DNA of 64,000 nucleotides from Streptococcus mutans. GTDB taxonomy: Bacteria; Bacillota; Bacilli; Lactobacillales; Streptococcaceae. The stretch lies in contig NZ_AP019720.1 of the NCBI RefSeq assembly GCF_006739205.1, positions 1,736,001 to 1,800,000 of the forward strand, given 5' to 3'. The notes under the pieces were generated by a model. The model was not told the origin of the DNA. It ran no database searches and saw only the letters and a program-made list of their open reading frames with translations. Position numbers and translations under genes: made by a program. Shown here one piece after another: positions 1 through 64,000 of this stretch; position 1 is the stretch's first letter; the number at the start of each line of letters is the position of its first letter.

Positions 1-1131
1 AACGGCTGCATCTTGATCAAAACTATCAGCTGATGTATAGGTTGCTAAATTTTCATCATAAAGTGAATGAGGTGACTTTCTAGCAACAACCCTTGCAGAT
101 CCCTTGTACAATTTCACTTTAGCTGTTCCATTAACTGCTTTTTGTGTTTCCGTAATATAAGCAAGAATAGCTTGCGTTGCTGGATTGAACCAAAGAGCAT
201 TGTAGATAAGATTTGACAATTCATTTTCAAGAATCGGCTTGAAGTGCGACACCTCACGCACTAAGGTTATATCCTCAATTTCCTTATGAGCTGTTAAAAG
301 AGTAACTGCCCCGGGACATTCGTAAATTTCACGTGATTTAATACCAACCAAACGATTTTCAACATGATCAATTCGACCAACACCATGCTTACCAGCAAGA
401 ACATTAAGCTTTTGAATAAGATCAGCCAACTTCATTTCCTGTCCATCAAGAGCAACAGGCTTGCCTTCTTTAAATGTAATATCAACGTATTCTGCTTTAT
501 TTGGAGCTTCTTCAACCGAATTGGTGATACCAAACGCCTCTTCTGGAGCTTGGTTCCAAGGATTTTCAAGGACACCGCATTCATTTGCACGGCCCCAAAG
601 ATTTTGATCAACAGAGTAAGGATTATCAAGATCAGCCGGAACCGGTACGCCATTTTCTTTAGCATAATTAATCTCTTCTTCCCGTGACCATTTCCATTCC
701 CGAACAGGTGCAATGACTTTTAATTTTGGATCAAGTGCTGCAATAGCTACTTCAAACCGAACTTGATCATTTCCCTTACCAGTACAGCCATGAGCAATAG
801 TAGTTGCTCCTGTCTGATGAGCAATTTCAACCAATTTCTTAGAAATCACTGGACGACTAAGGGCTGATACTAATGGATATTTTTGTTCATAATAAGCATG
901 AGCCTGCAGAGCAGGAAGGACATATTCTTCAGCAAATTCATCTTTAATATCCAAGACATAAGATTCAATTGCTCCAACTTTCAGCGCTTTATCATGAATA
1001 AACTCAAGATCTTTACCTTCACCGACATCCATACAAACAGCAACAACATCATAATCTTTTTTTAACCACGTAATGGCAACTGACGTATCAAGTCCGCCTG
1101 AATAGGCTAAAATAACTTTCTCTTTTGACAT
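1..1131 (-). CDS. argG: Argininosuccinate synthase, 3' end outside window
   Basis: This gene makes argininosuccinate from citrulline and aspartate with ATP, the penultimate step of arginine synthesis in the cytosol. The first 377 codons are visible and run off the left edge in frame. The N-terminus [19 protein letters not shown] contains the ATP-pyrophosphatase P-loop SGGLDTS. The segments [15 protein letters not shown] and APVREWKW are typical of the family. The ATG at 1131 follows a short leader. The promoter immediately upstream carries an ArgR-type box, so arginine repression is expected. argH would normally follow beyond the window. Identification is secure. Confidence 0.97.
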
Positions 1132-1179
1132 AGTAAATAACTCTTTTCTATTTTTAATAATTATTCAAAGGATAGACTT

Positions 1180-1208
1180 ATTATATTGCATAATTATTCA
1201 AAAGTCAA
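1180..1208 (-). promoter_or_regulatory. argG promoter with ArgR box inside the spacer
   Basis: On the minus strand a -35 TTGACT (1208-1203), a 17-base spacer and a -10 TATAAT (1185-1180) form a near-consensus promoter for argG. The spacer holds TGAATAATTATGCA (1200-1187), which fits the ARG box of ArgR/AhrC regulators (TGAAT-A/T-rich-ATTCA). A second, half-conserved box TGAATAATTATTAA lies at 1167-1154, in the leader. Two boxes spaced about three helical turns apart suggest cooperative ArgR binding; that is inference. Confidence 0.75.
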
Positions 1209-1264
1209 GTATATTTTTGAATTTATTTGTTTTTATATATTTTCTAATAAGAGTTTCTTAAATC

Positions 1265-1304
1265 AAAAAAGCTATTCTTACTTGTTAGTAAAAATAGCTT
1301 TTTT
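1265..1304 (-). terminator. Rho-independent terminator after the DUF4190-like gene
   Basis: AAAAAAGCTATT..ACT pairs with AGT..AATAGCTTTTTT around a TGTT loop. An A/T tract on each side makes it usable from both strands. It follows the stop codon at 1328 and insulates the argG promoter. Confidence 0.8.
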
Positions 1305-1327
1305 ATTATTACTTAAAAATTAATTAA

Positions 1328-2563
1328 TTATTTCGTAGGGTATTTATAAGTTAATAGATAATCATCATTAGATTGCTGTGCAAATTCTAAAGAGACATAA
1401 CCTAACTTAGAACTGTCATTAGAAGCATTAGAATTGTAAAAAATTTTCAAGCTTGTTTTAAAGCCATCACCATAATTTGAAATTGATTCTCTAGCTTCAG
1501 TCGGATTTCCATGCTTTTTAAGAACTTCATTTAAATTATCTCCACCCTTTCCAGTACTAGAATCACCAACTGTTAAAGCATCAACATCTGCTTGTGTCCA
1601 GTCAGACTTATAAGATTTTTCAGAAACAGTCTTTATATCTTTAGAAGTAAAATAAGCATAACCATCCGAAAGAATAAATTTACCATTATATTGCTTTCTA
1701 AAAATTAGGTGCACACTTTCTCGTTCATCGTCGTCACCGCTTTTCCTGTATTCCAAATTTAAACTTTCACCAGAAATAGTAGCATTAGATCCCTTACCAA
1801 ACTTTTTAACAACTGATTTTAAGCTATCCCCATTTTTATTAGAATAGCTAGAAAATTTTAAGTCAGTAAATTTAGACTTTGTCCATTTAAATTTAAAATC
1901 CGAACTATCTGCAATATAATCCTTAACATCTGTACTGTCTTTTGAATCATCATCGTCAACATCGGTATCATCCTTTTCGTCAGATTTCTTTGATTCTGTT
2001 TGTTCCGTAGGATTCGGATTATTTTGGGCCTGACGAACAAAAACAGCAAGCCCACTGACTAAGAAAATAAGAGAAGCCAAAACTAGAGCAATAATTGATA
2101 AGACTTTCTTACGTTGAATGTTAACAATTAAGCCCACAATTGCATAGATAAGCCCAAGAAAGGCAATAATTACATAGATAATTGGCAGTGGGGCAAACCA
2201 AGCTAAAATAAGTGTAATAACTGAAACAACGAAAGAAATAATCGGAAGAACAATGAGTTCCTTGCGAGCTGTTACAGTTGGTGCAGTTGGACTAACTGGA
2301 TTGGTAAATGGCGAAGCAACTTGTTGTTCAAAAGCTGTTTGCTGTCCTTGAGGAGCAACTGATTCCGTTGGAGGCACTGGCGCTTGCTGAGGAATTTCTT
2401 GGTTGGCAGTTCCTCCTTCAACAGCCTGCTCTAGAACTGGCGCAGCTGTTGGATTGACATCTATTGCTTGCTCAGTTTGCTCCCCTGACACTGAATTGCT
2501 CTCAGTTGGATTTTTAGGGGTATTTTCCTCTGGAACATTTTCGTTCTTGATATCTTCTGTCAT
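1328..2563 (-). CDS. Membrane-anchored protein with a duplicated extracellular domain
   Basis: A 411-residue protein of unknown function. Residues 1-100 are a Gln/Pro/Glu-rich, probably disordered cytoplasmic region. About three membrane segments follow (roughly 102-124, 126-148 and 154-177), resembling the DUF4190 membrane module. Then comes a strongly acidic Asp/Ser/Lys linker (about 188-215). The C-terminus holds two similar domains: residues 227-305 start WTKSKFTDLKF and residues 322-411 start WTQADVDALTV, each followed by a GDSL/GDNL...V(L)KK(F/H)G motif. These resemble the small BLIP/SmpA-type fold. A surface or envelope role is likely, but the function cannot be named. The start follows an AAGGAG site. 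Monocistronic, with its own terminator. Confidence 0.7.
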   Translation of the reverse strand: MTEDIKNENVPEENTPKNPTESNSVSGEQTEQAIDVNPTAAPVLEQAVEGGTANQEIPQQAPVPPTESVAPQGQQTAFEQQVASPFTNPVSPTAPTVTARKELIVLPIISFVVSVITLILAWFAPLPIIYVIIAFLGLIYAIVGLIVNIQRKKVLSIIALVLASLIFLVSGLAVFVRQAQNNPNPTEQTESKKSDEKDDTDVDDDDSKDSTDVKDYIADSSDFKFKWTKSKFTDLKFSSYSNKNGDSLKSVVKKFGKGSNATISGESLNLEYRKSGDDDERESVHLIFRKQYNGKFILSDGYAYFTSKDIKTVSEKSYKSDWTQADVDALTVGDSSTGKGGDNLNEVLKKHGNPTEARESISNYGDGFKTSLKIFYNSNASNDSSKLGYVSLEFAQQSNDDYLLTYKYPTK

Positions 2564-2654
2564 AACATCTCCTTCATTTTTTACTTTATTGTAATTATAG
2601 TACTATAATCAAACGTTTTTTTCAATGTCTTCTCTTATCTTAAAGCAAAAGAAA

Positions 2655-2698
2655 AGAGAGTCTCAAAGCAACAATCCTAAGTATCTGCTTGACTCTCT
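2655..2698 (-). terminator. Terminator after niaX
   Basis: AGAGAGTC pairs with GACTCTCT. The stem is extended inside by AAGCA/TGCTT and followed in the minus sense by TTTTC. It lies just after the niaX stop codon. Confidence 0.7.
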
Positions 2699-2711
2699 AT
2701 ATAAATAGACT

Positions 2712-3260
2712 TTAAATTCTTCCTGTTTTCTTCAAAAATTTCCAACAATAATAGGCTAAATAGAAATCTATCATTCCATGAATCAGGGAACCTAGTCCAA
2801 TTAAAACAATCAACGTAAACCAATAGGAAGTCGATTGCTGATTAGTAGTTGTCAATAGTAAAACAACGAGAAATTCTCCCAGACCATGAATAATATTGAG
2901 TCCAAAGGCAAGAGGAAAAGAGTTTTTAAAATTCTTTAAGAAACTGGGGTATTTTTGAATGAGATAAGCACCAATAGCTGCAAAAATAAGATGGGTCAAA
3001 GCACGCATGACAATAACAAAAGGAAAACCAGCTATAAAGAAGCCTAGACTTGTCCCCAAAGCAACAATAACAGCAACTTCAGGTGAAAGAAACATAGCGA
3101 TAAAAATAGGAACATGACTAGCTAAAGTAAAGGAAGCCGGACCAATAATCACCTTAACAGGCATAATCATCGGAATTAAAATGCTAAAAGCTGTTAAAAC
3201 AGCTGATAATGTCAGATTTTGGATACGTTTACGTATGACAGATGAACCAGAACTAGACAT
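2712..3260 (-). CDS. niaX: Niacin ECF transporter substrate-binding component NiaX
   Basis: About 182 residues with five to six membrane helices. The first helix (LSAVLTAFSILIPMIMPVKV) and the C-terminal HGMIDFYLAYYCWKF are typical of S components of energy-coupling-factor transporters. The repressor NiaR is encoded directly upstream, and the NiaR-NiaX pair is a known Lactobacillales arrangement, so the substrate is probably niacin or nicotinamide. The start is set at the ATG at 3260, which follows AAGGAG. A longer frame from a TTG at 3317 would run through the promoter and operator and is unlikely. The shared EcfA/T energising module must be encoded elsewhere. Confidence 0.82.
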   Translation of the reverse strand: MSSSGSSVIRKRIQNLTLSAVLTAFSILIPMIMPVKVIIGPASFTLASHVPIFIAMFLSPEVAVIVALGTSLGFFIAGFPFVIVMRALTHLIFAAIGAYLIQKYPSFLKNFKNSFPLAFGLNIIHGLGEFLVVLLLTTTNQQSTSYWFTLIVLIGLGSLIHGMIDFYLAYYCWKFLKKTGRI

Positions 3261-3288
3261 AAGAAATCTCCTTATCAGTGATAAATCT

Positions 3289-3322
3289 AGTTTATACCTG
3301 TTGTTTACATCTGTCAAGACAC
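3289..3322 (-). promoter_or_regulatory. niaX promoter overlapping a NiaR-type operator
   Basis: Minus-strand TTGACA (3317-3312), 17 bases, then TAAACT (3294-3289). The stretch GTGTCTTGACAGATGTAAAC, which covers the -35, resembles the NiaR operator as I recall it for streptococci. NiaR with bound niacin would block this promoter. The promoter is seen directly; the operator assignment is knowledge-based. Confidence 0.65.
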
Positions 3323-3326
3323 TAGT

Positions 3327-3851
3327 TTAATTATTAAAGACGATATGCTCCTGCTCAAGCGCTTCAGTGATTTTCTCAAAGGTTTCTTTATCACGACAAG
3401 AAAGCGTGTGTAAATGAATCCCATCTGTCAAACTGCTTAATAAGCTGCCTTTATAACAAGAGAGCTTATCCATGAAATAATCAATTTCATCTTGATTCTC
3501 AATATTTAAAGGAGCAGTAATCATGCCATAAATCGGGTGCTCCACTTCAACATCTAAGATTTTACCACCGTTTTTGACAATGGTCTCCAATTCCAAGCGG
3601 ACTTCCTTAGGCCCATGCTTACAGACAAGTTTGCCATGGTAGAAGGACTTTGGTACTTGCAGACGCTCAGCTAAAAGATAACCTCGATGAGTGGCCATAA
3701 TATCATGATTTTCAGCTCGTAACAAAGCAATATCCCCCACAATAATCTGACGACTAACTCCCAATTCCTTGGCCAAATACCCAGCTGAAATTGGAACTTG
3801 TGTCTTTTCTAACCTTTCTAAAATAGCCTGACGACGTTCCTTTGCTTTCAT
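3327..3851 (-). CDS. niaR: NAD biosynthesis repressor NiaR
   Basis: About 174 residues: an N-terminal winged helix-turn-helix of the HTH_11 type (ERRQAILERLEK ... ISAGYLAKELGVSRQIIV), then a 3H domain ending in DGIHLHTLSC, whose conserved histidines bind metal and niacin. NiaR represses niacin transport and NAD synthesis genes when niacin is plentiful. niaX lies 66 bases downstream with a NiaR-type operator. The ATG at 3851 sits eight bases after GAGGTG and is preferred to the start 15 bases further upstream. Confidence 0.88.
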   Translation of the reverse strand: MKAKERRQAILERLEKTQVPISAGYLAKELGVSRQIIVGDIALLRAENHDIMATHRGYLLAERLQVPKSFYHGKLVCKHGPKEVRLELETIVKNGGKILDVEVEHPIYGMITAPLNIENQDEIDYFMDKLSCYKGSLLSSLTDGIHLHTLSCRDKETFEKITEALEQEHIVFNN

Positions 3852-3966
3852 ATCTGTACACCTCACTTATTAGTTACCTAAATCAAAATGACTTTGACTT
3901 ATCCAAATGAAGGTTGAAAAAGTTTAGATAAAAGCTTACAGTTATAGCCTTTATCTTCCCCACTTT

Positions 3967-5424
3967 TTATTTCAATTTTTCAAGCATATCTTCAAGATGC
4001 TGAATGGATTTTTCCTTACCTAGTAAGAAGATTGTATCTGGTAATTCTGGCCCATGCATTTCACCTGAAACGGCAATACGAATTGGCATGAAAAGATTTT
4101 TCCCCTTGATGCCCGTTTCTTTTTGAACGGCTTTAATTTGCGGAAAAATATTTTCCGATTTGAAATCTTCATCTGACATGGCTTCCAATTTTGCCTTGAA
4201 GGCTTGGAGAACAATTGGAACTGTTTCACCAGCCATGAATTCTTTTTCCTCTTCTGACAATTCTGGAAACTCTTCAAAGAAAAGATCCGTTAAAGGCACA
4301 ATTTCATCAATAGATTTCATCTGTGGCTGATAGAGCTCAACCAATTTTTTAGCCTTATCTGTCAAACGACCAGCTGATTCTAAATAAGGTTTTGCCAAAG
4401 CAAAAATCGTATCAAAATCGGCATTTTTGATGTATTCATTATTCATCCAGTCCAATTTCTTCTGATCAAAGGCGGCTGGTGACTTGCTAAGACGATTTTC
4501 ATCAAAGAGTTCAATCAATTCTTGACGTGAAAAAATTTCGTTTTCCCCACCAGGATTCCAACCAAGAAGAGCGATGAAATTGAAAACAGCTTCTGGCAGA
4601 TAGCCTTTCTGACGATAATCTTCGATAAATTGTAGGGTATTGGTATCACGTTTGGATAGTTTCTTTCCCGTTTCCGAGTTGATGATAAGAGTCATGTGAG
4701 CAAATGCTGGCGCTTCCCAGCCAAGTGCTTCGTAAACCATGAGTTGTTTTGGCGTATTGGCAATATGGTCATCACCACGAATAACATGAGAAATTTGCAT
4801 GTCATGATCGTCCACTACAACGGCAAAATTATAGGTTGGGTAACCGTCTTTCTTCTGGATAACCCAGTCACCACCAATATTGCCACCTTCAAATTCAATA
4901 TCACCTTTAACCATATCATGCCATTTATAAATACCAGCTTCATTGACTTTTAAACGAACCGTTGGCACAATACCAGCTGCTTGCCGTTTTGCGATGTAGG
5001 CAGCCTTTTCATCTGCTGACATACCGAGAAATTCATTGATATAGCGAGGTGTTTCACCAGCTGCTTCTTGACGTTCACGTTCTGCAGCTAATTCTTCTTC
5101 CGTTACATAAGATTTATAAGCTTTTCCTTCAGCCAAGAGTTGGTCAATGTATTTTTTATAAAGTGCTAAACGTTCTGATTGACGATAATTTTCATGCGTT
5201 TCAGGACTTTCATCCCAATCCATGCCCAACCAACGCAGATTTTCAAGCTGGGAGCGTTCCCCATCCTCAACATGGCGCTTACGGTCCGTATCTTCAATAC
5301 GAATGATAAAATCGCCACCATGATGACGCGCATAGAGATAATTAAAGAGCGCAGTACGTGCATTTCCAATGTGTAACAATCCTGTTGGACTTGGTGCATA
5401 ACGCACACGAATTTTGTTTGTCAT
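3967..5424 (-). CDS. gltX: Glutamyl-tRNA synthetase
   Basis: 485 residues, the usual length. It charges tRNA-Glu, and in Gram-positives also tRNA-Gln as the first step of the amidation route. Class I signatures are present: HIGN in [19 protein letters not shown] near residue 18, and KLSKR in [10 protein letters not shown] near residue 253. The C-terminal anticodon-binding region is complete. The start lies a short distance after an AGGAG-like site (CAGGAGAATAAAATG). No T-box leader is visible upstream. Confidence 0.97.
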
Positions 5425-5707
5425 TTTATTCTCCTGTCATTTCAATATAACAAATCCTAGAAAATGCCTAAAAAAGACCCTTCTAACCTGTTTTCCATAA
5501 AATTCAATCGTTTTTATTATAGCATATCCTTGACAGTTGGGCGAAAAAAATTCCTTTCACTTCAGGATGTACGCATGAAAAAATGCATATCCCTAATTTC
5601 TAGTTACATGCATTTTTCAAGTTAATCTTGTGATTTTTGCTAATTCTTTCTTATATTTCTGCTTTTATAGACTCTTCATAATGGTCATATGAGCTATAAG
5701 ACCTCAA

Positions 5708-6421
5708 TTAACGATTAGTATTGGTAATGAAACCCTGTAGGACACCAGCAAACTGCTGCAGATTAAGACTTTGTACATAAATTTCACCTGTTCCTCGGAA
5801 AGTATTGACAACGCCTTCACCGGTTCCGATCGATTGCATAAAACCATTTTCCAAATGAATGTCATAGTTCAAATCCCTACTCCAAGCTACAACATGAGCA
5901 TTGTCAATTGTAATTTCCTGATTCTGTAATTCTATTTTTTTGATAGAACCAAAACTATTAGCAAGCAAGGTACCTTGACCTTCTGTTGTCATAACAAAAA
6001 GACCGCCTTGACCGCCAAAGAGGGCACGTCCAACACTCTGAGCTTTCATTTGATATTGAGCAGAACCATCTAAGGCAAGAAAAGCACCATCATTGAGGCG
6101 ATATTGTTTTTCTCCCAATTCTAAAGCAATAACTTGACCCGGCATAGAAGGGGCCAAGGCCAATTTACCATCGCTAGCATTTGATACTGCCTGAGTAATG
6201 AAAAAACTTTCTCCAGACGTTACAGAACGACCAATTGCTCCTACTAGCTTGCCAAGTCCTGAACCACGTCCATTGACTTTGGTATTGAGAGTGACACTGG
6301 GTGTGTGATAGACCATGCTACCGCGTTGAATATAAGCAAATTCTCCTGTTTCCAAAGTAATTTCTACCAAGGGAAACTGCATATTGCTATCAATACTATA
6401 GTTCATGCGATTATCTGGCAT
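5708..6421 (-). CDS. AIM24/TIGR00266 family protein
   Basis: About 237 residues. The protein is beta-rich and glycine-rich, with family segments such as LEMGEFAYIQRGSM-like (here LETGEFAYIQRGSMVYHT), FFITQAVSN and GEGVVNTFRGTGEIYVQS. The family has a double-psi/beta-roll fold and no established biochemical role; yeast Aim24 is mitochondrial. The ATG at 6421 is chosen because a perfect AGGAGG lies seven bases upstream; the frame is open a little further. It has no obvious partner here. Confidence 0.8.
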   Translation of the reverse strand: MPDNRMNYSIDSNMQFPLVEITLETGEFAYIQRGSMVYHTPSVTLNTKVNGRGSGLGKLVGAIGRSVTSGESFFITQAVSNASDGKLALAPSMPGQVIALELGEKQYRLNDGAFLALDGSAQYQMKAQSVGRALFGGQGGLFVMTTEGQGTLLANSFGSIKKIELQNQEITIDNAHVVAWSRDLNYDIHLENGFMQSIGTGEGVVNTFRGTGEIYVQSLNLQQFAGVLQGFITNTNR

Positions 6422-6609
6422 ATGAAAACCTCCTACGTACATGTGTGTATTATTATTTTAGTACAAACACATTATAAAATTTCCCCCTATTTCTGTCAAT
6501 AAAAAGTTTAAAACAAATTTATGATGAAGTCTAAGTTAATAATAGTTATGAAATTTTATCCATGAAATAGCCAATTTATTATAAATTGACTTAAAAATTA
6601 ATTAGGAAG

Positions 6610-7104
6610 TTAATTGACTTCTCTTACTCGTCCTGTATCAACATCATAAATAGCTCCAGAAATAATAATAACTTCAGGAATCAGAGGAGAATTTTTCAAA
6701 AGAGCAATATCCTCTCGCACACTCTCTTCAATATCTGTAAACGGAAGAAAGTCCTGATCTCCAGCATCAACAGCTAAATCCCGCTTTAACTGCTCAGTAA
6801 ACTCAGCATTTGTAAAAGTCTGTGCACCACAATCCGTATGATGCAAAACCACAATTTCACTTGTTCCTAACTGTTGCTCAGAAATAACCAGAGAACGAAT
6901 AACGTCATCCGTTACACGGCCGCCTGCATTGCGTAAAATATGGGCATCTCCTAAAGCCAACCCCAAAGCAGGTGCTACGTGTAAACGAGAGTCCATACAA
7001 GTAACAATAGCAACACGCGTTTTTGGCTTAAGTGGCAAGTGAGCAGTTCCATGCAAATCAACATATGCTTGATTTGCCTTTATAAAATTATCAAAATAAG
7101 ACAT
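6610..7104 (-). CDS. Beta-class carbonic anhydrase
   Basis: 164 residues. It interconverts CO2 and bicarbonate. The predicted zinc ligands are C36 in TCMDSR, H89 and C92 in LHHTDCG; the D38/R40 catalytic dyad is present, as is the ILRNAGGRVTDDVIRSL segment of the short (type III) beta class. Carbonic anhydrase supplies bicarbonate for carboxylations in capnophilic streptococci. The ATG at 7104 follows GAGGAATGGTA. It is separated from radA by about 90 bases and is probably transcribed with it. Confidence 0.92.
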   Translation of the reverse strand: MSYFDNFIKANQAYVDLHGTAHLPLKPKTRVAIVTCMDSRLHVAPALGLALGDAHILRNAGGRVTDDVIRSLVISEQQLGTSEIVVLHHTDCGAQTFTNAEFTEQLKRDLAVDAGDQDFLPFTDIEESVREDIALLKNSPLIPEVIIISGAIYDVDTGRVREVN

Positions 7105-7193
7105 TACCATTCCTCGGTCCTAAATTTAAGTTAATCGCTTAGAGCTGTATCATACCATTTTTAAAAGACTTTGTCATAGTCAAGAACTTAAAA

Positions 7194-8555
7194 TCAATTA
7201 AATACCTTTTTTAAGACTTCACTAACAGTTGTCACACCAATTACCTGAATACCTTGTGGAATCGTTAAACCTGACAGGGAATTTTTGGGTACAAAAATCT
7301 TGGTAAAACCGAGCTTACTAGCTTCATTGAGACGTTGTTCGATACGATTAACACGACGAATTTCACCTGTCAAACCAATTTCACCAATATAACATTCTTG
7401 AGGGTTGGTTGGCTTTTCCTTATAACTGGAAGCAATGGCTACCGCAACCGCTAAATCAATAGCAGGCTCATCTAAGCGCACACCACCAGCTGATTTGAGA
7501 TAGGCATCTTGATTTTGCAATAAAAGTCCGCAGCGCTTCTCCAAAACCGCCATAATCAAACTAACACGATTAAAGTCCAGTCCTGTTGTTGTCCGTTTAG
7601 CATTACCAAAAACAGTTGGTGTTACTAGGGCTTGTACTTCCGCTAAAATAGGTCGTGTTCCTTCCATGGTAACAACAATAGCTGAGCCTGTTGCTCCATC
7701 TAGACGCTCTTCTAAAAAAACTTGGCTGGGATTCAAAACCTCAACCAAACCACCCGACCTCATTTCAAAAATACCAATCTCATTAGTAGAACCAAAGCGA
7801 TTTTTAACGGCTCGTAAGATACGAAAAGTATGCTGCCGCTCGCCTTCAAAGTAGAGCACAGTGTCCACCATGTGTTCTAACATTCGCGGTCCAGCTAAGG
7901 TTCCTTCTTTAGTCACATGTCCAACAATAAAAGTCGCAATGTTATTGGTTTTAGCTAATTGCATTAATTCTGCTGTCACTTCACGCACCTGAGAAACAGA
8001 ACCTTGAACACTGGAAATTTCAGGACTCATCACTGTTTGAATAGAATCAATAATTAAAAAATCAGGCTGGATTTTTTCAATCTCAGCACGAATACTTTGC
8101 ATATTAGTTTCAGCATAGAGATAAAACTCATTGTCAATATCACCGAGACGCTCGCTACGCAACTTGATCTGCTCCGCTGATTCTTCACCAGAAACATAAA
8201 AAACAGTTCCTTTATTGGCTAATTGTGTTGAAACTTGCAAAAGTAGGGTCGATTTCCCGATGCCGGGATCGCCGCCGATAAGAACCAGACTGCCTGGTAC
8301 AACACCACCGCCCAAAACACGGTTGAATTCTTCCATATTGGTCTTGACTCTAGTGGCTTGGCTGGAGGTGACCTGATTTAACTTGACTGGCCGTGTCTTC
8401 TCACCTGTCAGTGAAACGCGAGCATTTTTAACCTCAGCAACTTCAATCTCTTCAACAAAAGAAGACCAAGACGAGCAATTAGGACAACGTCCCAGATACT
8501 TGGGCGAATTATAGCCGCACTCTTGACAGACAAAAGTTGTTTTTTTCTTAGCTAT
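7194..8555 (-). CDS. radA: DNA repair/recombination protein RadA, start codon probably ATA
   Basis: RadA is a RecA-like, hexameric ATPase that extends D-loops in recombination and in transformation of naturally competent streptococci. Visible parts: an N-terminal zinc finger (CQECGYN...CPNCSSW), a Walker [11 protein letters not shown], the [10 protein letters not shown] motif and a C-terminal Lon-like domain. The start is unusual. An AAGGAG site (8569-8563) sits seven bases before ATA at 8555, giving IAKKKTTF and 453 residues, which fits the family. An ATG exists at 8594, but it lies 43 bases inside the upstream gene and adds an unconserved [14 protein letters not shown] at 8561 is too close to the ribosome site. 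Confidence 0.9.
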
Positions 8556-9022
8556 GGCAATTCTCCTTTCGTTACTATTCCAGCAATCTGCCATTGTTGC
8601 AGTGTCTTTTGAAATTTTTCCTTATTGATAACGCCAAGATAGGATAAATCAACTGAGACTTGATAGCCCTTATGTGCTGCTGCCAGAATTGAAGCATTGA
8701 CGCAGCCATTGCCATCAACACCAATAAATTCTAAACTCTCTGCACCGCTTTCCTCCAAAAATCTTGTTAAGTTTTGGTTCGTAAAGCAAGATGCTTGACG
8801 CTTTTCAAAGACTCTATCAGACACCAAGGAAAGGCCAATTGCAAAATTCTTCGGTTTCCTTGTTAATTCCCAGAAAAAACGATTAACTATATAAATCACA
8901 TGGTCTCTTGAATAGCTAGCAATTTTGTCATTAACAGCCGCAGTCAGCGCTTCACTATCATAAGCTTTTCCAGCAGCAACATAGTCTGACTGCATATCTA
9001 TAACTAATAAATAATCTGCCAT
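8552..9022 (-). CDS. Isochorismatase-family cysteine hydrolase
   Basis: 156 residues with the alpha/beta cysteine hydrolase fold. [11 protein letters not shown] supplies the conserved Asp, and [20 protein letters not shown] supplies the nucleophilic Cys in the usual GxxxxxCV context. The family includes nicotinamidases and isochorismatases; the substrate cannot be decided here. It sits between dut and radA, and its stop codon overlaps the radA start, so the two are translationally coupled. Confidence 0.75.
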
Positions 9023-9031
9023 TTTCTTCCC

Positions 9032-9475
9032 CTATCCTCCAGTTGATCCAAAACCGCCTGTACGTGTGCCAGTCGCTTTATCACCATCTATTAACAGAAA
9101 AGGCATAAAAACACCTTGAACCACACGTTCTCCAGCTTCAAGCACAACTGTTTGGTCTGTCATATTTTTCATCTGAGCAAAAATATGACCTTCATTATTA
9201 GGGTTATTGTAATAATCGCCATCAATAACCCCAACTGAATTAATCAATACCAAGCCTTTTTTACGAGGATTGGACGAACGATCAAAAAGATAGAGAACTT
9301 CACCAACCTGCATATAAGCTTTGACACCTGTTGGGACCAGAACAATTGCTCCCGCAGGAATTTCCGTCCGCTCTGCCACTTTCAGATCATAACCAGCTGC
9401 ATGAGCTGTTTCCCGCTTTGGCAAAAGATTTTCATCAGTATAGTCAGTAATTAATTCAAAACCACGTGTTTTCAT
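9032..9475 (-). CDS. dut: dUTPase
   Basis: 147 residues. It hydrolyses dUTP to dUMP and pyrophosphate, keeping uracil out of DNA and feeding thymidylate synthesis. Family motifs are visible: AAGYDLKVAE (I), DRSSNPRKKGL (II), GVIDGDYYNN (III), ERVVQGVF (IV) and the glycine-rich RTGGFGSTGG (V) at the C-terminus. The ATG at 9475 follows GGAAG; the frame also has a GTG one codon earlier. It heads a likely operon dut - hydrolase - radA - carbonic anhydrase. Confidence 0.94.
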   Translation of the reverse strand: MKTRGFELITDYTDENLLPKRETAHAAGYDLKVAERTEIPAGAIVLVPTGVKAYMQVGEVLYLFDRSSNPRKKGLVLINSVGVIDGDYYNNPNNEGHIFAQMKNMTDQTVVLEAGERVVQGVFMPFLLIDGDKATGTRTGGFGSTGG

Positions 9476-9798
9476 CACTTACTTCCTTTATCATTTAATT
9501 TATCTAAAAAATCTTTCTGGAACAGTCATTATCTTGTTGTATCAGCAACGTGACCAATTAAGTTAAAACCATTCAATTCCTTTCTATTATAAATTATTCG
9601 CAAAGCAAAAGCAAAAGTTCATTTTTGCTTTTCGTCTTTATAGTTAAAGAAATTAGCATTTCCAATCAGATTTTTTACTGACAAAACAGAGTAGTTTGTT
9701 CTTTCAAAATAAAGCAGCTCCATTAGCTAATTTCAGACAAATGAATTACCTTTATGATATAATAAACTTAACTTTTTATGAACTAACAGGAGAAACAA
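9476..9798. promoter_or_regulatory. Divergent dut / gpsA intergenic region with gpsA promoter
   Basis: This holds the outward promoters of dut and gpsA. The clearest is an extended -10 for gpsA, TGATATAAT (9755-9763), with only a poor -35. A ribosome site CAGGAG precedes gpsA. A weak AAAGCAAAA...TTTTTGCTTTT hairpin lies near 9602-9631. No gene was seen. Confidence 0.6.
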
Positions 9799-10818
9799 AT
9801 GATCAGACAAAAAATTGCCGTACTAGGTCCTGGTTCTTGGGGAACCGCCTTATCCCAAGTTCTTAACGACAATGGTCATGAAGTCCGTATCTGGGGAAAT
9901 ATTCCTGAACAGCTTGATGAAATTAATGAACATCATACTAACAAGCGTTATTTTAAGGATGTGGTCCTAGATGAAAAAATCAAAGCTTATCACGATTTAG
10001 AGGATGCTCTTAAGGATATTGATGCTGTCCTTTTTGTTGTTCCAACAAAAGTAACACGCTTAGTGGCCAAGCAAGTTTCACAAATTCTTGATCACAAAGC
10101 CGTTGTCATGCACGCTTCTAAAGGATTGGAACCGGGCACTCACGAACGCTTATCTGTCATCCTTGAAGAAGAAATTCCAAATCATCTTCGAAGCGACATA
10201 GTTGTTGTTTCCGGACCCAGCCATGCTGAGGAAACCATCGTGCGCGATATTACCCTGATTACAGCGGCATCTAAAGATTTAGAAGCCGCCAAATACGTTC
10301 AAAAGCTCTTTAGCAACAACTATTTTCGTCTTTACACCAATCCCGATGTTATTGGTGTGGAAACTGCTGGTGCCCTGAAAAATATCATTGCTGTTGGGGC
10401 AGGAGCACTCCATGGAATGGGGTATGGTGATAATGCTAAAGCAGCTGTTATCACACGCGGTCTAGCCGAAATTACACGTTTAGGCGTCAAACTGGGAGCT
10501 GATCCGCTCACTTACAGCGGTCTGTCTGGTGTTGGAGATTTGATTGTTACTGGAACTTCTATCTATTCACGTAATTGGCGAGCCGGAGATGCTCTAGGAC
10601 GCGGAGAAAAATTGGAAGACATTGAAAGAAATATGGGAATGGTTATTGAAGGAATTTCCACAACAAAGGTCGCCTACGAACTTTCTCGAGAACTCAACGT
10701 CTATATGCCAATTACCTGTGCTATTTATCAGTCAATTTATGAAGGCAAAAATATTAAAGAAGCTATCACTTCTATGATGTCAAATGAGTTTAGAGCGGAA
10801 AATGAATGGAGTAAATAA
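9799..10818 (+). CDS. gpsA: Glycerol-3-phosphate dehydrogenase [NAD(P)+]
   Basis: 339 residues. It reduces dihydroxyacetone phosphate to sn-glycerol-3-phosphate for phospholipid and teichoic acid synthesis. The N-terminal GPGSWGTAL is the NAD-binding GxGxxGxA loop. GPSHAEE, the catalytic lysine context [15 protein letters not shown], and [17 protein letters not shown] are family signatures. It is followed after one base by galU, and the two form an operon. Confidence 0.97.
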
Positions 10819-10819
10819 T

Positions 10820-11740
10820 ATGCCAAGTAAAAAAGTCAGAAAAGCTGTCATCCCTGCGGCAGGTTTAGGAACACGTTTCCTTCCTGCTACCAAGGCTCTT
10901 GCCAAAGAAATGCTACCAATTGTTGATAAACCAACCATTCAGTTTATCGTTGAAGAAGCTTTAAAATCAGGCATTGAAGACATCCTAGTGGTTACAGGTA
11001 AATCAAAACGTTCTATTGAAGATCATTTTGATTCAAATTTTGAACTTGAGTACAATCTTGAACAAAAAGGAAAAACAGATTTACTTAAACTCGTTAATGA
11101 TACTACTGCAATCAATCTCCATTTTATCCGTCAAAGCCATCCGCGCGGGTTAGGTGATGCTGTTCTTCAGGCTAAAGCCTTTGTAGGTAATGAACCTTTC
11201 GTTGTTATGCTCGGTGATGATTTGATGGATATTACAGATGACAAGGCTATCCCTTTGACACGTCAACTCATGAACGATTATGAAGAAACGCATGCCTCAA
11301 CGATTGCAGTCATGGAGGTTCCCCATGAAGATGTTTCTGCCTATGGTGTAATTGCTCCTCAAGGAGAAGGAGTTAGTGGCCTTTACAGTGTCGATACTTT
11401 TGTTGAAAAACCTGCTCCTAAGGAAGCGCCTAGCAATCTAGCTATCATTGGTCGTTACTTATTAACGCCGGAAATTTTTACAATTCTTGAAACACAAGAA
11501 CCCGGTGCTGGCAACGAAGTTCAATTAACAGATGCCATTGATACTCTTAATAAAACACAACGTGTTTTTGCACGTGAATTTAAGGGAAAACGTTATGATG
11601 TTGGTGATAAATTTGGTTTCATGAAGACTTCAATTGATTATGCACTTAAACATCCACAAGTTAAAGAAGATTTAAAAGCTTATATTATTGAACTTGGTAA
11701 AAAATTAGACCAAAAATCGACTCAAAAGAACTCGGATTAA
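10820..11740 (+). CDS. galU: UTP-glucose-1-phosphate uridylyltransferase
   Basis: About 306 residues. It makes UDP-glucose for the rhamnose-glucose polysaccharide, galactose metabolism and glycolipids. Motifs: [19 protein letters not shown] (nucleotide-binding), FVEKP, and the C-terminal [11 protein letters not shown]. The ATG at 10820 is used because the conserved protein begins [15 protein letters not shown]; a longer frame starting at 10784 would overlap gpsA. Confidence 0.96.
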
Positions 11741-11747
11741 ACCGAGT
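11730..11747 (+). terminator. galU terminator with the stop codon in its loop
   Basis: ACTCGG pairs with CCGAGT, followed by TTTTTATT. The loop ATTAAA contains the galU TAA (11738-11740), so translation termination and hairpin formation share the same bases. It lies between convergent genes. Confidence 0.8.
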
Positions 11748-11761
11748 TTTTATTATGACAA

Positions 11762-12433
11762 TTATTTATTAAAGGCTAGATAAAGGATTCCAGAAGCAAG
11801 GCCTAAATACAAAATTAAAATGGGCAAGCGTTGCCTAAGAGAGAAAAGTTTTCCTTCAGCAAAACTAGGCAATATAAAAGCAGAGCAAATCCCACCAATA
11901 ATCCCTCCTAGATGTCCTGCAATACTAATATCAGGCATAAAAAGATTAAAAATAAGATTAACCACAATTAAAGCTTGATAGCTGCGTCCCAACTGTTTTA
12001 AATATGGGTTGTGTCCAAAATAACCTAGGACAACAATCGCCGCAAAAAGCCCAAACAAAGAAGTTGAAGCACCTGCTGCAACTACATTTGGAGTCAAATA
12101 AAGCGTAAAAATATTTCCCATAATTCCTGACAAAAGGTACAGGAGCAGAAATCGCCACGAGCCCCAAATATTTTCTGCCAATTGACCGACAAAATAAAGT
12201 GCTAAACTATTAAATAGGAAATGTTCCCAACCGATATGAACAAAAATCGGAGTGATCAAACGCCAAAGCTGATTAGGATTGTGAACAACCAAGTCACCAT
12301 ACATCCCACCAAAATTAAAAACAGCTAAGGTGGTATTTGCTTGTCCTAAATAAACAACTTGCATCGTCAAAAAAACGAGAGTCGTTAGCAGGACTAAAAA
12401 AGAAGTTGCAGGATATTTTTTAAAGGTCTCCAC
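11762..12433 (-). CDS. gluP: Rhomboid-family intramembrane serine protease
   Basis: 223 residues with about six or seven membrane helices. The rhomboid signatures are present: HIGWEHFLFNSLALY (conserved H and N), the nucleophile Ser in GASTSLFGLF, and the second catalytic His in IAGHLGGIIGG. Rhomboids cut substrate transmembrane helices; the native substrate is unknown. The start is a GTG at 12433 after a perfect AGGAGG ten bases upstream, overlapping the end of fau1 by 14 bases, so translation is coupled. The symbol gluP is by analogy with Bacillus. Confidence 0.85.
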   Translation of the reverse strand: METFKKYPATSFLVLLTTLVFLTMQVVYLGQANTTLAVFNFGGMYGDLVVHNPNQLWRLITPIFVHIGWEHFLFNSLALYFVGQLAENIWGSWRFLLLYLLSGIMGNIFTLYLTPNVVAAGASTSLFGLFAAIVVLGYFGHNPYLKQLGRSYQALIVVNLIFNLFMPDISIAGHLGGIIGGICSAFILPSFAEGKLFSLRQRLPILILYLGLASGILYLAFNK

Positions 12434-12956
12434 TGACCAACACCTCCTTTACTGGAATGTCAAAAAAACTAGGCTCAAAAGTGAACTGTTGAAAAGAATA
12501 AATTGTGCTGACTGTATCACCCTGAAAATCTGCCAAGTATTGATCATAATATCCCGCACCAAAACCTATACGGTAGCCTTCATTGTTAAAAGCAAGCCCC
12601 GGAACATGGATGAGATCAATAGCTGATTTTTCAAGAGCCTCCTCACTTCTTGGTTCCTTAAGGCCAAATTTAGTAATTTGTAAATCTGCTTCATCATAAA
12701 CAACAAAAATCATTTTCCCTTGAGGATAGGTTTTAGGAACAACTATGCTTTTATTATCTCTTTGAGCTTGCTCAATCAGCAAAGATGTGTCAAATTCAAA
12801 AGGAAAAGCTAAATAAGTTGCAATAACATGTGCTTTTTGATAAGCCTCTAATTGAATAAGTTCTTCCAAAAGTTGCTCATCTCTGAGCACTTTTTTGGCT
12901 TTATCTTGTTTTTTCAAATCTTCAATGACTTGAGTACGATAGTCCTTTTTCATCAT
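12420..12956 (-). CDS. 5-formyltetrahydrofolate cyclo-ligase
   Basis: 178 residues of the MTHFS/YgfA family. It converts 5-formyl-THF to 5,10-methenyl-THF with ATP. The N-terminal basic region, AYLAFPFEFDT, VPKTYPQGKMIF, VPGLAFNNEGYRIGFGAGYYDQYL (the ATP/folate-binding signature) are all recognisable. Two adjacent ATGs start the frame (12956 and 12953), and neither has a strong ribosome site. It is paired with the rhomboid gene, an arrangement common in streptococci. Confidence 0.9.
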   Translation of the reverse strand: MMKKDYRTQVIEDLKKQDKAKKVLRDEQLLEELIQLEAYQKAHVIATYLAFPFEFDTSLLIEQAQRDNKSIVVPKTYPQGKMIFVVYDEADLQITKFGLKEPRSEEALEKSAIDLIHVPGLAFNNEGYRIGFGAGYYDQYLADFQGDTVSTIYSFQQFTFEPSFFDIPVKEVLVSGDL

Positions 12957-13100
12957 GTTACTATCATAACACGATTAAGATTTTTTTCCTACGCTTAAAC
13001 ACAAAAAGAATTTTTAAGGAAATAAGTAGCCAAAAGGCCATAAAACATTAAAAAAGCTTGTAACAAAAGGGTTCTTATTCTAATAAAATAAATATTTTAA

Positions 13101-13133
13101 TTTAAGGTTTCTTTAAGGTTTCTCATATATACT
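13101..13133 (+). promoter_or_regulatory. CiaR-controlled promoter
   Basis: TTTAAG (13101-13106), five bases, TTTAAG (13112-13117), ten bases, then TATACT (13128-13133). TTTAAG-N5-TTTAAG placed ten bases before a -10 is exactly the CiaR activation architecture described for streptococcal csRNA promoters. The two hexamers and spacings are seen directly. No coding sequence follows on this strand. Confidence 0.85.
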
Positions 13134-13139
13134 TTAATC

Positions 13140-13255
13140 ATCCTAAAACAACCACTTCCCCAAGTGGTTGGGGAGATAAACTTTCCTATTTTATTTCCCC
13201 TTTTTCATAAATCTCCTGGGCATTCAATGAAATTGGATGCCCTTCCCTTTTTCTT
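13140..13255 (+). ncRNA. Probable CiaR-dependent small RNA (csRNA)
   Basis: About 115 nt, beginning roughly seven bases after the -10. The 5' part forms a nine-pair hairpin, CAACCACTT-CCCC-AAGTGGTTG (13149-13170). A long pyrimidine-rich unpaired stretch follows, with TTTCC, TTTCCCC and TCTCC, which could pair with Shine-Dalgarno sequences. The 3' end is a GGGCATTCAAT / ATTGGATGCCC hairpin (13218-13242) followed by TTCCCTTTTTCTT. Pneumococcal csRNAs share this plan: two terminal hairpins around an anti-ribosome-site region. They act on targets such as comC. The exact ends and targets here are inferred, and I do not know whether this locus is already annotated. Confidence 0.8.
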
Positions 13256-13291
13256 AAAAAACCTTGCAGACTTAAATCTACAAGGTTTTTT
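13256..13291 (-). terminator. Terminator overlapping the dapL stop codon
   Basis: AAAAAACCTTG pairs with CAAGGTTTTTT around an AGA..TCT-containing loop. It works in both directions: it ends dapL on the minus strand and could back up the csRNA terminator on the plus strand. The dapL stop codon (13292-13290) lies within the stem. Confidence 0.78.
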
Positions 13292-14420
13292 AATTCGTTC
13301 TGGTCTTCAAGAAGCCACTAATATTATCAACTGCAAATGACAAAGCTTCTTCTCTGGGACTCATCTTAGGATGATGAAGTGCATAAGGTGTGTCAATTCC
13401 CAGCCAGAACATAACACCGGGGATTTTATTGAGCAGATAGCCAAAATCTTCACCAGTCATAGCTGGTAAACAGTCTATCAAATTGACAGCAGACGCATTT
13501 TCAAAATAAGTCATCAATTGTTTAGCCAATTGAGAATCATTTTCAACTGGCAAATAGCCACCTTGTTTGAGTGTAACATCTACTTCTAAATCAAAAGAAG
13601 TTGCAATTCCTCGAGCCATTTCCTGCACCCGCTTTTGAATCAAAAGACTCATGTCCTGAGTCAGGGTTCGGATGGTTCCATGTAAGGTAGCTGTTTCAGC
13701 AATAACATTATTGGTTGTCCCAGCATGCATAGAACCAAAGGTCACAACTCCACCCTCAATGGGATCAACATTACGACTGACAATGGTTTGAACTTGTGTA
13801 ATAAAGTAAGAAGCAGCTACAAGGGCATCATTAGCATTATGAGGAAAGGCAGCATGACCGCCCTTACCTTTGAAAGTGATGAAAACTTCACAAGTCCCAG
13901 CAAATAAGGTAGATGTATTAGTTGCAATATCACCAACTTTAAAATCTGGGCGGACATGCAAACCATAGAATTCATCAGGCTGCCAATTACCAAAGGCGCC
14001 ATCTTCATACATGAGCATACCACCTGCTTCATTTTCTTCTGCTGGCTGAAAAAGAAAGAGTAAGTTATTTTTAGGCTGTACTTGCACCATTGTATCAAGT
14101 AAGCCAAGAGCAATGGTCATATGCATATCATGGCCGCAAGCATGCATACGCCCTTCATGCTGACTGGCAAAAGCAAGCCCTGTTTCTTCAACGACAGGAA
14201 GCGCATCAATATCGGTACGCCAACCGATTGTTTTTTGAGGACGAGAACCTTTTAAAAAGACTAAAATCCCTGTACGCCAGGTCCTCTGCTCAACAAAGTC
14301 TTTACCATTGGTGATTTCAGCAATACGTTCCAAGAGATAAGCTTGCGTTTTAAATTCTTCCAGACCAATCTCTGGAATTTGATGCAAATCACGACGAATT
14401 TTGATTAAATCTAAAGTCAT
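13290..14420 (-). CDS. dapL: N-acetyldiaminopimelate deacetylase (M20D amidohydrolase)
   Basis: 376 residues. It removes the acetyl group from N-acetyl-LL-diaminopimelate in the acetylase branch of lysine synthesis. Metal-binding motifs: [10 protein letters not shown], the HACGHDMH metal site, [11 protein letters not shown], and [10 protein letters not shown] near the C-terminus. Other M20D members are hippurate or indole-acetyl-amino-acid hydrolases, but dapH lies upstream on the same strand, which supports the lysine role. The start is the ATG at 14420. The 755-base gap from dapH is unusual for this pair. Confidence 0.85.
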
Positions 14421-14481
14421 TTGAGTTTTCCCTTTGTAAAAGCTTGAGAATGTAGAAAAAGTCTTCTTTTGAGACTTTCCT

Positions 14482-14694
14482 TAGGTGATACGGACGGTAG
14501 CGATGAGGAAACTTTCGTTTCTTTATGTCCCAACCTGAAATAGCTTTATGACTATTTCAGCCTTCGGAATTCCATACCTAAAACCAAGATACAAAGGGCG
14601 TTAAGCGGATAAAGGCAAAATAGGGAGTACGACGCGGAATCATTAAGATTCTAGGAGGACTCATCTTTTTGCCACAATCCGCAGCCCGTGGTCA
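14482..14694. repeat. Non-coding repeat family A, copy 1
   Basis: This stretch shares an ordered series of blocks with 35525-35712: GATACAAAGG, TAAGCG, GCAAAATAGG, GACG, a short hairpin (GAATC..GATTC here, AATGCT..AGCATT there), TTATCTTTTT-like, CACA, and AGCCCGT/AGCCGT. The termini look weakly inverted (GATACGG near the left end here). No reading frame is present. It looks like a small mobile or REP-like element; the boundaries are approximate. Confidence 0.5.
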
Positions 14695-14727
14695 GTTAAG
14701 ATTTGAGCCTAAGGTCTCAAATCTTCC

Positions 14728-14869
14728 GAGTGCCTGAAACATTAAAGTTTCAGGCACTCTTATCACGACGGAAAATCTCGTTTAGAGCTCGCTTCGCTCG
14801 CAAATAAGAAAAATTAAAATTTGCAGAGCTTAAAAATTTTTTACATTGAAAAATAGGTTTATCTTCAGT
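14728..14869. repeat. Non-coding repeat family B, copy 1
   Basis: It begins with a perfect 13-pair hairpin, GAGTGCCTGAAAC..GTTTCAGGCACTC (14728-14759). About 20 bases later it continues TCTCG..GAGCTCGCTTCGCTCGCAAAT, then ATTTGCAGAGCTT and AGGTTTATCTT. The same order is found at 27001-27165: a long perfect hairpin of different sequence, then TCTCG, CACTTCGCTCGCAAAT, ATTTGCAGAACTT and AGGTTTATCTT. GCAAAT and ATTTGC can pair, so the element is strongly structured. Confidence 0.6.
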
Positions 14870-14872
14870 CTG

Positions 14873-14911
14873 AAGCTTGAGTCTTACTCAAGCTTTTAGA
14901 TATTTTTTTTG
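14873..14911 (+). terminator. Terminator-like hairpin in the dapH-dapL gap
   Basis: AAGCTTGAG pairs with CTCAAGCTT (14873-14895), followed by TTAGATATTTTTTTT. It is oriented for a plus-strand transcript, which would have to be non-coding since no plus-strand gene is visible in 13300-15175. It may belong to the repeat element. Confidence 0.5.
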
Positions 14912-15175
14912 ATGTGTCACGCTGTGGTGTGATATATTGTTTATGATCGCTACAATCGCAGCATAGTTGCTAAAACAGTATTAAGTCAGAATCTTTGCTT
15001 TGAAACTAAGAACCAAGGTACAGGCATAACTGATCTTAGGCAATCCAAAAACAACAAAGTCTCAGAGTAAATAGACGCACTAGTCTTAGTTGACCGAATT
15101 TCCTAAGCCATCCAACTATGAAAAAATTAGTCCTTGGCAGAGCAGCGACAAAGCTGTCAAAGATTATCTTAACAC

Positions 15176-15874
15176 TTAGAGGTTACGAAGAGCATCTTCT
15201 AAAGCAGTCTTTTGCTGCGTTTTTTCATCAATTTCTTTGATAACACGCGCAGGCACACCAGCTACCACGACATTGTCAGGGACATCTTGAGTTACAATAG
15301 CACCTGCTGCAACGACCGAACCACTCCCTACTTGCACCCCTTCAATAATAACCGCATTGGCACCAACCAGAACATTGTCTCCAATACGAACGGGATCTGC
15401 AGAAGCGGGCTCAATGACACCAGCAAGTACTGCACCTGCACCGATGTGACTGTTCTTACCAACAGTTGCGCGACCCCCAAGAATAGCTCCCATATCAATC
15501 ATGGTTCCTTCACCAATTTCAGAACCGATATTGATAATAGCCCCCATCATGACCACAGCATTATCTTCAATGGTCACTTGATCACGAATGATGGCACCCG
15601 GCTCAATACGAGCATTGATGTTGCGTTTATCTAGCAAAGGTACTGCAGAATTGCGGCCATCCTGCTCTACCACATAGTCTTTATTTTCTGTTAAATTAGC
15701 CAGAAGCGGCTCAATGTCCTTCCAATCACCGAAAAGAACATTGCCAAGCTTGACAACATTTTCAGGAAGAGCAGCAGCCAAGGCTCCTTCAAAAGTCACC
15801 TTGACATTAGTCTTCTTTTCAGCATTGCCGATGAAAGCAATGATTTCTTGCGCAGACATTTTTTGTGCAGTCAT
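15176..15874 (-). CDS. dapH: Tetrahydrodipicolinate N-acetyltransferase
   Basis: 232 residues. It acetylates tetrahydrodipicolinate with acetyl-CoA in lysine and diaminopimelate synthesis. The N-terminal domain ([20 protein letters not shown]) is the DapH-specific region. Residues from about 90 on form a left-handed beta helix of hexapeptide repeats ([42 protein letters not shown]). The ATG at 15874 follows GGAG by eight bases; a frame seven codons longer lacks a ribosome site. An extended -10 TGCTATAAT lies about 35 bases upstream. Confidence 0.94.
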
Positions 15875-15942
15875 ATCTTTTATTCTCCAATTCAAAAGTC
15901 GTTAATTATTATTATAGCAAAAAATTGTGGTTTGGCTAGAGG

Positions 15943-15969
15943 AAAAGAAAAAGACCTCTGTTCGAGGTC
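15943..15969 (-). terminator. Terminator at the end of the sorbitol operon
   Basis: In the minus sense GACCTC-GAACA-GAGGTC is followed by TTTTTC. It separates the decayed end of the sorbitol operon from dapH. Confidence 0.75.
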
Positions 15970-16096
15970 AAAAGCTATCATTGTCATCCTTGAGACATTT
16001 CTTTCAATTCATCACGATAATCTTTTAAAAATTGTATTAAGTCGCTTTTTCCAATAGTAGATCTTTTACCCATCGTTTTCAAAGTAAAATAAGCAG

Positions 16097-16440
16097 TTAA
16101 TTGAGACTAACAGCGACAGCTGATACGCCAACTTCTAAGGTACGATTTATCTGCTCAACCTTTTTATAACTGGCTCCAAGAACTTTTGCCACGGCTCTTG
16201 CTTGTGCAATGTTTCCTGCGATAAGTGCGATGGTGGTAGCTATATTGAGATTTCCCATACGATTATAATAAAGAGAGACATAATCTATACCGCCTGACAA
16301 TAACTAAATAAAAACCAGCATTTTAGTATAGATAGCCGTTGCTGTTTCATGAATTCCTGCGTTTTGAGTTGCTTAATAACCTGCAGATCCACGAGTATAA
16401 TAGGAATTTTAATATAGTTGTTACACCAGTTAAAAGAAAA
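16097..16440 (-). pseudogene. Decayed TalC-type aldolase (fructose-6-phosphate aldolase/transaldolase)
   Basis: Three pieces of one protein can be read in different frames. First comes LTGVTT..IKIPIILVDLQVIKQLKT, matching the GVTSNP and IKVPVTPDGLAAIKTLK parts of TalC. After a frameshift comes GIHETATAIYTKML, matching GYNITATAIYTSMQ. After an in-frame TAG comes GGIDYVSLYYNRMGNLNI, matching AGADYLAPYFNRMENLDI, then KVLGASYKKVEQINRTLEVG, matching KILAASFKNASQV. A 67-codon open piece (16300-16097) remains but starts inside the fold. It is the last gene of the sorbitol operon, where a sugar-phosphate aldolase would make sense. A further remnant, MGKRSTIGKSDLIQFLKDYR, may follow at about 15985-16072. 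Confidence 0.82.
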
Positions 16441-16508
16441 ATATTCTTATAAAAACGAATGTTCTACAAATTAGTAGTGTATAACGTTAATTGCATCGTA
16501 ACTACTTC

Positions 16509-16874
16509 CTAATCAAAAATTTGAATAAGGGAACCTGCTTCAAGCTGAACAGGGAATTCTGCTTGTATATGAAGTGTCCCCGGTAATGAACTTTCCTTTG
16601 AACCATCCAATGAGATAGTGATATGGCCAAGTCCTGTTAAATTCTTTTCAACAACACTGCCAACAGCTGTAATTTGACAGTCATTGCCATTAATAACAAG
16701 ATGCCCGTCCTTTTTAATATGCCCACTTAGATTTTTATTATCAATTTTATAACAATAATCTGCCAGATCTTGAGGAGCCTCTTCTCCAAAGAGAATAAGC
16801 ATATTGGCATCTTTAATCATGCTGAGAGCTTCTGGTCCAACAGCCAGCACTTTTGCTTCAAAAATTTTAGTCAT
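16509..16874 (-). CDS. srlB: Sorbitol PTS enzyme IIA
   Basis: 121 residues of the glucitol/sorbitol IIA family. It takes phosphate from HPr and passes it to the IIB domain of SrlE. The beta-rich sequence with GHLVINGNDCQITAVGSVVEKNL and GHITISLDG is characteristic, and the length matches. It is 41 bases downstream of srlE in the same operon. Confidence 0.9.
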   Translation of the reverse strand: MTKIFEAKVLAVGPEALSMIKDANMLILFGEEAPQDLADYCYKIDNKNLSGHIKKDGHLVINGNDCQITAVGSVVEKNLTGLGHITISLDGSKESSLPGTLHIQAEFPVQLEAGSLIQIFD

Positions 16875-16915
16875 TTTATTCCCCTTTTTCTAATAAACAA
16901 TTAAGTTTACACATT

Positions 16916-17926
16916 TTATTGATAAAGTCCAATACTTGCAATCCATGCTACAATGACACGTGGTACACCATTTAGGAAACGCGAGTAAAGAACAGATGGA
17001 ACACCGACTTCTACTGTTTCAGCAGTTGACTCAGACAAGCCAAGCGCCACAGGGATAAAATCACAACCATTTTGCGTATTAATAGCAAAAAGAGCCGGGA
17101 GAGCCATTTGCGGCGGGATAGTTCCCTTACCAATTTCAACCCCAATCAAGGTGCCAATAATTTGTGAAATAACAGCACCAGGTCCAAGAAGAGGTGATAA
17201 GAATGGTAGTGAACAAATGAATCCGATTAGGATAAGTCCCCAAATATTACCAGCCAGCGGCACCATGAGTTTAGCTAACCATTTACCCACACCTGATCCT
17301 TGAATAAAACCAATCAGAAGTGATACAAAAGCCATAAAAGGAAGAATAGTATTTAATAATGTTTGAATAGCATCACGCGCTGCTTGATTAAAAACAGCAA
17401 CCACTTTACCAGCCCCCATACCAATACGAGCAATAACACTCTGTTGTGCACGTTGCTCAGTGATTTTTTTACTGGTATCATAGGTGCCGGTGCCTATTTG
17501 AGATTGAACAGTCTCAGCTTTCGCTTCTTTCGTTTCAATACTGCCTGCTGATTCCTCAATTGAGGTAATCTGCTCCATACCAACAGCCGAAACATAAATA
17601 TCTTCAGTAATGTATTGGGCTAAAGGTCCGCTCTTACCAGTTGCAACAATATTAATCGTAGGTATCCCTTTTTTAGGATAAATACCACAACGTAGGGTGC
17701 CACCACAGTCAACAATAGCCAGAGCGATTTCTTCATCCGGAATAGAGGTTTTAAAACCATTAACAGCTTCCATTCCTGTTAATTCAACAATTTTATCAAC
17801 AATTTCAGGTTTTTCACCACCACCTGTGATATAGATAAATTTATGCTTTTCATCAGTTGGTGCAATAATCAAAGGGCCGCCAAACCCACCATTTCCTTTT
17901 ACAATTTTAATGTTTCTGTAAGCCAT
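16916..17926 (-). CDS. srlE: Sorbitol PTS enzyme IIBC (SrlE)
   Basis: 336 residues. The N-terminal IIB domain ([18 protein letters not shown] ... [14 protein letters not shown]) carries the phosphorylatable Cys in DCGGTLRCG. The C-terminal half has membrane helices of the IIC2 part ([20 protein letters not shown] and [21 protein letters not shown]). With SrlA and SrlB it imports sorbitol as sorbitol-6-phosphate. Confidence 0.92.
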
Positions 17927-18016
17927 GATTTTTCTCCTTTAATCTAGCCTGCAAAATGAAATAAGCAACGATACTTTTATGTTTATATCACGCTTATTAC
18001 TGTTTGCAAATTATTC

Positions 18017-18559
18017 TTAATCAAGGGTTTTGCTCAATGTAATTCCTTGTTGTTTGCATACCCAAGCGGTTGTGAAATCAGTCACCCAGCCAGAAACAAA
18101 ATTCATTAAAAGCCCTACTAGCAGATAACGAATAGCTAGATCCATCTGACTTAAACCAAGTGTTTTTATCCCTGATGCAATCCCCATCCATACAAACAAC
18201 TCACCAGGATTGATGTGTGGAAAGACACCGTTTGAAGTATGACAAAACTGCATTTGAGAAGCGATATAGCTTGGCTTGTAATACTCCGGCATAAAGCGCC
18301 CCATACTAATCGCCATTGGATTCCCAAGCATAAAGGCAGAGATAAAAGGCAGAATCATATAGCGACTAAGCGGATTTTTAGCAGATATTCGGGCTAATTT
18401 ATTAACTTTTTCTTCTCCAAGCAGAGCAATCAGTGCATTCATTGCAACTAAGAGCATCAGAACTACTGGAACAATACTGGTCATCCAACCTACAAAATTG
18501 TCGCCCCCAGCTTGGAACAGTTTCATGAACCCTTCAGCAAATTTTGTAATATAAGACAT
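18017..18559 (-). CDS. srlA: Sorbitol PTS enzyme IIC (SrlA)
   Basis: 180 residues with about four membrane segments. PFISAFMLGNPMAISMGRFMP and FCHTSNGVFPHINPGELFVW are the conserved glucitol IIC regions. It forms the permease with SrlE. Confidence 0.92.
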   Translation of the reverse strand: MSYITKFAEGFMKLFQAGGDNFVGWMTSIVPVVLMLLVAMNALIALLGEEKVNKLARISAKNPLSRYMILPFISAFMLGNPMAISMGRFMPEYYKPSYIASQMQFCHTSNGVFPHINPGELFVWMGIASGIKTLGLSQMDLAIRYLLVGLLMNFVSGWVTDFTTAWVCKQQGITLSKTLD

Positions 18560-18638
18560 AATAACCTCCTTTATCTGTATTAAGAAGCAAAGAAAATTTA
18601 GTCTAAGGTTAATTCTTCACTCTAACACATTTCTTTAT

Positions 18639-19127
18639 TCAAATTTTAGTTTCATGACGTTTTTTTAACTTAAAACGTGATAATAAGAATTTAGTCTGTA
18701 ACCTAATATCAAGTAATGGCGTCTGTTTGGCAGACTCTTTATAAATACCTGCCTCTGTTTTTAGAAAAACAGCTCTCGCATCTTCAATAGCAATGCGCAG
18801 TAACTTATTTTCCTTACGAATGAGGGGATTATAGCTGTCAAAATAATGGAGGTCCTGTCCAATATAATCTGACATATCTTTAAAACGAGCAGCCATGGTA
18901 ATACCCTGCATCTTTTTAGCAGCCAAAACCTTACCATCTTTATCAATAGCAAACATAACGATGGTCCCAGCTCTGATCTTACCAGACCGACGTCCAATAG
19001 CTACACGTCCTAGACGCCTTAATTGCCTATAAATGCTATTAAAATGTTTTATTTGCTTTAAGCCTAATATGATTTGAACTGCATAGGCTGCTAAAGCAAA
19101 GAGACCAAAAATAATCATAAAATTCAT
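18639..19127 (-). CDS. gutM: Sorbitol operon accessory protein GutM
   Basis: 162 residues with one N-terminal membrane segment (MIIFGLFALAAYAVQIILGL) and then a basic cytoplasmic region (RQLRRLGRVAIGRRSGKIRAG). GutM family proteins act with the operon regulator as positive factors; the mechanism is unclear. Its start overlaps the gutR stop (TGATG), so the two are translationally coupled. Confidence 0.85.
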   Translation of the reverse strand: MNFMIIFGLFALAAYAVQIILGLKQIKHFNSIYRQLRRLGRVAIGRRSGKIRAGTIVMFAIDKDGKVLAAKKMQGITMAARFKDMSDYIGQDLHYFDSYNPLIRKENKLLRIAIEDARAVFLKTEAGIYKESAKQTPLLDIRLQTKFLLSRFKLKKRHETKI

Positions 19128-20992
19128 CAGAATACTCCTTTTTCTCTGGTAAATGTAATAAAGTCTGCTTTGTTTTCCACTCTTTCTAAAGCTTCTTTGA
19201 GCTCTTTATCGCTAGCAATTCGAAAAATATCATCATACAATTCTAAAAGTTCTGCCTCTGTTTGTGTTGCAATTTTATTGGGAATAGCTACTAAAAAGAT
19301 AAGATCAACACTTTCATGATCTGTATGGTAGGACTCCTCAAGAACCCCTACCATTAAAACGATCTTTTCTAATGTTTGATTGATAGTATGTGGAAAAGCA
19401 ATACCATTGCCAAATATAGTAGATTGTTCTTTTTCTCTATCTAAAATACGTTTTTCAAAATGATCATCCACTAGCCCTAATGCTTCTAGTGACTGTGTCA
19501 TATACACTAAATAATCTTGATAGCTAGCAGCTTTGACCAATCTCGAAAAGGTCAAAATGATTGTTTTGAGATTTTTTCTATGATAATGATTAACGCGTTG
19601 CCATTCCTCACGCAGCCACTGATCATCAAAAAGATTTCTAATTTGAATAACTGGCGAGTTAATCTGTCCTAATTTCAAAGGAATGGTTGTAAAGACAGCA
19701 AAGTAATTATCATTAGTGTCAGGATTAAAGTTTTCTTCTGAATATTGAGTGATTTCGATATCATGGCCAAGTACGCGTTTTAATTGACGCTTTATCATAT
19801 GTGCTGTTCCGCGTCCCGTTGTACAAACAACGGCAACTCGGCGTTTTTTGTTTTGAAAAATAGCTCCATTTTCATGTAAAATCATTTCGAAATAAAGGGC
19901 TAAATAGCTCATTTCAGACAATTCCAGCTGACAGCCAAAATGATTTTTCAAATCATCACCAGCGACTTTTGCCATTTCAAAGGCCAAAGGATACTTATTT
20001 TGAATTTCTCTATGGAAAATATCATTAGCCTGAACATGAAAGATAAGTCGATTGATAAGAAATTTTAAATGTGTTTGAATTTCAGTAAATAAACGTTGCT
20101 CATCAAAGTTAACCAAGAGTGTATCCTTGACCTTCTTTACAAAGCTTTGATAAAGCTTCTGCAAACTCTGCACATCAGTCAATTGATAGGTCAATGCGTC
20201 AATATATTGTGTATTGAGAGGAAAACTCAAGAAATCTTGTTCATACTGACTGAGCGATATCTGATAAGTCACTTCAATATGATAAAGCAATTGCTCCATA
20301 ATAGCTGACTGAGCTAGTCCGTTAACATAATAGTCAATAGGAGTAAGCAAAAGTTTTTTCCGTTGAATGCGAGCAACTGTTATCGAAATGGCTTTAGTCA
20401 GTAACTCCTGCGTTTTTCTAGGAATTTTAAAGGCAGTATATAGTTCTTCTAAAAAATCATGCGTCTCTTTCTTTAAGGTAGCTGAATCAAAATAAGAATA
20501 GACATGATGAATATAAAAGAGCCGTAGATTTAATTCCGTACCAATAATTTCCAAACCACGATTAGGTTTGCCGAATATGCACAATTGATATTCTACTGCT
20601 AAATCCTTAACATGCTTCAAATCCTTATTAATGGTCGTTCGACTAACACCGATTTCCTCAGCCAAATCATCAATAAGTAAGGGAGATGTGGCTTGAATCA
20701 AACGTTTAATGAGATAAGAAGCTCGCTTATTTGAAGAATTAAAATCACTCTCTTTGCGCAAACTTCCCGCTAAAATTGTTTCCAATCTAGCATAATCATA
20801 GACGTCTAACAGCAAAAGATTATCTTCTTGTCTGATTTGAATATCATCATCCAAAATAGCATTAAATTGCTCTATACTTGTCAGCAACGTTTTCATACTG
20901 ACATTAAGTTCTTTACGCATAGTTTCTAGAGAAACACTATGCTGAGCAACTAATATTTCTAAAATATGATACCAGCGATTAACTAATGCCAC
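19127..20992 (-). CDS. gutR: PRD-containing sorbitol operon regulator
   Basis: 621 residues, cytoplasmic. Domains in order: HTH_11-like helix-turn-helix (about 1-60), a second HTH (SPLLIDDLAEEIGVSRTTINKD, about 90-115), two PTS regulation domains (about 180-380), a IIB-like domain (VAVVCTTGRGTAHMIKRQL, about 390-480) and a C-terminal IIA-like domain with GNGIAFPHTINQTL (about 530-600). HPr and the sorbitol IIB would tune its activity by phosphorylation, so it activates the operon when sorbitol is imported. It begins 21 bases after srlD. It resembles MtlR/LicR-type activators. Confidence 0.88.
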   Translation of the reverse strand: MALVNRWYHILEILVAQHSVSLETMRKELNVSMKTLLTSIEQFNAILDDDIQIRQEDNLLLLDVYDYARLETILAGSLRKESDFNSSNKRASYLIKRLIQATSPLLIDDLAEEIGVSRTTINKDLKHVKDLAVEYQLCIFGKPNRGLEIIGTELNLRLFYIHHVYSYFDSATLKKETHDFLEELYTAFKIPRKTQELLTKAISITVARIQRKKLLLTPIDYYVNGLAQSAIMEQLLYHIEVTYQISLSQYEQDFLSFPLNTQYIDALTYQLTDVQSLQKLYQSFVKKVKDTLLVNFDEQRLFTEIQTHLKFLINRLIFHVQANDIFHREIQNKYPLAFEMAKVAGDDLKNHFGCQLELSEMSYLALYFEMILHENGAIFQNKKRRVAVVCTTGRGTAHMIKRQLKRVLGHDIEITQYSEENFNPDTNDNYFAVFTTIPLKLGQINSPVIQIRNLFDDQWLREEWQRVNHYHRKNLKTIILTFSRLVKAASYQDYLVYMTQSLEALGLVDDHFEKRILDREKEQSTIFGNGIAFPHTINQTLEKIVLMVGVLEESYHTDHESVDLIFLVAIPNKIATQTEAELLELYDDIFRIASDKELKEALERVENKADFITFTREKGVF

Positions 20993-21013
20993 TTTTTTAC
21001 CCTCTATATTGAT

Positions 21014-21814
21014 TTAACCGCGCGTTTTACCTCCGGCAACATTGGTTGTGATACCTGTGATATAACTTGAACGGTCCGAAATGTAATAAGCTACCAAATC
21101 TGCAACTTCACTTAATTTCCCACTGCGTCCCAGTGGTGTTGTCGTTGTTGATGCGTAACCTGCACGAATTTCCTCAACTGTCTTTCCTCTAGTATAGCCA
21201 AGTGCCTCTTCATAAGCAAGCGTCCGCAGACCTGTTGCTTCCATGATTCCCGGAGCAATACCAACAACTCGAACACCGTATTTGCCAAGTTCCTTTGCCC
21301 ATGATCGTGTATAACTATAAACAGCAGCCTTGGTTCCCGCATAAGCACTTTGTCCTTCAGAACCTTCTAAACCAGCTTCCGAAGCCATATTGATAATAAC
21401 TCCTTTTTTCTTTGCCACTAAAAGGCGCCCTACCGCTTGACTAACCAAATAGAGGCCTTTCTGATTAATCATGGTAATCTTTTCAAAAGTTGCATCATCA
21501 AGCTCGTATTGCCCATGAGGATCCTTAGGATCAACTAAGAGACGTGGAATATTGATGCCTGCATTATTGACAACAGCATCAACTGTTCCAAAATGTTCAA
21601 CAACAGCTGCGACAGAAGCTTCTACTTGCTCACGGGATGTCACATCCACTTTCTGGAACAAGAGATTTTCATGCTTTTCTCCATTATCCGTGAGATCAAA
21701 ATTAGCGACTTTTACCTTCAAGCTCAGTAATTCATCCACAATAGCTTTTCCGATGCCTGAAGAAGCTCCTGTTACAATTACTGTTTTGCCAGCAATATTT
21801 AACCAATCAGTCAT
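21014..21814 (-). CDS. srlD: Sorbitol-6-phosphate 2-dehydrogenase
   Basis: 266 residues, short-chain dehydrogenase. It oxidises sorbitol-6-phosphate to fructose-6-phosphate with NAD. Visible are the Rossmann TGASSGIG, NNAGIN, the catalytic Ser region MASEAGLEGSEGQS, and the YAGTKAA (YxxxK) motif. It is the first gene of the operon, preceded by a cre-overlapped promoter. Its product, fructose-6-phosphate, would also be the substrate class of the broken TalC gene at the other end. Confidence 0.93.
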   Translation of the reverse strand: MTDWLNIAGKTVIVTGASSGIGKAIVDELLSLKVKVANFDLTDNGEKHENLLFQKVDVTSREQVEASVAAVVEHFGTVDAVVNNAGINIPRLLVDPKDPHGQYELDDATFEKITMINQKGLYLVSQAVGRLLVAKKKGVIINMASEAGLEGSEGQSAYAGTKAAVYSYTRSWAKELGKYGVRVVGIAPGIMEATGLRTLAYEEALGYTRGKTVEEIRAGYASTTTTPLGRSGKLSEVADLVAYYISDRSSYITGITTNVAGGKTRG

Positions 21815-21852
21815 TTCTTACACTCCTTGTCTTTCTTTTATTTGTTATAACT

Positions 21853-21869
21853 ATTATAAAGCGCTCACA
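21853..21869 (-). promoter_or_regulatory. srlD promoter -10 with adjoining cre site
   Basis: TATAAT (21858-21853) is preceded directly by TGTGAGCGCTTTAT, close to the CcpA cre consensus TGWAANCGNTNWCA. CcpA binding here would block transcription while glucose is present. The GutR activation site was not identified. Confidence 0.65.
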
Positions 21870-21931
21870 ACAAATAATTAAGACACTCTTTTTTGGGCTA
21901 TTAAAAAATTTAACATACTAATTGGCAAAAT

Positions 21932-21959
21932 AAAAGCCAAGACAACAGCCTTGGCTTTT
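21932..21959 (-). terminator. pgi terminator
   Basis: AAAAGCCAAG pairs with CTTGGCTTTT around a seven-base loop, with T-rich flanks on both sides. It lies 20 bases after the pgi stop codon. Confidence 0.82.
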
Positions 21960-21979
21960 ATTATATTTTTATCATTAAA

Positions 21980-23329
21980 CTAAAGACGTGCGTTTAACTC
22001 AGCACCAAGTTCTTCGAATCCTGGTTTGCCAAGAAGAGCAAACATATTTTTCTTGTAGGCTTCAACACCCGGTTGGTCAAATGGGTTAACACCATTTAGG
22101 TAACCAGAAAGTCCAATAGCCAATTCGAAGAAGTAAATCACATAACCTAATGTAAATTCATCCTGCTCAGGAATAGTCAAGAAGGTATTTGGGACACCCC
22201 CATCTGTATGAGCTAACAGTACGCCATCGGTAGCCTTCTTATTAACAAAATCAACATCTTTGCCTTGAAGATAGGCAAGACCGTCAAGATCTTCTGCTGC
22301 TTCTGGAACAAGGATATTCTTACGTGCTTTTTCAACACGGATAACCGTTTCAAATAAATTGCGATTGCCTTCTTGGATAAATTGTCCAAGAGAATGCAAA
22401 TCTGTTGAAAAGTTAGCTGATGTTGGGTAAATGCCTTTTTGGTCTTTACCTTCTGATTCACCGGCTAATTGTTTCCACCATTCACTAAAGTATTGAAGGG
22501 ATGGTTCATAGTTAGCCAGAACTTCTGTCACATAACCTTTACGGTAAAGAATATTACGAATAGCCGCATATTGATAAGCTTCATTTTCTGATAATTCAGC
22601 AGACGAATAGTCTTGACGAGCTGCTTCTGCCCCAGCCATCAACTGATCCAAATCTGCTCCTGAAGCTGCAATTGGCAATAAACCAACAGCTGTTAAAACC
22701 GTAAAACGTCCACCAACACTATCTGGAACGACAAAAGTTTCCCAACCATTGGCATCCGCTTCTACTTTAACGGCTCCTTTAACACGATCAGTTGTCGCAT
22801 AAATACGTTGATTAGCTTCTTCTTGACCATACTTTTTAACTAGAAGATCTTTGAAAACGCGAAAAGCTATGGCAGGTTCAGTAGTTGTTCCTGATTTAGA
22901 AATAACATTAACCGAAAAATCCTTATCAGCCACATAATCAACAAGATCCGCAAGGTAATTTGAAGAAATCGAATTTCCGGCATAAAGAATTTGCGGTGCT
23001 TTACGTTCTTCCTTATTTTCAAGATTGACAAAAGAACTGTTCAAAAAATCAATCGCTGCACGTGCCCCCAGATAAGAACCGCCAATACCGATAACAACCA
23101 AAACATCACTATCAGATTTGATTTTTTCAGCAGCCTTTTTAATACGAGCAAATTCTTCTTTATCATAGTTCTGAGGTAAATTCAGCCAGCCCGTCATTTC
23201 AGCACCCGGTCCAGTTCCTTTACGCAAAGCCTCATCCGCTGCTGTTACTTGCATTTGAATATAATCCAATTCATGTGAAGCAAGGAACTTCCCCAATACT
23301 TTTGAATAATCGAATTTAATGTGTGTCAT
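21980..23329 (-). CDS. pgi: Glucose-6-phosphate isomerase
   Basis: 449 residues, typical of Gram-positive Pgi. It interconverts glucose-6-phosphate and fructose-6-phosphate in glycolysis. The segments [53 protein letters not shown] and the signature [20 protein letters not shown] are diagnostic. The start at 23329 follows TGGAGG. An upstream extension of 19 codons has no support. It shares fructose-6-phosphate with the neighbouring sorbitol pathway. Confidence 0.97.
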
Positions 23330-23399
23330 TTGAATCCTCCAAAATTTCTTCTTTTCTATGATATCTCTTTCACTAAATTTAATCAAGCAATTTTTATAT

Positions 23400-23413
23400 A
23401 TAAAGCGCTTTCA
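23400..23413 (-). promoter_or_regulatory. cre-like site upstream of pgi
   Basis: TGAAAGCGCTTTAT on the minus strand, about 75 bases before the pgi start codon, matches the CcpA cre consensus except near its last base. It suggests carbon-catabolite control of pgi or of an upstream transcript. It is the only clear element in 23330-23770, where no gene was seen. Confidence 0.5.
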
Positions 23414-23769
23414 TTTTTATTTTCTTATTTTTTTAACTCCCACAGCGACAAGAGAACAATCGTTTGCATATACTTCTTGCATTTCTCATTCACTAACTTT
23501 CATATTGATTGATATAATCTGTTATTTCTATACAATGGTATAGCCATATAATCTAAAACAAGATTTTGTCCTCTAATTGATTTACTCTGATCACTTAATA
23601 AAAATCGGATGGAATAACTAACATCTTCTAAATCAATAAATCTTCGATAAGGAATTTTAGTTAGTAAACGTTTTCCAAATCATCTATACAAATATAATCT
23701 AATTTCATATTGCATTTTATCACAAATTTATGAAATTATTATTGTTATCTATTTACCTTACTATTACAC

Positions 23770-23851
23770 AAAAAATAGAGCACACAGCTTACATCGCTTA
23801 GGGCTGCTGGATTCCTCCCCTGACCCGCTTCACGCAAAGCTGTTGCTCCGA
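23770..23851 (-). ncRNA. ffs: Signal recognition particle RNA (4.5S / scRNA)
   Basis: The minus strand carries GGGTCAGGGGAGGAATCC then AGCAGCCC, which is the conserved Ffh-binding apical hairpin (GGTCAG..GGAA..AGCAGCC). The outer arms pair: GAGCAACAGCTT with AAGCTGTGTGCTC. A TATTTTTTG tract ends it. The length, about 80 nt, fits the short bacterial SRP RNA. A promoter with TATAAT lies directly upstream. It follows the tadA operon, a familiar streptococcal position. Confidence 0.93.
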
Positions 23852-23856
23852 TATCT

Positions 23857-23885
23857 ATTATAGCATAAAGTAAAAAAACTGCCAA
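23857..23885 (-). promoter_or_regulatory. ffs promoter
   Basis: TTGGCA (23885-23880), 17 bases, TATAAT (23862-23857) with an extended TGC before it. It begins two bases after the stop codon of the preceding gene, so ffs has its own strong promoter. Confidence 0.85.
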
Positions 23886-23886
23886 C

Positions 23887-24450
23887 TTAAGACTTTTTCT
23901 TTTGCCAAAAAGCAAGAGCTAAGAGGCAAATCATCAAACCAACTAGGGCTGGGACGACAATAGTCAAGCCCGCCTGTCCACTGTCCATATAAGACCAAAT
24001 AATTTTTGAAAGGGCTGTGATAATCAAAATTAAACCAACTAACTTCCAACTATGTAGCCAAGTTGCCCTAACAATGACGATAAAAAAACTAATAACCAAA
24101 AAGGCAAAGAGCACATTCTTAGCTGTCAAGCCTGCTTGTAAAAATTCCTTCTCATAGGTTAAAAACTCCTTGACTAAAGGTGGGGTTGATTGTGGCACGG
24201 GAAACCAAATCATGCTTGTAAAAAGAGCCAAGATGCTAACCGATACCCCTATGATTCGTCTATGATAGGCAAAAAACAAGATGGGAAGGATTAAAATAGG
24301 ACGAATATACCAGCTTAATTGGTTTTGATGACGTTCAAAAGCCCAAGCTTGAAAATCTAAATTCAAAACTAGCAGACCAACAAAGAGTAATGTTAAAGCA
24401 AACAAAAAAGCTGATAATAGCCATTCCTGTGGCTTGGTGATTGTATTCAT
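23887..24450 (-). CDS. Hypothetical multi-pass membrane protein
   Basis: 187 residues with about five membrane segments (LLSAFLFALTLLFVGLLVL, ILILPILFFAYH, IGVSVSILALFTSMIWF, VLFAFLVISFFIVIV, LVGLILIITALS) and a lysine-rich C-terminus. I do not recognise a family or function. It overlaps the tadA stop codon by four bases and so lies in the same operon as the metallo-hydrolase and tadA genes. Confidence 0.7.
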   Translation of the reverse strand: MNTITKPQEWLLSAFLFALTLLFVGLLVLNLDFQAWAFERHQNQLSWYIRPILILPILFFAYHRRIIGVSVSILALFTSMIWFPVPQSTPPLVKEFLTYEKEFLQAGLTAKNVLFAFLVISFFIVIVRATWLHSWKLVGLILIITALSKIIWSYMDSGQAGLTIVVPALVGLMICLLALAFWQKKKS

Positions 24451-24917
24451 TTTGTTCTCCTGTATCTAAAAAAACTCTGCATCATTTGAGCACATTCTTT
24501 TTCCAGAATTCCCCTCTCTACTTCTACACGATGATTGAGCCGCTCATCAGTTAGGATATCATATAAGGAACCAGCCCCACCAAATTTAGCATTTTTGGCA
24601 CCGTAAATGACCTGCGGAATACGTGCTAAACCAATGGCTCCGCTGCACATAATGCAAGGCTCAATGGTGACAAAAAGCGTACAATCCAGCAGACGCCAAC
24701 TTTCTTGTGTTCTATTTGCTTGATTGATAGCCATAATTTCGGCATGCATGATGGCAAGATTTTCCTCTTCACGCGCATTATGACCACGCCCAATGATTTG
24801 ATCGTCCTTAACGATAACACAGCCAATAGGAATCTCTTCTTTTTGAAGTGATAGCTGAGCTTCTTTGAGAGCTTCTCCCATAAAAAACTCTTTTTCTGCC
24901 TGAGTCAAACCTGCCAT
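24447..24917 (-). CDS. tadA: tRNA-specific adenosine deaminase
   Basis: 156 residues. It converts A34 to inosine in tRNA-Arg(ACG). The zinc and catalytic motif HAEIMAIN (H and E) and the PCIMCSG motif (two Cys) are present, together with the N-terminal FFMGEALKEAQLS. The start overlaps the stop codon of the upstream gene. The downstream ffs gene is typical for streptococcal tadA. Confidence 0.93.
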   Translation of the reverse strand: MAGLTQAEKEFFMGEALKEAQLSLQKEEIPIGCVIVKDDQIIGRGHNAREEENLAIMHAEIMAINQANRTQESWRLLDCTLFVTIEPCIMCSGAIGLARIPQVIYGAKNAKFGGAGSLYDILTDERLNHRVEVERGILEKECAQMMQSFFRYRRTK

Positions 24918-25693
24918 CAGCAGTTACCGATTTGCCATGATTTGTGAGGTGTAGCCAATTCCACAGGGATGCCATTGGAGTATGCCTCAGTCTGGCTTCT
25001 TAGGATTTCTAGATGGTTGTCTGGATCAATGCCTGCTGGCGGTACTGGTGGCATATGGGTCAAGACTAGACGTTTTACCTTAGCCGCACTAGCGATTTGT
25101 CCAGCTTCTTTGGTCGTCAAATGAGCGATGTGGTTTTCATTGCCTTCGTAAAGGTAAACATCTGCTAAAAAGAGGTCCGCGCCTGCGGCAAATTTATCTA
25201 AATCCTCAAAATAACCCGTATCACCTGTGAAAACAAAAATTTGACCAGTTGTACGCTCCACAATACGTATGGCGTAGCAAACAACAGGATGTACTGTCTT
25301 AATAAAAGTAATGTCAAAAGATCCAATTTGCTCAAGACCATTGACATTATAAGCTCTGCCTTCAGAAACACCATCAAGTGTCAACTTTGAAAACTCATAA
25401 GTATCTTGGTCATGACCGTAAATCGGTAAAACTTTGGGCGTCCAAAGATGTTTAGGATAAAGCTGAAAATAATGACGCAAAACGCCCAAGTCAGCGACAT
25501 GGTCTGGATGATAGTGAGAAATAATGACTGCATCTAAATCTAGCGGGCTAATTTCTTTTTCGAGTTCATTGAGTGCACGGCTACCGCAATCAATTAAGAG
25601 CTGAAAACCGTCTTCTCCTGTCAAGAGATAGGAGGTTGTTCCTTCATCTTTATAGGGATAGGCTCCCCAGCAACCAAGTGTGGTTAGTTTCAT
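24917..25693 (-). CDS. MBL-fold metallo-hydrolase
   Basis: 258 residues with the metallo-beta-lactamase fold. The metal motif is SHYHPDHVADLG, with further ligands in FTGDTGYFEDLD and VLTHMPP. It resembles the RNase Z-like / YhfI group. The natural substrate is unknown, but candidates are phosphodiesters or cyclic nucleotides. It heads the operon with tadA (one-base overlap). Confidence 0.8.
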   Translation of the reverse strand: MKLTTLGCWGAYPYKDEGTTSYLLTGEDGFQLLIDCGSRALNELEKEISPLDLDAVIISHYHPDHVADLGVLRHYFQLYPKHLWTPKVLPIYGHDQDTYEFSKLTLDGVSEGRAYNVNGLEQIGSFDITFIKTVHPVVCYAIRIVERTTGQIFVFTGDTGYFEDLDKFAAGADLFLADVYLYEGNENHIAHLTTKEAGQIASAAKVKRLVLTHMPPVPPAGIDPDNHLEILRSQTEAYSNGIPVELATPHKSWQIGNC

Positions 25694-25769
25694 AAAAACA
25701 CCTTCTTTTTTTAGTTATTTTTATTATAACAAAATGAGCTGCTCTTTGGATAATAAAAACCAGCTTATG

Positions 25770-26783
25770 TTATCTAAAAAAAGAATAAATCAAAGCGATA
25801 ATGAACCAGGCATAAACAATAATGAATAACCACTTCAAATAAACAACAATAGCAATAAATTCACGAATAAAAGCACTGGGAATATAATAGGCGGCTGTTG
25901 AACAACCCAAGCCATCTCCAGCCATATGCAATCGGCGTGCATAAACACTGGTTCGAAAGACATGATAAGCATTAGTTACAAAAAGAAAACGCGGTTTTTT
26001 CATTTCTTTTTCTGCTAACTGCTTGGAAAAGAGAAGATTTTCATAGGTCGAATGCGATTGTTCTTCCAAGAGAAGCCTATCATTTGGAATATCACTTGCC
26101 TGTTTTCGAATATAATTGGCAATTGCCGCTGCTTCAGAAATGGTTTCCCCAGAACCTAAACCGCCACTGGCAATCAATTTGACTTGCGAGTTTTTCGATT
26201 GTCTAAAGGCTTCTAAAGCCTTATCAATCCTGCGCTTTAATAAGGGAGTCACTTGATTGCCATGCAAAAGACCTGCACCATGAATAATAATATAATCATA
26301 ATGCTTGTTTTTAGGAATAATCAGATAAAGAATCGAATACAGCATAAAAGCTATAAAGGCAACACTGAAAATAAGAAAAGAAGCGCTTAACAAGGCATAC
26401 AAAGAAGCAATAAAACGATTGAATAACAAATGAGTCGAATGGTGAATTCGGATTACCATGAATAAAAAGAAGCTAGTAATCATTAGCCCTAAACAAAGCG
26501 ATAAAAGGTTAATCTTCGAGAAACCTTCTTTATGTAACAGAATAATCCCGTTATAGACTAAAAAGAGACCACCCAAAAATATTATAAGAGGAGTCGAAAT
26601 TAAAAGAAGCAGGAAAACGCCATAAGCCGTATAATAACCATGACTATAGAGAAATTCAATGATAGCCAAATAGCTTACCATCAAGAAGACGATAAGAAGA
26701 ATGGGATTGAGTAAACTTCGTGCCTCATGATAAATAGAAACTACTAACAAAATAAACAATACAACTGCAAGCAATCCTAACAT
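25770..26783 (-). CDS. YdcF-family membrane protein (DUF218)
   Basis: 337 residues. Roughly six membrane helices fill the first 180 residues. A DUF218 domain follows (YDYIIIHGAGLL...TPLLKRRIDKALEAFRQS, LIASGGLGSGETISEAAAI, FLFVTNAYHVFRTSVYAR), and a last helix lies near the C-terminus. DUF218 proteins (SanA/ElyC/YdcF) are linked with envelope biogenesis, but the activity is unproven. Monocistronic. Confidence 0.8.
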   Translation of the reverse strand: MLGLLAVVLFILLVVSIYHEARSLLNPILLIVFLMVSYLAIIEFLYSHGYYTAYGVFLLLLISTPLIIFLGGLFLVYNGIILLHKEGFSKINLLSLCLGLMITSFFLFMVIRIHHSTHLLFNRFIASLYALLSASFLIFSVAFIAFMLYSILYLIIPKNKHYDYIIIHGAGLLHGNQVTPLLKRRIDKALEAFRQSKNSQVKLIASGGLGSGETISEAAAIANYIRKQASDIPNDRLLLEEQSHSTYENLLFSKQLAEKEMKKPRFLFVTNAYHVFRTSVYARRLHMAGDGLGCSTAAYYIPSAFIREFIAIVVYLKWLFIIVYAWFIIALIYSFFR

Positions 26784-27209
26784 AACATCTCCTTATTTTT
26801 ATTACACTTAAATTTTTAATCTTGATTGTCACATTTGAAATTCTCTTCATTTTTTGAACAAAATACTTAAAAAATTCAAAAATAGCAAAGCTCTTCTAAT
26901 AATCTTAGTCTTTTGTAACTTCTGAGGAATTCTTCCATCTTTATTTTATCTCAAAAATCAAGATAGAACCTTACACCTTTGTAAGTCCTCAAAATATTTT
27001 TTTAGATTATATAATCTAAAATCATCTAGTAGAGCTAGATGATTTCAGAGTGTAGACAAAGTCTCGATTAAGGCTCACTTCGCTCGCAAATCAATGCCAT
27101 TTAAATTGGCATTTGCAGAACTTCAAAATATATATGTATAGAAAAAGCAGGTTTATCTTTAAGTGATAATAACTCTGGTAAACAGAGGCATTCACCCTTA
27201 TAAAAAGTT
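26784..27209. other. Gene-free stretch with repeat B
   Basis: 26784-27000 is plain AT-rich sequence where I see nothing. The rest is repeat B copy 2, described separately. No reading frame with a ribosome site was found. Confidence 0.6.
27001..27165. repeat. Non-coding repeat family B, copy 2
   Basis: It begins with the perfect palindrome TTTAGATTATATAATCTAAA (27001-27020) and the hairpin AAATCATCTAG..CTAGATGATTT (27019-27045). Then come TCTCG, CACTTCGCTCGCAAAT, a GCCATTTAAATTGGC hairpin, ATTTGCAGAACTT and AGGTTTATCTT. The blocks after the first hairpin match 14776-14869 in order and spacing, while the hairpin itself differs in sequence but not in position. Confidence 0.6.
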
Positions 27210-27772
27210 TTAATCTCCCTTTAAAAACTGTAATTGTGGCCATTTATTTTGCCAATGCTTTTTCAGAAGACGTTGCTGGTAAACCCGCATTCTCTCCTCA
27301 TCTGCTAAAAAATGTGGTGTGGGGGCAACTTTAAATTGAACAATATCCTCTAAACCATAGGGAAGGAAGAGCTCCAATTTCCCTTTGTCATTTATTCTAG
27401 CAGCGAGGGCAGTGCACTTTTCTGGATATTTTGCAATAGCATCGCAAGAATTATGATAAGGCTCTGTGTTTGGACTGTGAACATGCATATAAATTTGATT
27501 TTTGAGCTCCCATTTATAAGCAGGATAAGCTGCCTGTAACTCCTTCTCAATCCTCAAAGTCTTTTCATAAGAAATCGTCTGATCAAAAAAGACAACATCG
27601 ATATCCGTCTCCTTATCAAAGGCTGGTTTCCCACTTAAATAATTCCAAATAAAATTGTGAAGTGTGCCCGCACACAACCAAGCATCCGAAAGTTTAAGAT
27701 CTCGAATAATGGTTAAAATACGAGAAATCGGTTCATTTGCCAGCAGTAATGTCTTTAACTGCTCTTCATCCA

Positions 27773-27773
<1 letters not shown>
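27210..27773 (-). CDS. Nucleotidyltransferase family protein (DUF925-type)
   Basis: 187 residues. WLCAGTLHNFIWNYLSGKP and DIDVVFFD form the nucleotidyltransferase-like GTLHN...DxD core of the DUF925 family, and YGLEDIVQFKVAPTPHF is its conserved C-terminal part. The substrate is unknown. It directly overlaps the end of tgt (shared base 27773) and is probably co-expressed with it. Confidence 0.8.
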
Positions 27774-29325
<1,552 letters not shown>

Positions 29326-29544
29326 ATGAATACAAGAATGATGGAACAATTTGAAACTATGGATGCTGAAACACTTTCACATGTAACTGGGGGCGGTCTT
29401 TACGATGGAGCTAATGGCTATGCTTACCGCGATTCCCAAGGTCACTGGGCTTATAAGGTAACAAAAACTCCAGCACAAGCTTTAACAGACGTTGTAGTAA
29501 ATAGCTGGGCTTCAGGTGCAGCAAGTTTTGCCGCTTACGCTTAA
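29326..29544 (+). CDS. Double-glycine leader bacteriocin precursor (class II)
   Basis: 72 residues. The leader MNTRMMEQFETMDAETLSHV ends TGG and is the C39-peptidase type with conserved hydrophobic spacing. The mature peptide begins G-LYDGANGYAYRDSQ and ends SWASGAASFAAYA, with two Gly/Ala-rich stretches. The start is the ATG after a perfect GGGAGG site. NlmT/NlmE, encoded at 43292-46490, is the obvious exporter. No immunity gene follows; a strong terminator does. It corresponds, from memory, to SMU.299c (bsmI) of UA159. Confidence 0.85.
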   Translation: MNTRMMEQFETMDAETLSHVTGGGLYDGANGYAYRDSQGHWAYKVTKTPAQALTDVVVNSWASGAASFAAYA

Positions 29545-29584
29545 GTCATTAAGATAATCGTTCATATTGTTATATAAACGGCAA

Positions 29585-29614
29585 ACACCTCATCTATTAT
29601 AATAGATGAGGTGT
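29585..29614 (+). terminator. Bacteriocin gene terminator
   Basis: A perfect 30-base palindrome whose arms are ACACCTCATCTATTA and its complement, followed by TTTTTTTG. It lies 40 bases after the stop codon. Confidence 0.92.
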
Positions 29615-29736
29615 TTTTTTGATATTATCGCATAAGTATGAACTAGCCAATCTGTTTGAAATAAACGACAATCCTTTTAAGTGCTAAAACACCATGACCA
29701 GCACAAACGCTAAATGTTTTTTGATAAATTGCCCTC

Positions 29737-30165
29737 TTAGTTTAACTTGAGATATTCAATTTTAAGACATTTATTCATGACAATCTGGTCACAACCGGCA
29801 AACCGTAATATTTTTTCCGCTTCTTGGCTTTGCAGTCCCAATTGTGCCCAAAAAACATCTGCATCTGTTTCAATGAAATCCCTAGCAACATCTGCTAAAA
29901 AGTCACTGCGGCGAAAAACATCCACAATATCAATATGTTCGGGAATATCCTGCAGGCGAGCATAAACCGTTTCACCCAAAATCTCATCACCAACAGCCCT
30001 AGGATTAACAGGAATAATTTTATAACCAGCACTTTGCAATACCTGAGCAACATCATAAGCTGCTGTCTCTTTTCTTGCAGATAAGCCAACTATTGCAATC
30101 GTCTTGGCCCTTTTTACATAATCAAAGATGACATGTTGACTAGGATTTTGAAATTGATAAGCCAT
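29737..30165 (-). CDS. CoA-binding domain protein (YccU family)
   Basis: 142 residues with a single Rossmann-type CoA-binding domain: IAIVGLSARKETAAYDVAQ, IIPVNPRAVGDEILGE, VDVFRRSDF and the C-terminal DQIVMNKCLKIEY. The role is unknown. It follows polA at a spacing of about 90 bases and is probably in the same transcript. Confidence 0.85.
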   Translation of the reverse strand: MAYQFQNPSQHVIFDYVKRAKTIAIVGLSARKETAAYDVAQVLQSAGYKIIPVNPRAVGDEILGETVYARLQDIPEHIDIVDVFRRSDFLADVARDFIETDADVFWAQLGLQSQEAEKILRFAGCDQIVMNKCLKIEYLKLN

Positions 30166-30257
30166 AAAATGACCTCCTTAACTTTTTCGCTTGAATTTCC
30201 TCTTTTAAATCGGTAAGTGAAACTAACAATTGCTATTAAAGTAATAAATAAACCTGT

Positions 30258-32894
30258 TTACTTTGCCTCATACCAAGTCTGCCCTGCATTTTCATCTGCC
30301 ACAAGTGGTACAGAAAGTTCAATAGCAGATTCCATGGTTTCCTTGACCAACTTTTGGATCGCTTCAAGTTCAGCATTTGGTACCTCAAGGACAATTTCAT
30401 CATGCACCTGCAGGAGCATCCGCGATTGATAATCTCCTTTTTTCAAGGCTTGATCGAGATGAATCATGGCCACTTTGAGAATATCAGCGGCGCTACCCTG
30501 AATAGGCGAGTTAATAGCTGTTCGCTCCGCAAAAGACCGAATATTGAAATTGCGTGAATTGATATCCGGTAATTCACGGCGACGATGAAAGAGCGTTTCA
30601 ACATAACCCTTATCACGCGCTTCTCGCACCACTCTATCCATATAATTTTTAATTCCCGGATAACGTTCAAAATAGGTTTCAATGTAATTCTTAGCGGCTT
30701 TGCGGCTAATACCCAAATTATTAGCCAGACCAAAATCAGAAATGCCATAAACCACACCAAAGTTAACAGCCTTAGCATTGCGGCGGTCATTAGGAGTGAC
30801 GTCTTCTGGTCTTTCAATACCAAAGACACGCATGGCTGTAGAGGTGTGAATGTCTGCCCCTTCCTTAAAAGCAGCAATTAAATGTTCATCGCCTGAAATA
30901 TGAGCCAGCACCCGCAATTCAATTTGTGAATAATCTGAACTGAGCAGGACACTCTCTTTCCATTCAGGAACAAAAGCCTTGCGAATGAGACGTCCCTGTT
31001 CCAAACGCACAGGAATATTTTGTAAATTAGGATCAACGCTGGATAAGCGGCCAGTTTGCGTTAAATCTTGCAAATAACGGGTATGAATCTTGCCATCAAA
31101 GGAAATCGAATCTTGCAAGCCAATGATATAGGTGGATTGCAATTTCGCAATTTGACGATATTCTAAAATTTTAGCAACGATTGGTGAACGATGAGCCAGA
31201 CGTTCCAAGACATCAACAGCTGTTGAATAACCTGTTTTCGTCTTTTTAGTGGCTGACAAGGGTAGACCCAATTTTTCAAAGAGGATAACTCCCAATTGTT
31301 TTGGAGAATTAATATTGAACGCCTCACCAGCTAAATCATAAATCTCCTGAGTCAGAGCCTGCAATTCAATCTCATTAGCCCGTTCCATGTCCTGCAGCGT
31401 TTCTTTTCTAACCGAAATACCTGCAATTTCCATTTTAGCCAACACATTTGCCAGCGGTAATTCCATCTCAAAAAGCAAGTCCAGTTGGTCATTGGCAGAC
31501 AGTTTCTGACGCATCGGCTCTTCGCTAGCAAGCAAGACACTGATTTTTTTAGCTAAATGGCTGAGCAGAACATTTTTTTCTGGGATAGCACGTTTAGCTC
31601 CTTTACCATACACATCATCGTCTGTTTCCAAAGGTAAATCTGTGTAAAGTCTTGCAATGGTCGAAATGTTATTATTTTCAACAGTTGACAGCAAATATTT
31701 GGCCAAACGACTATCGAAACTAGCTGTCGGCAGATCAATGCCCAAATGACTCAGCAAGACCTTACCGCGCTTAAAATCATAAGTTTTAATAGGTTTTGAC
31801 AAGGCTTCTTTAAACAAATCATGCGTCAGCAAACTGGTATCAGTTGTCGCATAAATCGCTTGGTCATCTCCCCAAGCCAGGCCGATCATCTCTTGGGTAT
31901 GATAATTATCATTCAAAATTTCAAAATAAAAGAATTGATCAGGCGCAAACATATCAGGCTTGAGTTCAGTCACTTCTGTATAATTCACTTCAAAATTTTC
32001 GGCTTTAGGTGAACTGTCAAGTTGTGATCGAAATTGTCTGAAGTCCATTTCGTCATAAAACTTAGCCAGTGCATCAAGCTGAGGACCAGAGTAATCAATA
32101 TCGTCTAAAGTGATGGTGATCGGTGCTTGCGTATCAATGGTTGCCAGTGTCTTAGAAAGAAAAGCCTTTTCTTTATCGTTGATGAGATTTTCCTTCATCT
32201 TAGTCGTTTTAAAGCTATCAATATGTTCATAGATAGCTTCTAGACTGCCATGTTCATGCAACAGTTTCAAACCTGTCTTCTCACCAATTTTTGTTACCCC
32301 CGGAATATTATCAGACTTGTCCCCCATGAGAGCCTTGAGATCAATAAATTGCTTAGGCGTCAGTCCCATTTTTTCCATGAGATAGTCTGGTGTAAATTCT
32401 TCAAATTCAGCAACACCTTTTTTGGAAATCTCAACAGTCGTATTACTATCAGTCAGCTGAATGAGGTCCTTATCACCGCTGACAATAGTAACATCATATT
32501 CATCCTCATTTTCGGCTAATTTATCAAGGGTTCCAATAATGTCATCAGCTTCATAATTTTCCAAATCATAATAGGAAACACCTAAAGCGGTCAGCATCTC
32601 TCTAATATAAGGTAACTGCTCACGAAATTCTTCCGGCGTTTTAGCACGGCCCGCCTTATAGTCTGCAAACATTTCTGTTCGAAAGGTTGTTTTCCCAGCA
32701 TCAAAAGCCACTAAAACATGCGTCGGTTCCACCCTTTTCATCATATGATCCAACATTAAATGAAAGCCATAAATGGCATTGGTGTGTAAACCAGCAGGAT
32801 TTTTAAAGCGGTCAATTTGATTATAAAGTGCAAAGAAAGCACGATAAGCAACGGAAGAGCCGTCAATCAATAATAATTTTTTCTTGTTTGTCAT
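30258..32894 (-). CDS. polA: DNA polymerase I
   Basis: 878 residues. It fills gaps and removes RNA primers. Domains: 5' nuclease (1 to about 290; LLLIDGSSVAYRAFFAL, VSGDKDLIQL), a degenerate 3'-5' exonuclease domain (about 310-480), and the polymerase domain with motif A SSDYSQIELRVLAHIS, motif B RRNAKAVNFGVVYGIS and motif C LLQVHDEIVLE. At exonuclease motif I the usual DxE is replaced (FYFEILNDN), so proofreading is probably lost, as in other Gram-positive PolI enzymes. Confidence 0.97.
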   Translation of the reverse strand: MTNKKKLLLIDGSSVAYRAFFALYNQIDRFKNPAGLHTNAIYGFHLMLDHMMKRVEPTHVLVAFDAGKTTFRTEMFADYKAGRAKTPEEFREQLPYIREMLTALGVSYYDLENYEADDIIGTLDKLAENEDEYDVTIVSGDKDLIQLTDSNTTVEISKKGVAEFEEFTPDYLMEKMGLTPKQFIDLKALMGDKSDNIPGVTKIGEKTGLKLLHEHGSLEAIYEHIDSFKTTKMKENLINDKEKAFLSKTLATIDTQAPITITLDDIDYSGPQLDALAKFYDEMDFRQFRSQLDSSPKAENFEVNYTEVTELKPDMFAPDQFFYFEILNDNYHTQEMIGLAWGDDQAIYATTDTSLLTHDLFKEALSKPIKTYDFKRGKVLLSHLGIDLPTASFDSRLAKYLLSTVENNNISTIARLYTDLPLETDDDVYGKGAKRAIPEKNVLLSHLAKKISVLLASEEPMRQKLSANDQLDLLFEMELPLANVLAKMEIAGISVRKETLQDMERANEIELQALTQEIYDLAGEAFNINSPKQLGVILFEKLGLPLSATKKTKTGYSTAVDVLERLAHRSPIVAKILEYRQIAKLQSTYIIGLQDSISFDGKIHTRYLQDLTQTGRLSSVDPNLQNIPVRLEQGRLIRKAFVPEWKESVLLSSDYSQIELRVLAHISGDEHLIAAFKEGADIHTSTAMRVFGIERPEDVTPNDRRNAKAVNFGVVYGISDFGLANNLGISRKAAKNYIETYFERYPGIKNYMDRVVREARDKGYVETLFHRRRELPDINSRNFNIRSFAERTAINSPIQGSAADILKVAMIHLDQALKKGDYQSRMLLQVHDEIVLEVPNAELEAIQKLVKETMESAIELSVPLVADENAGQTWYEAK

Positions 32895-32976
32895 AGATCT
32901 ATTGTAACATAAATCCTAGTCTTTACTCTCTTTAAACACTGACAATAAGATTAAAAAGAAGTAAACAAGCCACAAA

Positions 32977-33009
32977 AAAATGAGACACTATTGCCTCAAG
33001 CCTCATTTT
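32977..33009 (-). terminator. Terminator after the ketopantoate reductase-like gene
   Basis: AAAATGAG pairs with CTCATTTT, and the minus-sense tail is TTTTTTTG. It separates the LytTR operon from polA. Confidence 0.7.
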
Positions 33010-33052
33010 TATCAAATAATCGTTGGATTTCCTTCACCAACATCAAAATCTT

Positions 33053-34027
33053 CTACTTTTTCTCCATTAAGGAAGTGATTTTCCCCATAGTTTCTTCACA
33101 ATTTGCATAAAAGTTAGGAGCAGCTATTTGATTTTTCTTACCACTATCGTAAAGACATTTACAGACAAACATCAAATCTTGAGTATTGCCATGCAAGGTC
33201 ATAATTTTACGGGTCAGTACTTTTTTTGCAAACATGCGTTTCATAAGAGGTGCAGAAATAACAGTTGGTAATTTATAGGCTAAGAGCTCGTTCTTATAAT
33301 GCTTTAAATTAACTCCTCGACTAGCTACAATTTGAGAAGTTTCACGAATAGTTTTGACAGCTTCTTTTAAGTACTGTATAGAATCCATGAGCTGTTCTGC
33401 TGCTGCAGCCGTATCCTTAACATCTCCAGATTTTCCCATGACTGAAATAACACCTGCATTGATGCCCATATGCAGCCAAATCCACTCCAGCATATCATAG
33501 GGCTGTTCCAATTGAATCTGACAGTCATCAAAAAGCCTCGCTAACTTCTCATAGTTAGAAATAGCTGCCTTTTCCTTTCTTTCCAGCATAAAGTGATCAA
33601 AAAGGCAGCAAGTCAGCCTATTGTCCCTAATATTACCGCCAGCCACAGGATAACCTAGAATATAAGAATATCCTTTCACTAACTTGTCAACATAGGCACG
33701 ATCTTTCCAAATCCCACAAGCCAGAATCAACGTTCCAGAAATACCATCTGCTGCCAGACTGTCGATCACAGAAGTAAGGCCGCCTGATGGGACACTGACA
33801 AAGATAAAGTCATAGGTTTTGCTCGAGCAGTGCTTCACTTGGTAAACATCACAGCTCTGGATGCCGTCTTTCTCAGTTCGACCATCCAGCAAGTCTACTT
33901 GGAGTTGTTTAACAGCAGCTTTAGGACTGTCTTTTCTCAGGTAATGCTCAACCTCATGGCCCGCCTTTTGAAAAACATAACCATAGATGCTACCAATCGT
34001 TCCTAAACCTATTACTAAAATTTTCAT
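33053..34027 (-). CDS. Ketopantoate reductase-like NAD(P)-binding protein
   Basis: About 324 residues. The N-terminus MKILVIGLGTIGSIYGYVFQ has the Rossmann GxGxxG loop, and FIFVSVPSGGLTSVIDSL and ILACGIW follow the ApbA/PanE N-domain pattern. The C-terminal helical domain is present. In place of the catalytic Lys-x-x-x-Asn of PanE, the region reads YDMLEWIWLHMGINAGV, so the usual lysine seems absent. It may not make pantoate. The ATG at 34027 follows AAGGAAATG; a 50-codon upstream extension runs into the DUF3021 gene. It is third in an operon with a LytTR regulator. Confidence 0.75.
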   Translation of the reverse strand: MKILVIGLGTIGSIYGYVFQKAGHEVEHYLRKDSPKAAVKQLQVDLLDGRTEKDGIQSCDVYQVKHCSSKTYDFIFVSVPSGGLTSVIDSLAADGISGTLILACGIWKDRAYVDKLVKGYSYILGYPVAGGNIRDNRLTCCLFDHFMLERKEKAAISNYEKLARLFDDCQIQLEQPYDMLEWIWLHMGINAGVISVMGKSGDVKDTAAAAEQLMDSIQYLKEAVKTIRETSQIVASRGVNLKHYKNELLAYKLPTVISAPLMKRMFAKKVLTRKIMTLHGNTQDLMFVCKCLYDSGKKNQIAAPNFYANCEETMGKITSLMEKK

Positions 34028-34044
34028 TGTAACATTTCCTTTCT

Positions 34045-34428
34045 TTACTGACGGCGTTTTTTGATAAGTGAGTTGATTTCCTGCGCTTCTTGTCCTAGAT
34101 AGAAAAGATCTAAGAGACGGGATATCAGGTAGATAATCAGACCGATAGACAAAAGCACCCAGAGACTGGCATTCCAATGGAAAGGGAAACTAAGACTGTA
34201 GATAATTCCCTCAATAATGACAAGGTCAAGAAGGCTTCCGACTAGTTCTTGTTGAAATTCCCATTTTTGCCTTGTCAGCAAGGCCAAATGAATTAAAATA
34301 TTAACCAAAAACACTTGAAAAATGGTAACCAGTAAGAGCCAGTGTGCTTGAAAATAAAGAGCAAACAAAGATAACAAAATTAAACTAATTCCTGTCGTTG
34401 CAAAGAAATTTGTGACTGCTTTTCTCAT
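34045..34428 (-). CDS. DUF3021-type membrane protein, partner of the LytTR regulator
   Basis: 127 residues with four membrane helices (FFATTGISLILLSLFALYF, HWLLLVTIFQVFLVNILIHLAL, LVGSLLDLVIIEGIIYSLSF, LWVLLSIGLIIYLISRLL) and a basic C-terminal tail. In LytTR regulatory systems a membrane protein of this sort holds its cognate LytTR regulator inactive. The start codon overlaps the LytTR stop (TAATG), so the two are translationally coupled. Confidence 0.8.
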   Translation of the reverse strand: MRKAVTNFFATTGISLILLSLFALYFQAHWLLLVTIFQVFLVNILIHLALLTRQKWEFQQELVGSLLDLVIIEGIIYSLSFPFHWNASLWVLLSIGLIIYLISRLLDLFYLGQEAQEINSLIKKRRQ

Positions 34429-34871
34429 TATCGAATTCCTTTCAAAGCTTCTTTAACATCTGGCAAATAGCGGCGGTTGACAATGACCTTTTCACCATTC
34501 AATAAAGTGGCTTCCATACGGCTGTTGAAAAGCGGGCGTATATTCTCCAGAACATTGATATTGAGCAAACAAGACTTGCTAATCTGAACAAAGCCATCAT
34601 GTTGTAGGTCATGAAGCAACTGGTAAAGTTTTAAATCCGTCTGATAAACCTCATCTGCCAAGTAGACAAAGGTTTTTTTGTCCACACTTTCGATATAGTA
34701 AATATCTGAAAAATTGACCAAATACTTTCTGCCCTCCTGATAACAGCTGAGCTGCCTGTCTACTGTCTCCAGAAAACCGAGAATGCGCTCAATCAACTTA
34801 TCTTTCTGACCATATGTGATATGAATTTCTAATTCCTTATACTGGTCATCTTGCTCAATTCGTAATTTCAT
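34428..34871 (-). CDS. LytTR-family transcription regulator
   Basis: About 147 residues without a receiver domain. The C-terminal 90 residues are a LytTR DNA-binding domain: VNFSDIYYIESVDKKTFVYL, FVQISKSCLLNINVLENIRP, and VIVNRRYLPDVKEAL. With the DUF3021 gene downstream this is a LytTR regulatory system, like HdrRM and BrsRM of S. mutans, which control bacteriocin and competence genes. The ATG at 34871 is chosen because the -10 TATAAT lies only seven bases upstream and no ribosome site fits; the transcript is probably leaderless. Confidence 0.85.
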   Translation of the reverse strand: MKLRIEQDDQYKELEIHITYGQKDKLIERILGFLETVDRQLSCYQEGRKYLVNFSDIYYIESVDKKTFVYLADEVYQTDLKLYQLLHDLQHDGFVQISKSCLLNINVLENIRPLFNSRMEATLLNGEKVIVNRRYLPDVKEALKGIR

Positions 34872-34878
34872 AGTACCC

Positions 34879-34887
34879 ATTATAGCA
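34879..34887 (-). promoter_or_regulatory. Extended -10 promoter giving a leaderless LytTR mRNA
   Basis: TGCTATAAT (34887-34879) is followed by GGGTACT and then the ATG at 34871. Transcription normally starts about seven bases after the -10, that is at the A of the ATG. No good -35 is present. The upstream terminator at 34904-34931 ends just before this promoter. Confidence 0.6.
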
Positions 34888-34903
34888 CAGCTTTTCCACA
34901 AAA

Positions 34904-34931
34904 AATCCTGCATCAACCAAGTTGCAGGATT
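34904..34931 (-). terminator. Terminator of the HXXEE gene
   Basis: AATCCTGCA pairs with TGCAGGATT, and the minus-strand tail is TTTTTTG. It lies 24 bases after the HXXEE stop codon and abuts the LytTR promoter. Confidence 0.8.
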
Positions 34932-34954
34932 AGATAACTGAAATACAATCTAAT

Positions 34955-35467
34955 TTACGAATGCAGGAATTTTTCGACTTTGTCAGTCTGCTGATGAAGA
35001 AAGCGCAGATTAACCAACTGAAGAGGGAATATAAGGACTGTCAGCATCAATAAAAGCATCCAGCTAAGTGTCTGAGCAAAACAAAATCCCATGATAGCCA
35101 TAACCAGTAAAGGAAGAGTTAATGCTGCAGTGATACTTCCGGGTACCCATGTACGATAGGTAATGGCTTGAGAAATATGAGAAAAAAGATGGAAAGTATG
35201 TCCCAATGTGATAGCTAATACCAACTCTGGTACTCTAAAAAGAATGCCTGCAAGCAGAATCAGACTAGCTAAAACAAACTCTTCTAAGACAGCCACTGCA
35301 ATATTTTCTGCTGAAGGGTAATGCTTTCTGCCTGAGATAAATATCTCATTGGCAAACTTGGGATCACTCTTGTTCTTAGCAATCCATGGGCAGACTAAAA
35401 TTATTTCTTCAAACTCGTGTATCATAAAAAGCGTTATAGCGATAAAAGCGAATAGTGCTGCTGTCAT
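34955..35467 (-). CDS. HXXEE domain membrane protein
   Basis: 170 residues with five or so membrane segments. The first carries HEFEE (the HxxEE motif), and later membrane motifs are VLEEFVL and GHTFHLFSHI. The conserved acidic and histidine residues within membranes suggest metal binding or a membrane hydrolase, but the family function is unknown. The ATG follows AAAGGAGAGAAATA. It sits upstream of the LytTR operon with its own terminator. Confidence 0.75.
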   Translation of the reverse strand: MTAALFAFIAITLFMIHEFEEIILVCPWIAKNKSDPKFANEIFISGRKHYPSAENIAVAVLEEFVLASLILLAGILFRVPELVLAITLGHTFHLFSHISQAITYRTWVPGSITAALTLPLLVMAIMGFCFAQTLSWMLLLMLTVLIFPLQLVNLRFLHQQTDKVEKFLHS

Positions 35468-35524
35468 TATTTCTCTCCTTTATTCAAGATACCAAAGAGC
35501 ATTAGAAATCCGTATAAAAATAGG

Positions 35525-35712
35525 AAACTGACGCCGTGTCGCCAGCCAAGACACAAGGAAGTTTATCTTTTTTACTAGGATTTCAGCTCGTGTTCAATTT
35601 ACTTAAGATACAAAGGCATAAGCGACACACCGCAAAATAGGAAAGCTGACGAAAATGCTTTAGCATTAGAATGTCTTTATCTTTTTTCACAGTGTCGTAG
35701 CCGTATCAATTT
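35525..35712. repeat. Non-coding repeat family A, copy 2
   Basis: It shares with 14482-14694 the ordered blocks AAGATACAAAGG, TAAGCG, GCAAAATAGG, GACG, a short hairpin (AATGCTTTAGCATT), TTATCTTTTTTCACA and GTAGCCGTATC. It lies between two minus-strand genes and holds no reading frame. Its exact ends are unclear. Confidence 0.5.
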
Positions 35713-35713
35713 A

Positions 35714-36682
35714 TTAAAGAGCGGTTTCCTTATACTGCTTTAATGTCTTGCCGGTCCATTTTTTAAAGGCCCGCAGAAAGCTGGACTTTTCTGAGTAGCC
35801 TACTAAATAAGCAATCTCATCAACTGACATAGATAAGTCAAGATAGGAAAAAGTCATCAATTTTTGCATATGTAAAACTTCCTCATTAAAAGTTGTATCC
35901 TCAGCAGCCAATTTACGTTGCAGGGTACGGGCACTGAGCCCTAGTCTGTTAGCTATCATTGCAAGGGAAAATTGTCCACTAGGGATGGCAGACAGCAACT
36001 CTGTCTGAACGGCCTGAGTGAAATTGTCATCACTATGGAGTTGGGACAACTGCTGATTAAGACTTAACTTCAAATGATACCACATGACATTATTTTCAGT
36101 GATAAAAGGTTTTTCAAGATCTGCTTTAGATAATACTAAACGATTATAATCTGTTTTTTTCGGCAGGATTCCTGCTTCCTTCTCAAGAAGTCTTCCATAA
36201 TCATAAGGAGAACTTATTTCGTAAGGAAGAATGCAAGTCCCTGTTCCCGTCCGTAAGAGACTTAAAAGAAGCAACTGTTCCTGCAGCAATAACATGCGAG
36301 GAAGCGGAAGCTGTGATGAACAGTAGGCATAACTTACAGAAATTTCATCTCCGCCGTCTTCAAGCTGTACTTTTACTGGACCAATCAAGCTTTTATATTT
36401 CGAAAAACGCTGTAAAGCCGTCAAACCATCAGGACTTGCCAAAGCAGCAAAAAAGGCCGGCACAAACTTCTTAATATTTTCAATTCTGCTCAAAGCTAAC
36501 AAAGCTTCATCCGTAATCAGCTTATCTAAGGTTGCTATAAAACAATAGTACTCCTGAGCATTATAAGTAAGCTCTTCTTGCCACAGCTTATTAGGCAGCT
36601 GTGCTTTTTGTAAAACCAGCCTGATATCTATTCCCAATTCTTGTAGGAAAGACTGAAATTGTTTCGTAATCATCAGTTTCAT
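35714..36682 (-). CDS. AraC-family transcription regulator
   Basis: About 322 residues. The N-terminal 200 residues resemble the AraC_binding_2 / OruR-type ligand domain (FLQELGIDIRLVLQKAQLP). The C-terminus has the two helix-turn-helix motifs of AraC proteins: LAMIANRLGLSARTLQRKL and VDEIAYLVGYSEKSSFLRAF followed by KKWTGKTLKQYK. The target is unknown; the HXXEE gene is a neighbour. The ATG at 36682 follows GGGG by eight bases. TTG at 36715 is possible but less likely. Confidence 0.82.
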   Translation of the reverse strand: MKLMITKQFQSFLQELGIDIRLVLQKAQLPNKLWQEELTYNAQEYYCFIATLDKLITDEALLALSRIENIKKFVPAFFAALASPDGLTALQRFSKYKSLIGPVKVQLEDGGDEISVSYAYCSSQLPLPRMLLLQEQLLLLSLLRTGTGTCILPYEISSPYDYGRLLEKEAGILPKKTDYNRLVLSKADLEKPFITENNVMWYHLKLSLNQQLSQLHSDDNFTQAVQTELLSAIPSGQFSLAMIANRLGLSARTLQRKLAAEDTTFNEEVLHMQKLMTFSYLDLSMSVDEIAYLVGYSEKSSFLRAFKKWTGKTLKQYKETAL

Positions 36683-37246
36683 AATCATTACCCCAAGTCC
36701 AACTTGAACAGCCAAGTCATTAATACATCCGTTTACTTTCTGACTTTTATTGAAAACGCTTCAACTTCTAGTCAGCTCATTTAGGTGACATCCCTAACTT
36801 GCAACAATTTTTTTCACAGATTATTATAAAGCAAAAAAGCGGCTTTTGCATAGGACAATCAATGACACTACAATGACAATTGATGCCAAAAGCCTCACAT
36901 TAACTAAGATGCAGGATTAGAAAGCTAAGATATAACACTCAACTTACAATTTAGGTTCTCACTAAGCCTTTTTATTTTTTACTGCTTACAAAAGGCCGTG
37001 GAAAATACTCACAGTATCTGTTTATTCACGCTAAACTAACTATTCTATTCTAATCTAGTCTCTTACCTGTTATTTTTCACAACTCAATTTCATAGAAAAA
37101 CACCCCAAAAGTTAGATTTTAGGCTAACTTTTGAGATGCAGGTCAAAATCAATATTTCTAAGAGCCTGTTTTTAAAAGCTTTTAACATTACATTTTTTAA
37201 TTTTGAGAAGAATGTCACTCCTTACTCAGATGAATTTAGAAAAATA
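36683..37246. other. AraC / tkt intergenic region with cre-like site and hairpins
   Basis: It holds a cre-like TGAAAACGCTTCAA at 36751-36764, a CAAAAGC-type hairpin around 36843-36893 (GGCTTTTG..CAAAAGCC), and the tkt terminator at 37106-37133. No gene was seen. Confidence 0.5.
37106..37133 (-). terminator. Likely tkt terminator
   Basis: CAAAAGTTAG pairs with CTAACTTTTG, and the minus-sense tail is GGGTGTTTTTC. It lies 110 bases after the tkt stop codon. Confidence 0.65.
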
Positions 37247-39223
37247 CTATTTCAGTCCCTTAACAACTTTAACCACATTATCTACTGTAAAGCCATAATT
37301 TTCAATGACTTGAGCAGCAGGAGCTGATGCTCCAAATTTATCAATACCGATAACCGCACCATCAAGACCAACATATTTATACCATGGTTGGCTGGCTGCC
37401 ATTTCAATGGCTACACGACGGCGTACTGAATTTGGCAAAATAGCTTCTTTGTAGGCAGCAGATTGCTCATCAAAGAGCTCTGTAGAAGGAACAGAAACAA
37501 CACGTACTTTTTCGCCTTGTGCTTCCAATTCCTTAGCTGCTTTGACTGCTAAGTTAACTTCAGAACCTGATGCCAAAAGAATGGTATTAAAGTCAGAATC
37601 TGTTTCATAAGTAACATAAGCTCCCTTAGCAACTGAAGTAAAGCTTGAACCAGCTTCAACATCAAGATTTTGACGTGTCAAAACAAGAGCTGTTGGTGTG
37701 TTTTGGCTTGTCAAAGCATAATGCCATGCTGCCTGTGTTTCGCGTGCATCAGCTGGGCGAAAAACAACCAAATTAGGAGTGGCACGTAAACCTGCCAAGT
37801 GTTCAATCGGTTCATGAGTAGGGCCATCTTCACCAACGGCAATCGAATCGTGGGTAAAGACATAAGTTACTGGTACTCCTTGAAGAGCTGACAAACGAAC
37901 AGCTGCTTTGAGATAGTCTGAAAAGACAAAGAAGGTACCGCCATAAACACGCAGTCCGCCATGAAGAGCCATACCATTCAAAACAGCAGCCATAGCAAAT
38001 TCACGAACACCAAACTGGATGTTACGGTTAAGCGGATGATCAGCATCTTGAAGCCCATCTGCTTTAATGTAAGTCATGTTAGAATGCGCAAGATCAGCAG
38101 ATCCTCCAAGAAAGTTAGGTAGTACGTCTGCCGCAGCATTGATGGCATCTTGACTAGAATTACGCGTTGCTTGAGAGAAACCATTTTCGTAGACTGGAAA
38201 ATCAGCTTCTTTGATTTCCACAGGATCTTTTCCATCAATAATTGCATCCACTTCACGCGCCTCTTTAGGATAAGCTTGTCGATATTCTCCAACAAGATTT
38301 GACCAAGCATCGTAAGCAGCTTCACCACGATCCGCAACATTTTCTTTGAAATCATCATAAACCTCTTGAGGAACTTCAAAAGGAGCATAACCCCAATTGA
38401 GAGCCTTACGAGTAGCAGTTGCTTCTTCAGCTCCAAGTGGTGCACCATGAACAGCATTGGTACCGCCTTTAGTTGGAGCACCGTAGCCAATCACAGTTTT
38501 AATTTCAATAAGAGAAGGTTTGCCAGCTGCCTTTGCTTCTTCAATAGCAAGTCCAATAGCTTCAATATTATTGCCATCTTCAACTAAGATTGTATGCCAT
38601 CCATAAGCATCATATCGTGCACGAACACTTTCAGTGAACGCATCATTGGTTTCACCATCCAAACAAATATCATTAGAATCATAAAGAACAATCAGTTTAT
38701 CCAAATTTTGTTTGGCAGCATAGGATGACGCTTCGCCAGAAACACCTTCCATAAAATCACCATCACCGGCAATAACATAAGTATAGTGATCAAAAATAGG
38801 GTAGCCTTCACGATTGTATTTAGCAGCTAAGAAACGTTCAGCTTGAGCCAAACCAACAGCCATTGAAATCCCTTGGCCAAGAGGGCCTGTTGTCACATCA
38901 ACACCTACGGTATGGCCATACTCAGGGTGCCCCGGTGTTTTAGAGCCCCACTGACGGAAATTTTTGATTTCATCAATAGAAATATCTTCAAATCCCGACA
39001 AGTGCAAGAGAGCATATAAAAGCATTGAGCCATGACCAGCTGACAAAACAAAACGGTCACGGTTAATCCAATTTGGCTGACTTGGGTTAACACGTAAATG
39101 CTTAGTATATAGACTGTAAGCCATTGGGGCAGCGCCCATGACAACACCCGGGTGACCCGACTTAGACTTTTCAATAGCATCTACCCCTAAAAAGCGAATG
39201 GCATTAACCGATAAATCTGACAT
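37247..39223 (-). CDS. tkt: Transketolase
   Basis: 658 residues, full length. It moves two-carbon units between pentose phosphates with thiamine diphosphate. Landmarks: [18 protein letters not shown] near the N-terminus, the TPP motif [17 protein letters not shown], and [20 protein letters not shown] in the pyrimidine domain. Xylulose-5-phosphate from the adjacent ascorbate pathway (UlaD/E/F) feeds this enzyme, which may explain its place next to ulaG. Confidence 0.96.
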
Positions 39224-39596
39224 AATATTCTCCTTTTTAATGTAGTCATAGATATTTTAACATAAAACGCTTACTTGTTCCATATATCCAAATAAGTTTA
39301 AACTCTTTCAAATACCCGCATATCGTGCGACATGCGGATATAAAGTTTAAAGACATAATTAACATTATTTTATGTACCATTGAACGATAAATCAACCAAT
39401 AATTGATTCACTGTTCAATTGAGGAAACAAGACGCAGGCATAATTAAAGTTAGGCAAGCCGAAGTTGACGAAGAGGGAACAGATGAGATGAATGATAACC
39501 TATGATTGATTTTGCCTTTCAGTTTAAGAAATGAACCGGAGATAGAACTGAAGTTCAGCGAGGTGAAATTGACAACGAATGAAAAGCAAAAAGCAA
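39224..39596. other. ulaG / tkt intergenic region
   Basis: It carries a cre-like AAAACGCTTAC near 39263-39275, a CCGCAT..ATGCGG hairpin near 39331-39356, and an inverted repeat TTGAAC-4-AATCAA ... TTGATT-4-GTTCAA at 39380-39418. From about 39424 to 39500 a GCAGGCATAATTAAAGTTAGG stretch weakly resembles 15010-15050. No gene was seen. Confidence 0.45.
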
Positions 39597-40688
39597 TTAT
39601 AGGAGGGCTTTGAACTGGATATTAGAATCATGCTCAAAGCAGTCATCAAAACCGCGTGGGTGATGATATTCAATTCTATCCTTATCTTGTGGGTAAGTGT
39701 ATTTACCACCAACTTCCCAAATGAAAGGATGGAATTGATATTGCAAACGTTCTTTACGCATCTTCCAAAGGACAAGAATTTCATCTGTTGAAGCCATGAA
39801 ATTAGACCAAATATCGTAGTGAACAGGAATAATGACTTTGGCACGAAGATTCTCAGCCATACGAAGGAGATCGATTGAAGTCATTTTATCTTGAATACCA
39901 ACTGGGTTGTCACCATAGTTATTGATAGCAACATCAATATCAAAGTCTTTGCCATGTTTAGCAAAGTAATTTGAGAAGTGAGAATCAGCACCATGATAGA
40001 TGGTTCCACCAGGAGTTTCAAAGATATAGTTAACTGCCTTGCGAGCCATTTCCTCATCTGTAACAGCAAGTCCTTTAAGGTCGTCATTGTTCTCTTTTGC
40101 ACCTTCAACTGGTAAGGTTACCAGACAAGTACGGTCAAAGGATTCAACAGCAGTTACTTTAATATCTTTAAATTCAAAAGAATCACCCGGTTTAATCACG
40201 ATAATGCGGTCTTCTGGCACTCCCCATTTTTTCCAGATTTCGCCACATTCATATGGTCCGACGAACTTAACATGGTCTAATTTGGGATTATTAACAATAG
40301 CTGCAGCTGTATTAATATCAATATGATCACTGTGGAAGTGGGAAACAAGATAGTAGTCTAATTCGTTGATGGCAAATGGATCAATGACCATCGGTTGCAC
40401 ACGAAGGTTTGGTTGTAATTTACGCACACCTGCCATGTTAGCCATTTGGTGGCCCCAAACCATGTCTTTTACTTTCTTAGTTGATTTACCGCGATTTGAC
40501 CACAAGTCCATAACCACATTGGCTCCACCAGGAGTTTTAATCCAGACACCACAGTTACCCAGCCACCACATAGCAAAATTATTGGCAGGGACTACTTCTT
40601 CTTCAATTTCTTCGTTCAGCCAAGTGCCCCATTCTGGGAAAGTACTTAAAATCCATGATTCTCTTGTAATATCTTTAACATTAGTCAT
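39597..40688 (-). CDS. ulaG: L-ascorbate-6-phosphate lactonase
   Basis: 363 residues of the metallo-beta-lactamase fold. It opens L-ascorbate-6-phosphate to 3-keto-L-gulonate-6-phosphate, the first step after ascorbate uptake. The metal site is VSHFHSDHIDIN, with further ligands in YHGADSHFSNY and IIPVHYD. The N-terminal WWLGNCGVWIKTPGGANVVMDL is UlaG-specific. The ATG follows GGAGGAAACAAA. It is detached from the other ula genes by about 10 kb, but its promoter shares their operator. Confidence 0.93.
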   Translation of the reverse strand: MTNVKDITRESWILSTFPEWGTWLNEEIEEEVVPANNFAMWWLGNCGVWIKTPGGANVVMDLWSNRGKSTKKVKDMVWGHQMANMAGVRKLQPNLRVQPMVIDPFAINELDYYLVSHFHSDHIDINTAAAIVNNPKLDHVKFVGPYECGEIWKKWGVPEDRIIVIKPGDSFEFKDIKVTAVESFDRTCLVTLPVEGAKENNDDLKGLAVTDEEMARKAVNYIFETPGGTIYHGADSHFSNYFAKHGKDFDIDVAINNYGDNPVGIQDKMTSIDLLRMAENLRAKVIIPVHYDIWSNFMASTDEILVLWKMRKERLQYQFHPFIWEVGGKYTYPQDKDRIEYHHPRGFDDCFEHDSNIQFKALL

Positions 40689-40733
40689 TTTGTTTCCTCC
40701 TATACATTGGATAGTTATTTTTTCTACATATTT

Positions 40734-40762
40734 ATAATACTGCTACCAGAGCCTTTACAAAA
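40734..40762 (-). promoter_or_regulatory. ulaG promoter
   Basis: Minus-strand -35 TTTTGT (40762-40757), 17 bases, -10 TATTAT (40739-40734). The weak -35 abuts the 38-base ula element, as expected for an activated promoter. Confidence 0.65.
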
Positions 40763-40800
40763 GACCAAATAAAACACAAGCTTGTGTTCACATTTGGACT
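40763..40800 (-). promoter_or_regulatory. Shared ula operator, ulaG copy
   Basis: On the minus strand AGTCCAAATGTGAACAC..G..TGTGT...TTGGTC contains the perfect palindrome AACACAAGCTTGTGTT and outer CCAA/TTGG arms. It matches 29 of 38 bases with the element before ulaA (55877-55840), and both copies end exactly at the -35. It is probably the binding site of the PRD regulator at 41268-42935. Confidence 0.75.
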
Positions 40801-41267
40801 GTTCCTATCTTAACAGTGTGGCCTCATAAAAAAAACATTAACATTGCCTACCAAACATTTCAGACTTAAAAAAACTGTATTCACAGAAATTATTTTATTG
40901 ATAAGATAAGTGCTAACTTAGGAAAAAAGAGTGGAAAAAGTTGTTCAGGTATTAACATGAATTGACCGTTCACGAAATAAGATAAGCTCCAATAGTTTTT
41001 CAAACTGTTGGAGCTATCGTTTGCAGAGCAAGGGATAGAAGTTAGGAAAAACTCCCAGTACACTTTTTTGTACCAGCCTCTAGTATAAAACGTAACCAAT
41101 ACCATAGCGTTGGCTTTTTGACGTCTCTACCACCCAAGAAAACTGTCAATACAAGTTCTAAGCCTTTTTATTTGTATTGTGAACAAAGAGCGATAGCGGC
41201 TCAATTTTAAAATTCACAAAAAAATAAGTCTGGGAGGGTATTTCGTTCCAGATATCATACTATATTT
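40801..41267. other. Gene-free stretch between the PRD regulator and ulaG
   Basis: A hairpin AGCTCCAA..TTGGAGCT (40985-41015, long stem with AGTTT/AAACT) may end the regulator transcript, although no T-run follows. A few shorter inverted repeats occur. No convincing gene; a 71-codon frame here lacks a ribosome site. Confidence 0.5.
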
Positions 41268-42935
41268 CTATCTTTTATTATTATCATAAAGCAATTCCTC
41301 ATTGATTAAGCCTTCAATTTTTGTTTTGAGGACATAACAATCACTATCATTCTTAACATAATGACGAATATAAGTTTCTAACTTTTTATCAAAATCATCC
41401 TGACCCGTTTGTCCACGCTGCTTAGCAAAACGAATTAATTTAATGGCATCATCATCTCTTAAAATAGAATGGACAAAAAGAGTTGGCAGCTGCGTATCGA
41501 GACTGTCATTAGTTGAAATAACCAAATCAACAGCCATAATATCAGCAACACTATAAAATTGTTCAGATGTTAAGACAGCTTCAATCTTGCTATGAGGTAA
41601 ATATTGTTTGCACTGCTGCATAAAGAGTTTTTGCACTCCAATGCCTTCATCACAAACTAGGGTCAAGGCTGCAGGTGGTGTCGGTTTCGTCTCAGAATGT
41701 ACCAACTCACCGCCAATGTGGATGGTGATATAAGCAATATCATCGTCATTCATTTTAATAGACCAAGCATTTTCCAAAATAGAAAGACAAACCTTGGTCA
41801 TAGCAAATAAGTCTGCATATTTATCTTTAATTTGGTCTGTTAGCGGATTATTTGAAACGATGCCATAAGCCTTCCTAAAAAGAAGGGCTTTACAATGCGT
41901 TAATAACTGATTAAGTAAGAGTTGTTTATGTTTAAAACAAACATGGTAATCAAGCTCAAAAGCATCTATAAAATAGCTTAAAACACGCCGCATATCATCA
42001 TAATCATGACTTTCAAGATGCATATCGCGATCTTTTCGATACGACAAAAGCAAAACAGCAATTAAAGAGGTTTCGATCTCATCTAATTCAATATGAAATT
42101 CTCTTTTTAGATTCTCATTTAAATGCCTCGCAATTTCATATTCTTTGCGCTCTTTGATAGGAGAAAATTCACTTAATAAATCTCTTTGTTCACGTTCTGA
42201 TAAACCTAGGTTCTGATAACTTAACAGCTGATAAGGTAAAGTAGCAACCATAAAACGGATATCTTGACTGTTGATTTTTTTACCGAGTAATGCTTGGGAA
42301 ACCTGCAATTCTCCTCTTATAAAACTTGAAATATCATCAGAAAAATAACTAGACAAATCAGCAAAATCTCTCAGCTTATCACGCATCATAGCTATAAAAT
42401 TAGGGTTACTATCTGTATAAATAGTATGAAGAAGCTTATTTAAATATTGAATTTTAGACAGAGGATGGCAGTCCAAATAATAGCCTTTTGATTTGGTTGC
42501 CTGAAGCTTAATACTATATGGTTCAAAAGAAAGACGTTGACGCAGTTCATTGAGGTCATTGAGAATGGTATTACGGGAAACTGCATTGATTTGCATCAAC
42601 TTTTCAATCGTAACACGATCTTTAGCAATTGCAATATAAGTTATGCTAAGCAGCATACGTTCTTGTATACTCATTACATAAGAATAATCATCTAAATCTG
42701 CTAGCAAAGTGCGGCAGGCTGCTTTTTGTTGTGATGAAAGCAAAATACCTATGCGAGGATAGCTAATGATTTTCGGAATCTCAGATGGCAGCGCTTCATT
42801 TATTTTATCAAGATGGTAATAAACTTTACGTCTGGACTGATTTAAAACCTTAGAAATGCTCATCACTGTTTCAGGCTCTTCTAACTTTATCAAATAAGAA
42901 AGAAGGTCATAACTATTTCTATCCAAGATAATCAT
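41268..42935 (-). CDS. PRD-containing regulator, probable ascorbate operon activator
   Basis: 555 residues, cytoplasmic. Two N-terminal helix-turn-helix regions (PETVMSISKVLNQSRRKVYY; TIEKLMQINAVSRNTILNDL), two PTS regulation domains with candidate phospho-His residues (YHVCFKHKQLLLNQLLTHC; YITIHIGGELVHSE), then a IIB-like domain with a Cys (LTLVCDEGIGVQKLF). No IIA domain is evident at the end. It lies between ulaG and nlmE and beyond them the ula operon, so it is the best candidate for the regulator binding the shared 38-base element. Confidence 0.82.
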   Translation of the reverse strand: MIILDRNSYDLLSYLIKLEEPETVMSISKVLNQSRRKVYYHLDKINEALPSEIPKIISYPRIGILLSSQQKAACRTLLADLDDYSYVMSIQERMLLSITYIAIAKDRVTIEKLMQINAVSRNTILNDLNELRQRLSFEPYSIKLQATKSKGYYLDCHPLSKIQYLNKLLHTIYTDSNPNFIAMMRDKLRDFADLSSYFSDDISSFIRGELQVSQALLGKKINSQDIRFMVATLPYQLLSYQNLGLSEREQRDLLSEFSPIKERKEYEIARHLNENLKREFHIELDEIETSLIAVLLLSYRKDRDMHLESHDYDDMRRVLSYFIDAFELDYHVCFKHKQLLLNQLLTHCKALLFRKAYGIVSNNPLTDQIKDKYADLFAMTKVCLSILENAWSIKMNDDDIAYITIHIGGELVHSETKPTPPAALTLVCDEGIGVQKLFMQQCKQYLPHSKIEAVLTSEQFYSVADIMAVDLVISTNDSLDTQLPTLFVHSILRDDDAIKLIRFAKQRGQTGQDDFDKKLETYIRHYVKNDSDCYVLKTKIEGLINEELLYDNNKR

Positions 42936-43291
42936 TTTTTGCCTCCCTTGTTATCGATTTCATTATTTTCATTATAGCACACTTTTAAAGCGAGACTTAC
43001 TTTATCATCCAGATAAAAAATCGGCCTCTTATACGATTTCTTTTAATAGGAACAGCGATTTTTTACCATAAGAAACTTGCATTCGAGAGCAATCTATGAG
43101 CTGCTTTATGTTACGGAACTCTTAACAACTGTAGCTAGCAAAAAAGAAGACCAGTTTGGTCTTCTCAGACATTAGCGATTAGCTGTTCGTCACCTCTTAG
43201 GGCTCACAAAAACTTAAAAGTTCAAAAGTCTTTAGCGTTATAGCTGATTTCAAACTATTCTAGCAAAGATTGCTGCTGATATATAGAATAT
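42936..43291. other. Intergenic region between nlmE and the PRD regulator
   Basis: It contains the nlmE terminator (43145-43165) and presumably the regulator's promoter near 42950-43010. No gene was seen. Confidence 0.5.
43141..43165 (-). terminator. nlmTE terminator
   Basis: AGAAGACCA pairs with TGGTCTTCT, and the minus-sense tail is TTTTTTG. It follows the nlmE stop codon by about 130 bases. Confidence 0.78.
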
Positions 43292-44194
43292 CTAATTATC
43301 CATTTTATGCAGTAATTTATCTTTGAAATAATCAAAATAAGTCTTTTTATCAATGACAGTGACTGTCTTGCCTGTCATACCATACTTGATGAGTTTGCTA
43401 TTTTTCTTAGAAACCTTTACTTTGGCAGTAACCTTAAAGAGATTTCCTTTTTTAGTAGTAGTTGCTGATGAAGCGACATTGTTAATTTTTCCTTCAATAA
43501 CAACCTTGTCATTTCCCTTTTTTTCCAAGGAAAGACGAGCGGTTTGCCCCTTTTTCATAGAAACAACATCATCAGAAGAAGCATAATAGGTGATTAACAC
43601 TTTTCTTGTTTTTTGAATATCAGGATAGATTTGAGCAATCTCGGTTTGCTTCGGAATAATATTGGCACCATCATATTTGGGATTGGTATGAATAATACCA
43701 TCTTCTGAAGCAAAAATCGAAACCTTTTTTGTCTCATTTTCATCGTCAGAGCTGCTTTCCTTGTCTTTCGATTTCTTTTTCTTATCTTTGGAAGCTTTCT
43801 TGCTCTTAGACTTCTTCTTTTTCTTGCTCTTTTGGTGTTTTTTCTTTTCCTTCTCTTCTCGTTTTTGTCTTTCTTTTATAATATTCTTTTGTTCAGTCTG
43901 ACGGTTTGGACTGGCATTTTCTGAATATTCAATTAAAACGTCTCCCTTCTCAACAGCTGCATTATTATCTAAATTATTTTTAATGATTGAACTGTCACTG
44001 TAAGATTGGATAACATCTACAACCTTTGTTGGTGCAACTTCACCAGTAGAAATCACTGTAATTTCTTTTTTAGCAAAACAAAGGAATATGACCAAGAAGA
44101 TAATCAAGCAGACCAAAGGAACAATTAATAGTGTCGCAAAATTATGATAGCGTCTCCTATAAAATTCTGCACTTTGTAAAAATTTAGGATCCAT
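43292..44194 (-). CDS. nlmE: Bacteriocin/CSP exporter accessory protein NlmE
   Basis: 300 residues with one membrane helix (LLIVPLVCLIIFLVIFLCF, about 22-40) and a periplasm-facing body of the membrane-fusion type (ISTGEVAPTKVVDVIQ; VLITYYASSDDVVSMKKGQTA). It pairs with the ABC exporter NlmT to move mutacins and probably CSP. In place of the long coiled coil of ComB/LcnD proteins there is a short, extremely Lys-rich segment (about residues 105-150: KKKKHQKSKKKKKSKSKK and more), so the protein is much shorter than the usual 450 residues. It starts 14 bases after nlmT. Confidence 0.88.
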   Translation of the reverse strand: MDPKFLQSAEFYRRRYHNFATLLIVPLVCLIIFLVIFLCFAKKEITVISTGEVAPTKVVDVIQSYSDSSIIKNNLDNNAAVEKGDVLIEYSENASPNRQTEQKNIIKERQKREEKEKKKHQKSKKKKKSKSKKASKDKKKKSKDKESSSDDENETKKVSIFASEDGIIHTNPKYDGANIIPKQTEIAQIYPDIQKTRKVLITYYASSDDVVSMKKGQTARLSLEKKGNDKVVIEGKINNVASSATTTKKGNLFKVTAKVKVSKKNSKLIKYGMTGKTVTVIDKKTYFDYFKDKLLHKMDN

Positions 44195-44207
44195 GTTATC
44201 CCCTTTC

Positions 44208-46490
44208 TCAATTAAACAGGTTATAATAGAAACCTTGCTTAGCTAAAAGTTCCTTATGAGTGCCTTGTTCAACAATTTTTCCCTGATCCATGACAATGAC
44301 TTCGTCAGTACGCTGTGAAATGCTTAAGCGGTGGGCAACAAAAATTATTGTTTTCTCCGTCATCTGTAAGAGATTGCTGATAATTTTCTTTTCTGTCAAA
44401 ATATCAAGACTGCTGGTGGCTTCATCCAGAATCAAAACCGGTGCCTGTGTTAATAAGGCCCTAGCTAAAGCAATCCGCTGTTTTTGACCGCCAGAAATAC
44501 CGGCACCATCTGATAACTCTGTCTGATAGCCCTGAGGCATTTGTTCAATGTCCGAGCGGATTTCAGCAATTTCACAAGCACGAATAATGTCTTCCTGACT
44601 CGTTCCTTCTTTAGCTCCTAAAACGAGATTATCCATAATAGAGCCACTAAAAACATAGGCCTGTTGCGGCAAATAGCTAATATGCCGCCGCAAAGCTGTC
44701 TTATCAATAACTTTTAAATCATTGCCATTGATTCGAACAATCCCCTTGTTAGGCTCGTAGAAATTGACAATCAGTTTAGCCAAAGTTGTTTTACCAGAAC
44801 CACTGGCTCCAACTAGACTGACCTTGGAGCCTTTTTTGATTGATAAATTAATATCTGATAAGGTATCTCGCCCAAATCCATATTTATAAGAAAGATTTTC
44901 AAACGAAATATCACCATCTAAAAAGCTATTTTCTGATAAATCGCCGTCTTTTTCAAATTCAGATTCGACAAGATAGACCTCATTAAGGCGTGTATTGGCA
45001 ACGCGAGCTGACTGCAGTTTGGATTGCAGATTGATAATATTTTCAATTGGATTTGAGAAATAAGACAGCAAAGCATTAAAGGTGATAAGCTGACCAACTG
45101 AGATTTTATTATCCATAACTAGACGAGAGCCATACCAGAGAATGACAACATTGAGGATAAGCTTAGCACCGCTTTTTAATGCGGTTTGAATGGCACTATA
45201 CTTGTGTAGCTTAAAGTTTTTCTCCAAATAATCAACAAATTCACTATCAATGTTTTGATAACGAGCGGACTCACTTGTGAGTGATTTAATGGTTTCCATC
45301 CCATTGATATCTTCAATGATAGAAGAACTTACCACAGCATTGCTTTCCATCACTTCGTGATTCATTTTCTCAAAGGGTTTCAAGAAAGCAAAAATAATGA
45401 TGGCATAAATCGGAATGGAGAGCAAGGTTAGAAAGAAAAGGTTATTGTTTTGCGCCAACAAAACCCCACCAACCAAAATTACCATAGTCATATCTAAAAA
45501 GATTGAAAAGATGGTTGACGCTACAGCATCAATAATCTGATTGGCATCTGTAAAACGAGACGTGATTTCTCCTGTTCGCCTTGTCGCAAAGAAAGACATA
45601 GGAAGCGTAAAAATATGTTTGATATAAGACAGGATAACATCAATGACTAAACGCAAACTGAGTACGGCCAAGAGGTATTCTTTTGCAAAAGCCATGACCT
45701 GCTGGATAATATAGGTTATTATCAGACCAATCGTAATCATTCCTAAAGTTGAAATCAGCTGATCAGGAATGTACTCGTCCAATATTCCTTGGAGATAGTA
45801 TGATCCGACAATATCAATGAGCGTCACAATCAAGCTAGCTATGATAATATAAGTCATCAAAGCTTTCTGCTTAAAGATCAACGGGAAGAAATTAGACAAA
45901 CCATTTTTTTCACCTTTATGAGGCTTATAGTTAGGCTGAGGAGCTAGGAAAATTGCAAGGCCTGTCCACTCTGATTGAAAGCGTTCCTTACTCATCCTAG
46001 TCACCTTAACTGAAGGATCAGGATCTCCAATAATCAGCTGATTATTCTGGCTGCCATAGACGACATAATAATGCTGCAGACGTTTTCCTTTAATCACATG
46101 GACGATAAAAGGATAGGTCAAATCATTATAATCAAAAAGCGTCATATCCGCCTTGATAGAGCGTGTTTCAAAGCCTAACTTTTTAGCAGCTTCAACAATG
46201 CCAAGAGCTGTTGTTCCCTGCTTGTTAGTCTTTGAGAGTTCCCGCAGATAAGCGATAGAGTAATTAGATCCGTAATGCTTTGCAACAGATGCCAGCACTG
46301 CCGGCCCACAGTCTCTGGTATCAATCTGAGGTACTAGCTTATAATGTCTGCGCCAAAACAACTTAGACTGCCCATCTGGTAAAGGATTAGATGACGAAAC
46401 TGTCCCTCCCCTTTTTGTTACTCTTTTGATAATCTCTAAGAGAATGTTAACGGCTATGACGATTAAAACAACATAAATAACTTGTTTCAT
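44208..46490 (-). CDS. nlmT: Peptidase-containing ABC exporter NlmT
   Basis: 760 residues. The N-terminal C39 peptidase (catalytic Cys in QIDTRDCGPAVLASVAKHYG, His in QHYYVVYG, Asp in IGDPDPSVKV) removes double-glycine leaders. Six membrane helices and an ATPase domain follow (Walker A GASGSGKTT, signature SGGQKQRIALARALL, Walker B LILDEATSS). Near the N-terminus an extra membrane helix precedes the peptidase. The ATG at 46490 gives the familiar length; a 14-codon extension exists. It sits next to the bacteriocin genes whose products it should export. Confidence 0.94.
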   Translation of the reverse strand: MKQVIYVVLIVIAVNILLEIIKRVTKRGGTVSSSNPLPDGQSKLFWRRHYKLVPQIDTRDCGPAVLASVAKHYGSNYSIAYLRELSKTNKQGTTALGIVEAAKKLGFETRSIKADMTLFDYNDLTYPFIVHVIKGKRLQHYYVVYGSQNNQLIIGDPDPSVKVTRMSKERFQSEWTGLAIFLAPQPNYKPHKGEKNGLSNFFPLIFKQKALMTYIIIASLIVTLIDIVGSYYLQGILDEYIPDQLISTLGMITIGLIITYIIQQVMAFAKEYLLAVLSLRLVIDVILSYIKHIFTLPMSFFATRRTGEITSRFTDANQIIDAVASTIFSIFLDMTMVILVGGVLLAQNNNLFFLTLLSIPIYAIIIFAFLKPFEKMNHEVMESNAVVSSSIIEDINGMETIKSLTSESARYQNIDSEFVDYLEKNFKLHKYSAIQTALKSGAKLILNVVILWYGSRLVMDNKISVGQLITFNALLSYFSNPIENIINLQSKLQSARVANTRLNEVYLVESEFEKDGDLSENSFLDGDISFENLSYKYGFGRDTLSDINLSIKKGSKVSLVGASGSGKTTLAKLIVNFYEPNKGIVRINGNDLKVIDKTALRRHISYLPQQAYVFSGSIMDNLVLGAKEGTSQEDIIRACEIAEIRSDIEQMPQGYQTELSDGAGISGGQKQRIALARALLTQAPVLILDEATSSLDILTEKKIISNLLQMTEKTIIFVAHRLSISQRTDEVIVMDQGKIVEQGTHKELLAKQGFYYNLFN

Positions 46491-46520
46491 AAAAATAATC
46501 TTTCTTAGTTTATATTCAGA

Positions 46521-46550
46521 AAAATAACTCAAACTAGGTTGAGTTATTTT
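46521..46550. terminator. Bidirectional terminator ahead of nlmT
   Basis: AAAATAACTCAA pairs with TTGAGTTATTTT. It ends minus-strand transcripts from the bacteriocin cluster, so nlmT needs its own promoter, which was not found clearly. Confidence 0.75.
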
Positions 46551-46557
46551 AAATAGA

Positions 46558-46650
46558 GTGAGTTGATCATCTCAACTCTTTAAGAGATTTTAACATTTTT
46601 AATGTTTAACCTTTTTTAATAATTTTGCACCATCAATCATAATGAGAGAA
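46558..46650 (-). repeat. 93-base direct repeat, copy 1
   Basis: It is identical to 46878-46970 except at two positions (91/93), 320 bases apart. It covers the 3' end of the 58-codon immunity-type gene and its downstream hairpin GAGTTGA..TCAACTC. Part of it recurs at 50282-50330. Confidence 0.9.
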
Positions 46651-46689
46651 TCCTTCTAATGTCATTGAATCCAAAGTTAACATATTCAT
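46599..46689 (-). pseudogene. Deletion scar joining a bacteriocin leader to the immunity gene end
   Basis: After a good ribosome site (GGAG-ACGTTT) an ATG at 46689 reads MNMLTLDSMTLEGFSHYD, then stops at 46633. The first residues match the leader start MNAVTLDSMAF of the gene at 48875. From LEG on the DNA matches the last third of the 58-codon gene (GCCTTAGAAGGACTTTCTCTCATT) but in a shifted frame, down to its TAA at 46601-46599. The bacteriocin and most of the immunity gene are gone. The promoter (46724-46752) is intact. Confidence 0.85.
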
Positions 46690-46723
46690 AAACGTCTCCT
46701 TCTCTAATTCTCTAAACATTATC

Positions 46724-46752
46724 ATTTTAACATTTTAAAACAGCATATACAA
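46724..46752 (-). promoter_or_regulatory. Cassette promoter, copy 1
   Basis: TTGTAT, 17 bases, TAAAAT, preceded by AATATTA. It matches the promoters at 49184-49212 and 50766-50794. The palindrome is degraded here (TGCTGTTTTAAAATGTTAAA). Confidence 0.65.
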
Positions 46753-46877
46753 TAATATTCCAGAACTTTAATACAGATGATAATAAAAAGAAAGAATCTT
46801 ACAACTTTTCTGATAGCTATTATTTGTTAGCATTCCAAAATGATCTGACCCAAGCTAGATTGGAGTACTTAAGTAAA

Positions 46878-46970
46878 GTGAGTTGATCATCTCAACTCTT
46901 TAAGAGATTTTAACATTTTTAATGTTTAACCTTTTTTAATAGTTTTGCACCATCAATCACAATGAGAGAA
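46878..46970 (-). repeat. 93-base direct repeat, copy 2
   Basis: The second copy of 46558-46650 with two mismatches. It contains the 3' part of the intact 58-codon gene at 46919-47095. Confidence 0.9.
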
Positions 46971-47095
46971 AGTCCTTCTAAGGCCATTAACCCAACAAGA
47001 ATGTACTTAAGGGGCCTTATCGGTGTGTCTACAGCCAGTAATCCCATTATTACAAAAACTGGAAGCAAACTATTCTGAAATATGCGTTTAATCAT
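46919..47095 (-). CDS. 58-residue membrane protein, putative bacteriocin immunity
   Basis: MIKRIFQNSLLPVFVIMGLL then AVDTPIRPLKYILVGLMALE and GLSLIVIDGAKLLKKVKH. Two membrane helices and a basic end give the look of a small class II immunity protein. A near-identical gene is at 50287-50463. Just upstream the DNA encodes ETIGAGYSL and a stop, the tail of a bacteriocin like that at 50460 whose front is missing, and the stop and start overlap as ATGA. Function is inferred from context. Confidence 0.7.
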   Translation of the reverse strand: MIKRIFQNSLLPVFVIMGLLAVDTPIRPLKYILVGLMALEGLSLIVIDGAKLLKKVKH

Positions 47096-47144
47096 AGGCT
47101 ATAACCAGCTCCTATAGTTTCAGTGAGGAGATAATTTAAAATTT

Positions 47145-47567
47145 TTATTGTTTTTTCCCTTCAACTTTTATTATGCTAAAAAAGCTGAAGATGCTCACAG
47201 CTGTGATAGCAATAAATACCAATGTTGCTATAATTTTTGAATAACACCATATAACGACAGCAGTGACTATCGCAAATAGAAACCAAGACAGCAAATAAAT
47301 TATCTTTCGTGTTCGATTCGCCATCATATTGCTGTCAACTGAATCATTTACTTTGGGGTCGCTTTCATTATTCTTCTCTTGAGCTTTTGTCATACTAAAA
47401 AAACTGAAAACAGCCATAACTGTAATTATAGTAAATAGTAATATTGCTATGATTTTTGAATGCGACCACTCAACCAAAGCAAGGCCCGTGGCTAACAAAA
47501 GCCAAGACAGTAAAAAAATTATTCTTCGTGTTTTTTCATCTTTTATTATCATATTGGTGTATTCCAA
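47145..47567 (-). CDS. Tandem-duplicated membrane protein, putative immunity
   Basis: 140 residues made of two similar halves. The first runs RRIIFLLSWLLLATGLALVE..HSKIIAILLFTIITVMAVFSFFS and the second RKIIYLLSWFLFAIVTAVVI..YSKIIATLVFIAITAVSIFSFFS. Each half has two helices; a 25-residue polar linker joins them. It lies nine bases downstream of the bacteriocin gene at 47577 and so is probably its immunity protein. The start may be the first or sixth codon. Confidence 0.7.
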   Translation of the reverse strand: MEYTNMIIKDEKTRRIIFLLSWLLLATGLALVEWSHSKIIAILLFTIITVMAVFSFFSMTKAQEKNNESDPKVNDSVDSNMMANRTRKIIYLLSWFLFAIVTAVVIWCYSKIIATLVFIAITAVSIFSFFSIIKVEGKKQ

Positions 47568-47576
47568 TCATTAACA

Positions 47577-47795
47577 TTAATTAGCGCCATAATAAATAAC
47601 TGCAGCACCTGCACAAACTTCAGCACCTAGATATAAGACAGCACCGACAGGAGTAGTGCATGCTAATCCTCCAAGGGCTGCAGTTCCCATAGCAAGATAA
47701 GAAGCAGCAACCCCTTTCACATCGAATCCTCCCTCAATACTAGCAAGATGATTCATATCTATTTCATCAAAATTCTCGAATGCCATTGTGTCCAT
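47577..47795 (-). CDS. Double-glycine leader bacteriocin precursor
   Basis: 72 residues. Leader MDTMAFENFDEIDMNHLASI ends EGG. The mature part FDVKGVAASYLAMGTAALGG..CTTPVGAVLYLGAEVCAGAAV has two Cys and glycine-zipper spacing, typical of class IIb peptides. The ATG at 47795 follows GGGAGCGATAGGTG. The frame is intact. NlmT should process it. Confidence 0.82.
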   Translation of the reverse strand: MDTMAFENFDEIDMNHLASIEGGFDVKGVAASYLAMGTAALGGLACTTPVGAVLYLGAEVCAGAAVIYYGAN

Positions 47796-47896
47796 CACCT
47801 ATCGCTCCCATCGGACATCAACTTGTCAATCATGAGAGTCATCCAGAATTTCATAAACAGTTAATCAGTTATACTAGAGTGTCACCTAATTTACAA

Positions 47897-48085
47897 TCAG
47901 TTTTTATTAAAAAATAACAAATATAAACCATAAAATGTTATGGCAATACACTCTAATACAAAGGCTCCAAAAGAAATCAACCTAATGATGGTGCCTTTAC
48001 TGCAAGCAGCAATTAACGGACATATTATGCAGCTAATCATAAAAAGACGACTTAAGATATTCCACATTTTATTACTACCATCCAT
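47897..48085 (-). CDS. 62-residue membrane protein, putative immunity
   Basis: MDGSNKMWNILSRLFMISCI then two hydrophobic segments ending ITFYGLYLLFFNKN. It follows the broken bacteriocin at 48101 with AAGGCTGG before the ATG, and overlaps the shifted reading frame of that gene. It fits a small two-helix immunity protein. No family is recognised. Confidence 0.6.
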   Translation of the reverse strand: MDGSNKMWNILSRLFMISCIICPLIAACSKGTIIRLISFGAFVLECIAITFYGLYLLFFNKN

Positions 48086-48317
48086 TTTTCCAGCCTTCAG
48101 CTATCCCTGTACCAAGCCACCTACGGCACCTGCAATAGTCCCAACTCCAATTAGCCAAGGGGCTGGGGGCTGCTTCTGCTGCCATAGGAGGAGAAACTTG
48201 CGCCAATGCAATGCTTGCTCCGAGGCCAGCTCCAAAGCCAGAAATGCCACCCACTACAGTTGACAAGGAGCCAAATACATTCAAACAGAAAAATAATAAA
48301 ACAAGGGAGCTTATCAA
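48075..48317 (-). pseudogene. Bacteriocin gene frameshifted by a 7-base tandem duplication
   Basis: The frame reads FGSLSTVVGG-ISGFGAGLGASIALAQ.. then AEAAPSPLANWSWDYCRCRR, an unlikely tail. At 48159-48172 GGGGCTG occurs twice in tandem. Removing one copy gives AAPWLIGVGTIAGAVGGLVQ and a stop at 48101, a normal glycine-zipper bacteriocin end. The homologous piece at 50085-50216 has a single unit and reads AALWLIGVGTIAGAG. The leader start is also lost: no ATG with a ribosome site leads into FGSLSTVVGG. Confidence 0.82.
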
Positions 48318-48512
48318 ATGAACTTTTACTATAGTGTAATATAAGCGGCAGTATCATAAAACCATCATATAACCAATAATTTGAACTTTTATTGATTAAG
48401 AATAAAATTAATAAATTGTATAATAGTTTCATCTTTTAGAACTAGGCTACTAAACTAGCACCACAAGTTATTAACTTGACTAAATTTAAATTTGAAAATA
48501 CTTTTGCTTTCA

Positions 48513-48653
48513 CTAATGCAAAAGATAATAAGCAAATAAAGCAAGCAAAATGATGACACATATAAATGAAATAATAATGTTTTTACTACGGTAAGAAATA
48601 AGTGCTAATACACAAAGAGCAAGTAACACTAAAATTGACTGAATTATGTGCAT
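48513..48653 (-). CDS. 46-residue hydrophobic peptide, putative immunity
   Basis: MHIIQSILVLLALCVLALIS then YRSKNIIISFICVIILLALF and AYYLLH. Two membrane helices are separated by YRSKN. Too short for standard gene calling. It lies downstream of the bacteriocin at 48875 in the usual immunity position. The ribosome site is weak, so expression is uncertain. Confidence 0.5.
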   Translation of the reverse strand: MHIIQSILVLLALCVLALISYRSKNIIISFICVIILLALFAYYLLH

Positions 48654-48699
48654 AAGCTAATATTACCTTTTCTAAATTTGTGCTGATATTTTAATGAAT

Positions 48700-48819
48700 T
48701 CAATAACATACCTTATACCTAGAATAGACTAACATTCGTATTCCAAAAGAAAATACTATTGAAATTATTAAAGTTAACTCTACACCTACTTTAATAAGTA
48801 TAGTACCAATTGAAGTCAT
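48700..48819 (-). CDS. 39-residue peptide after the bacteriocin at 48875
   Basis: MTSIGTILIKVGVELTLIIS then IVFSFGIRMLVYSRYKVCY. One long hydrophobic stretch with a basic end. It begins 56 bases after the bacteriocin stop codon, with GGAAATCAGTTGT before the ATG. It may be a small immunity protein or a remnant. Confidence 0.4.
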   Translation of the reverse strand: MTSIGTILIKVGVELTLIISIVFSFGIRMLVYSRYKVCY

Positions 48820-48874
48820 ACAACTGATTTCCAATATATAGAAATGATTCAAATAGATAACTAGAAGCTGTTAA

Positions 48875-49153
48875 TTACCAGAAGCCTCCATCTCCCCATC
48901 CTTCTCTAGCACCAATATAAACACCTGCTACTGTAGTCAAGTCGAGAGTCCCAAGAGCTAGATACGGTCCTGCAACTGGAACTCTCCACAAAAATTGAGC
49001 TGGCTTGAAACCGGCTGTGAACCCTGTTCCAGCTCCTAAAACTCCACCAGCAATTGATCCAACAAAACCTGAGCCATCAATATCTACAAGGTAATCTTCT
49101 CCTGCTGTTTCAAAATGATCAAATGCCATTGAATCTAAAGTTACTGCATTCAT
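48875..49153 (-). CDS. Bacteriocin precursor with atypical Gly-Ser leader end
   Basis: 92 residues. The leader MNAVTLDSMAFDHFETAGED then YLVDIDGS has the normal spacing of hydrophobic residues but ends Gly-Ser in place of Gly-Gly. The mature part GFVGSIAGGVLGAGTGFTAG ... GVYIGAREGWGDGGFW is glycine-rich. The leader is almost the same as that at 50735, while the mature parts differ, which shows leader exchange. The promoter carries the conserved palindrome. Confidence 0.78.
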   Translation of the reverse strand: MNAVTLDSMAFDHFETAGEDYLVDIDGSGFVGSIAGGVLGAGTGFTAGFKPAQFLWRVPVAGPYLALGTLDLTTVAGVYIGAREGWGDGGFW

Positions 49154-49179
49154 AAAACTTCTCATCTTCTTAAGATTGC

Positions 49180-49212
49180 TGTCATTTTAACACTTTAAAA
49201 TGACAAGTTCAA
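49180..49212 (-). promoter_or_regulatory. Cassette promoter with 26-base palindrome, copy 2
   Basis: -35 TTGAAC (49212-49207), 17 bases, -10 TAAAAT (49189-49184). TGTCATTTTAA-4-TTAAAATGACA (49180-49205) spans the spacer and -10 as a perfect inverted repeat. AATATTA precedes the -35. A repressor or activator dimer could bind here, or the RNA start could fold. Confidence 0.75.
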
Positions 49213-49390
49213 TAATATTTTGATTTTTAACTTTGAATAGAAAAAAAGTAAAAGTGAATATAGATTTTCTGATAATTATTATTTCATTAGTATTTCAAAA
49301 TATTGTCTATCCTATATTTAAAGAGAAATATGATTGAAATCATTAATATAAAAGGTACACTATCTAAAAGATTCATGTAAGAACATGAAA

Positions 49391-49600
49391 TCATCCTTTT
49401 TTATTTTTCCAATAATCTCTTAGCAGTTGCATCAGTTTGAAAAAATCTTTCCAGCAAAAAATGATAACTAACATCGTTCCTATTAGATATATAGTGGAAA
49501 CAAAATCTCTTATACTTGGAAAGATGGCATACAGCATAAGACAAATAGGTATAGCCAGCATATAAGTATAACTAACAATGATAGATTTCTTTGAAAACAT
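49391..49600 (-). CDS. 69-residue membrane protein, putative immunity
   Basis: MFSKKSIIVSYTYMLAIPIC then LMLYAIFPSIRDFVSTIYLI and a basic C-terminus (LRDYWKNKKG). Two or three helices. A good AAAGGA site precedes the ATG. It lies 40 bases downstream of the broken bacteriocin at 49641-49800, whose immunity gene it probably was. Confidence 0.62.
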   Translation of the reverse strand: MFSKKSIIVSYTYMLAIPICLMLYAIFPSIRDFVSTIYLIGTMLVIIFCWKDFFKLMQLLRDYWKNKKG

Positions 49601-49640
49601 AAAATTTTCCTTTCAATTATGAGAAATAAAATGACTGTAA

Positions 49641-49800
49641 CTAAAATGGAAGTTTCTCATAATCAGTAACAGCACCGGTGAATCCTCCACCAACGGCTCC
49701 ACATACTCCACCAAAGGTTGCACCTATAGCTAAACCAGCAAGATAAGCAACAGGAACTCAACAGGAACTGCCTCTGAACCTGCTAAGGAGCCGACAATTT
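49641..49800 (-). pseudogene. Bacteriocin fragment frameshifted by an 11-base tandem duplication
   Basis: The frame VGSLAGSEAVPV is continued, after removal of one of two tandem CAACAGGAACT units (49748-49758 and 49759-49769), by AYLAGLAIGATFGGVCGAVG then GGFTGAVTDYEKLPF and a stop at 49641. The restored peptide is a glycine-zipper bacteriocin. A leader is missing as well; a stop precedes VGSLAG. So two events broke it. Confidence 0.85.
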
Positions 49801-49832
49801 ATTTTCGATTTCTATTCACATATTTTTACTCA

Positions 49833-49864
49833 AATAGCCTAATTCTTATAAGAATTAGGCTATT
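49833..49864. terminator. Palindrome after the 55-residue gene
   Basis: Arms AATAGCCTAATTCTTA and its complement form a perfect 32-base palindrome. T-runs are weak on both sides. It probably ends the upstream transcript. Confidence 0.55.
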
Positions 49865-49894
49865 GATTCATTTTAACAGTCTCTCTCATATTAC

Positions 49895-50062
49895 TTATGA
49901 GAGATGTTTACTTTTCCAATAAAATATTAATACTAAAATATTCTCTATCATAAATATCATGAATACAATCAGTTTAATATTTTTAATTGGTAATAATAAG
50001 GAAATGAGCAATAAGATAGGATAACTAAAGAGAACAGCTCTTCCTAATTTCGGTGACAACAT
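49895..50062 (-). CDS. 55-residue membrane protein, putative immunity
   Basis: MLSPKLGRAVLFSYPILLLI then SLLLPIKNIKLIVFMIFMIE and NILVLIFYWKSKHLS. Two helices with a basic end. The ATG at 50062 follows a perfect AGGAGG. It lies after the bacteriocin remnant at 50085, in the immunity position. Confidence 0.65.
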   Translation of the reverse strand: MLSPKLGRAVLFSYPILLLISLLLPIKNIKLIVFMIFMIENILVLIFYWKSKHLS

Positions 50063-50084
50063 ATGGTAGTCCTCCTGATAAAGC

Positions 50085-50216
50085 TTAAATCCAAGGTCCC
50101 CAAGTATTAACACCAGCACCCGCAATAGTCCCAACTCCAATTAGCCAAAGGGCTGCTTCTGCTGCCATAGGAGGAGAAACTCGCGCCAATGCAATGCTTG
50201 CTCCTATGCCGACCAT
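50085..50216 (-). pseudogene. Bacteriocin C-terminal remnant
   Basis: It reads MVGIGASIALARVSPPMAAE then AALWLIGVGTIAGAGVNTWG and PWI. The middle is homologous to the bacteriocin at 48101-48317 (GASIALAQVSPPMAAEAA). No double-glycine leader is upstream: the frame is preceded by VSKTYATISI. It could be a short peptide from a GTG, but more likely it is a recombined fragment. Confidence 0.65.
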
Positions 50217-50286
50217 AATAGATATAGTTGCGTATGTTTTACTCACTCGTAAAGGCTTAGATTTGCTTACACACCTTCAAACATTT

Positions 50287-50463
50287 TTAATGTTTAACCC
50301 TTTTTAATAGTTTTGCGCCATCAATCATAATGAAAGAAAGTCCTTCTAAGGCCATTAAACCAACAAGAATGTACTTAAGGGGTCTTATCGATGTGTATAC
50401 AGCCAGTAATCCCATTATTACAAAAACTGGAAGCAAACTATTCTGAAATATGCGTTTAATCAT
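50287..50463 (-). CDS. 58-residue membrane protein, putative immunity (copy of 46919)
   Basis: It differs from the product of 46919-47095 at only a few residues (YTSI for DTPI, SFIM for SLIV, KRV for KKV). The start overlaps the bacteriocin stop as ATGA, so it is translated by coupling. This strongly suggests the immunity protein for that bacteriocin. Confidence 0.75.
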   Translation of the reverse strand: MIKRIFQNSLLPVFVIMGLLAVYTSIRPLKYILVGLMALEGLSFIMIDGAKLLKRVKH

Positions 50464-50735
50464 AGACTATAACCAGCTGCAAAACCAGCTCCTCCATATA
50501 TAAGATCTTGGCCAACTCCATCAACTAAGGCACCAATTATTGTACCATATCCAGGCTCTATTGCAGTTCCTACTCCAGCTCCTTGGACAACTCCATGGGC
50601 AAAACCACCTGCAAAACCAACAAGCCCAAGACAGATACCAAGACCTAGTCCTTCTCCTTCGATTTCAGTAAGGTAATCTTCTCCTGCTGTTTCAAAATGA
50701 TCAAATGCCATTGAATCTAAAGTTACTGTGTTTAT
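50460..50735 (-). CDS. Bacteriocin precursor whose start codon is ATA
   Basis: The homologue at 48875 starts ATG AAT GCA GTA ACT. Here the same position (50735-50733) is ATA, after the same AAGAAGAAGAGAAG leader. From it the peptide reads (I)NTVTLDSMAFDHFETAGEDY then LTEIEGE-GLGLGICLGLVGFA and ends GGAGFAAGYSL. The next ATG, at 50711, has no ribosome site and would shorten the leader by eight residues. The leader ends Gly-Glu, not Gly-Gly. The gene may be silent or poorly expressed. Confidence 0.72.
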   Translation of the reverse strand: MNTVTLDSMAFDHFETAGEDYLTEIEGEGLGLGICLGLVGFAGGFAHGVVQGAGVGTAIEPGYGTIIGALVDGVGQDLIYGGAGFAAGYSL

Positions 50736-50761
50736 AAAACTTCTCTTCTTCTTAATATTGC

Positions 50762-50794
50762 TGTCATTTTAACACGTTAAAATGACAGGTGCAA
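50762..50794 (-). promoter_or_regulatory. Cassette promoter with 26-base palindrome, copy 3
   Basis: TTGCAC (50794-50789), 17 bases, TAAAAT (50771-50766). The inverted repeat TGTCATTTTAA-4-TTAAAATGACA spans 50762-50787, and AATATTA precedes the -35 as in the other copies. Confidence 0.75.
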
Positions 50795-51121
50795 TAATAT
50801 TTCAAAATTTTAATATCTGTGACATCCGGTTGAAAAGTATAGGAAATTTTTCTGTTAAATTAGAATTGCTTAATAGTGACCGTCGTTTTTGTAAAATCTT
50901 GACTAACATTAATAAGAGGAACATATTTTTTATAAATGAAGCCTTTATCTTTTATAATTGTGTTTCTCCATGCTTTCTAAAATTCTTTTCACTTTATTAA
51001 TCTGACACAGATTTATTCACAAAAAAGGAAAAGGGTGTTTTGTTCATTGATCTCTCTGAAAGTAAAAAAGACAAACCTCGAAAAGTTTGTCTTCAATCTG
51101 AAACAATCATTCATCTTTTTC
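50795..51121. other. Border between the bacteriocin island and ulaF
   Basis: Apart from the ulaF terminator at 51068-51093, this AT-rich stretch holds no gene I can support. It marks the join of the island to the ascorbate operon. Confidence 0.5.
51068..51093 (-). terminator. Ascorbate operon terminator
   Basis: AAGACAAAC pairs with GTTTGTCTT, and the minus-sense tail is TTTTTTAC. It lies 28 bases after the ulaF stop codon. Confidence 0.82.
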
Positions 51122-51832
51122 TTAATGACTATCGTCTTTTTGCCCATAGTAAGCATTCTTTCCATGCTTACGGAGATAATGTTTATCTTTGAGTGCTTGC
51201 GGTACCTCTTCCACTTCTGGATTGATACTTTCTGTGTATCTCGCCATGCGAGCTGCTTCTTCCAAGACAACTGCATTGTATACAGCTGATTTTTCGTCTT
51301 TTCCCCAAGCAAATGGTCCGTGATTGCGGACAGTGACACCAGAAACATCTAAAGGGTCAAGACCGCGTTTTTTAAATTCTTCAATGATAACTTTTCCGGT
51401 TTCTTTTTCATATTCACCATTGATTTCTTCCGGAGTCAAAGCACGCGCACATGGAATTGCCCCGTAGAAGGTATCTGCATGTGTTGTTCCGTAACAAGGA
51501 ATATCACGGCCGGCCTGTGCCCAAGACACGCCTTCCGTTGAGTGTGTATGGACAATACCGCCAACTTCCGGGAAAGCTTTGTACAATTCGACATGCGTTG
51601 GCAAATCTGATGAAGGATTCAAGTCTCCTTCAAGGATATTTCCATCAAGATCTGTAATGACCATATTTTCCGCCGATAATTTGTCATAAGCAACTCCAGA
51701 TGGTTTAATGGCAATATAGCCACCTTCGCGGTCAATAGCTGAGACATTTCCCCAAGTAAACTTAACCAGACCATGTTCTGGCAGTTCCATATTAGCTTTG
51801 TAGACGCGTTCGCGCAGTTCAGGTACTAACAT
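51122..51832 (-). CDS. ulaF: L-ribulose-5-phosphate 4-epimerase
   Basis: 236 residues of the class II aldolase/AraD family. It converts L-ribulose-5-phosphate to D-xylulose-5-phosphate, the last step of anaerobic ascorbate breakdown. The zinc ligands are in VHTHSTEGVSWAQAG and the later HGPFAWG. Other residues GNVSAIDR and KPSGVAYD fit. It is two bases from ulaE. Confidence 0.93.
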   Translation of the reverse strand: MLVPELRERVYKANMELPEHGLVKFTWGNVSAIDREGGYIAIKPSGVAYDKLSAENMVITDLDGNILEGDLNPSSDLPTHVELYKAFPEVGGIVHTHSTEGVSWAQAGRDIPCYGTTHADTFYGAIPCARALTPEEINGEYEKETGKVIIEEFKKRGLDPLDVSGVTVRNHGPFAWGKDEKSAVYNAVVLEEAARMARYTESINPEVEEVPQALKDKHYLRKHGKNAYYGQKDDSH

Positions 51833-51834
51833 AT

Positions 51835-52698
51835 TTAGCGTAACCCCGCTTTCTCAATTAAAGGATAGAGGAAATCTTGTGCTTCTTTAATGGCTGCACG
51901 CGTTTCTTCTACCGTTTCACAATTTTCAGACCACATTTCAATTAAAAATGGGCCATTATAATTTGTTTTCTTCAAAACATCAAACATGGCTTCCCAATCT
52001 ACACAGCCCTGACCAAATGGCACATCACGAAATTGACCTTTTGAACTTTCTGTGACGGCATAAGTATCTTTTAAGTGAAGGGCTGCGATAGATTTGTGCC
52101 CAATGTAGAATTCACTCCAAAGATCATTGCCCCAAGCTGAGACATTTCCTGCATCAGGATAAACAAAGAGGTAAGGAGAGTCAATTTCTTTTTCGACAGC
52201 TAGATATTTTTCAATCGAATTGATGAAAGGATCATCCATGATTTCAATTGATAAGATAACTTGCGCTTCTTCAGCCCAAGTACAGGCCTGACGTAAATTT
52301 TTAAGGAAGCGTGCACGTGTTTTAGGAGACTTCTCTTCGTAGTAAACATCGTAGCCAGCCAGCTGGATATTACGAATACCAATGTCCTGTGCAAACTCGA
52401 TACATTTTTCCATCATTTCAAGAGCACGCGCTTCTTTTTCAGAATCGTTGGATCCCAGTGGATAACGGCGATGTCCGCTAAAAGTAATGGTGGGAATCCG
52501 CACACCTGTCTCAAAAATAGCTTTAACCAATTCTAGACGTTCTTTCTTGGACCAATCCAAACGTGCCAAACGTTCGTCGCTCTCATCAATGGACAACTCG
52601 ACAAAATCAAAACCAAGTTCCTTGGCAAAGTTGAGGCGTTCCAACCAAGTAAAGTGTTTAGGTGTTGCCTTTTCATAAATACCAATTGGACGTGCCAT
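51835..52698 (-). CDS. ulaE: L-xylulose-5-phosphate 3-epimerase
   Basis: 287 residues, TIM-barrel of the AP endonuclease 2 superfamily. It makes L-ribulose-5-phosphate from L-xylulose-5-phosphate. Segments: FDFVELSIDESDERLARLDW, NIQLAGYDVYYE, ILSIEIMDDPFINSIEKYL, YPDAGNVSAWGND, and LIEMWSENCE. Confidence 0.93.
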   Translation of the reverse strand: MARPIGIYEKATPKHFTWLERLNFAKELGFDFVELSIDESDERLARLDWSKKERLELVKAIFETGVRIPTITFSGHRRYPLGSNDSEKEARALEMMEKCIEFAQDIGIRNIQLAGYDVYYEEKSPKTRARFLKNLRQACTWAEEAQVILSIEIMDDPFINSIEKYLAVEKEIDSPYLFVYPDAGNVSAWGNDLWSEFYIGHKSIAALHLKDTYAVTESSKGQFRDVPFGQGCVDWEAMFDVLKKTNYNGPFLIEMWSENCETVEETRAAIKEAQDFLYPLIEKAGLR

Positions 52699-52703
52699 AA
52701 GCT

Positions 52704-53369
52704 CTACCCCCAGATCCGTTTGATTTCGTCTTTAAATGCACGTGCTGCCCCAGCAGGATTTTTCGCCTCAGTGATCCCACGTCCTGCGATAAAGGTGAAA
52801 ACATCAACTCCTTCAAAGAGTTTCAAGGTGTCAACACTAAGACCACCGGTTACTGAAACACGAAAACCCATTTCAATAAGTTTTTTAACCTTGTTAAGGT
52901 CTTTTTCTCCCCAAGTTTCACCTGCAAGCAGAGCATCGCGTGATTGGTGATAGATCGCTTGTGAAATACCGGCATCTAACCACTGTTGAGCCTGATCATA
53001 GGTCCAATCACCATAGAGTTCAACCTGAATCTCACCTTTATCAGGATTAATGTCTTCAATAGCTTTACGGGCTGCTTTCATGGTTGGAATAGTAGCTGAA
53101 CAGATACAGGTCATCCAGTCAGCGCCACGCACAGCATTATTTTTAGCAACTGTACCGCCAGCATCAGCACACTTTGTATCGGCAACGATGATTTTATCTG
53201 GAAAAAGACTGCGTAAGACTTCTACCAATTCGCTGCCAACTTGAAGGAGACAGACAGTTCCTGCTTCTATAACATCTACTTCATTTCCTACAGAAACCGC
53301 TGCTGTAATAGCGCCTTTCAAGTTAGAATGGTCCAGTGCAACCTGTAAATTTGGCAATTGTTTTGTCAT
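52704..53369 (-). CDS. ulaD: 3-keto-L-gulonate-6-phosphate decarboxylase
   Basis: 221 residues of the OMP decarboxylase suprafamily. It decarboxylates 3-keto-L-gulonate-6-phosphate to L-xylulose-5-phosphate. The active-site DTKCADAGG (Asp, Lys, Asp) is present, along with LQVALDHSNL and GGLSVDTLKLF. Confidence 0.93.
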   Translation of the reverse strand: MTKQLPNLQVALDHSNLKGAITAAVSVGNEVDVIEAGTVCLLQVGSELVEVLRSLFPDKIIVADTKCADAGGTVAKNNAVRGADWMTCICSATIPTMKAARKAIEDINPDKGEIQVELYGDWTYDQAQQWLDAGISQAIYHQSRDALLAGETWGEKDLNKVKKLIEMGFRVSVTGGLSVDTLKLFEGVDVFTFIAGRGITEAKNPAGAARAFKDEIKRIWG

Positions 53370-53407
53370 TTATATCTCCTTCTTTCTACGTACTAACTCA
53401 TTTCTTC

Positions 53408-53893
53408 TCATGAATCAAGGTCAAGCCCCTCAAGATAGGGACTGCTTTTAGATTCTTCTACCATAGCAAGCACTTCTTCTGGCGTTTTGCAATTAACAAG
53501 GCGTTCAATGGAATGATCTAATTCAAAAAGTGCAATGATTTGGGGAATAGCTACTGATGTATGAATTTTTGAACTAGTCGCTGCAAGAGCAAGGAGAACT
53601 TGAACTTCTTTGCCATCTGTAAAGGTAACAGGCTCTGTCAATGTCACTAATGAAAAGGCATCGCGCTGTACGCCTGCTTCTGGACGAGCATGAGGCATAG
53701 CCATACCCGGCATTAAGATATAATAAGGTCCATAACTTTCAGTTGACTCAATAATAGCATTATAGTATTCAGGTTTTACTGCACCGCTTTCAATAAGAGG
53801 GGTGACAGACAGTTTAACAGCTTCTTTCCAATCTTTGGCTGTTAACCCTAATCGGATTGAATGATTTTCTTTAAAGGCTTGTGCTAAGTTCAT
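53408..53893 (-). CDS. ulaC: Ascorbate PTS enzyme IIA
   Basis: 161 residues of the mannitol/fructose IIA fold. The phosphorylated His lies in MPGMAMPHARPEAGVQ. It takes phosphate from HPr for UlaB. It was named ptxA in S. mutans work. Confidence 0.92.
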   Translation of the reverse strand: MNLAQAFKENHSIRLGLTAKDWKEAVKLSVTPLIESGAVKPEYYNAIIESTESYGPYYILMPGMAMPHARPEAGVQRDAFSLVTLTEPVTFTDGKEVQVLLALAATSSKIHTSVAIPQIIALFELDHSIERLVNCKTPEEVLAMVEESKSSPYLEGLDLDS

Positions 53894-53958
53894 CGTATCC
53901 TTCCTTTCTTAAAAACTATAGGTGCCTTCAGCAAAATTGAAGACACCCACTACGCTTT

Positions 53959-54240
53959 TTATTTCAATGCTTCTTCCAATTTTGTCTTAATTTCATTATC
54001 ATCCATTAAATTATCAAGACCAATTAATTTACCATTCGTACGGCCGTCCAATTCATGAATGAGGTGGTTCGAAGCGACAACAATATCATAATTTGAAGCT
54101 AAACCTTTGGCTTCGCCAACTGAACATGATGCTGATTCAATATCCGATACACCTAATTGACGCAAAGCATTTTCAACCTTCATTTTAATAACCATTGATG
54201 AGCCCATGCCATTTCCGCATGCTGTAAGAACTTTAACCAT
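53959..54240 (-). CDS. ulaB: Ascorbate PTS enzyme IIB
   Basis: 93 residues. The phosphorylated Cys is in VLTACGNGMGSSMVIKMKV near the N-terminus. It phosphorylates ascorbate during transport through UlaA. The ATG at 54240 follows AGGAGG (CCTCCT on the plus strand). A 19-codon extension upstream is not supported. Confidence 0.92.
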   Translation of the reverse strand: MVKVLTACGNGMGSSMVIKMKVENALRQLGVSDIESASCSVGEAKGLASNYDIVVASNHLIHELDGRTNGKLIGLDNLMDDNEIKTKLEEALK

Positions 54241-54306
54241 AATTTTCCTCCTATAAATGATCGTGCCTATTATAACACAATGATAGGCTAAATTCATATT
54301 AGCTGA

Positions 54307-55764
54307 TTATTCTGCTTGAGCATCTCCACGATAGTAGGCTTCCTTATCTTTTGCTTTAGCAAATTGAATTTGCGGGATAGCAAGTAAGAAGACTGCCACA
54401 AGAGCATAACCGATAACTCCTGCATATTTGAAAAGATAAGCAAATGGCACCCATGGAATTTCAAAGTCAATGTTGCCATGATAACCGCCAAATCCTGCCA
54501 GACCTAGAAGAGCAACTGCAACTGCACCAAGTGCCACTTGAAGCACACCTGATAAGAATGACAGAACAACTGCTGCTTTCCAACCTCCGCGTTTGTCGGC
54601 ATAAACAGCAATCGCAGCATTATCAAAGAATACTGGAACGAAACCTGTGATAATCAAGACTGGATTCTTAAAGACAATCAATAACACGATTGTAATTAAC
54701 TGTCCAATAAGTCCAGTTGCAAAACCAAAGAGGACTGCACTAGGTGATCCAAAACCATAGGACGCCGCAACGTCAACTGCTGGGAAAGAACCAGGGAGAA
54801 GTTTGTTAGAGATACCTTGGAAAGCATTGGTCAGTTCACCGACAAACATCCGCACACCTTGCATCAAGACAAAAAGATAAACAGAAAAAGTAAAGGCCGT
54901 TTGAACAACGTACATAAAGAAGGCTTGTTTGGTTGGATCAAACAGGGTACCCGTTGTAATCACCTTTGGATTAGACATAATATCCGGACCAAGGATAGCC
55001 AAGATAGCACCAAAGAAGACGAGCATCAAGGTTGCTGAGGCAACAACTGTATCATGGAAGATATTTAAGAAAGCTGGCAATTTCAAGTTGTCCAAATTTT
55101 CTTCTTTTTTACCAAGTTTTGGAGCAATCTTATCCGTAAACCAAATAGCAAATTGCTGTTGGTGTCCGATAGCAAAACCACCGCCGCCAGTTAAGCGCTG
55201 TGTTGGCTCAACAGTCATATTAGAACTAACCGCCCAATAAAGACCACAGATGATCCCTACAGCTAAAGTTCCCCAGAACTGATTGCGAAAAGCTGGAATT
55301 AAAAGGATAACCATCAAGGTAACTGTCGCAGCTTGTTGTACCATGATGTGACCTGTAATGAACAAGGTACGAATTTTAGTAATCTTACGAAGGGCAACCA
55401 GAAGAATATTGAAGAAGAAGCCAATCAAGAGTGCTGTTGTTGCTGTACCAATAAATCTAGGGAACTCTTGAGCAATCTTTTCATTTGCTGCTGTCAGTCC
55501 AAAATATGGGTCAATAACCGCCGCACCAATTTTGAATTTATAATTAAGTGCTGCTAAAATGGGACGAAAGGTTGTCACTAGACCGCCAGCACCAACATCC
55601 AGAATCATATATCCAACAGTTGCCTTAATGAAACCAGCAAATACATCGTGTAATGGTTTTTTGAGGAGCAAGTATCCAATTAATACTAAGATACCTACAA
55701 AAAAGGCCGGTTTTTGCAAAATATTTTGCGAGAACCAAGTTAGAATATTAATAAGAATATTCAT
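54307..55764 (-). CDS. ulaA: Ascorbate PTS permease IIC
   Basis: 485 residues with about eleven membrane segments (PAFFVGILVLIGYLLL, YMILDVGAGGLVTTFRPIL, NQQ-type loops, FVPVFFDNAAIAVYADKRGG). The protein belongs to the UlaA/SgaT family. It is first in ulaABCDEF and its promoter carries the shared ula element and a cre-like site. Confidence 0.94.
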   Translation of the reverse strand: MNILINILTWFSQNILQKPAFFVGILVLIGYLLLKKPLHDVFAGFIKATVGYMILDVGAGGLVTTFRPILAALNYKFKIGAAVIDPYFGLTAANEKIAQEFPRFIGTATTALLIGFFFNILLVALRKITKIRTLFITGHIMVQQAATVTLMVILLIPAFRNQFWGTLAVGIICGLYWAVSSNMTVEPTQRLTGGGGFAIGHQQQFAIWFTDKIAPKLGKKEENLDNLKLPAFLNIFHDTVVASATLMLVFFGAILAILGPDIMSNPKVITTGTLFDPTKQAFFMYVVQTAFTFSVYLFVLMQGVRMFVGELTNAFQGISNKLLPGSFPAVDVAASYGFGSPSAVLFGFATGLIGQLITIVLLIVFKNPVLIITGFVPVFFDNAAIAVYADKRGGWKAAVVLSFLSGVLQVALGAVAVALLGLAGFGGYHGNIDFEIPWVPFAYLFKYAGVIGYALVAVFLLAIPQIQFAKAKDKEAYYRGDAQAE

Positions 55765-55810
55765 ATGTTTTCCTCTTTTCTAAAAAGATTTGAAGTTTTT
55801 TTATAGTTTT

Positions 55811-55839
55811 ATTATAATTCTTGAAAATGCTAACAACAA
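55811..55839 (-). promoter_or_regulatory. ulaA promoter with overlapping cre
   Basis: -35 TTGTTG (55839-55834), 17 bases, -10 TATAAT (55816-55811). On the plus strand TGAAAATGCTAACA (55822-55835) fits the cre consensus with one mismatch and covers the spacer, so CcpA would repress it. Confidence 0.72.
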
Positions 55840-55877
55840 GACCAATAATCACACATACAAGTGTTCACAATTGGACT
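55840..55877 (-). promoter_or_regulatory. Shared ula operator, ulaA copy
   Basis: On the minus strand AGTCCAATTGTGAACAC..G..TGTGT...TTGGTC ends directly at the -35. 29 of 38 bases match the ulaG copy. The position just upstream of the -35 is that of an activator. Confidence 0.75.
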
Positions 55878-56031
55878 ATAATTTTCTGCTTTTTAAATGA
55901 GTCGAAATTTAGAAGATATTCTTAATTTTTATCCAATTAAATTTTAAACATTAAAAGAAAGCTTCTTGGAATTCAACATAGAAGGAATTTTATTTGCAGT
56001 TATACAAATGGTTAAAATCGCACCAAATGAA

Positions 56032-56057
56032 AAAGAAGTCACACAAGCAACTTCTTT
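56032..56057 (-). terminator. purA terminator
   Basis: AAAGAAGT pairs with ACTTCTTT around a CACACAAGCA loop; T-rich on both sides. It lies 25 bases after the purA stop codon. Confidence 0.75.
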
Positions 56058-56081
56058 TTTATAGCATAAAAATTATTAACT

Positions 56082-57488
<1,407 letters not shown>

Positions 57489-57568
57489 TCAAGAAACGTA
57501 GCAAAGAATTGTCAGAAGGAGGGAATTTATTGTACACTATTACTATCTACAATGAAGCGAGGCAGCCT

Positions 57569-59833
57569 ATGCACATCAATCAATTATTACAGCATGCAAA
57601 TTCTGACTTACCCCTTCTTCAAGCTAATTTTGGTTTAGAAAGAGAAAGTCTCCGTATCAATAAAACAGACCACCGGCTAGCTCAGACACCTCATCCAACA
57701 GTACTGGGTTCTCGCCAGTTTCATCCTTATATTCAAACAGATTACAGTGAGTCTCAGATGGAACTAATCACGCCTGTCGCTCATTCCAGCAAGGAAGTCC
57801 TTCGTTTTTTAGGGGCTATTACTGATGTTGCAGAGCGCAGTATTGACCAAAACCAATACCTTTGGCCTTTGTCTATGCCACCTCAAATTACAGAAGACGA
57901 AATTGAAATTGCCCAGTTAGAAGATGACTTTGAATTTTCCTATCGTCAGTATTTAGATAAAAAATATGGAAAAATCCTGCAATCTATATCTGGCATTCAT
58001 TATAACATGGAGCTAGGTGCTGATTTAATGAATGAACTTTTTGAACTTAGCGGTTATCAGTCTTTCATTGACTTTAAAAATGACCTCTACTTAAAAGTGG
58101 CTCAGAATTTCTTAAACTATCGTTGGTTCCTGACCTACCTTTATGGGGCTAGTCCCTTGGCTGAAAAAGGATTTTTAAATGAAGAGCTCAGCCAAACTGT
58201 TCGCTCAATCCGAAACAGTCATTTAGGCTATGTCAATACTGATGATGTCAAGGTTCCTTTCGACAGTCTCGAAAATTATATCTCAAGTATTGAGCATTAT
58301 GTTAAAAGCGGTGCTCTATCAGCTGAAAAAGAATTCTATTCAGCTGTTCGTTTGCGTGGCAGTAAGCATAATCGTGACTATCTTACTAAAGGAATCACTT
58401 ATTTAGAATTTCGCTGTTTTGATCTTAATCCCTTCAATAATCGCGGCATTACGCAAGAAACCATTGACAGTGTCCATCTCTTTATCTTGGCCATGCTCTG
58501 GCTTGACACACCAAAAAAACTGAATCAAGCACTTGATAAGGCTCAAAAACTTAATGATAAAATTGCATTAAGCCATCCTCTGAAAAAATTACCAAAGGAG
58601 AACTCTGCTTCCCTTATTATAGAAGCAATGGAAGCCTTAATTAAACACTTTAAATTACCAAGTTACTATGATGATTTACTAATTGCTATCAAAAAACAAG
58701 TTGAAAATCCTAAGTTAACTCTAAGCGGCCGTCTTTTTGAGCATATTAAGCATGCCTCATTGGAGCATTTTGGACAGAAAAAAGGGCAAAATTATCATAA
58801 TTACGCTTGGCAAGATTATTATGCCCTCAAGGGCTATGAAAACATGGAATTGTCAACACAAATGCTGCTTTTTGATACCATCCAAAAAGGAATTCATTTT
58901 GAAATTTTAGATGAAAATGATCAATTTCTCAAACTGTGGCATAATGACCATATTGAATATGTCAAAAATGGCAACATGACTTCTAAAGATAACTACGTTA
59001 TCCCCCTAGCCATGGCCAATAAAGTGGTGACTAAAAAAATACTAAGAGAAAACGGCTACCCTGTCCCAGCAGGAGCTGAATTTGACAATAAAGACGAGGC
59101 CCTCCGCTATTATTCCCAAATCAAAAATAAACCTATTGTTGTTAAACCTAAGACAACCAATTTCGGACTTGGGATTTCTATTTTTGAAACAGCAGCCAGT
59201 CACAATGATTACGAAAAAGCACTTGACATTGCCTTTATTGAAGACTATTCGGTCCTTGTGGAAGAATTTATACCAGGAACAGAATACCGTTTCTTCATTC
59301 TGGACGGTAAATGTGAGGCTGTTCTCTTGCGGGTTGCGGCCAACGTCGTTGGAGACGGCCATAGTACTGTTCGGCAGCTCGTGGCACAAAAAAATAGGGA
59401 TCCTCTTCGTGGTCGGGAGCATCGCTCTCCACTTGAAATCATTGATCTCGGTGATATTGAATTACTGATGCTGCAGCAAGAAGGTTATACCCCAGAAGAC
59501 ATCTTACCAAAGGGCAAGAAGGTGAATCTTCGTGGTAATTCCAATATCTCAACTGGCGGCGATTCGATTGATGTGACAGAAACCATGGATCCTAGCTACA
59601 AAAAACTAGCAGCTAATATGGCGACAGCAATGGGAGCTTGGGTTTGTGGGGTGGATTTGATCATTCCAGATACCAACTTAAAAGCCAGCAAGGGAAAGCC
59701 AAACTGTACCTGCATTGAGCTCAATTTCAATCCATCCATGTATATGCATACCTATTGCTACCAAGGACCGGGACAAGTTATCACAGGCAAAATTCTAGCC
59801 AAGCTCTTTCCTGAAATAAGCACCAAGATATAA
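57569..59833 (+). CDS. gshAB: Bifunctional glutathione synthetase GshAB (GshF)
   Basis: About 754 residues from this ATG. The N-terminal two-thirds is a gamma-glutamylcysteine ligase (FGLERESLRINKTDHRLAQT, DYSESQMELITPV, SGIHYNMELG). The C-terminal third is an ATP-grasp glutathione synthetase domain (KPKTTNFGLGISIFE, VEEFIPGTEYRFFILDG, LNFNPSMYMH). It makes glutathione for oxidative defence. An AAGGAGGG at 57516-57523 is well placed for a TTG start at 57530, which would add 13 residues (YTITIYNEARQP). Which start is used is open. Confidence 0.95.
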   Translation: MHINQLLQHANSDLPLLQANFGLERESLRINKTDHRLAQTPHPTVLGSRQFHPYIQTDYSESQMELITPVAHSSKEVLRFLGAITDVAERSIDQNQYLWPLSMPPQITEDEIEIAQLEDDFEFSYRQYLDKKYGKILQSISGIHYNMELGADLMNELFELSGYQSFIDFKNDLYLKVAQNFLNYRWFLTYLYGASPLAEKGFLNEELSQTVRSIRNSHLGYVNTDDVKVPFDSLENYISSIEHYVKSGALSAEKEFYSAVRLRGSKHNRDYLTKGITYLEFRCFDLNPFNNRGITQETIDSVHLFILAMLWLDTPKKLNQALDKAQKLNDKIALSHPLKKLPKENSASLIIEAMEALIKHFKLPSYYDDLLIAIKKQVENPKLTLSGRLFEHIKHASLEHFGQKKGQNYHNYAWQDYYALKGYENMELSTQMLLFDTIQKGIHFEILDENDQFLKLWHNDHIEYVKNGNMTSKDNYVIPLAMANKVVTKKILRENGYPVPAGAEFDNKDEALRYYSQIKNKPIVVKPKTTNFGLGISIFETAASHNDYEKALDIAFIEDYSVLVEEFIPGTEYRFFILDGKCEAVLLRVAANVVGDGHSTVRQLVAQKNRDPLRGREHRSPLEIIDLGDIELLMLQQEGYTPEDILPKGKKVNLRGNSNISTGGDSIDVTETMDPSYKKLAANMATAMGAWVCGVDLIIPDTNLKASKGKPNCTCIELNFNPSMYMHTYCYQGPGQVITGKILAKLFPEISTKI

Positions 59834-59872
59834 TTATTATTGCATAGGCTTCCTTTCATTTTTACACTGTAA

Positions 59873-59924
59873 GAGGCTGGAACAGATACGCATGATTGCT
59901 GTCCCAGCCTCATTTTTTTATTTT
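59873..59924 (+). terminator. gshAB terminator
   Basis: GAGGCTGG..ACAG pairs with CTGT..CCAGCCTC (59873-59911), followed by ATTTTTTTATTTTT. Its loop GATACGCATGATTG is similar to the hairpin loop at 63804-63842. Confidence 0.88.
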
Positions 59925-59928
59925 TCAT

Positions 59929-60020
59929 CCAAATGTAAACTTACATTTGGGTGGATTTTTTAAATGATGGTCAAATGTAAACTTACATTTAGCTGATTTT
60001 TTTGATAATACCAAATGTAA
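59929..60020. repeat. Palindromic units repeated at about 41-base spacing
   Basis: CCAAATGTAAACTTACATTT continues to GG (59929-59950), recurs as CAAATGTAAACTTACATTT (59972-59990) and as a half unit CCAAATGTAA (60011-60020). Units are 42 and 40 bases apart, and each complete unit is followed by a T6-T7 run. It lies between convergent gshAB and aguC. It could be tandem terminators or spaced operators. Confidence 0.6.
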
Positions 60021-60302
60021 TATTCAAAGATTTCCCTGATTCCATTAATTCTGAGACTAGTATATTAAAGAGTGAGACAGATAGCAAGATTGCTGCGCAA
60101 TTATCATTTGAAGAATAAAGCAAAAGAGGAGTAAGACTAGAACTAACAAAGCCAGTTCCAGTCTTACTCCCAACCACTGCATCAAACTATTTTATAAAAG
60201 ACTCGTTCGAAAACCTATTTCCCATCTACTTGATTGACTTCTTTTTTGTCAGTTAGTCTTCAATGGTCGACAGGCCAGAATAGTTTGTTTCCAAACATCA
60301 TC
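60021..60302. other. Remainder of the gshAB / aguC convergent gap
   Basis: No gene supported. A 62-codon frame on the minus strand lies over the palindromes and has no ribosome site. A GACTAG..CTGGC-rich stretch near 60130-60170 forms weak hairpins. Confidence 0.45.
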
Positions 60303-61253
60303 TTAATTAGCCGTAATTTGTGTGCCACTTCCTTCTGAAATAACATTTGCTATATTTTCTAAAGAAGTAATAATGGCTTTTCCACTGGGATGTGCTTCAA
60401 CAAAGGCAATTGCTGCTTCTACTTTTGGTAGCATGCTACCTGCTGCAAATTGTTGTTGATCCTTCCATGCTTTTAGCTGACTTGCTGTTACTTTTTCTAA
60501 TTTTTCTTGATTAGGTTGACCATAATGAATATAAACATGATCAACACCAGTCAAAATAATAAATAAATCAGCTTTGATTTTTTCGGCCAATAATTGACTG
60601 GCAAAATCTTTATCAATAACAGCTTCCACACCCATTAATTCTTTTGTTTTAGGGTCTTCAATAACCGGAATGCCACCGCCACCTGCTGTAATAACAACAG
60701 CTCCTGTATTAAGCAAAGATTTTATCGTTGCTATTTCCTGAATGGCAATTGGCTTGGGAGAAGCAACTACTTTTCGCCAACCTCTGCCTGCATCTACTTT
60801 ATAAGTAGCACCAGTCATCTTTTCTTGCAAATAGGCTTCTTCCTCACTAAGAAAAGGACCGATGGGTTTACTGGGATGGTCAAAAGCGGGATCTTCAGCT
60901 GATACAAGTACTTCTGTTACCATAGACACAACTTCCTTATCAATGGATTGTTTCCTTAACTCATTGATTAAGGCATTTTGTAACCAATAACTAATGGAAC
61001 CTTCTGTCATGGCCACTAGGGTATCCAAGGGAAGCGCTGGATTGTCATAAGAATCAGCAGCTGTTTGTTGCAATAACAGATTACCTACCTGCGGACCATT
61101 CCCATGAGTAATGACTAAATCATCACCATTTTTAATGAATTGGACCAGATATTTGGCAGTCTGAGCCAATGCTGCCTGCTGTGCTTTGGCAGAAGCATCT
61201 CTAGACAAAATTGCATTTCCCCCTAATGCAATGACAATTTTTCTTTTTGCCAT
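60303..61253 (-). CDS. aguC: Carbamate kinase
   Basis: 316 residues. It converts carbamoyl phosphate and ADP to ATP, CO2 and ammonia, the energy-yielding end of agmatine breakdown. Segments: [54 protein letters not shown], and [15 protein letters not shown]. The start is preceded by a GGAG site. Confidence 0.95.
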
Positions 61254-61284
61254 ACATTTTCTCCATTTTCACTGATTAATTAGT

Positions 61285-62394
61285 TTAAGTTGCAGGTTGC
61301 TGTTGTGTAATACAGTGAATATTGCCACCACCGTAAGCAATTTCTTCTGTTCTCACACCAACGACTTTTCTATCTGGAAACATTTCCTGTACCTGCTGTT
61401 TAGCTAGTTGATCATTTTCATCCCCATACTGCGGTAAAATAATCCCTCCATTAACAATCAAGAAATTCAAATAAGAGGCAATCGCCATTTCTCCTTCTTC
61501 ACGTGGAATACTGCCTTCAACATAGTCAATGGTTGCAGCTTCCTGCAGATAACAGGGTTCCTTGGTCACGCACATTTTATGAACCTTTAAAGGACGTCCC
61601 TTGGCATCTGTCTGTTGAGACAAGAAGTCATAAGCTGCTTTAGCTTCCTGATAAAAAGGATGTTCCTTATCATCTGTATAGATGCAGGCAACTTCCCCCG
61701 GACGAATAAAGCAGGCAACATCATCAATATGACCATTCGTTTCATAAGGATCAATGCCATCCTTGACCCAAAGAACCTTTTCACAATTAAGATAGTCCTT
61801 CAATTTATCTTCAATATCTTCTTTGGTCAGATGCGGATTACGACTAGGATGTAACAGACACATTTCTGTTACCAAAACGGTTCCTTCGCCATCCACATGG
61901 ATAGAACCTCCTTCAAGAACAAAATCTTTCGTTTTGTAAGAATCCACACCTTCTATTTCACAAACCTTACGTGCTACTAAAGCATCTTGGTCCCAAGGAA
62001 AATAAAGACCATCGACTAAGCCTCCCCAGGCATTGAATTCCCAATCAACCGCACGCAAATCTCCTTTGTCATTCACCAGAAATGTTGGACCACAGTCACG
62101 AATCCAAGCATCATCATTGGTCATTTCAATAATTCGAATATTATGACTACCCAATTCTGATACGCGAGCCAAAGCATTTTCATATTGCAGTGGCGGAACA
62201 CAAAGAGAGACAGGCTCGAACTCACTAATAGCCTCAGCTACTTCTAAAAAAGCCTTTTGAGCAGGTTTAGCTCCCAACCGCCAATTATCATTGCGCCAAG
62301 GCCAAAGCATCCAAATTTGTTTTTGTTTTTCAAATTCACCTGGCATTCTAAAGCCATCTTGTTTTGGAGTTGTATTTTTAATACGTTTTGCCAT
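61285..62394 (-). CDS. aguA: Agmatine deiminase
   Basis: 369 residues. It converts agmatine to N-carbamoylputrescine and ammonia. The catalytic Cys lies in GGGNIHCITQQQP at the C-terminus; NDDAWIRDCGPTF, LEGGSIHVDGEG and NGHIDDVACF provide the other active-site residues. The N-terminal basic MAKRIKNTTPKQDGF is usual. It sits in the order aguD-aguA-aguC. The released ammonia raises cytoplasmic pH, an acid-tolerance function in S. mutans. Confidence 0.96.
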   Translation of the reverse strand: MAKRIKNTTPKQDGFRMPGEFEKQKQIWMLWPWRNDNWRLGAKPAQKAFLEVAEAISEFEPVSLCVPPLQYENALARVSELGSHNIRIIEMTNDDAWIRDCGPTFLVNDKGDLRAVDWEFNAWGGLVDGLYFPWDQDALVARKVCEIEGVDSYKTKDFVLEGGSIHVDGEGTVLVTEMCLLHPSRNPHLTKEDIEDKLKDYLNCEKVLWVKDGIDPYETNGHIDDVACFIRPGEVACIYTDDKEHPFYQEAKAAYDFLSQQTDAKGRPLKVHKMCVTKEPCYLQEAATIDYVEGSIPREEGEMAIASYLNFLIVNGGIILPQYGDENDQLAKQQVQEMFPDRKVVGVRTEEIAYGGGNIHCITQQQPAT

Positions 62395-62403
62395 TTTCTT
62401 ACC

Positions 62404-63762
62404 TCATTTCTTTATTTTTTTGATGATAATAATAAGTTCACCTATCCCTATAAAAATAAGAGAACCAATTGTTATTGGTAATTTTGAAGCTAAAGTTTCA
62501 GAATCAAAAGCCAGTGGTAGAGCAGTAAAAATCAAGGAAATGATAATTAAAATCATTGGTAAAATAACAAGTAATCTCAAAAAACTATCATTGCCACTAA
62601 CCTTAAAAGGACGCGGTGTATCCGGATCTATTTTTCTCAACTTGAAAAATGCTGGAAATACAGGAACATAAGACAATAAAAACATGACTAAGTTTAAGGA
62701 GAAGAAAGCCCAGAATAAATCTTGATTGGGCAAAAATGGGGCAATAACAACCACAATGCTAGCAACAATACCATTAGCAAGAGCAGCACCAATTGGCATA
62801 TCTCTTTTGCGACTTCTTTTAGCAAAAAATTGGGGCATGTCTCCATTTTCTGCAGCATAAGAAGCTGTATTATTAACACCGAGAGACCAAGAAATCATAT
62901 TGCCAAACAAGGTCAATAAAAATAGAAAAGCCATGGTCATGATAAACCAACCGCCCGTTGAGCCTGTTAATAATTTAAAACTATCCATCATACCACTGCT
63001 GGTTGAAATCTTATCCGTTGGAATTGAGACGCCAATACCAAAAGCAGAAAAAATATAGATAGCTGCAATTACCAGACCTGCAACAATAATAGATTGAGGA
63101 ATTTGCTTTTTAGGATTTTCCATATCTCCTGCAAAAGTACAAATAACCTCAAAACCGAGCAGGTTAAAAATAATAACTGAAATATAAGAGAGACTGTTCA
63201 GATTAAAAGAAGGCAACAGTGACTTTAAGGTCATTTCATTTGCCATGCCCTTGGTCAGGGCCACATAAAGGCCCAAGCCACCAACAAGTAAGGCCAATAA
63301 CATTTTAATGACAGCTGCACCATTTAAAATCCAAATACTATCACTCACGGGATAAAAACTAATCCAAATAACCAGCCAAATAAAAATGAGTTCAACAATA
63401 ATAGCTGTAACAGTTGAAAAGTTGTGTCCAGTAACTGTTGTTAATAAACCCGGTGTCATAACTGCCAGAGAAGCTAGCCAGAGTGGAAAATTAATCCAAT
63501 AATACCAAGCCACTCGAGAGCCCCATTTATGACCAAAAGCCTTGGTCACCCAATCATAGATACCACCATCACCAATATAAGTTGTTCCCAATTCAGATGA
63601 AATCAAACCATAAGGTAGAAGAAAGGCAATTAATAAAAAGAGCCACCAAAAGAATTGAGAATTCCCAATAGCAGCTACCGGAGCAGCCGCTTCAGCAACA
63701 AAGACGACACAAATAACAGAAAGTACTGCACTAAATAAACTAAATTTTTTCTTTCCTTCCAT
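62404..63762 (-). CDS. aguD: Agmatine/putrescine antiporter
   Basis: 452 residues with about twelve membrane segments; APC superfamily. FSLFSAVLSVICVVFVAEAA and LPYGLISSELGTTYIGDGG in the first helices and FNLLGFEVICTFAGDMENPKKQ in the middle are typical. It exchanges external agmatine for putrescine. It lies between aguB and aguA. Confidence 0.93.
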   Translation of the reverse strand: MEGKKKFSLFSAVLSVICVVFVAEAAAPVAAIGNSQFFWWLFLLIAFLLPYGLISSELGTTYIGDGGIYDWVTKAFGHKWGSRVAWYYWINFPLWLASLAVMTPGLLTTVTGHNFSTVTAIIVELIFIWLVIWISFYPVSDSIWILNGAAVIKMLLALLVGGLGLYVALTKGMANEMTLKSLLPSFNLNSLSYISVIIFNLLGFEVICTFAGDMENPKKQIPQSIIVAGLVIAAIYIFSAFGIGVSIPTDKISTSSGMMDSFKLLTGSTGGWFIMTMAFLFLLTLFGNMISWSLGVNNTASYAAENGDMPQFFAKRSRKRDMPIGAALANGIVASIVVVIAPFLPNQDLFWAFFSLNLVMFLLSYVPVFPAFFKLRKIDPDTPRPFKVSGNDSFLRLLVILPMILIIISLIFTALPLAFDSETLASKLPITIGSLIFIGIGELIIIIKKIKK

Positions 63763-63803
63763 AGGTATCTTCCTTTCTTTTAAATAGGGAAGTTAGGAGT
63801 TTA

Positions 63804-63842
63804 GGACAGACATGATTGCGTATCAAGCATGGTAGTCTGTCC
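63804..63842 (-). other. Hairpin in the aguB-aguD gap
   Basis: GGACAGAC pairs with GTCTGTCC; the loop contains ATGATTGCGTATCAAGCAT, itself partly self-complementary. There is no T-run, so it is more likely an mRNA processing or stability element or a dispersed repeat than a terminator. It lies 18 bases after the aguB stop codon. Confidence 0.6.
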
Positions 63843-63859
63843 CATTCTCACATAATTAC

Positions 63860-64000
63860 CTATTCCGGCTTCAAAAAAGTTTCTAATTCTTCCTTAGCCT
63901 TTTCCTGCTTCACTAAATCATAAGGATTCTTTTCCCTATAATCCCTTAAAAGATAAACGAGCAATCCTCTAATGGAAGTCAAACGATTTTCTGCTTCGTC
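63860..64000 (-). CDS. aguB: Putrescine carbamoyltransferase, 5' end outside window
   Basis: Only the last 46 codons are visible: [40 protein letters not shown] and TFLKPE, then [18 protein letters not shown] is the C-terminal helix of carbamoyltransferases. The enzyme makes carbamoyl phosphate and putrescine from carbamoylputrescine. It is the upstream gene of the agu operon. Confidence 0.9.

Follow-up and report, generated by a model that had tools for sequence, protein, structure and literature searches.

The feature at positions 13140-13291 on the plus strand of the window (the whole stretch of DNA analysed, 64 kb) is csRNA24 of Streptococcus mutans, a bacterium associated with tooth decay; this RNA was predicted and named in 2010 and is already known rather than a new gene. 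It is very probably a 152-nt non-coding RNA whose promoter is activated by CiaR; its core would likely pair in trans to block the initiation of translation. Comparison of loci across the genus further suggests, from place, structure and predicted length, that csRNA24, csRNA15 and csRNA10/Srn015 form a single orthologue group, defined by position and structure; csRNA38, linked by length alone, probably belongs to it as well. On a broader reading, which we regard as reasonably likely, these four would be one ancient CiaR-driven RNA fixed beside fcl, the gene of 5-formyltetrahydrofolate cyclo-ligase. They would form a three-hairpin class apart from the short csRNAs, its architecture presenting a core complementary to Shine-Dalgarno and AUG, and csRNA24 would be an expressed, CiaR-dependent and acid-induced repressor to which function could be transferred. 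The inferred orthology across separately named types adds something modestly new to a locus that had already been predicted in print.

The promoter was found as the sequence-only reading had described it. The direct repeat TTTAAG-N5-TTTAAG occupies positions 13101-13117 of the plus strand (TTTAAG at 13101-13106 and 13112-13117), and the −10 element TATACT lies at 13128-13133, 10 bases past the repeat. The site is of the kind given in the text of Marx et al. 2010 (PMC3091779), where one criterion for a csRNA is NTTAAG-N5-TTTAAG correctly spaced from a −10 element. Indeed, csRNA24 has this spacing and, as the same authors specify for location, is intergenic and followed by a terminator. The exact repeat occurs once in the 64-kb window. 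With up to two mismatches, 20 matches including that of csRNA24 were obtained, which corresponds to the chance level (shuffle mean, 24). The extended pattern TTAAG-N5-WTTAAG-N10-TATAMT, at one mismatch or fewer, matched 10 sites in the 2,018,796-base genome, two of them exactly, versus none for a backward-pattern control. The same genome carries an intact CiaR recognition helix, VVEVYVSKIRKKL, within an open frame of 225 aa; this helix is the one listed for CiaR of UA159 (PMC3091779). Together, the CiaR box, the −10 element, the intergenic site, the terminator, the nonamer AUCCUAAAA and the intact CiaR helix support the earlier proposal of a CiaR-driven csRNA.

Three one-mismatch CiaR boxes elsewhere in the genome, at positions 988479, 1353762 and 2016090 (L102, L104 and L106), are candidates for the CiaR regulon. 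One lies approximately 0.9 kb before a CiaR domain (989380), in a region that we take to be ciaX-ciaR. The others precede secreted-looking and membrane-anchored proteins, the membrane-anchored one being, we assume, possibly htrA.

Whether this copy had already been described was a question in the sequence-only reading, and it has: it corresponds to csRNA24 of UA159 (PMC3091779, Table 2). Species, promoter type and the length of 152 nt are the same, and no difference was seen in a comparison made by size, strand and spacing rather than base by base. The csRNAs tabulated for UA159 are csRNA23-1, csRNA24 and csRNA23-2, of 79, 152 and 81 nt, respectively (PMC3091779). Using the rule published there, in which the transcript starts 7 bases past the −10 element and ends at the last U of the terminator, we obtained 152 nt for csRNA24 and 81 nt for csRNA23-2. 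For csRNA23-1, the T runs end at nt 73 and 79, and the published 79 nt fits the second run. In some comparisons the csRNA23 sequences were trimmed to the published lengths; their true T-run ends were checked separately. The three csRNAs lie at approximately 43751 (csRNA23-1), 564548 and 1749140 of this genome. The distance between csRNA24 and csRNA23-2 is approximately 1.185 Mb here versus 1.197 Mb in UA159. The strand of csRNA23-1 is as in UA159 (44,425), and csRNA24 and csRNA23-2 are on the opposite strand relative to that strain. Based on these strands and spacings, a large inversion probably separates this chromosome from that of UA159.

A 2021 review marks the S. mutans csRNAs as predicted, not confirmed, and without known targets (PMC8186281). 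Five papers on S. mutans transcripts (PMC3610829, PMC11045139, PMC5994696, PMC5069739 and PMC5037804) do not use the term csRNA in their main texts, and the literature covered yielded no transcript data for csRNA24 in S. mutans. Against the Rfam csRNA model, RF02379, which describes csRNA1, csRNA24 scored 24.8 bits (E = 0.39), below the gathering threshold of 57 bits. This model is narrow: seven other sources, including both csRNA23 loci, also fell short of the threshold. At gathering thresholds, Rfam returned for the window only a bacterial small SRP RNA (23762-23859, minus strand; RF00169, 65 bits); the other weak Rfam matches in the window at E ≤ 1 were taken as chance. No match to csRNA24 was found in a plasmid collection.

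A further csRNA-like gene was seen at genome positions 173282-173422 on the minus strand (L101, L196), with a CiaR box, AATCCTAAAACTTTTCTTTTTCATAATCTCC and a terminator; the published rule gives it 65 nt. No match to it was found in a phage collection, and it is absent from the S. mutans table of PMC3091779. It sits between a PemK-like toxin gene and the excisionase-integrase pair of a mobile element, as named by eye from the open reading frames, and two further genomes within the genus carry copies 96% identical to it.

The transcript as defined by the published rule (13140-13291, the last T run ending at nt 152) begins with the nonamer AUCCUAAAA at 13140-13148. This is of the csRNA type [A/C]UCCUAAA[A/C], which according to the text of PMC3091779 is present at the 5′ end or past the first stem-loop in all csRNAs but four. 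Hairpin 1 (13150-13169) has the apical loop CCCC. A 9-pair 5′ hairpin had been proposed and can indeed form, by pairing of 13149-13157 with 13162-13170; the minimum-energy fold contains 8 pairs, the ninth being 13149/13170. Hairpin 2 (13170-13200) has 11 predicted pairs, 13170-13180 with 13190-13200. Its 3′ arm is UUUAUUUCCCC, so TTTCCCC (13194-13200) is predicted to be base-paired. The pyrimidine-rich loop region of the earlier proposal thus needs correction: TCTCC (13212-13216) is unpaired, but TTTCCCC, although present, lies in the hairpin 2 stem. The predicted single-stranded core, TTTTTCATAAATCTCC in the DNA (13201-13216), follows and is complementary to GGAGATTTATGAAAAA, a Shine-Dalgarno sequence plus AUG. 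It is the reverse complement of GGAGAUUUAUGAAAAA, which reads as Shine-Dalgarno, spacer and start codon. In the RNA, UUUUUCAUAAAUCUCC at 13201-13216 is an exposed anti-Shine-Dalgarno/anti-AUG element; that such stretches are unpaired in csRNAs was stated already in 2010 (PMC3091779). Each of the three csRNAs of this genome that appear on the published list contains the core. Hairpin 3 (13218-13242), a possible first terminator found by folding and by a simple terminator scan, has the tail TTCCCTTTTT at 13243-13252; in the RNA, UUCCCUUUUU lies directly 3′ of it. A second intrinsic terminator, palindromic and common to the convergent M20 peptidase gene, was located by a terminator finder at 13260-13291, its six-T run ending at 13291. 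The predicted folding energy of the RNA from 13139 to 13256 is −37.3 kcal/mol, with z = −5.8, and 0 of 200 shuffles equalled it.

The two csRNA23 genes of the same genome share the frame of csRNA24 without the two-hairpin module: AUCCUAAAAC is followed directly by UUUUCUUUUUCAUAAAUCUCC and a terminator. In csRNA24, hairpins 1 and 2, which separate the nonamer from the core, are a conserved module; as a guess, they hold the core single-stranded, and their C-rich loops might provide extra contacts. Marx et al. hypothesized that a protein binds the 5′ nonamer.

Conservation was evaluated using a MAFFT seed alignment of six orthologues: those of the window, S. devriesei, S. vicugnae, S. equinus and two further genomes. 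This alignment was not fitted to the structure, although the structure was derived from it. Its consensus contains 23 pairs, 14 with two-sided changes, and 89.3% of its cells are paired versus 75.2% after shuffling (0/500). R1, a covariance model built from the six rows, matched 31 genomes out of 147 when the cutoff was E ≤ 1e-3. With E ≤ 1e-5 it matched 49 of 284 genomes across the genus; its own seed sequences account for up to six of these. The orthologue set omitted nine weaker matches (E > 1e-5) among 34 at E ≤ 1e-3, and five of the nine had loci (L144-L148). The locus pairs L017/L208 and L019/L210 probably come from the same assemblies, and counts of named and other genomes are not additive. 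The remaining 235 genomes gave no covariance-model match at E ≤ 1e-5 and may still carry short csRNAs; a query that included a short csRNA together with its promoter found matches in 139 of 147 genomes.

The place of the gene is conserved. At least one of gpsA, galU, the rhomboid gene and fcl occurs in each of the 49 loci. In 48 loci fcl lies on the 5′ side, within 310 bases in 40 and at 1.5-1.7 kb in 8; the sole locus without it, L184, has gpsA, galU and the rhomboid gene. The full NTTAAG-N5-NTTAAG repeat with a −10 element is present in 43/49 loci and missing in six relatives, in two of these by a single mismatch. The exact core, TTTTCATAAATCTCC, is likewise found in 43/49 and missing in six. 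Loci L195 and L231 are csRNA24 orthologues lacking the usual contiguous core; in L195, approximately 30 bases separate TTTTTCATAA from ATAAATCTCC.

The hairpins are conserved by pairing. An alignment of all 49 rows (45 distinct) was fitted to the structure and leans towards it; in this alignment, 21 of the 23 pairs show two-sided changes, a number reached by 2/500 shuffles. Among the 45 distinct rows, 95.4% of cells are paired versus 71.8% in shuffled and 41-55% in slid controls, and 243 cells carry a two-sided change versus 69.5 after shuffling (0/500). Compensatory changes were thus found in the orthologue group, with all three hairpins covarying. These data bear on the idea that the locus makes a protein, be it from a GTG-started 58-codon frame at 13164-13340 or another short peptide. 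The frame is open and GGGGAG stands at 13170-13175, yet substitutions in the orthologues track base pairing, and match lengths among relatives range from 98 to 141 nt. Moreover, the GTG sits within hairpin 1 and the frame extends into antisense of the peptidase gene. On these grounds the coding reading was rejected; we consider a protein product extremely improbable.

On its 5′ side, csRNA24 is flanked by the conserved neighbour fcl (12420-12956, minus strand; PF01812). On its 3′ side lies a dapL-like M20 peptidase gene (13290-14420, minus strand; PF01546 and PF07687; stop codon 13290-13292), which is the convergent neighbour in part of the genus. Its closest named relative found, at 87%, was that of S. 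devriesei, the window's own species possibly having been left out of that comparison. The description of the region as empty, with nothing coding downstream, therefore does not hold, as this minus-strand gene converges on csRNA24. An alternative is that the RNA acts mainly in cis, through the shared terminator or by antisense pairing with the 3′ end of the peptidase mRNA. In its favour, the last 2 bases of csRNA24, taken to its published end, fall within the peptidase stop codon, and the terminator is a palindrome. However, the 3′ neighbour varies within the genus: the peptidase gene occurs in 35/49 loci and pgi in 17/49, counts that are not exclusive as the loci differ in length. The promoter, hairpins and core are kept in most loci despite this change, and two csRNAs located elsewhere in the genome also contain the core. 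A mainly cis-acting role is very unlikely, and trans repression of translation initiation is the likely mechanism of csRNA24.

We next compared csRNA24 with named csRNAs of other streptococci; in print, csRNA24, csRNA15, csRNA10 and csRNA38 are filed as four separate types. The text consulted in the literature naming them does not state an orthology among the four, and figures may hint at one. The links to the named sequences rest on lengths and gene order, the published strains being NEM316, MGAS315 and UCN34.

For csRNA15 (S. pyogenes and S. dysgalactiae), the predicted lengths of 142 nt in L184 and 141 nt in L186, loci whose species were inferred, equal the published 142 and 141 nt. The terminator finder gave no terminator for L184, L185, L187 or L194, and the 142 nt of L184 correspond to the end of its T run. 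Both L184 and L186 resemble csRNA24 in place, three hairpins and core. Downstream, L184 has the rivX RNA (Rfam, 321 bits), a rivR-like gene and pgi, in contrast to the peptidase gene by csRNA24; csRNA15 is placed upstream of rivR in PMC6431027. The measured 5′ end of csRNA15 equals the predicted one, and csRNA15 is under CiaR control (PMC3091779).

For csRNA10 (S. agalactiae), locus L129 has a predicted length of 145 nt, equal to the published one (PMC3091779), and has the three hairpins and core of csRNA24. The gene fcl lies upstream and pgi 104 bases downstream. This agrees with the printed place of srn015, between pgi and gbs0438 (PMC9603419), provided that gbs0438 is fcl. A short csRNA was also found in the genome of L129; at 66 nt, it agrees in size with csRNA13. 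BLAST is stated to have given no significant matches to srn015 in other species (PMC9603419), and Srn015 was described as specific to S. agalactiae. In a DNA search, csRNA24 matched the csRNA10-type sequence with 76% identity over part of the gene (E = 4.8e-16). Because of this match, the covariance model and the gene order, srn015 would not be specific to S. agalactiae, if L129 is indeed srn015.

For csRNA38, S. equinus, S. vicugnae and further relatives have a gene at the same place with a predicted 138 or 137 nt. Lengths of 138 nt in S. gallolyticus and 137 nt in S. lutetiensis are published (PMC3091779 and PMC8186281). In these relatives, hairpins 1 and 2 differ in sequence from those of csRNA24 while the pairing is kept. 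The csRNA1-5 of S. pneumoniae (RF02379) share the CiaR promoter, the nonamer and the anti-Shine-Dalgarno/anti-AUG pairing mode with csRNA24 and are mostly shorter, at 92-98 nt, csRNA5 having 148 nt (PMC8186281).

The separately named types thus appear to be one conserved gene. If so, work in S. mutans can draw on the start sites, Northern blots and acid-induction results obtained in S. pyogenes and S. agalactiae, and, if the RNA is indeed one ancient gene, the function measured for the orthologues could be carried over to csRNA24. Deletion of ciaRH in S. agalactiae left the start sites of the four csRNAs undetected, and Srn015 was strongly acid-induced (PMC4448216); csRNA10/Srn015 was positive in Northern blots (PMC4448216 and PMC9603419). 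Expression, CiaRH dependence and acid induction were measured for csRNA10 in that species, not in S. mutans. Given the orthology with csRNA15 and csRNA10, csRNA24 should be CiaR-dependent and, given that with the acid-induced csRNA10, should be acid-induced. In S. mutans, CiaRH affects acid tolerance, competence and biofilm (PMC8186281).

The orthologues also bear on the 3′ end of the transcript. A terminator ending near 13255 had been proposed, and the hairpin at 13218-13242 with its tail TTCCCTTTTT does exist; the published end, however, is the second terminator, at 13291. Transcription might stop at hairpin 3 (about 13252-13255, giving approximately 113-116 nt), the second terminator serving the peptidase gene only. 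In keeping with this, the simple scan returned hairpin 3 and TTCCCTTTTT as a plus-strand terminator match and did not return the second terminator, the latter because the loop limit of the scan is 8. Still shorter products are conceivable, as hairpin 2 followed by TTTTTCATAA was also terminator-like (nt 31-61, terminator finder); a mixture of 3′ ends is possible given that hairpin 2 and its UUUUU were so marked. Nevertheless, the published sizes of csRNA24 (152 nt), csRNA15 (142/141 nt) and csRNA10 (145 nt) are reached only by reading to the second T run. Srn015 of S. agalactiae was reported at 140 nt (PMC9603419), near 145 and far from approximately 109 nt. The sequence after hairpin 3 in L184, a locus of the csRNA15 type, is TCCCTTGTTTAAA, which makes a poor U tract. 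Given the published sizes and the 140 nt reported for Srn015, the 3′ end is more likely at the second terminator, and a transcript shorter than published is rather unlikely.

In the proposed mechanism, the response regulator CiaR would bind the direct repeat and activate the csRNA24 promoter, and the exposed UUUUUCAUAAAUCUCC would pair in trans with the Shine-Dalgarno sequence and start codon of a target, blocking the initiation of translation. This mode of pairing was proposed for csRNAs by Marx et al. (PMC3091779) and shown for pneumococcal csRNAs, which repress comC and other genes by pairing (PMC8186281). A search for GGAGATTTATGAAAAA with up to three mismatches returned 117 places versus 71 for a backward control, csRNA24's own complement being missing among the matches listed. 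The genome encodes a ComC-like precursor, MKKTPSLKNDF...SGSLSTFFRLFNRSFTQALGK, which is that of S. mutans; together with the csRNA sizes, it places the window in this species.

The start region of comC can pair with the core alone, along AGGAGAU and AUGAAAAA, at an energy of −14.3 kcal/mol. For comparison, we used 55 gene starts of the window from a simple caller; with the core, 2/55 equalled or beat comC. By contrast, comC was not singled out among these starts by full-length csRNA24 (33/55 as good or better), by csRNA23-2 (34/55) or by the loop of hairpin 1 alone (52/55). A role in competence or stress had been suggested as possible, given that pneumococcal csRNAs act on comC, with the CCCC/TCTCC region for target prediction. 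The high rank obtained with the core, which contains TCTCC, is lost with the full-length RNA. The suggested link to comC is plausible, and comC is a possible, tentative target of csRNA24.

The best core pairing among the 55 starts, −17.9 kcal/mol, was with the start region of the gene at 1328-2563 (minus strand; 411 codons), which has no Pfam family. The window also encodes a ComC-family double-glycine leader peptide at 29326-29397 (plus strand), probably a bacteriocin precursor.
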